Below are positions 1 through 22,762 of a stretch of 22,762 nucleotides of DNA, piece after piece; the first letter of the stretch is position 1, and each line of letters begins with the position of its first letter. The notes below the pieces were generated by a model. The model worked only from the letters and a program-made list of their open reading frames with translations, was not told where the DNA came from and searched no databases. The DNA is taken from the IMG/VR virus record IMGVR_UViG_3300006802_000626, positions 1 to 22,762 of that record. One strand, given 5' to 3'. The stretch is from a virus. Position numbers and translations under genes: made by a program.

Positions 1-213
1 ATGAAGCGAATGAAACCAAAGTGCAAGATCTGCGGGGAGATGTTCTCCGTCCGTCGTGCCCGAGTGGGCTACAAAGTTTGCCTTGAGTGCGGTGAGGAGC
101 AAGCCCAGCAAGTCAGGCATTGCATCGCACCATTGCACAAGAGCAATTACGTCGTGATCACAAACCGGCAAGATCTCGCTGGTTTGAACAACAAGGGAGG
201 GTTAGTTAAATGA
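1..213 (+). CDS. Small zinc-ribbon protein, conserved phage hypothetical
   Basis: This 70-residue protein has two CxxC pairs (C8/C11 and C27/C30) spaced as in a zinc ribbon, followed by a stretch reading HKSNYVVITN and ending LAGLNNKGG that I associate with small conserved phage proteins. The cysteines are seen directly; zinc binding is inferred from spacing, and no enzymatic residues are apparent. The ATG is the first base of the window and a second in-frame ATG lies at position 10, so the true start cannot be settled because the upstream SD site is not visible. The stop overlaps the next small gene in an ATGA arrangement, indicating translational coupling. Function is unknown. Confidence 0.75.
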   Translation: MKRMKPKCKICGEMFSVRRARVGYKVCLECGEEQAQQVRHCIAPLHKSNYVVITNRQDLAGLNNKGGLVK

Positions 214-329
214 AAGTGCGAACAATCGCTAGGTTCTGCGGCTATCACTACCGAGAGCGGCTTTGTAAGTATGCGTCGAGTGTGTTTCGGAAAATACTTC
301 GGAGACAAAGAAAGGAGGGTGGAGAATGA
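210..329 (+). CDS. Small basic peptide, unknown function
   Basis: A 39-codon frame starts at ATG 210 in an ATGA overlap with the previous stop and ends in an ATGA overlap with the next start at 326. A GGGAGG SD lies 9 bases upstream (195-200). The peptide is rich in Arg and Lys and has an amphipathic look, with no recognisable domain. The evidence that it is real is the SD and the double overlap, not homology. It is too short for most gene callers. Confidence 0.6.
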   Translation: MKVRTIARFCGYHYRERLCKYASSVFRKILRRQRKEGGE

Positions 330-559
330 ACCATCGCAAGTACGTGCGTGGCGTAGCACTACGCAAGAAGATCTTTGACGTTCTCATCGGTGCGTTCCTC
401 GGATCTGTCCTTGCGCTGTTCATGACGGTCATTCTTATTGAGTGGCTGTCAGGCTGTGGCGAGGGTGGCGAGTGCGTATTTATTCCGGTCAACGTACCCG
501 TTACCAACCCTGAAACAAAACCACAGAAGCTTGACATAACAAGCCGTTTCGTGGTATAA
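326..559 (+). CDS. Small single-span membrane protein
   Basis: The 77-residue product has a short basic N-terminus (RKYVRGVALRKK) and one hydrophobic helix at about residues 17-41 (FDVLIGAFLGSVLALF and following), then a short polar tail with two Cys. The positive-inside pattern predicts a cytoplasmic N-terminus and an outside C-terminus. An AAGGAGGG SD at 312-319 supports the ATG at 326. Its TAA stop (557-559) lies inside the -10 box of the promoter for the next operon, so the gene ends exactly where the next transcription unit begins. Function is unknown; such proteins in phages can be spanin-like, holin-like or superinfection-exclusion proteins, but nothing here discriminates. Confidence 0.7.
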   Translation: MNHRKYVRGVALRKKIFDVLIGAFLGSVLALFMTVILIEWLSGCGEGGECVFIPVNVPVTNPETKPQKLDITSRFVV

Positions 560-560
560 T
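531..560 (+). promoter_or_regulatory. Consensus sigma70 promoter for the hairpin-punctuated operon
   Basis: TTGACA at 531-536 and TATAAT at 555-560 are both perfect consensus hexamers, 18 bases apart, with an extended -10 TGG immediately before the -10. A second overlapping TATAAT sits at 560-565. The predicted transcription start is about 567-571. The 5' leader of the mRNA would therefore contain the first palindrome (610-627) before the SD at 636-640. Confidence 0.85.
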
Positions 561-609
561 ATAATCTACAGTGGTAAAACGTAGTAAATATTTATGTAGT
601 CCAACCCAT

Positions 610-627
610 GTTACCCCACGGGGTAAC
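610..627 (+). repeat. Palindromic hairpin copy 1
   Basis: GTTACCCCACGGGGTAAC is an 8-bp perfect inverted repeat around AC, extended by a T-A pair (609/628). It lies between the promoter and the SD of the DUF3150-like gene. No T-tract follows, so it does not look like a Rho-independent terminator. First of five copies. Confidence 0.95.
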
Positions 628-633
628 AAAACC

Positions 634-640
634 TAGGAGA
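634..640 (+). promoter_or_regulatory. SD site deciding the start at 647
   Basis: TAGGAGA lies 6 bases before ATG 647. It rules out the in-frame ATG at 608, which sits within hairpin copy 1 and has no SD. Confidence 0.7.
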
Positions 641-646
641 GTGAAG

Positions 647-1564
647 ATGATGAACTTAAGCCAACCCAACCTCGCACCGGAGATCTCGGTGCCAACGGTC
701 TCATCTAGCGCAATGCTGGTTGAATTGTCCATCGGTGCATGGTCCGGTCGCAAGAAAGACAAGCGTGCCACGGCCAAGGTCGAGCAAGACAACAAGGCCG
801 CAACCGGTGTAGCCAACGTGACCAAGAAGTTGCTCGGTGACTGTGCCGAGTTGGATGCCATCAACAAGTTTGTGGCTAACGTGCGGTCAATAAACTACGC
901 ATCGACCACGCCATGGTCCGACATCGGCTTGCGGCTATTGCCAACGGTGCGTTACTTCAAGTACCACGAGCAGATGACCGCACTGCGTGATGAGTTCTTT
1001 GCCAAACGTGATGCGTTTGCTGATGTGTATGACTGGGAGCGCACGCAAGCCCAAGTCAAGCTGGGTGACTTGTTCAACCCTGACGAGTACCCGACGGTGG
1101 AGCGCATCAAGCAAGCATTCCGCTTCAATATTAACTACATGCCCCTGCCCGAGGTCGGTGACTGGCGGGTGGAGATGGAGACATCAACCATCAACACGTT
1201 GAAGACTCATTACGAGGGGTTTTACTCCAATCAGGTGCAGACTGCGATGAACGACGTGTGGAAGCGCACCTTTGAGGCGTTATCTAAAATGAGTGAGGGG
1301 CTTGCACGCTACGGCACCAAGACCGACAAGGGCAACAAGCAGACATTCCGAGACTCACTGATTGAGAACGTGGTCGAGGTGACTGACTTGCTCAACGACT
1401 TCAACGTGACAAACAGCGTGCAGATGACCGAGATGAAAACACGGCTTGAAGATATGTTGCGAGGCGTAACACCGGACGCACTGCGTGAAGACGACTACTT
1501 ACGTGGTCAGACCAAACGGCAAGTGGACGAGATCATTAAGAACTTGCCATCTCTTGACATCTAA
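647..1564 (+). CDS. DUF3150-like conserved phage protein
   Basis: The 305-residue product matches my recollection of the DUF3150 family: an N-terminal stretch reading LVELSIGAWSGRKKDK (about residues 24-39), a following THTTPWSD-like region (TTPWSD at about 87-92) and a central LGDLFNPDEYP motif. I cannot run a profile search, so the family call rests on motif memory. The start at ATG 647 is chosen for its SD; ATG 650 is also possible. It is first in an operon with a MoxR-type ATPase and a VWA protein, a neighbourhood in which DUF3150 proteins recur in phages. No catalytic residues are evident. It may be the client or adaptor of the ATPase/VWA pair. Confidence 0.7.
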   Translation: MMNLSQPNLAPEISVPTVSSSAMLVELSIGAWSGRKKDKRATAKVEQDNKAATGVANVTKKLLGDCAELDAINKFVANVRSINYASTTPWSDIGLRLLPTVRYFKYHEQMTALRDEFFAKRDAFADVYDWERTQAQVKLGDLFNPDEYPTVERIKQAFRFNINYMPLPEVGDWRVEMETSTINTLKTHYEGFYSNQVQTAMNDVWKRTFEALSKMSEGLARYGTKTDKGNKQTFRDSLIENVVEVTDLLNDFNVTNSVQMTEMKTRLEDMLRGVTPDALREDDYLRGQTKRQVDEIIKNLPSLDI

Positions 1565-1585
1565 CTACAACGATTTATCAACCAT

Positions 1586-1603
1586 GTTACCCCACGGGGT
1601 AAC
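1586..1603 (+). repeat. Palindromic hairpin copy 2
   Basis: Identical to copy 1 (centre AC), extended by T1585-A1604. It lies 22 bases after the stop of the DUF3150-like gene and just before the ACAAGGAGA SD of the ATPase gene. The upstream flank ACCATG is shared with copy 3, and copy 1 has the similar CCCATG. Confidence 0.95.
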
Positions 1604-1621
1604 ACTACAAGGAGAAGTAAA

Positions 1622-2737
1622 ATGAGCAAAGCATCTAACCTTTACGCACTCGGCCTTGAGCAAATCAAGGATGCCATTCTTGCGGCTGGCGACGAGCAGA
1701 CAACCCTAGTACAGGGTCACATGGGCACAGGCAAGTCATCTATTCTTAAGATGTTAGCCGCTGAGTTGCCCGACCACGTGCCGTGCTACTTTGACTGCAC
1801 GACCAAAGATCTTGGTGACATCTCGGTGCCTAAGCTGATGGCAATCGACACCAACGACGACGGGACCGAATGCGTTCGGTTTGTACCCAACGAGGAGTTG
1901 GGCTTGCACTTTCAAAAGCCTGTCATCTTAATGATTGACGAGTACGGCAAGGCCAATCGTGCTGTGCAGAATGCCATGCTTCGCATCATGCAGGAGCGCA
2001 AGCTGAGCCATAACGACATAAAGGGTTACATCTTCGCCACAACAAACCTTGGGGCCGAGGGTGTTGGTGACATCTTGTTACCACATGCGAGGAATCGCAT
2101 ATCAATAGTGACTTCTCGCAAGCCATCGTGGGAGGAGTGGATCGAGTGGGGCTTGAACAACGGCATTGACTTCGTGCTACTTGGCTGGGTCAAGGAGATG
2201 CGAGACGTGCTGTTCCAATCCTTTGAAGACATCAAGGAGCCGTTCGACAAGGAGGGCAACCCGACCAACCCGTACGTCTACCATCCACAAGTACCAATGA
2301 CTTCGTTCGTTACACCGAGATCGCTGGAGGGTGCGAGTCGTTGGTTGAAGAAGCGTGACCGGATAGACGACCAAACATTAACAGCTTTCCTGATGGGCAC
2401 CATCGGTGAGCGTGGCGGCATGGACCTGATGACACATACCAAGTTGGTCAGTCAGTTGCCAACCATCGAGAGCATCAAGAAAGATCCTAAGACAGCAATG
2501 GTCCCATCGTCTGCGGCGGCTACGGCTATGGTCGTGTTGCGTGCGCTGGGTGCGGTGGACCGTGACTGGATCGACGCATGGGTCGAGTACATGAACCGTC
2601 TCGACAAGGAGGCCCACGGCTTATTTGTTAATCACGTGCGTCAGAAGAACTACGCCAAGCAGTCCATCGTGATGAGCAATAAGAAGTTTCGTGATTGGGC
2701 CATGGCTAATAACTATTTGTTTGCCGCTGACAAGTAA
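1622..2737 (+). CDS. MoxR/CbbQ-type AAA+ ATPase
   Basis: The 371-residue protein has an AAA+ core: Walker A GHMGTGKSS (32-40), Walker B VILMIDE (101-107), sensor-1 ATTN (139-142) and candidate arginine-finger residues in HARNRI (155-160). The compact N-terminal core with no extra N-domain, and the adjacent VWA gene, point to the MoxR/CbbQ/NorQ group, whose members use ATP to remodel a partner together with a VWA protein. The C-terminal half (about 200-371) would hold the helical lid and a phage-specific extension. SD ACAAGGAGA sits at 1607-1615. The partner substrate is unknown; related systems act in metal-cofactor insertion and enzyme activation. Confidence 0.88.
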   Translation: MSKASNLYALGLEQIKDAILAAGDEQTTLVQGHMGTGKSSILKMLAAELPDHVPCYFDCTTKDLGDISVPKLMAIDTNDDGTECVRFVPNEELGLHFQKPVILMIDEYGKANRAVQNAMLRIMQERKLSHNDIKGYIFATTNLGAEGVGDILLPHARNRISIVTSRKPSWEEWIEWGLNNGIDFVLLGWVKEMRDVLFQSFEDIKEPFDKEGNPTNPYVYHPQVPMTSFVTPRSLEGASRWLKKRDRIDDQTLTAFLMGTIGERGGMDLMTHTKLVSQLPTIESIKKDPKTAMVPSSAAATAMVVLRALGAVDRDWIDAWVEYMNRLDKEAHGLFVNHVRQKNYAKQSIVMSNKKFRDWAMANNYLFAADK

Positions 2738-2742
2738 ACCAT

Positions 2743-2760
2743 GTTACCCCTCGGGGTAAC
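2743..2760 (+). repeat. Palindromic hairpin copy 3
   Basis: GTTACCCCTCGGGGTAAC: the same stem with centre TC in place of AC, extended by T2742-A2761. It lies 5 bases after the ATPase stop and ahead of the ACAAGGAGA SD of the VWA gene. Confidence 0.95.
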
Positions 2761-2781
2761 AACAACCACAAGGAGATTCTA

Positions 2782-4044
2782 ATGTTAGCAATCAACCTAA
2801 CCTTAACTGCCAATCAGCGCATCGAGAAAGCAGTCAACAAGATCATTGACAAGGCCACGGCTCTTGCCAGTGTGATGATGGTCGGTGAGCGCACAATCGT
2901 CGAGGGTTTGCCCACGGCTTGCACCAACGGTCGGGACGAGAAGTATGGCTCGGAGTTTATCGAGGGCATCAACGACTCGGAACTCAGGTTTACGATCCTC
3001 CACGAGACGTTCCACAAGTTGTACAAACATCTCATCACGTGGCGTAACCTGTATGAGGAGGACCCTGACCTTGCCAACCAAGCGTGTGACTACGTCATCA
3101 ACCTCAAGATCAAAGACGAGTTTGGTAGCGTGATGATGGACGACGGCAAGCCGTTCATCACTCTGTTCGACTGGGTCTTAATCGACGAGCGGTTTCGTGG
3201 CATGAGCGCACAGGAAGTGTTCAACATCTTGAAGAAAGAAAGCACCGAACCTCAGGGTGATGGTGGCAATGGTGATGACAAACAAGGAGAAGACGATGGG
3301 CAAGGTGGTAGAAACGGGAAACCCCAACGGGGCGGTAAGCAGGGTCGTCCAATGGATACGCACGACTGGGACGGTGCCAACGAAATATCGCAGGAGGAGG
3401 CCAAAGAACTTGAGCGTGAAATCGATGAGGCGATCAGGCAGGGTGCGCTGGTCGCTGGCAAGCTAGGCTCGGGCGGTCTTCGTGACATCAACGAGATCCT
3501 CCAACCCAAGGTTGACTGGCGTGAGGTGTTGCGTGACTTCATCTGTGCAACATGTTCGGGTAAAGATTACTCAACATGGCGACGCCCCAACCGTCGGTTC
3601 ATCTCGGCTGGTATCTACATGCCATCAAGTATCAGCGAACAAGTTGAAGAGTTGGTGGTCGCTATCGATACGTCCGGTTCCATCGGTGGGCGTGAGTTGG
3701 CTAACTTCTTGGGTGAGGTCAAGGGTATATCTGACATCGCCAAGCCGAACCGAGTGCGCTTGCTGTACTGGGATACCGAGGTCGTTGCCGACGAGGTGTA
3801 CGAGGGCGATGCAGTCTGTCGCATCATCGAGTCCACTAAACCGGCTGGCGGAGGTGGCACTGACGTGAACTGTGTCTGTGAATATCTTGTTGATCGATCC
3901 ATCAAGCCTCAGGCTGTGGTCATCCTGACTGACGGTTACCTCGGTAGTACGTGGGGTAAGTGGTCGGTGCCTACCCTGTGGTGCATCCTCAACAACCGAT
4001 CTGCCAAGCCAACCGTCGGACAAGTTGTCCACATCAACGACTAA
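2782..4044 (+). CDS. Metallopeptidase-like plus VWA domain protein (DUF2201-type)
   Basis: The 420-residue protein has three parts. The N-terminal domain (about 1-150) carries HETFH (74-78) with a further H at 83, an HExxH zincin-like motif as in the N-terminal domain of DUF2201 proteins. A Gly/Asp/Lys-rich linker spans about 155-200. The C-terminal VWA domain (about 288-420) has the MIDAS motif DTSGS (296-300), a Thr in GGGGTD (356-361) and LTDG (382-385). VWA proteins of this type are encoded beside MoxR ATPases and act as their metal-dependent adaptors. SD ACAAGGAGA lies at 2768-2776. Whether the zincin motif is catalytic cannot be judged here. Confidence 0.85.
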   Translation: MLAINLTLTANQRIEKAVNKIIDKATALASVMMVGERTIVEGLPTACTNGRDEKYGSEFIEGINDSELRFTILHETFHKLYKHLITWRNLYEEDPDLANQACDYVINLKIKDEFGSVMMDDGKPFITLFDWVLIDERFRGMSAQEVFNILKKESTEPQGDGGNGDDKQGEDDGQGGRNGKPQRGGKQGRPMDTHDWDGANEISQEEAKELEREIDEAIRQGALVAGKLGSGGLRDINEILQPKVDWREVLRDFICATCSGKDYSTWRRPNRRFISAGIYMPSSISEQVEELVVAIDTSGSIGGRELANFLGEVKGISDIAKPNRVRLLYWDTEVVADEVYEGDAVCRIIESTKPAGGGGTDVNCVCEYLVDRSIKPQAVVILTDGYLGSTWGKWSVPTLWCILNNRSAKPTVGQVVHIND

Positions 4045-4055
4045 ACCAAGGACGT

Positions 4056-4073
4056 GTTACCCCTCGGGGTAAC
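4056..4073 (+). repeat. Palindromic hairpin copy 4
   Basis: GTTACCCCTCGGGGTAAC, with the stem extended to 10 bp by G4054-C4075 and T4055-A4074. It lies in the 77-base gap between the VWA gene and the gene at 4122. Confidence 0.95.
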
Positions 4074-4107
4074 ACAACCAACCACATGTTTATTCAAGTC
4101 AAACTAC

Positions 4108-4114
4108 AAGGAGA
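4108..4114 (+). promoter_or_regulatory. SD site deciding the start at 4122
   Basis: AAGGAGA lies 7 bases before ATG 4122 in the operon's recurrent ACTACAAGGAGA context. It favours ATG 4122 over in-frame upstream ATGs at 4086 and 3960; the latter would overlap the VWA gene and read through the hairpin. Confidence 0.75.
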
Positions 4115-4121
4115 TTCGCAA

Positions 4122-5084
4122 ATGTATAGGCACACTCTTGTTAAGTCCGTACTAAGTTATATGAGCAAATACTCTAAAGACACCGAGCCGGAACTGACGT
4201 GGGGAGAGCGTGAGATATTGTTACCATTTCACGACGGCATGTTGATACCCCGACAGCTACATAACTTCATGGCTGTGCTACGCAATCAGATGCGTGGGAT
4301 TGAGTTCGGTATCAACGCACACTGCGGTCAGGAGTTCATCGGTGGGCGGCACTGCTACGTTGAGGTGTGGGCGTACTTTCCCAACGAGCCATATCTTATG
4401 GGTCGCATCGGCTACGGTGACCCGACGGTGAACAAGGACGCAACCAGTAAACAGTACTGGGTTTACTCTCGCACTATATCGAATCAGAAGTTTGCGGAGC
4501 ATCGTGACCAGTACTACATGAAGACTGGTAAAGATCTTGGCAAGATGGTCAAGGAAGCTAAGCGCCACTTGCGTCCGTACTCGCCCGTCGAGTGTGCCCA
4601 AGAAACTGCGTCACGGTTTCTCTCTTCTGTATCGGACGGGGCCAACAATGTGCGTAACAGACAGCAAAATGCCGAGTACAAGATCAAGACTCACGACAAT
4701 TTATTCCGTGAATTAAAACATCTTTACACGTTGAGTGAGGACGAGCAGTATCAGTTTTTGTCAAGTGACTTGCGGTCTGCCATCGGTACCCTGATCAAGG
4801 CAGATGAGGAGTGGCGTACCGAATCCGTTCGCCCAGTGCCAGCCGCATTTGTATCCGTCAATGTGATTCGTGGCGAACAGCGATTCGATGTGGTCGAAGT
4901 CGATAATGCCAAGGGCACGTGGTCTAAGATGAACAAGACAACCAAGTATTACTACAACCATGACATACCCGAAGATCTTATGGGTAAGCTGTCGGTGCTG
5001 TCGATTCTCGATGTCGGTGGCTACACCGAGCGGGTTGGTCAGCGGGTGAGTGAGACAATGTTTTGGGTTGAACTTGATCAATGA
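4122..5084 (+). CDS. Unknown protein of the hairpin operon, long paralogue
   Basis: The product is 320 residues and I do not recognise its family. It has no membrane segments, signal peptide or nucleotide-binding motif. It is mixed alpha/beta in look, rich in Tyr, Arg and Glu. The last 20 residues, YTERVGQRVSETMFWVELDQ, resemble the end of the next protein (GIGRRISENVFWVFKPDQ), suggesting a shared C-terminal domain and a tandem duplication. The frame is open upstream to 3960, but the SD supports ATG 4122. The stop overlaps the next start by 4 bases (ATGA at 5081). Shared hairpin and SD signals suggest co-expression with the ATPase and VWA proteins. Confidence 0.75.
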   Translation: MYRHTLVKSVLSYMSKYSKDTEPELTWGEREILLPFHDGMLIPRQLHNFMAVLRNQMRGIEFGINAHCGQEFIGGRHCYVEVWAYFPNEPYLMGRIGYGDPTVNKDATSKQYWVYSRTISNQKFAEHRDQYYMKTGKDLGKMVKEAKRHLRPYSPVECAQETASRFLSSVSDGANNVRNRQQNAEYKIKTHDNLFRELKHLYTLSEDEQYQFLSSDLRSAIGTLIKADEEWRTESVRPVPAAFVSVNVIRGEQRFDVVEVDNAKGTWSKMNKTTKYYYNHDIPEDLMGKLSVLSILDVGGYTERVGQRVSETMFWVELDQ

Positions 5085-5473
5085 CAGTCCACACTATCAA
5101 CCTACAGGTGCGTGACTTTGTTGGTGACTTGTTGATTAATAACCTCAGCGAGTTCGGCAAGAAGCACGCACTTGATACGATCATACGGCACGACCTTGGT
5201 GCGATGCGGTATGAGATTAAACTTTACGATAAGGAGATATTATTTCGTGTTGAGATTGAACGTTCTCGGATAACTGTTGTCTGTTTAAGTACAGAATGTG
5301 TTGACCCTCCTGAGGTGGGGGAGTATACTTCTGTTAACGATCTACCTAACTGGGTCCAAGAACGTATCGCTGTGTTACTGTTAATGAGTAGTAAGCCTCC
5401 AACGCAATTCGTTGAAGGCATTGGTCGAAGAATATCGGAGAATGTTTTTTGGGTTTTCAAGCCCGATCAATAG
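5081..5473 (+). CDS. Unknown protein of the hairpin operon, short paralogue
   Basis: The 130-residue product is translationally coupled to the gene before it by an ATGA overlap, and it is the only gene in this cassette without its own palindrome upstream. Its C-terminus carries the pattern GxRxSExxFWV followed by DQ at the very end, which the preceding 320-residue protein also has; both show an aromatic and hydrophobic lead-in (LPNWVQERIAVLLLM here, EDLMGKLSVLSILDVGG there). It could be a shortened duplicate or an interacting half of the same fold. No catalytic motif is visible and function is unknown. Confidence 0.72.
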   Translation: MTVHTINLQVRDFVGDLLINNLSEFGKKHALDTIIRHDLGAMRYEIKLYDKEILFRVEIERSRITVVCLSTECVDPPEVGEYTSVNDLPNWVQERIAVLLLMSSKPPTQFVEGIGRRISENVFWVFKPDQ

Positions 5474-5490
5474 TCCCGATCTGTCGGTGT

Positions 5491-5508
5491 GTTACCCCTC
5501 GGGGTAAC
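5491..5508 (+). repeat. Palindromic hairpin copy 5
   Basis: GTTACCCCTCGGGGTAAC, with the longest stem: T5490-A5509, G5489-C5510 and T5488-A5511 extend it to 11 bp. It precedes the SD of the HTH/membrane gene. No further copy was found downstream in the window. Confidence 0.95.
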
Positions 5509-5523
5509 ACATCTTTTAACTAC

Positions 5524-5530
5524 AAGGAGA
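5524..5530 (+). promoter_or_regulatory. SD site deciding the start at 5536
   Basis: AAGGAGA in the recurrent CTACAAGGAGA context sits 5 bases before ATG 5536. It rules out the in-frame upstream ATG at 5449, which would overlap the previous gene and translate through hairpin copy 5. Confidence 0.75.
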
Positions 5531-5535
5531 GAAGT

Positions 5536-5856
5536 ATGCCTCGCAAAAAACTAAGCAAGTCACAAAAGATTCGCAACATGTTAGACGCTAACATCCCCGT
5601 GCGTCAGATCGCTGAGAAGATGTCGGTCCCTCCACAAACCGTCTACAACATCCGTTACCAATACAACAAGCGTAAAGGTCTCGGTGCTTTGCCTCCCCGC
5701 AAGAAAGCGATAGTAGTTCCCAAAGAAGCGAACAGAGTTTCCATGAAGCCCGAAGTCCAGCAGTTCCCTACGCAAAAAGAGCAAGAGACAAGCTTGGTGC
5801 CGTGGTTACTCGCCATCTGCGCTTTTTTAATCATCATTATTTTTCTATCTAAGTAA
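5536..5856 (+). CDS. Helix-turn-helix protein with C-terminal membrane anchor
   Basis: The 106-residue product starts with a basic segment (PRKKLSKSQK) and a helix-turn-helix at about residues 19-41 (IPVRQIAEKMSVPPQTVYNI), in the style of resolvase or sigma-region-4 HTHs. A Lys/Pro/Gln-rich linker follows to about 86, then a hydrophobic helix at about 88-104 ending with Lys at the last residue. It therefore reads as a tail-anchored DNA-binding protein. It closes the hairpin operon and overlaps the VRR-NUC start by one base (TAATG at 5854-5858). It could tether phage DNA to the membrane or act as a membrane-bound regulator; both roles are inferred. Confidence 0.78.
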   Translation: MPRKKLSKSQKIRNMLDANIPVRQIAEKMSVPPQTVYNIRYQYNKRKGLGALPPRKKAIVVPKEANRVSMKPEVQQFPTQKEQETSLVPWLLAICAFLIIIIFLSK

Positions 5857-6158
5857 TGGCCTCCACGCCTGAGTCGAAGGTGAAGAAGCGGGTGACCGAG
5901 CAGTTAAAGAAGCTTGGTGCCTATTACTTCTACGCTTTTACTGGGGGTTACGGCAAGAGCGGTGTGCCCGACATCATTGGTTGCTATCGTGGTTACTTCT
6001 TTGGTATTGAGTGCAAGGCTGGAAACAATAAGCCAACGCCACTTCAAGAAAAGAACATCCGTGAGATCAATGAAGCGGGGGGCACTGCGATTGTTGTGAA
6101 CGAAGCCAACATGCACGAGGTGGAGAAATTTCTAAATGAATTGCCCAAGTTGCGGTGA
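5856..6158 (+). CDS. VRR-NUC domain nuclease
   Basis: The 100-residue protein is a stand-alone VRR-NUC domain of the PD-(D/E)XK superfamily. It shows KSGVPDIIG with catalytic-type D39, then FFGIECKAG with E52 and K54, then PTPLQEKNIREINEAGG, the order typical of the family. Stand-alone phage VRR-NUC proteins are thought to act as structure-specific (Holliday-junction or flap) nucleases, often encoded with SNF2-type helicases; one is present here at 11562. The ATG overlaps the previous stop by one base. All expected active-site residues are present. Confidence 0.9.
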   Translation: MASTPESKVKKRVTEQLKKLGAYYFYAFTGGYGKSGVPDIIGCYRGYFFGIECKAGNNKPTPLQEKNIREINEAGGTAIVVNEANMHEVEKFLNELPKLR

Positions 6159-6351
6159 GAAGGACATTCGGGTGAAAGAGACAAGAAGTTATCGAGACCC
6201 GAACCATGATTTTTACTACGTCGAACGTCGCCGGGTTTGCCAAGGGTGTGGCTTGACATTCAAAACAGTTGAAGTGGGCTGTGAGGTGTGGAGTGCCGCA
6301 CTCAATGGTGACTACCAAGAAGGTGTCGTTACTTTTGGAGATGAGTCATGA
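6136..6351 (+). CDS. NrdR-like zinc-ribbon protein
   Basis: The 71-residue protein starts with CPSCG (C3, C6) and has RRRVCQGCGLTFKTVE (C35, C38), closely resembling the N-terminal zinc ribbon of NrdR. The ATP-cone domain of NrdR is absent, so it is not a full nucleotide-reductase repressor. Such short ribbons are common in phages and probably bind DNA or a host protein. It overlaps the end of the VRR-NUC gene by 23 bases. A GGTGGAG SD lies at 6119-6125. Confidence 0.8.
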   Translation: MNCPSCGEKDIRVKETRSYRDPNHDFYYVERRRVCQGCGLTFKTVEVGCEVWSAALNGDYQEGVVTFGDES

Positions 6352-6470
6352 CAATGGAAGAACTGATGAAGTTGCCCGAAGCTGAGCGACGTGAGTGGTT
6401 TCAGATTTTTTTCAACGTACGTAAACCCGCTGACAACAAGTCAACATACCCCGAGGAGGCACTCTTATGA
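6348..6470 (+). CDS. Small protein, unknown function
   Basis: A 40-codon frame begins at ATG 6348, overlapping the previous stop as ATGA, with a TTGGAG SD 7 bases upstream (6335-6340), and ends as ATGA with the start at 6467. The peptide is acidic and helical at its N-terminus (MEELMKLPEAERREWF) and has a Pro-rich end. The overlaps on both sides and the SD support it; no homology is recognised. Confidence 0.6.
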   Translation: MTMEELMKLPEAERREWFQIFFNVRKPADNKSTYPEEALL

Positions 6471-6652
6471 ATCAGTTAATGATCAACGCAGTTGAGCTTG
6501 ACCTTATGGTGAAGGAAATAAAAGATCTTAAGGGACAGATAGCGAAGCTTGAGAAAGAGCTAGTGAGTTCGCGAGAACTTATCAAGCTACTGAAAGCGGA
6601 GGTTGCTTGGGCCGAGCGGGGCTACACAGCAAGCCGAGGGGAGGCATCATGA
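6467..6652 (+). CDS. Small coiled-coil protein
   Basis: The 61-residue product is mainly a Leu/Lys/Glu heptad helix (about 9-50, for example KDLKGQIAKLEKELVSSREL), predicted to be a coiled coil for oligomerisation or partner binding. A GAGGAGG SD lies at 6453-6459, and ATGA overlaps couple it on both sides. Function is unknown. Confidence 0.7.
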   Translation: MNQLMINAVELDLMVKEIKDLKGQIAKLEKELVSSRELIKLLKAEVAWAERGYTASRGEAS

Positions 6653-6918
6653 AAGAAGAGGTGACTATCGACCAAGTTGCGGCTTTCCTACAGGTCAATC
6701 GTAAGAGTGCCATCCAGCGCATGTCACGAATGGTTAAAAACAACCGAGCGATTAAGTTGAACTACCCCAAGCCGGGTGTCCCGTCAAGATTCTTAATTGA
6801 CGTGCCATTGGAGAAACTTCTTGAGACACAGAAGTATGTGAAGCCCAAGATGAGTCCCCACGTGGATTGGAAGAAGTTTTGTAGTGACCCCTTTCGACTA
6901 ACAGGAGGTGCGAGATGA
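6649..6918 (+). CDS. Helix-turn-helix protein
   Basis: The 89-residue product begins EEVTIDQVAAFLQVNRKSAI, an HTH of the type that starts with a site-recognition helix pair (about residues 5-35), followed by basic residues and a short C-terminal tail. The start at ATG 6649 is chosen because it overlaps the previous stop (ATGA) and has a GAGGGGAGG SD at 6636-6644; the frame is open further upstream to 6607. It probably binds DNA. Target is unknown; it may regulate the surrounding small-gene cluster. Confidence 0.7.
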   Translation: MKEEVTIDQVAAFLQVNRKSAIQRMSRMVKNNRAIKLNYPKPGVPSRFLIDVPLEKLLETQKYVKPKMSPHVDWKKFCSDPFRLTGGAR

Positions 6919-7403
6919 AGCCAGAAAAACCTTTTGGTTGGGTTCACATGACTGATGGTAAATGGGAAGATTTTTTCTTGTACAAAGATGGTGTTGGAGA
7001 GTGTGAAGATTGTGAATACTGCATCCCACTTTACACCGCACCTGTACGCTCCAGCGACATAAGCCAAGAATGTGTCGATGAAACGGCAAAGTCTGCACCG
7101 CCAAGGCAACGGTCTTTTTATGATGACGTTGGGCGCTTAATAAAGGCTGGCAAAGGTTTTTATGACGATGGCACACCCATTGACTACAAAGAAATACAAC
7201 TAGAAATAAAAGGCGTAGGTGAAGGTATTTTTGAATGTACAAAAGTCTTTATTCCACGACCACCAAAGCGTGAATGGGTTGGGCTGACGGATCATGAAAT
7301 CAGCGAGTGGTGGTGGGCTGTCACAGGAGAGTTGCCTGAAGACAGTTGCATTGTTGACTTTGCTCGTGCCATCGAAGCCAAACTGAAGGAGCGAAATGCA
7401 TGA
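6915..7403 (+). CDS. Conserved phage protein with Cys cluster and WVGLTDHEI tail
   Basis: The 162-residue product has a Cys cluster near the N-terminus (C30, C33, C36, with CEDCEYCIPLYTAP) and a C-terminal REWVGLTDHEISEWW segment ending in ARAIEAKLKE. I associate both pieces with a family of modular phage accessory proteins of unknown role. The gene reads visibly AT-richer than its neighbours, which suggests separate acquisition. It is coupled by ATGA overlaps on both sides. The N-terminal Cys cluster may bind metal, though a fourth ligand is not obvious. Confidence 0.68.
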   Translation: MKPEKPFGWVHMTDGKWEDFFLYKDGVGECEDCEYCIPLYTAPVRSSDISQECVDETAKSAPPRQRSFYDDVGRLIKAGKGFYDDGTPIDYKEIQLEIKGVGEGIFECTKVFIPRPPKREWVGLTDHEISEWWWAVTGELPEDSCIVDFARAIEAKLKERNA

Positions 7404-7648
7404 ACGAAAAACAAATTGTTAATTGGCTACTAGGTTTTACGATGGGTATGTTGACGGTGCTATCTTACGAGAAGCTAATGAGTGAGCCGTTGATCATCCC
7501 TGATGGCGAAACGGTACGTGCTGATGAACTCATCAGTATTTACAAGCGTGGGATTAAAGACGCATTACGGACCAACCCCGTGTCGATGGACCTTGAGCAA
7601 GCGTGTCTTGAGGTATGGGCTAACAAACAACCTGTGGAGACAAAATGA
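7400..7648 (+). CDS. Small protein with N-terminal membrane helix
   Basis: The 82-residue protein has a hydrophobic stretch at about residues 8-22 (NWLLGFTMGMLTVLSY), likely a signal anchor, followed by a soluble helical part. An AAGGAG SD (7385-7390) lies 9 bases upstream and the start overlaps the previous stop (ATGA). The hydrophobic segment is short, so membrane insertion is uncertain. Function is unknown. Confidence 0.6.
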   Translation: MNEKQIVNWLLGFTMGMLTVLSYEKLMSEPLIIPDGETVRADELISIYKRGIKDALRTNPVSMDLEQACLEVWANKQPVETK

Positions 7649-8016
7649 GTAAATTCACGTACCCCGAAACGCTAAACGATTTAATCAAAGAAACGCAAGA
7701 AACCATGCGTGTAAGCGGTGTGCCATACCCTGTACCCGCACGTGATAAACAGTTTGGTGGTGATCACTACAAACGTATGGGTGTTGAACCTTGGGATGTT
7801 GTTGACACGTGGCCTATTGAGCAACGTGTTGGCTATTACCGAGGCGGTGCCCTGAAATACATAATGAGGTTGGGTAATAAAGACGAACGACTCCAAGAGG
7901 CACAAAAAGGCTTGCATTATCAGGAGAAGTTGGTGGAAATTCTTAAAGCGGAGCAAAAAGATTCCGCAGTAGTTGGAGTGTCAGGTCGGTCCTACCGGAC
8001 CGTCGATCCGAAGTAA
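7645..8016 (+). CDS. DUF3310 domain protein
   Basis: The 123-residue product has the DUF3310 signature: GGDHYKRMGVEPWDVVDTW at about 38-56, then YYRGGALKYIMRLGNKD (about 64-80) and a helical HYQEKLVEI segment. DUF3310 occurs in many phage proteins, including the region shared with the T7 gp1.7 nucleotide kinase; whether this short form has kinase activity is unknown. The ATG overlaps the previous stop as ATGA. A 6-bp inverted repeat lies inside the 3' end (7987-8002). Confidence 0.82.
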   Translation: MSKFTYPETLNDLIKETQETMRVSGVPYPVPARDKQFGGDHYKRMGVEPWDVVDTWPIEQRVGYYRGGALKYIMRLGNKDERLQEAQKGLHYQEKLVEILKAEQKDSAVVGVSGRSYRTVDPK

Positions 8017-8038
8017 CTTTATCTTGAAGGAGATTTAG

Positions 8039-8560
8039 ATGAACGTTGGAAAGCTACAAGTAGTAAAGGAGTTGCGCAGTGAGTGGTCCAATACGATTAC
8101 GCACGACGGAGGGCACTGCGTTGTCTGCTCTCGGTGGGGCAAGGTCTACGGGCGAAACATCAATCGAACGATGGCGAAATCATTAGCATGGTTGAAAGCC
8201 GCCTGTGACGAAGTTGGTGGAGATCGCTGGGTCGAGGTTGCAAGAAAGGCTCCTCGCTGGATGGTGCGGTCCAATCAGTTGTCTACGTTAAAATCGTGGG
8301 GGCTGGTCGAACGGCTGACGAGCGATGAGGGTAAGGTAAAGCACTCAGGCATTTGGCGGGTGACGGGTTTGGGTGTTGCGTTTGTCGAAGGCCGTATCGC
8401 TGTGCCTTACAAAGTCTATACATACAACGATATGGTTCACGACGTGAGCGACGACACGGTGACGTTTGCCGAATGCTTTGAAGACACATTCGATTATCAG
8501 GCAACGATGAACGAGATCTACGCAAACGCATCAATGCGATCTGTCGAAGAAGTTGAATAA
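8039..8560 (+). CDS. Winged-helix-like conserved phage protein
   Basis: The 173-residue product has a CVVC pair (C27, C30) and a middle region (about 70-120) that looks like a winged helix: a recognition-helix-like RSNQLSTLKSWGLVERL followed by a beta wing, SGIWRVTGLGVAFVEG. The start is supported by a GAAGGAGA SD at 8027-8034. It directly precedes the DNA polymerase, which suggests a replication or regulation role. The family is not recognised by name, and DNA binding is inferred from the fold pattern. Confidence 0.7.
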   Translation: MNVGKLQVVKELRSEWSNTITHDGGHCVVCSRWGKVYGRNINRTMAKSLAWLKAACDEVGGDRWVEVARKAPRWMVRSNQLSTLKSWGLVERLTSDEGKVKHSGIWRVTGLGVAFVEGRIAVPYKVYTYNDMVHDVSDDTVTFAECFEDTFDYQATMNEIYANASMRSVEEVE

Positions 8561-8575
8561 CCAAAAAGGGTACAC

Positions 8576-10402
8576 GTGAATTTAATTACAGTAGACTTTG
8601 AGACGTACTACGCCAAGGATTTTGGCTTCAAGACTCACACCACGGAGGAATATGTTCGTGATTCAAAGTTTGAAGTCATTGGCGTAGGTGTGAAGTTAAA
8701 CAACCAACCTGCGGAGTGGGCAAGTGGCACGCACGAACAACTTAAAGAATGGTTACAGAAGTCCTTTCCTTGGTCGGACTCGATGGTGCTGGCTCACAAC
8801 ACCATGTTCGACGGGGCTATTCTTGGTTGGCTTTTTAATATCACTCCCCGTGTTTGGCTTGACACTCTTTGTATGGGGCGTGCTTTGCACGGTGTCGAGG
8901 TTAGCGGATCTCTCAAAGCGTTGGCTGAGCGGTACGGCATTGGTCAAAAAGGCAACGAAGTTTTAGCCGCACTTGGCAAACGTCGTACCGATTTTCATCC
9001 CGAAGAACTTAGCCGTTACGGAGACTACTGCTTAAACGACGTGGAGTTAACCTACAAACTCTTTAACATCATGGGGCGAGGCTTCCCCAAAAAAGAACTC
9101 AAGCTGATAGACCTCACACTGCGAATGTTCATCGAGCCTTTACTCGAACTTGATCTGCCACTCTTGGAGCAACATCTTATGGCAGTGAGGGATCGCAAAG
9201 AGGAACTGCTTCAAAAGGCTGGGGTTGATAAAGAAATCCTGATGAGCAATCTGAAGTTTGCTGAACTGCTGAGATCTGTTGGCGTTGAACCTCCGATGAA
9301 GATTAGCCTGACCACAGGCAAAGAGACATTGGCACTTGCCAAGAACGACGAGGAGTTTAAAGCCTTAGAGGAACATCCTGACGATAGAGTACAGGCACTG
9401 GTTGCGGCGAGACTCGGAACGAAAAGTACGCTAGAAGAAACTAGGACGCAACGCTTTATCGACATTGCAGGTAGGGGCACGTTACCCGTACCCGTGCGTT
9501 ACTATGCCGCACACACCGGACGGTGGGGTGGTGACGACAAGATTAATATGCAGAACCTACCGAGCCGAGGGCAGAACGCCAACCGGATCAAGCAAGCGAT
9601 CATCGCACCAAAGGGACACATCATTATTGATGCTGACTCCGCACAGATCGAAGCACGGGTGCTGGCATGGCTGGCCCATCAAGATGACTTGGTCGAAGCC
9701 TTTGAGAAAGGTGAAGATGTTTACAAGATAATGGCCTCGGCTATCTACGGTAAGCCGCTTGAAGACGTTACAAAAGAAGAGCGGTTCGTTGGTAAGACCA
9801 CGATTCTCGGAGCCGGGTATGGCATGGGTGCGGCAAAGTTTCAGGCCCAGCTTAAAACGTTTGGCACGGAGATCGACCTAGAAGAAGCTAGGCGGGTGAT
9901 TGATATTTACAGACGGACCAACGGACGCATTGCCCATCTGTGGCGTGAGGCACAACAAGTTTTGGTTTGTATATCGAGAGGTGATCCGGCTGCTTTGGGT
10001 CGCCCCGGTGTCTTAGAAGTTGTTCCTGATAGGCAAGGTATCCGACTGCCGTCTGGACTGATGATGTGTTACGACGATCTACGGTTCTCAGAAGGTGAGA
10101 AAGGTTTGGAGTTTCATTACCGAACCCGTCGAGGGCGTACCAAGATCTACGGTGGTAAGGTCATTGAGAATGTTTGTCAGGCGATAGCCCGATGCATCAT
10201 TGGTGAGCAGATGTTGAAGATCGCTAAGAAGTACCGAGTCGTGCTGACCGTTCACGATGCGATCACTTGCGTCGTGAGGGAAGTCGATCAAGAAGAAGCG
10301 CAAGCCTACATTGAGGAGTGCATGAGGTGGGTTCCCGATTGGGCCGTGGGTCTTCCCGTTAATTGTGAATCAGGAATAGGGGCCAGCTATGGAGATTGCT
10401 AA
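8576..10402 (+). CDS. polA: Family A DNA polymerase with 3'-5' exonuclease
   Basis: The 608-residue phage replicative polymerase starts at GTG 8576 with a weak AAGGG SD (8566-8570). The proofreading domain shows DFE (D7, E9), NTMFD (D79) and YCLND (Y151, D155). The polymerase domain has motif A DADSAQIEAR (352-361, catalytic D354), motif B R403xxxK407xxxL411xxxY415 and motif C VHDA (559-562, catalytic D561). There is no 5'-3' exonuclease domain, as expected for this phage class. The residue equivalent to E. coli Phe762 is Leu (L411). The weak SD and GTG start suggest modest translation. Confidence 0.95.
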   Translation: MNLITVDFETYYAKDFGFKTHTTEEYVRDSKFEVIGVGVKLNNQPAEWASGTHEQLKEWLQKSFPWSDSMVLAHNTMFDGAILGWLFNITPRVWLDTLCMGRALHGVEVSGSLKALAERYGIGQKGNEVLAALGKRRTDFHPEELSRYGDYCLNDVELTYKLFNIMGRGFPKKELKLIDLTLRMFIEPLLELDLPLLEQHLMAVRDRKEELLQKAGVDKEILMSNLKFAELLRSVGVEPPMKISLTTGKETLALAKNDEEFKALEEHPDDRVQALVAARLGTKSTLEETRTQRFIDIAGRGTLPVPVRYYAAHTGRWGGDDKINMQNLPSRGQNANRIKQAIIAPKGHIIIDADSAQIEARVLAWLAHQDDLVEAFEKGEDVYKIMASAIYGKPLEDVTKEERFVGKTTILGAGYGMGAAKFQAQLKTFGTEIDLEEARRVIDIYRRTNGRIAHLWREAQQVLVCISRGDPAALGRPGVLEVVPDRQGIRLPSGLMMCYDDLRFSEGEKGLEFHYRTRRGRTKIYGGKVIENVCQAIARCIIGEQMLKIAKKYRVVLTVHDAITCVVREVDQEEAQAYIEECMRWVPDWAVGLPVNCESGIGASYGDC

Positions 10403-10562
10403 AGACGTTGATTACGCACCGCATTATTTGCAGTCGCAGAGACTACTTCGTAAGATATACGAACATCTTAACGAACGTGAGTTTAAAGAAGCAGAAGAGC
10501 TAGGCGTTCAGTTGATTGTTGAAACCAAACTTTTACTCAACGCTATAAAGGCTCAGAAATGA
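10389..10562 (+). CDS. Small helical protein, unknown function
   Basis: A 57-codon frame overlaps the end of the polymerase gene by 14 bases and ends in an ATGA overlap with the nuclease gene at 10559. The product is helical and charged (LLRKIYEHLNEREFKEAEEL), resembling small phage proteins encoded near replication genes. No clear SD is visible because the start lies in the polymerase frame, but AGGGGCCAGC upstream may serve. Evidence is the overlaps and codon pattern. Confidence 0.65.
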   Translation: MEIAKDVDYAPHYLQSQRLLRKIYEHLNEREFKEAEELGVQLIVETKLLLNAIKAQK

Positions 10563-11233
10563 AACTACCCCCATGGTCATTTAGTGGCATCAAAGCATTC
10601 GACCAATGCCCCAAGAAGTATTACCACTTAAAGGTGGTCAAGGATTACAAAGAGCAAGTCACTGATGCACTGACCTACGGATCGGAGTTTCACAAAGCCG
10701 CTGAACTTTACATCAAGGAGGGCACCCCACTACCGCCCCAGTTTAGTTATTCCAAAGGTGCGCTCGACAACCTGAATCAGTTACCGGGCGAGAAGCTGTG
10801 TGAATACGAGATGGGCTTGACAGAAGATCTTGAGCCTTGTGGGTTCAAGGCCGAGAATGTCTGGTGGCGTGGGATTGCTGACCTGATCATCCTAGACCGG
10901 GAAAAGGGGGAGGCACGGGTACTAGACTACAAGACCGGAAAGTCGGCAAAATACGCAGATACCGGGCAATTGGAATTAATGGCACTGGCGATATTCAAGC
11001 ACTTTCCTGAGGTACGGAAGGTCAAGGCCGGACTTCTGTTTGTGATCGCTAAGCAATTTATTAAGGATAGTTACACGGTGGACTCAGCGCCAACGCTTTG
11101 GCAAAAGTGGCTACGAGACTACGACCGTTTACGGTTTGCGTATCAGACAAATGTTTGGAACCCGAGACCCTCAGGATTGTGCAAGAAGCATTGCGTCGTG
11201 ACTGAGTGTCCCCACAACGGAGGATATATGTGA
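10559..11233 (+). CDS. Cas4/RecB-like PD-(D/E)XK nuclease with Fe-S cysteines
   Basis: The 224-residue protein matches the Cas4/AddB-like RecB nuclease fold: SGIKAFDQCPKKYY near the N-terminus, H45, D108 (RGIADLIIL), D123-K125 (VLDYKTGK) and Q137-E139 (GQLELMAL). C17 together with C208, C212 and C217 gives the four cysteines expected to hold an iron-sulfur cluster. In phages such stand-alone proteins process DNA ends in replication or recombination. No CRISPR array or other cas gene is present, so a CRISPR role is not indicated. The start overlaps the previous stop. Confidence 0.88.
   Translation: MKLPPWSFSGIKAFDQCPKKYYHLKVVKDYKEQVTDALTYGSEFHKAAELYIKEGTPLPPQFSYSKGALDNLNQLPGEKLCEYEMGLTEDLEPCGFKAENVWWRGIADLIILDREKGEARVLDYKTGKSAKYADTGQLELMALAIFKHFPEVRKVKAGLLFVIAKQFIKDSYTVDSAPTLWQKWLRDYDRLRFAYQTNVWNPRPSGLCKKHCVVTECPHNGGYM
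11219..11223 (+). promoter_or_regulatory. SD site deciding the start at 11233
   Basis: GGAGG ends 9 bases before ATG 11233, which overlaps the previous stop by one base (TGATG). This favours 11233 over the in-frame upstream ATG at 11206. Confidence 0.65.
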
Positions 11234-11502
11234 TGCCGTACAAGAACCCAAAAGATCGAAACTTTAAACGAGAGTATGAACTGCAAGTCAAGCGTGGCGA
11301 CATTGACGAGAAGATAGAACGTCAACGGGCACGCAGGGCTATTGACAAGACTGGAAAAGATGCCAACAAAAATGGTAAGGCTGACAAGCGTGAAGGCAAA
11401 GACGTGAGCCACAAGAAGCCATTGAGTAAAGGCGGGTCCAATAAGGACGGATACTTTATTGAAAGCCGTGCAAAAAATAGATCACGCAATTACAAAAAGT
11501 AG
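11233..11502 (+). CDS. Basic HNH-like conserved phage protein
   Basis: The 89-residue protein is highly basic (Lys, Arg) with a repeated-looking middle, DKTGKDANKNGKADKREGKD, and an end pattern VSHKKPLSKGGSNKDGYF that resembles half of an HNH nuclease site (H, then N). A complete ββα-metal motif is not visible, so catalysis is doubtful. I recognise the general sequence type as a recurrent phage hypothetical. It could be a nucleic-acid-binding or structural protein. Confidence 0.62.
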   Translation: MPYKNPKDRNFKREYELQVKRGDIDEKIERQRARRAIDKTGKDANKNGKADKREGKDVSHKKPLSKGGSNKDGYFIESRAKNRSRNYKK

Positions 11503-11504
11503 TG

Positions 11505-11520
11505 TATAATTGAAATTCAA
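11505..11520 (+). promoter_or_regulatory. Possible weak promoter -10 and operator-like repeat
   Basis: TATAAT at 11505-11510, preceded directly by TG, gives a good -10, but no -35 is visible at the expected spacing. TTGAAATTCAA (11510-11520) is an 11-base inverted repeat placed where a start site would lie. If the promoter is used, it would drive the helicase gene and place the hairpin at 11523 in the leader. Confidence 0.35.
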
Positions 11521-11522
11521 GC

Positions 11523-11547
11523 AAGGGCGAACCCGCCCTTCGCTTTT
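11523..11547 (+). terminator. Terminator-like hairpin before the SNF2 helicase
   Basis: AAGGGCG (11523-11529) pairs with CGCCCTT (11534-11540) around an AACC loop, followed by CGC and TTTT (11544-11547). If a single C bulges, two further pairs bring the T-run next to the stem. It would weakly terminate transcription from the polymerase/nuclease genes or act as an attenuator. Confidence 0.55.
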
Positions 11548-11561
11548 GTCACTGAGGTTTT

Positions 11562-13100
11562 ATGGAGATTATCGAGAACAAAGCACTCTTATTGCGTGTT
11601 CGTGAACCGGATCGCATTACAACTGTTATTCCAAAAAGCAAGCAACTGCCTAACAATCAGGTCGTTGTCAAATGGGGATTGGATGAAGCGCAGGTACTTC
11701 GCAACTTGCGCATTAAAAACGTGCCGTCCCCCATTCTCGGGCAGTACGACTGGCCCGGGCAGTACAAACCATTTAACCATCAACAAACAACTGCGGCATT
11801 TCTAACGCTCAACCGCAAGGCGTTTTGCCTCAACGAGCAGGGCACAGGCAAGACCGGATCTGTTATTTGGGCGGCAGACTATCTGATGAAGAAGGGCCGC
11901 ATTCGACGAGTTCTTGTCATTTGTCCATTGTCGATTATGGATTCGGCATGGCGTGCTGACTTGTTTAAGTTTGCAATGCATCGAACCGTAGACATCGCTT
12001 ACGGTGCATCAGACAAGCGTCGAGCCATCATCAAGGGCAATGCCGAGTTCGTCATTATTAATTACGACGGGGTGGAGATCGTTGCTGACGAGATCGCCCG
12101 AGCAGGGTTTGACCTGATCGTGATTGACGAGGCCAACGCCTATAAGAATGCACAGACCAAGCGGTGGAAAACGCTTAAGTCTTTGATCACACCTGAAACA
12201 TGGTTGTGGATGTTGACCGGAACCCCAGCCGCACAGTCGCCACTTGATGCCTACGGACTTGCCAAGCTGGTGAATCCTGAGGGTGTGCCTAAGTTCTTTA
12301 CCACGTTTAAAGACATGGTGATGACCAAGCTGAGCATGTATCGGTGGATCCCAAAAGAATCGGCAACACAGACCGTATTCAAAGCACTCCAACCCGCTAT
12401 CCGATTTACCAAAGACGAGTGCCTTGATCTGCCTGAGATGACCTACGTCAAACGCAAGGTCGAGATGACCCCTCAACAGAAAAAGTACTACCTGATTCTG
12501 CGAGACAAGATGATGATGGAGGCCGATGGGGAAGCAATCACATCGGTCAACGCCGCAGTAAAAATGAACAAGCTTCTCCAAATATCTTGTGGAGCGGTCT
12601 ACTCCGATACAGGAGAGACGATTGGGTTTGATATTAAGAACCGGTACAACGTTCTGAAAGAAGTTATAGAAGAGGCATCTCAAAAGGTTCTGGTGTTTGT
12701 TCCGTTCAGGCACGCCATCACAATCCTTGCCGACAAACTACGAACCGATGGGGTTACCACAGAAATTATCCGGGGCGATGTGTCTGCATCCGAGCGCACT
12801 GCCATATTTAAACGGTTCCAAGAAACGCCTGAGCCACGGGTGCTGGTCATCCAGCCACAAGCCGCCGCCCACGGTGTAACCCTGACTGCCGCCAATACGG
12901 TGGTGTGGTGGGGGCCGACCAGTAGCTTGGAAACCTACGCACAGGCCAATGCCCGGGTCCATCGATCAGGTCAACGTCACCCGACCACGGTCGTTCAGTT
13001 GTATGGATCTACTGCTGAACAACATGTTTACAGATTGTTAGATAATAAAATTGACGTTCACACACAAATTGTTGAACTTTACAAGGAACTACTTGAATAA
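11562..13100 (+). CDS. SNF2/SWI2-type DEAD-like helicase
   Basis: The 512-residue protein is a superfamily 2 helicase of SNF2 type. It shows a Q-region F71NHQQTTAAF80, Walker A GTGKT (94-98), motif II VIDEAN (187-192, DEAN rather than DEAH), motif III LTGTP (218-222), motif IV-like VLVFVPF (376-382) and motif VI ANARVHRSGQ (462-471). The conserved Arg residues of motif VI are present. Such proteins translocate on dsDNA and often pair with VRR-NUC nucleases, one of which is encoded at 5856. The SD before it is weak (GAGG at 11554-11557, 4 bases away). The region between about 223 and 290 is the usual SNF2 linker. Confidence 0.92.
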   Translation: MEIIENKALLLRVREPDRITTVIPKSKQLPNNQVVVKWGLDEAQVLRNLRIKNVPSPILGQYDWPGQYKPFNHQQTTAAFLTLNRKAFCLNEQGTGKTGSVIWAADYLMKKGRIRRVLVICPLSIMDSAWRADLFKFAMHRTVDIAYGASDKRRAIIKGNAEFVIINYDGVEIVADEIARAGFDLIVIDEANAYKNAQTKRWKTLKSLITPETWLWMLTGTPAAQSPLDAYGLAKLVNPEGVPKFFTTFKDMVMTKLSMYRWIPKESATQTVFKALQPAIRFTKDECLDLPEMTYVKRKVEMTPQQKKYYLILRDKMMMEADGEAITSVNAAVKMNKLLQISCGAVYSDTGETIGFDIKNRYNVLKEVIEEASQKVLVFVPFRHAITILADKLRTDGVTTEIIRGDVSASERTAIFKRFQETPEPRVLVIQPQAAAHGVTLTAANTVVWWGPTSSLETYAQANARVHRSGQRHPTTVVQLYGSTAEQHVYRLLDNKIDVHTQIVELYKELLE

Positions 13101-13123
13101 CTCGCTGTCTGATACAATATAAC
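13091..13123 (+). promoter_or_regulatory. Possible weak promoter before gene at 13162
   Basis: TACAAT (13113-13118) or TATAAC (13118-13123) could be -10 boxes with ACTTGA/TTGAAT (13091-13098) as a poor -35. The 61-base gap between genes is unusually long for this genome and would fit a promoter, but the match is weak. Confidence 0.3.
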
Positions 13124-13161
13124 AAGCTGTACAAAATATTCTATTCTTAAGGAGATTAGTT

Positions 13162-13575
13162 ATGACTGAAGCACTAAAAGCCAAGCCGGAGGTTTTACCG
13201 GAGAAGTTGGTCAAGGTCTACATAAAGATGCGTGCCAAGCGTGCCGAACTTTCAGCGGCATTTGACGAGCAAGACAACAAGATCAAGGCTCAGATGGAAA
13301 AGGTCAAAGCCGCCCTGCTGGAGTACTGCAAGGAAAACAGCGTCGAGAGCGTGCGTACGACTGAGGGCTTGTTCTACCGCACCGTTAAGACCAATTACTG
13401 GACAAGTGATTGGGAGTCCATGGGCAAATTTATTCTTGAGCATCAAGCCCCTGAGTTATTAGAGAAGCGCATTCATCAGGGCAACATGCGCCAGTTCTTA
13501 GAGGAACACCCCGATGTGCTACCCCCGGGGCTAAATGTGGATAGCGAATACGGCATCACTGTAAGGAGAAAGTAA
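13162..13575 (+). CDS. Conserved phage protein, N-terminal coiled coil
   Basis: The 137-residue product has a Lys/Glu-rich helical N-terminal half (about 15-60, coiled-coil-like) and a C-terminal half with RTTEGLFYRTVKTNYWTSDW and a conserved-looking PPGLNVDSEYGITV end. I recall similar proteins of unknown function in phage replication regions. A strong AAGGAGATT SD lies at 13149-13157. Its position between the helicase and an HTH gene suggests a replication accessory role, which is inferred from location only. Confidence 0.72.
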   Translation: MTEALKAKPEVLPEKLVKVYIKMRAKRAELSAAFDEQDNKIKAQMEKVKAALLEYCKENSVESVRTTEGLFYRTVKTNYWTSDWESMGKFILEHQAPELLEKRIHQGNMRQFLEEHPDVLPPGLNVDSEYGITVRRK

Positions 13576-13850
13576 TGACAGACCTAGCCAAGTTTGTACC
13601 GATTGAATCGGTTGCAAAGCATTTCATGGTTTCAATCTCAACGGCCCGAGCGTGGGTGCGGCAGGGGCATATCCCGCCTGACACCTACCTCAAGATTGGT
13701 AACACGTACCGTTTTGATTTGCAGAAAGTGGTTGATGCTTTAACCAACCGCCAGCATCTGAAACAGAAACCGATAGTAGTTTCCGAGAAAGAGGGCAAGG
13801 AGCCACAACAACTTGAACTCGACTTTGGCAATCCCGACGAAGACATTTAA
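13575..13850 (+). CDS. Excisionase-like HTH protein with possible clamp-binding tail
   Basis: The 91-residue protein has an HTH at about residues 9-30 (PIESVAKHFMVSISTARAWV) of the MerR/excisionase (AlpA) type and an acidic C-terminus. The tail includes QQLELDF (78-84), which resembles the sliding-clamp-binding hexapeptide QLxLxL/F. It overlaps the previous stop by one base (TAATG). It sits beside the candidate ssDNA-binding protein, so a replication-factor or regulator role is plausible. No integrase is seen, so an excision role has no local support. Confidence 0.72.
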   Translation: MTDLAKFVPIESVAKHFMVSISTARAWVRQGHIPPDTYLKIGNTYRFDLQKVVDALTNRQHLKQKPIVVSEKEGKEPQQLELDFGNPDEDI

Positions 13851-13861
13851 AGGAGAAACTT

Positions 13862-14767
13862 ATGTCTGACATGACCTTGTTTAAACCCAACAAAGCCGCC
13901 CTCGCTCTTTTAGGAGACGTGGAAGACAACCTGACGGATCGCCTTGCCGGGTCCACTGGTGGATCTATTAACCGACGCATCAGCATCAAGGGTGGCGTCT
14001 TTCGTGAAATCATCAACGGTAAAGAAGTTCGTGTAAACGAAGAGCGTGCGATGAACGTTGTGCTGGTGAATGCCGCACCCCTTAGCCGCATGTACTACGC
14101 TGGGGTGTACAACGAGGGAGAAGTTACCAAGCCAATGTGCTGGTCAAGCGACACGCAAACGCCTGACCCCAAGGTGCCTCAGGATCAGAGGCAATCTGCC
14201 CGATGCATGGACTGCAAGCAGAACATTCGTGGCTCTGCCGCATCCGGTGAGGGTAGGGCTTGTAAGTTCCAGCAACGTGTTGCTGTGATGCTCGACGGTC
14301 AACTCGACAACGAAGAGATCTATCAGATTACGTTGCCATCAACGTCTATCTTTGGTGACGGTGAGAAGGGTAAGTTACCTCTCCAAGCGTACGGTCGCTT
14401 CTTAAAAGCGCACAACACGCACGCTATCTCGGTTATTACTGAGATGAGGTTCGACACTTCCAGCCCCACACCGAAGCTGGTGTTCAAGGGTGTTCGCCCC
14501 TTGGAAGAAGATGAGTTAAAAGCAGTTATTGCGATGAAGGATCATCCCGATACCATCAAGGCGATTACACTGAACGTCGCTCAGATGGATGGGGTTATCC
14601 CTAGTGGGGAAACAAAAGCCCTGACAGTTAAGAAGCAAGAGACTGCACCAGTAGCCACGGAAGAAAACGAAGTGGAAGAGGAACCCAAGAAAGTTACAAA
14701 GAAAGCCACTCCTGTAGTCGAAGAGAAGGCCGAACTTTCTGATATTGTGGGCGACTGGGACGATTAG
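13862..14767 (+). CDS. Candidate ssDNA-binding protein with zinc site and acidic tail
   Basis: The 301-residue protein has four cysteines (C93, C115, C118, C134) suited to bind one metal, in the spirit of the zinc site of T4 gp32. A central domain of about 140-225 follows, then a Glu/Lys-rich flexible linker, and the tail ends LSDIVGDWDD, which is acidic and aromatic like SSB tails that recruit replication partners. Position between an HTH gene and the primase-helicase supports the role. The start has a strong AAAGGAGAA SD (13849-13857). Function is inferred; the alternative is an unrelated phage zinc protein. Confidence 0.6.
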   Translation: MSDMTLFKPNKAALALLGDVEDNLTDRLAGSTGGSINRRISIKGGVFREIINGKEVRVNEERAMNVVLVNAAPLSRMYYAGVYNEGEVTKPMCWSSDTQTPDPKVPQDQRQSARCMDCKQNIRGSAASGEGRACKFQQRVAVMLDGQLDNEEIYQITLPSTSIFGDGEKGKLPLQAYGRFLKAHNTHAISVITEMRFDTSSPTPKLVFKGVRPLEEDELKAVIAMKDHPDTIKAITLNVAQMDGVIPSGETKALTVKKQETAPVATEENEVEEEPKKVTKKATPVVEEKAELSDIVGDWDD

Positions 14768-14935
14768 TCTCGGAGGGGAAAGCGTTAAGAGATTCAGTTG
14801 TTTCAACGCTACTGATCGGGTGAGTACCCTCCACCCACTTCACTGGTTAACCACGACTAGGCTGACGAGCCGAAAAGGGCGCAAGCCGCACGGTGCCCCT
14901 GTCGTGGGTTCTTTTACGTGCGAAGAAGGCGGCAA
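14768..14935 (+). ncRNA. Structured intergenic region, candidate 5' leader RNA
   Basis: The 168-base gap before the primase-helicase gene has no convincing gene but several nested inverted repeats. GGAGGG (14772-14777) pairs with CCCTCC (14827-14832), enclosing AGCGTT (14781-14786) paired with AACGCT (14805-14810). Then CCACGAC (14851-14857) pairs with GTCGTGG (14901-14907) and encloses GGCT/AGCC (14860-14871) and GGGCGC/GTGCCC (14877-14898), making a three-way junction. I do not recognise a riboswitch or ribozyme class. Confidence 0.5.
14924..14929 (+). promoter_or_regulatory. SD site deciding the start at 14936
   Basis: AGAAGG lies 6 bases before ATG 14936 and favours it over the in-frame GTG at 14918. 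Confidence 0.6.
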
Positions 14936-17803
14936 ATGAAAACAGAAGATTTTTTAAGGTCGGCACTGGGAGATGAGGGCTACTACTGTGTAGTCGGATT
15001 GAAGCCGAAAGAAGATCGGCGACTGCAAAAGTTTTACGATTCGATTGATGATGTCTTATCTGTAGCGCACAACCTTGATAACGAGGGATTCGATGCCTAC
15101 TTTGCCTTGGCGACTTTTGAGAATGGTGAGTCACGCAAGCGAGACAACGTCAAACAACTGCGGTCGTTCTTCTTGGATCTCGACTGCGGTCTGTCGAAAG
15201 AGTACCCAAACCAGTCCGAGGCGTTGGTAGCCCTACGAGGTTTCTGCAAAGATCTCTCCCTACCAAAACCCACGATCATTAACTCAGGTAATGGCATACA
15301 TGTTTACTGGTTCTTAGAAGAAGCGATGAGCCGTGACGAGTGGTTACCTGTTGCCGAGCGACTAAAGCAACTATGCAATCAGCATGATCTAAAGGCTGAC
15401 CCTGCGGTTACATCAGATTCGGCACGGATACTGCGGATACCGGGTACGCATAATCACAAGGCCGACGAGCCTAAAAAAGTAGTCGTGATTGGAGAACCGG
15501 GCAACAAGATTACATTTGCTGAGTTCAAAGCTACGCTTGGTGAGGGCTTCATTGAAGCACCCAAGAAGTATGTGCCGATGGAGAAAGATGCCATCATGGA
15601 GGCACTCTCAGGTAGCTACACCAGCAATTTCAAAGATATTCTTATCAAGACACAAGCTGGGGTTGGGTGCGCACAGATCGAATACGCTGTCACCAACCGA
15701 GCAACATTGGACGAGAAGTTATGGAGAGCGACACTTTCTGTTGCCGCATTCTGTGAAGATCGTGACAAAGCGATCCACAATATTTCAAAGGGGCACCCCG
15801 AATACACATTCGATGCCACTGAAGCTAAAGCGAGGCTGATTAAAGGCCCATACAAGTGCGCAACATTTGATAGCTACCGACCGGGCATTTGCCCCAAGTG
15901 TCCACATTGGGGTAAGTTTGGTTCCCCGATACGGATTGGTAAGAAGGTCATGGAAGCTACCGAAGACGACAACGTAGTGGTTGAGAAGTTTGCAGATATT
16001 CCAACCATGACCCCACAGCAATTCACCATACCGCAATACCCGACCCCCTACTTGCGGGGTAGTAATGGAGGCGTGTTCAAACGAGTTACCACGCCAGACG
16101 AAGTAAAAGAAGTGCCTGTTTATCACAATGACTTGTATGTCATTCGTCGCATCCGAGACCCCGAGATTGGGGAGAGTGCCGTTTTACGTTTGCACCTACC
16201 ACGAGATGGCGTGCGTGAATTTACGATGCCGCTTACAGCAGTGGGGTCCAAAGAAGAGTTTAGAAAGTACTTGGCATCGAACGGCGTTGCCGTGATCAAA
16301 ATGGATGAACTTATGGCATACATTAGTAGGTGGATAAATGATCTTCAAATGAAGGTTGCCGCTGATGCCGCAAGGCTTCAGTTTGGTTGGACAAACGACG
16401 ATCCCGAAGAACCGGACGGCCTGTCTTCATTTGTGGTTGGCAACATGGAAGTATTTAAAGATCGCATCGAGGTTAACTCCCCGTCATCAAAAACAGTCGA
16501 TCTCTTCCCAGCGTTCCAGCCCAAGGGCACCCTTGAGAAGTGGAAGCAAACGATGGAGTTTTGGAATCGTCCCGGTGTAGAGATGCACCAGTACATGTTT
16601 GGCATTGCTTTCGGTGCCCCGCTGGTCCCTTTCTTTGGGAATATAAATGGTGTGATCTTTCACACGCACAGCAAAGGTAGTGGGTTCGGCAAAACAACAG
16701 CGATGTTGGCGGGTGCTTCTGTGTGGGGCGACCCCGATGTTCTGATGCTCAAAGAGCGAGACACCTACAACTCAAAGATGAACCGTGCCGAGGTCTACAA
16801 AAACTTGCCTGTTTACGTAGACGAGATGACCAACACCGCACCGAAAGATTTGAGCGACTACGCCTATCAAGTGCCCAGCGGTCAACAGCGTAATCGGCTA
16901 GGTGCAAAAGGTAATACCGAAAGGCACAGAGGTAAGCCTTGGAAAACTCTCTTTGCCTCGACGGGTAACACAAGCATGTTAGAGCGTATAGCCCTTTACA
17001 AGGCACTACCCAAGGCAGAAGCCCAACGTATCTTAGAGCGTGAAGCAATCTCGGTCGAGTTCAACAGCAAGGCCGAAACCGATGAATTTAGTCGAAACAT
17101 CATGGCATCTTACGGTCATGCTGGGGTGCCATATCTTCAGTACATCATGGCCCACAAAGAAGAGGTTTGGAAGCTGGTGCTTTCAACTCAAGCCAAGATC
17201 GACAAAGCCGCAGGGCTTACAAAAGAAAATAGATTTTGGTCGGTCCATGCCGCCGCAACCATCACTGGGTTGTTGCTGGCTAAACGCATGGGGCTTATCA
17301 ACTGGCAGATTGCACCGATTGTCCAGTGGGCCATCGAGTCAATGAAGGGCGCCAAAGAAGACATCGACAACATGGGTGGAGATGTTGAGAGTTTACTCAC
17401 TGACTACTGGGCGGAGAATTACAACAACGTCCTTCGTATCAAGAGTACTGATACGGTCAGAGGTAGTAGCGGTGGGCTTGACCACTTGATCACACCGGAT
17501 GCAACACCCCGGTTGGCCCTTGTGGCTCGGTACGAATACGACGTTAAAAAGCTTTATCTGTTACCCAAACCCCTCAAAGAATGGTGCGGTAAAAACCAAA
17601 TTAACTATGGTGGGTTCGTTGCGGGGCTTAAATCGGGACGTACAGCCGCACGATACGTACCAAAACGACTGGGTTCAGGCACTCACATCAACTTGCCGCC
17701 ACGCTCTGTGTGGGAGATAGACTGTTCGGGATTCTTGACCGATGAGATCGAAGAAACGATTGCTGGTAAAGCCGCAGTCAACGAAAAACCGGATTCGGTT
17801 TGA
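14936..17803 (+). CDS. Primase-helicase: AEP-like primase fused to DUF927 helicase
   Basis: The 955-residue replication protein has an N-terminal archaeo-eukaryotic-type primase domain (about 15-200) with LDLD (D81, D83), a SGNGIH motif (117-122) and RILRIPGTHNHK (164-175). A middle region has C308 and CPKCPHWG (C319, C322, H324), a possible zinc site. The C-terminal part (from about 390) is a DUF927 helicase domain with Walker A GSGFGKT (581-587), Walker B LPVYVDE (624-630) and sensor-1 STGN (675-678). The fusion combines primer synthesis and unwinding, and is the likely replicative primase/helicase of this phage. The structured leader before it may regulate it. Confidence 0.9.
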   Translation: MKTEDFLRSALGDEGYYCVVGLKPKEDRRLQKFYDSIDDVLSVAHNLDNEGFDAYFALATFENGESRKRDNVKQLRSFFLDLDCGLSKEYPNQSEALVALRGFCKDLSLPKPTIINSGNGIHVYWFLEEAMSRDEWLPVAERLKQLCNQHDLKADPAVTSDSARILRIPGTHNHKADEPKKVVVIGEPGNKITFAEFKATLGEGFIEAPKKYVPMEKDAIMEALSGSYTSNFKDILIKTQAGVGCAQIEYAVTNRATLDEKLWRATLSVAAFCEDRDKAIHNISKGHPEYTFDATEAKARLIKGPYKCATFDSYRPGICPKCPHWGKFGSPIRIGKKVMEATEDDNVVVEKFADIPTMTPQQFTIPQYPTPYLRGSNGGVFKRVTTPDEVKEVPVYHNDLYVIRRIRDPEIGESAVLRLHLPRDGVREFTMPLTAVGSKEEFRKYLASNGVAVIKMDELMAYISRWINDLQMKVAADAARLQFGWTNDDPEEPDGLSSFVVGNMEVFKDRIEVNSPSSKTVDLFPAFQPKGTLEKWKQTMEFWNRPGVEMHQYMFGIAFGAPLVPFFGNINGVIFHTHSKGSGFGKTTAMLAGASVWGDPDVLMLKERDTYNSKMNRAEVYKNLPVYVDEMTNTAPKDLSDYAYQVPSGQQRNRLGAKGNTERHRGKPWKTLFASTGNTSMLERIALYKALPKAEAQRILEREAISVEFNSKAETDEFSRNIMASYGHAGVPYLQYIMAHKEEVWKLVLSTQAKIDKAAGLTKENRFWSVHAAATITGLLLAKRMGLINWQIAPIVQWAIESMKGAKEDIDNMGGDVESLLTDYWAENYNNVLRIKSTDTVRGSSGGLDHLITPDATPRLALVARYEYDVKKLYLLPKPLKEWCGKNQINYGGFVAGLKSGRTAARYVPKRLGSGTHINLPPRSVWEIDCSGFLTDEIEETIAGKAAVNEKPDSV

Positions 17804-18005
17804 TGATTTAGCCCCGGATGGGGTGCGGATTTTAGTGGACTGGAGCCGATTTACTGTGGGGTCTTCCGTGTTTGTACCTGCCATTGATACGACAGAACTT
17901 ATCGGGCAGTTCCAATCGATAGCAAATTATTACAACTGGGAAATTGATTACCGCTATAGGGTTGAAGGAGGGCGACAAGGGTTACGGTTCTGGCGGCTTG
18001 TGTGA
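17742..18005 (+). CDS. Small protein, unknown, end of the replication operon
   Basis: An 87-codon frame overlaps the primase-helicase end by 62 bases. The product is well composed after about residue 18 (FDDLAPDGVRILVDWSRF then a Tyr-rich end with YNWEIDYRYRVEGGRQGLRF), suggesting a real gene. No clear SD precedes ATG 17742, and an alternative start such as TTG 17760 is possible, so the N-terminus is uncertain. The product may be a small DNA-binding or replication accessory protein; family not recognised. Confidence 0.65.
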   Translation: MRSKKRLLVKPQSTKNRIRFDDLAPDGVRILVDWSRFTVGSSVFVPAIDTTELIGQFQSIANYYNWEIDYRYRVEGGRQGLRFWRLV

Positions 18006-18056
18006 TACTATTGTTCCGGTAGTTCCTTGTCGTAAAATCTCCTTGTATTAGCTTAC

Positions 18057-18084
18057 AGCCCTCCGAAGTTCGGAGGGCTTTTTT
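18057..18084 (+). terminator. Rho-independent terminator of the rightward genes
   Basis: AGCCCTCCGAA pairs with TTCGGAGGGCT around G18068 (in practice an 8-9 bp GC-rich stem), followed directly by six T (18079-18084). It ends rightward transcription, and the T-run overlaps the stop codon of the convergent minus-strand gene. The minus-strand side lacks a T-tract, so it works mainly for the plus strand. Confidence 0.9.
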
Positions 18085-21000
18085 ATTGGTACTCCTCAGG
18101 ATCAGTGGAGTACTCAAGGTCATCATCGTATTCGGCGATGCTACGCATCAGTTCAGGACGCATGTTCTTACTGATCGTGATGCCGTGATACATGTTTGCG
18201 GTGGTGCGCATGTGCTGTTCTAGCGAATTAATGATCGTATCAGGGAGAATGGCGGCAGTCGGATGCTTGGAATTAAATTTCCGGATCTTTTCCATAAGAT
18301 CTTTCTGAGCCGCACCGTCACCTTGGCGTAGCGCCACGTAGTATTGACGTAGCAACTTGGTCCGAGTCTCATTGGTAGTGCGGTCGATACGCTTAATGTT
18401 GGCATTAATTTCCAACTGACGCACGTACTCAGCAGGGGCAAATCCAAGCCCTTGTGCGAAGACATTCCAAGGCCCAAGCTCACCTGTAATCGGATCACCA
18501 CGCAAGGTCTGTGGGCCTTCAGCCCCATAGCGCATAGACTTCAGGACATTACCCATCGAAGACGGGAGCATCTGCTCGACACCACGCTCGACAAAGCCGT
18601 CGTTAATAAGATCCAAACCTCTTTCCATACGACTGGCTACACCGAGAACCGGACCACCAAGCATCTCCATCGTGCTAAGCATGAAGCTTTGCTGATCTTT
18701 GACGGTGTTGTCACGGAATATTAAGTCAGATAATCCCATGCGAGTGGCAACATCCACACCGAATACAGCGTTACCGAGGCCCGAGTACATGGTCTCACCA
18801 AGCCACTTGCGTGCAACTTCATCAGCCTTATCTTCATCGTCGTCTGTAAACAAGTTGTACGCCATAGCGGCAATGCCGTAGAGCGGAAGCCCCTGCACAC
18901 CAGCCATGAGTCCAGCCGAGAGGTAGATGCCACCGATCTGCTTCATAGCCTGACGACGAACCTCAGGATCTTTATCTTTCAATGCTTCTCTAGCAGTCTT
19001 AAACAGCATGTAGTACATCGACACGCCGTACCGCTTAAACATGAAGAGGACTTTACCGAGTCCGGTTTGGGCAATCCTTGGAGCCGCCGATGCAACTGTG
19101 CCGCCGTTAGTAAGTTCAGTTACGTAAATGGCGTAGTCAGCCGCTTCTTCCTGTGCGGCCTTTCCGGTTTTACCTGCTTTTTTCAGTCTGGCAAGCTCAA
19201 GTTCGTAGGCGGCAATCATCGCAACCTGACGGTTCATACGCTCACCATGGTGGAAGACAAAACCGGATGCGGCATTGACCTTGGTCAGAATATTTGTGCT
19301 GTCATCAACGTCTAGTACGTCATACACAATCGAACGATTAAGTTGCCCACGAGTAAGGGCTAAATCGGAAAGCGTCTTAAGGTGCGCCAGTTCCGGGTTT
19401 TTGTCGAAGTCGATGTTGTCCAGCGACGGGAACGCCCGTACCTTTGCTTTCTTTTCTCCGGTATCGGTCGGGACGAGCATTTCAACTTCTCGGTCGAATC
19501 CACTTTGGGTGAAGATTCGGGTTGCTCTTCCGAGTGCTTTTGTTGTTTCGGCATAACCGTATTTACCCCCAAGATAAGGCATTACGACCAACGGTATCTG
19601 GGATAAGTTTACTAACGCCGACGATATGTTGAAGCCCAAAGTCATGTTAAAGCCGAAAGATGTTGCCAGTCTGGCCCATAAAGGAACGTTCGGCGAGATA
19701 GCAAAGTCAATCCGCTTCTCAAGTTCTTTCATGTACTCAACTGCAACTTCTTCGTTACCTTGCTCTTTAACATGGTCCCGCATCTCACCACGGAGTGCCT
19801 CTAACTTATTGGCGTACTCCAAATTAGAAAGCTGGCGGGACAGGTTATAAGTCTTAGTCCGAAGGGCACCGATGGCATCACGCTTAAATCCAAGCGTGCC
19901 TTTTCGTCGCCGGAAAGACTGGGCAAAGGAGGTCTCTGGCAGTGCGTCTAAGAATAACCGCATCACCTGATCAACCGCTTTGGAATCAACTTTATTTACT
20001 TCCATCACCCGCAAGACGCTGTTTACAAACGAAGTGGGTGGGGCGTTTTTGTAAGAAATATCGGATAGGTTGGCAAATTTTTGGATCTGCTCAGCACCTG
20101 ATGCCTTGAGTTCTTTAACAGCATCGTCCCGCTCATACTTGGTCTCAAACGCCTCGACGAACAATTCTTTCGTTTTGGTGCGTGGATCAGTGGCGTGGTA
20201 CGACAGCCAGTATTTACCCGAACGTGTTAACGGGAAGTAAGGCTCAATGGCACCTTTGGCAAAAAGCTTTTGATAAATTTCTGTCTTAACTTTTCTTGCG
20301 GTCTCTTTATCAGTCAAAGATTCATCGATGCGAGAATCCAACACACGCTTAACATCTTGATACAAGGCGTTGTAAGTATCACGCATCTGGTTGTAAACAG
20401 ATTGACCCCCCGAAGCTTTTAACTTCTTCCAGTTTGCCTGTAGCTTGTCCCAAGCATCCAACTTCTCGGGGTCTTCAATATAAGAAGTACGGGGCTTACT
20501 GGGGTCAACTTGATCCAAGGTGCTGGTGTAGACCACCTCATTAAAGGTGTCCAGCATATCGGGATGGTCTTTTGCCCACTGAGCAGTGCGCTTAATAATT
20601 GGCTCAATGCTTTGGTTCCGTTTGCTTTCAGCACCCGCACGCTCCCCAACAAGGTCATCCAACCTCTTTGCCATAGGAATGTACGTACGGGAGATGTCCA
20701 CCAACGCATTAAGCGGAAGTGCCGACATGACCACGTCTTTGATCGTATTCGGCACAGAGCCTGTGAAAAACTCGTGGAAACGGGCAACCTTTTCTTTGTC
20801 CAATTGCGGGAAGCTGTGAACCCGTTCTGCTAACTTATTAAAGACAGCCCCACCATTGCCGAATGTAGCGGCGGCGTACAACATTCCTGCATCACGATTG
20901 CTTGGGGCAGGAGACAAAATGGCGTCAATAAGGCGAGTTGCCCGGTCAGCCGCAGTCTCAACACCACGGGTGGGTAAGCCGATTAGCCTACGGACAAAGT

Positions 21001-22762
21001 TACTGATGGTGTTGGCAAACCGGTCCCATGCCGAGATCTTGCCGCCTTTCGGATTGATGGCGTGCAGTTTGACTTGGAACTCAGAATTAGAGAACGCCTC
21101 AGCCACAAACTCGTCAAGACTTGTTGCACCGTATGCAGTGTCAAGCGAATCTTTAACATCTTGATACAACTGGTTAAGCTGTTTAGTAACAGGATGTGAC
21201 TTGTTATCAAGTATGTGAGATGTTGCCGCATGGACTGACTCGTGCAACAACACGTGAGGCGACATGCCTAATTCAGCGTCTATCTTGATGGTGTCTGTCT
21301 TGGGGTCGTAGAATCCAGCAACCGTTTGACCCGCATCGTCTGTAAGGTTTTGAATTACCTCAACTTTTGTGTCGCCTATGGTTGCGGCAATGCGCATAGC
21401 GGCACTACCCATAGTAGAGTCAAGCCTACTACCCATAGTACGTAAGGCACCACGTAGATCGCCAGCTTGGATCAAGCCACGCACTGCCGGGTGCAGTGGC
21501 ATCCCAAGGTCAATGATGGCGGTGATCTCAAGCTTTTTCTTTTCCGGTCTTCCTTCTCGCACAACGTCTGTAAATGTTGTGGGTCTGGGGCGTTCTTTCT
21601 CAAGCTCTTTTTCTCGTGTTTCCCAAAATTCTTTAAGTTCCGCTTCAGTCCAAGACGGGGTAACTTCCGGTGCGACTTTCTTGCGGCGAACTTTTGGCTT
21701 GCCAGTCTTTGGCTCGGCCTTAGCTATGTTTTCTTGGATGACTTTAGAGATAGCTTCTTTCTCAGACATACCTTTATCAATGTAAGTCTGCATCCGTTCT
21801 GCGGCTTTGTCGCCATAGAAATAGGCGAGGTCCGTAGTCGTTGGTTGAGAAGTTGGCGACGAAATTAAACGTTGAAGTGCTTCATCCGTAAAGGTGTTCT
21901 TGATCTCTTCTTGTGCGTTAACAAGTTTAACCAAGGCACCTTTAGCCTCATTACTAAGATTGTCGTTAACCCAATCTCTGGCTTTACGTGCATTCTCCCC
22001 GCTCATGCCTCGGAAGAAAGCGGCCTCAGCTTCACTCTCGGTCGTGCGTCTAAAGAGTGGTGGGTCATAAACAAGGTCGAATGCGATGTTAAGTAGGTTG
22101 TCAACAACCCGTCGCATCTTCTCAAAATAGATACGAGCCGCCTTGGCGGCGGGCTTGAGTTCCATCGGTGCCGCATTCAACAAACTTGTGATTGCTTGCA
22201 CATCTTCTTTTGGGGGGCCAAAGGCCGTACCAATGTCGGACTTAATGATGTCGCTGTAAGACCCGCTAATAATTTTCTCAAAGCTGACCAACGGCTCAGA
22301 AGCAAGTTCTTGCCAAGCCTTGTTACCTTTTCCTTCGGCTTCTTCTACAGTTTGAGTAGTCTCATCAGGAGGTGGTTTTTTACCCTCTTCGGTAGGGGGA
22401 GCTTTAGGCTTAGTAGGAGTAGGCTTTTTAGCCACGCCTTTAGCAGTTCTTTCAGCACCTCGACCAGCACCTCTCGGCTTAGTCTCTTTAGCGGTCTTCT
22501 CAGTTTTCTTAGTTTCTCCCGCCAATTCATCTTCCAACTCCTTTTGTAGATCTGCTTGCTCTGCGGCGGTCAGGTCTTCATCTACTGTAATGTCTGGCTT
22601 TCTTTCTCGTGATTTATCAGCAGTAGTGCGTTTCTTAGCGCCAGCCAATCCCTCAGTTGGAGGTGCCTTAGGTTCTTCGGCACCTTTAGCTTTACTTGGT
22701 TCGGCTCGTTCTCCAACTCCGACACCACCCTCAGGGCCAACTCCAACTCCGGTTGGCTCAAC
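18083..22762 (-). CDS. Giant polyvalent virion (ejection) protein with embedded zincin, 5' partial
   Basis: The frame stays open to the right edge: the first visible start-like codon (TTG at 22648) is preceded by at least 38 further in-frame codons, so the gene is truncated by the window and the visible product is 1,559 residues. Counting from that TTG, a Lys/Pro/Glu-rich low-complexity segment spans about 1-110, a zincin-like HESVH lies at 469-473 (21230-21244), a long helical region covers about 620-960, hydrophobic stretches occur near 990-1025 and 1235-1265, and a charged C-terminus ends DPEEYQ. This architecture resembles large polyvalent proteins carried in phage particles and ejected into the cell. 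It converges on the replication genes. Confidence 0.82.
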   Translation of the reverse strand, partial: VEPTGVGVGPEGGVGVGERAEPSKAKGAEEPKAPPTEGLAGAKKRTTADKSRERKPDITVDEDLTAAEQADLQKELEDELAGETKKTEKTAKETKPRGAGRGAERTAKGVAKKPTPTKPKAPPTEEGKKPPPDETTQTVEEAEGKGNKAWQELASEPLVSFEKIISGSYSDIIKSDIGTAFGPPKEDVQAITSLLNAAPMELKPAAKAARIYFEKMRRVVDNLLNIAFDLVYDPPLFRRTTESEAEAAFFRGMSGENARKARDWVNDNLSNEAKGALVKLVNAQEEIKNTFTDEALQRLISSPTSQPTTTDLAYFYGDKAAERMQTYIDKGMSEKEAISKVIQENIAKAEPKTGKPKVRRKKVAPEVTPSWTEAELKEFWETREKELEKERPRPTTFTDVVREGRPEKKKLEITAIIDLGMPLHPAVRGLIQAGDLRGALRTMGSRLDSTMGSAAMRIAATIGDTKVEVIQNLTDDAGQTVAGFYDPKTDTIKIDAELGMSPHVLLHESVHAATSHILDNKSHPVTKQLNQLYQDVKDSLDTAYGATSLDEFVAEAFSNSEFQVKLHAINPKGGKISAWDRFANTISNFVRRLIGLPTRGVETAADRATRLIDAILSPAPSNRDAGMLYAAATFGNGGAVFNKLAERVHSFPQLDKEKVARFHEFFTGSVPNTIKDVVMSALPLNALVDISRTYIPMAKRLDDLVGERAGAESKRNQSIEPIIKRTAQWAKDHPDMLDTFNEVVYTSTLDQVDPSKPRTSYIEDPEKLDAWDKLQANWKKLKASGGQSVYNQMRDTYNALYQDVKRVLDSRIDESLTDKETARKVKTEIYQKLFAKGAIEPYFPLTRSGKYWLSYHATDPRTKTKELFVEAFETKYERDDAVKELKASGAEQIQKFANLSDISYKNAPPTSFVNSVLRVMEVNKVDSKAVDQVMRLFLDALPETSFAQSFRRRKGTLGFKRDAIGALRTKTYNLSRQLSNLEYANKLEALRGEMRDHVKEQGNEEVAVEYMKELEKRIDFAISPNVPLWARLATSFGFNMTLGFNISSALVNLSQIPLVVMPYLGGKYGYAETTKALGRATRIFTQSGFDREVEMLVPTDTGEKKAKVRAFPSLDNIDFDKNPELAHLKTLSDLALTRGQLNRSIVYDVLDVDDSTNILTKVNAASGFVFHHGERMNRQVAMIAAYELELARLKKAGKTGKAAQEEAADYAIYVTELTNGGTVASAAPRIAQTGLGKVLFMFKRYGVSMYYMLFKTAREALKDKDPEVRRQAMKQIGGIYLSAGLMAGVQGLPLYGIAAMAYNLFTDDDEDKADEVARKWLGETMYSGLGNAVFGVDVATRMGLSDLIFRDNTVKDQQSFMLSTMEMLGGPVLGVASRMERGLDLINDGFVERGVEQMLPSSMGNVLKSMRYGAEGPQTLRGDPITGELGPWNVFAQGLGFAPAEYVRQLEINANIKRIDRTTNETRTKLLRQYYVALRQGDGAAQKDLMEKIRKFNSKHPTAAILPDTIINSLEQHMRTTANMYHGITISKNMRPELMRSIAEYDDDLEYSTDPEEYQ

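Follow-up and report, generated by a model that had tools for sequence, protein, structure and literature searches.

Genome-specific palindromes in the early region of uncultured phages co-vary with C4, a candidate DNA-binding protein

Cluster O (Corndog-type) mycobacteriophages carry a 17-bp repeat, TGTTCGG-NNN-CCGAACA, for which the authors predicted a dimeric DNA-binding protein and left the function open (PMC4351075). On recount, we found 28 copies of this repeat between 21 and 70 kb of phage Firecracker. The stoperators of Cluster A phages (L5/Bxb1) are 13-bp asymmetric, oriented sites that are read by the monomeric immunity repressor of these temperate phages, which blocks elongation (PMC6550527, PMC9283540). 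Cluster K phages have a 13-bp asymmetric repeat, SAS, locked 3 to 7 bp from the start codon, and inverted repeats just upstream of starts, ESAS, with imperfect 17-bp arms and 4- to 13-bp spacers (PMC3203893). We describe here a set of dispersed palindromes in the early region of a group of uncultured phages and the protein that probably reads them.

We analyzed the whole 22,762-base virus record IMGVR_UViG_3300006802_000626 (the window). Its early cassette is listed in Table 1; the DUF3150-like gene forms one family with relatives in 92 loci. A megablast of the window against named phages gave no match, and the MoxR protein is only 23% identical to its nearest counterparts in named phages. For the terminase of one relative (L073), the nearest sequences were those of 023Pt_psg01, Pelagibacter phages HTVC027P and HTVC023P, and phage DSL-LC04, at 44 to 47% identity. 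A MoxR search of genome contigs returned no relatives and therefore gave no prophage or host link. The record has a single long leftward gene, a large ORF at 18083-22648 (1,521 aa) that probably encodes a virion protein.

Table 1. Coordinates of the palindromes, promoter and cassette genes in the window
Feature	Coordinates	Strand	Description
Sigma-70-like promoter	531..560	+	TTGACA-18-TATAAT, 5' of copy 1; perfect consensus -35 (531-536) and -10 (555-560); consensus match only
Palindrome copy 1	609..628	.	TGTTACCCC-AC-GGGGTAACA, leader of DUF3150 gene
DUF3150-like gene, target of copy 1	647..1564	+	Pfam PF11348, E=0.0011, below curated cut-off
Palindrome copy 2	1585..1604	.	AC centre, DUF3150-MoxR gap
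MoxR-like AAA ATPase gene, target of copy 2	1622..2737	+	PF07728 above cut-off; phrog_1297, E=3.9e-36
Palindrome copy 3	2742..2761	.	TC centre, MoxR-VWA gap
VWA/DUF2201 gene, target of copy 3	2782..4044	+	PF13203, E=8.5e-29; PF09967, E=1.4e-18
Palindrome copy 4	4054..4075	.	TC centre, 10-bp arms, gap between VWA gene and gene 4
Gene 4, no assigned function, target of copy 4	4122..5084	+	Protein cluster 0
Gene 5, no assigned function	5081..5473		Overlaps gene 4
Palindrome copy 5	5488..5511	.	TC centre, 11-bp arms, gap between gene 5 and HTH gene
HTH_23 protein, C-terminal membrane-like tail, after copy 5	5536..5856	+	PF13384, E=2.4e-6

An exact scan of the record placed GTTACCCCWCGGGGTAAC at 610, 1586, 2743, 4056 and 5491, and no further match was found in the record at up to three mismatches. 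Shuffled sequences gave an expectation of 0.03, and 0 of 100 shuffles reached the observed count. Scan and shuffles both bear out the sequence-only reading that led to this work, in which five palindromes each precede a cassette gene and occur nowhere else in the record. That reading had also described identical 8-bp arms around one variable base. The 8-bp arms are there, but the centre between them is a dinucleotide, giving the form TGTTACCCC-WC-GGGGTAACA in all five copies, and the true arms extend to 9 bp in copies 1 to 3 (TGTTACCCC/GGGGTAACA) and further in copies 4 and 5. The proposed shared Shine-Dalgarno (SD) sequence, ACAAGGAGA, follows copies 2 to 5 (at 1607, 2768, 4106 and 5522), but it is absent after copy 1 and also occurs within the VWA ORF at 3282. 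The palindromes end about 18 to 47 nt before the next start, and there is none between the overlapping genes 4 and 5. A viral-contig scan gave one exact match elsewhere, within an ORF of an unrelated contig, which we took as chance.

G+C-rich stems that follow stop codons could be intrinsic terminators, and copy 5 fits a loose terminator pattern when read along the coding strand. The earlier statement that no T-tract follows the palindromes is largely right: it applies to copies 1 to 4, read in the coding direction, and copy 5 is marginal. Copy 1 lies in the leader of its own promoter, as had been proposed, some 40 nt past the expected transcription start. Moreover, separate T-tailed terminators adjoin palindromes in related phages, where some arms, such as TGTATACATATGTATACA, are A+T-rich. 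The missing T-tracts and the leader position of copy 1 agree with the original judgment against termination, and we consider that the palindromes are almost certainly not terminators.

We assembled 99 related contigs from IMG/VR by MoxR searches (19 + 80). About 75 of the 99 contigs, which are non-independent samples with some fetched more than once, had their own repeated palindrome at matching places. Palindromes were present in nearly all relatives holding enough of the early region, and several loci first scored as having none hold a degenerate palindrome. The commonest palindrome in the relatives was TGTTAGTG-NNN-CACTAACA; other half-sites were GTTAGGG, GTTAGGC, GTTATAC, GTTAGTC, GTTATCC, CCTTACA, CCTGACC, CTAGTCG, TGTATACA, ATTAGGTA and GTCTAAC. 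Scored against the half-site of their own phage, 541 sites were perfect, 36 had one mismatch and 49 had two, compared with 0, 13 and 291, respectively, for scrambled half-sites (five per locus). Absence of the repeat from relatives with the same genes had been expected to count against a function; the exact sequence is indeed absent from them, but position-matched palindromes of other sequence are present. We found no second contig with the window half-site GTTACCCC, and on these comparisons the exact window sequence is private to this phage.

Relatives carry 3 to 13 copies, which extend from the divergent junction before a gene that we call C4, through the DUF3150, MoxR and VWA genes, to the early genes that follow. 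In five near-complete genomes of 58 to 67 kb, searched piecewise, the palindromes were confined to the early stretch. Between tandem genes, a site most often directly adjoins the stop codon, its far end lying 12 to 28 nt before the next start, with a long tail; over all relatives, the median distance to the start was 28, with a wide spread. In some phages the palindrome falls within the first codons of DUF3150 (e.g., L079:9060). Gene starts in the relatives are approximate, and counts of sites inside ORFs are therefore soft.

Other repeats accompany the palindromes in these contigs. Conserved hybrid sites, GTTAGTG-N3/4-CCCTAAC, join halves of two different half-site types and almost always face the same way (L085:2513, L086:4647, L089:284 and L092:2738). 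A second repeat, GAAACCAGTTC-N5-GTCGCGNTGAGCC or similar, occurs 4 to 10 nt after many palindromes in a noncoding hub, often 2 to 4 times (L096:8180-8480, L097:7480-7800, L034:6860-7040 and L065:8120-8260). ACCAGTTC was found at 96 unique sites in 56 loci, some of them before the ribosome-binding site of an SNF2-like gene. Direct repeats of AATGTTC/GAACATT lie in A+T-rich DNA beside the hub and resemble origin iterons (L054:7390-7550, L079:8530-8560 and L065:8290-8370).

The palindromes of a genome are replaced as a set, and this holds even where two phages have MoxR and DUF3150 proteins of about 100% identity. L052 and L053 are identical in MoxR (100%) and DUF3150 (100%, 297 aa), nearly so in TerL (99.6%), and 95 to 97% identical in DNA over most of the region, and every palindrome is replaced between them. 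Their C4 proteins are just 77% identical. C4 is one uncharacterized protein of about 170 residues (range, about 165 to 215 aa) encoded by the first gene of the early operon. L008 and L009 are likewise 95 to 97% identical in DNA save for a gap over C4, and the protein in the C4 slot of L009 is a distant C4 homologue (E=5e-12 against a profile that excludes it). In pairs with MoxR at least 93% identical, the median C4 identity was 0.90 when the half-sites were the same and 0.31 when they differed; the other genes remained at or above 0.73 in such pairs, except the often short c8 (0.86 versus 0.58, n=3).

The placement of the palindromes at gene borders, in a region of rapid gene turnover, would also suit linkers for recombination or gene exchange that have no dedicated protein reader. 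However, the copies all change together while the flanking genes are 95 to 100% identical, they are private where exchange linkers should be common to phages, and they co-vary with C4 and its helix (see below). Linkers of this kind are therefore a very improbable explanation. Two proteins of the cassette had been put forward as binders, and neither fits. Homologues of the HTH protein occur in only 7 loci, so it is not a general reader of the sites, and the DUF3150-like protein is 100% identical over 297 aa between two phages with completely different palindromes.

Both C4 and the palindrome family were absent from L058 and from the stretches searched of HTVC023P and DSL-LC04. L024 has palindromes, but the protein in its C4 slot was not recognized by the C4 profile. 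The C4 slot of L058 (4761-7336) holds tandem paralogues of 214 and 200 aa, possibly a replacement system, and this phage has GTCCCA...TGGGAC-like repeats of its own. Another phage has two C4 paralogues (L088:5896-6423 and L088:7393-7980). For held-out loci, we made two C4-only scans with two clade alignments, the full alignment A2 being too diverse for a collection scan. These scans gave 51 unseen C4 loci, and 48 of the 51 had palindromes. The nearest known C4 predicted the half-site in 47 of 48 loci versus 41 of 48 for the commonest class, only a modest gain because that class already makes up 85%, and retrieval was biased to known motifs because the scan patterns held parts of the C4 helix. 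In the relatives, C4 lies just beyond the position that matches the left edge of the window. Because the record begins partway through the early region, C4 is missing from the window; by synteny, its own C4 would lie off that edge. With no C4 in the window and no second contig sharing its half-site, the link to C4 in this phage is therefore drawn from synteny with the relatives.

C4 gave no convincing match to Pfam, PHROGs, PDB sequences or named phages. An AlphaFold2 model of the L079 protein was all-helical (pLDDT, 92.8), with a 32-residue helix that carries RRYWQQQIGARRNDFKRQL; in the model of the L052 protein, from a second clade, the corresponding helix is at residues 81 to 112. Structure searches returned nothing significant (best Foldseek E, 2.2; VIA Z at most 4.6), and no structural match confirming DNA binding by the C4 model was found. 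By these searches, C4 is a previously undescribed family. At matched overall identity, the helix at residues 89 to 108 follows the half-site far more than does the rest of the protein (rank test, p=1.4e-4; the pairs are non-independent and the value is indicative only). Helix identities for same versus different half-sites, again at matched overall identity, were 0.88 versus 0.63, 0.66 versus 0.47, and 0.43 versus 0.29. Particular motifs pair with particular half-sites: WQQQ-type with GTTAG, I/VQQT with GTTATAC, and TTEM with TGTAGTC. One contig (L146:2752-4556) has TGTTAG sites with three inner-base versions (GGG, GGC and GTG); in its C4 helix, GSQ replaces GSK, perhaps relaxing specificity.

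The palindromes could act as DNA or, once transcribed, as RNA stem-loops near the ribosome-binding site that are processed, protect mRNA ends or are bound by an RNA-binding protein. As RNA, the window copies form stable stems (-11.7 to -21.4 kcal/mol), most cassette copies lie between a stop codon and an SD sequence, and loops of 3 to 5 nt occur within one genome, all consistent with a hairpin. However, the sequence of the stem, beyond its pairing, is fixed within a genome and changes with a protein. In the GTTAGTG family, the 3-nt centres avoid an initial G and a final C and have mostly C or G in the middle, and reverse-complement partners are about equally frequent (CCG 24/CGG 19, TCG 10/CGA 9 and TCA 7/TGA 7), a symmetry for which RNA loops have no reason. 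Single mismatched pairs showed no preference for G.U (8 G.U-compatible, 11 A.C/C.A and 20 T.C), and mismatched copies in L041 and L029 have folds barely more stable than those of shuffled sequences. The palindromes had no Rfam match. In all 13 regions that have both an exact site and a strong C4 promoter (at least 10 of 12), the nearest site lies 11 to 43 bp upstream of the -35 of the C4 promoter and is thus outside the C4 transcript. The symmetric centres, the mismatch types and the sites upstream of the C4 promoter all argue for a site recognized at the DNA level, each half of which is read on its own. Among the roles first proposed, the DNA-binding site is favored: its two halves behave like half-sites in DNA and vary in step with a single protein. 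The evidence speaks against RNA processing, protection of mRNA ends and an RNA operator, and we regard an RNA hairpin as improbable.

We propose that the palindromes are a dispersed array of DNA operators over the early genes, probably read by C4, which most likely restrains early transcription, its own included. C4 presumably binds the palindrome as a dimer, with one subunit per half-site and the basic helix around its [KR]RxWQQQxG[SA][RK] motif placed on the half-site. The main awkward fact is that the spacer varies by 1 to 2 bp within a genome in 16 of 75 loci, which is unusual for a rigid dimer. There are sites close to the C4 promoter, a short way downstream of that of DUF3150 and in front of one cassette gene after the next, and restraint of early transcription is therefore the most likely effect. 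C4 would act at numerous places, in part by standing as a roadblock in the path of elongating polymerase, and would regulate itself through the sites near its own promoter. The roadblock type of restraint is favored by analogy with the stoperators of Cluster A (PMC6550527).

The array may be as we describe and C4 may instead activate transcription, or organize or replicate DNA as a nucleoid-like, partition or origin-binding protein. The site of C4 itself is usually upstream of -35, where activators are found as typically as repressors, and the -35 is strong in all 13 cases given above. The noncoding hub that separates the C4 operon from DUF3150, with 2 to 4 sites and iteron-like AATGTTC repeats, also suits activation or organization. 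Nevertheless, the distances to -35 are out of helical phase, most sites are far from promoters, within the gene run or at the 5' end of an ORF, and the number and spacing of sites follow gene starts rather than one locus. We consider activation or organization possible but less likely than restraint. We found no integrase or serine recombinase domain in 12 records, and lysogeny is therefore unlikely.

Half-site and helix change together, which would give many specificities among near-identical phages, as expected if fast change of specificity lets a phage escape the C4 of co-infecting relatives. Each virus of this large uncultured group of bacterial viruses appears to have re-matched its docking sequence and its C4. 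A broader proposal, to which we give somewhat less than even weight, is that C4 is the founding member of a new family of proteins that bind DNA sequence-specifically through a single long basic helix, whose residue-to-base code could be deciphered. Widespread, uncultured and apparently lytic phages would then use dispersed operators as an "immunity-type" system, with specificity switching so fast that near-identical phages ignore each other's C4. C4 and its half-sites offer a testable protein-DNA recognition code with many natural variants. If C4 is a repressor, immunity-like specificity would be evolving in phages that appear strictly lytic, and competition between phages in natural waters might be predictable from sequence.

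These palindromes resemble the Cluster K SAS and ESAS repeats in preceding a subset of non-structural genes (PMC3203893). However, their distance from the start is loose rather than fixed at 3 to 7 bp, and some lie inside ORFs or upstream of promoters. They share with Cluster A stoperators the many dispersed sites for one phage protein (5 copies in the window and 3 to 13 in relatives), mostly away from promoters, and the joint divergence of site consensus and protein between phages (PMC6550527, PMC9283540). In contrast to the asymmetric stoperators, they are perfect dyads with symmetric centres; C4 has no match among known families, and we detected no integrase. The repeat closest in form is that of Cluster O, with perfect arms, a free unoriented 3-bp centre, many copies, frequent placement between genes or at their 5' ends, and no integrase (PMC4351075). 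The layout is the same, but instead of the arm TGTTCGG our phages have TGTTACCCC in the window and TGTTAGTG-NNN in many relatives. The Cluster O repeat is one sequence reported cluster-wide and spread over the genome, structural genes included, whereas ours is limited to the early region with a half-site per phage. The C4 profile gave no homologue in those stretches of Cluster O genomes that were searched (best E, 0.34, not significant). Dispersed phage palindromes such as the Cluster O repeat have lacked a known reader, whereas dozens of natural replacements here single out one candidate gene, and one helix within it, that co-varies with the sites. The nearest precedents are thus the Cluster A stoperators and the Cluster O repeat: dispersed phage operators are a kind already known, and what is new is an undescribed protein family, C4, as their candidate reader.
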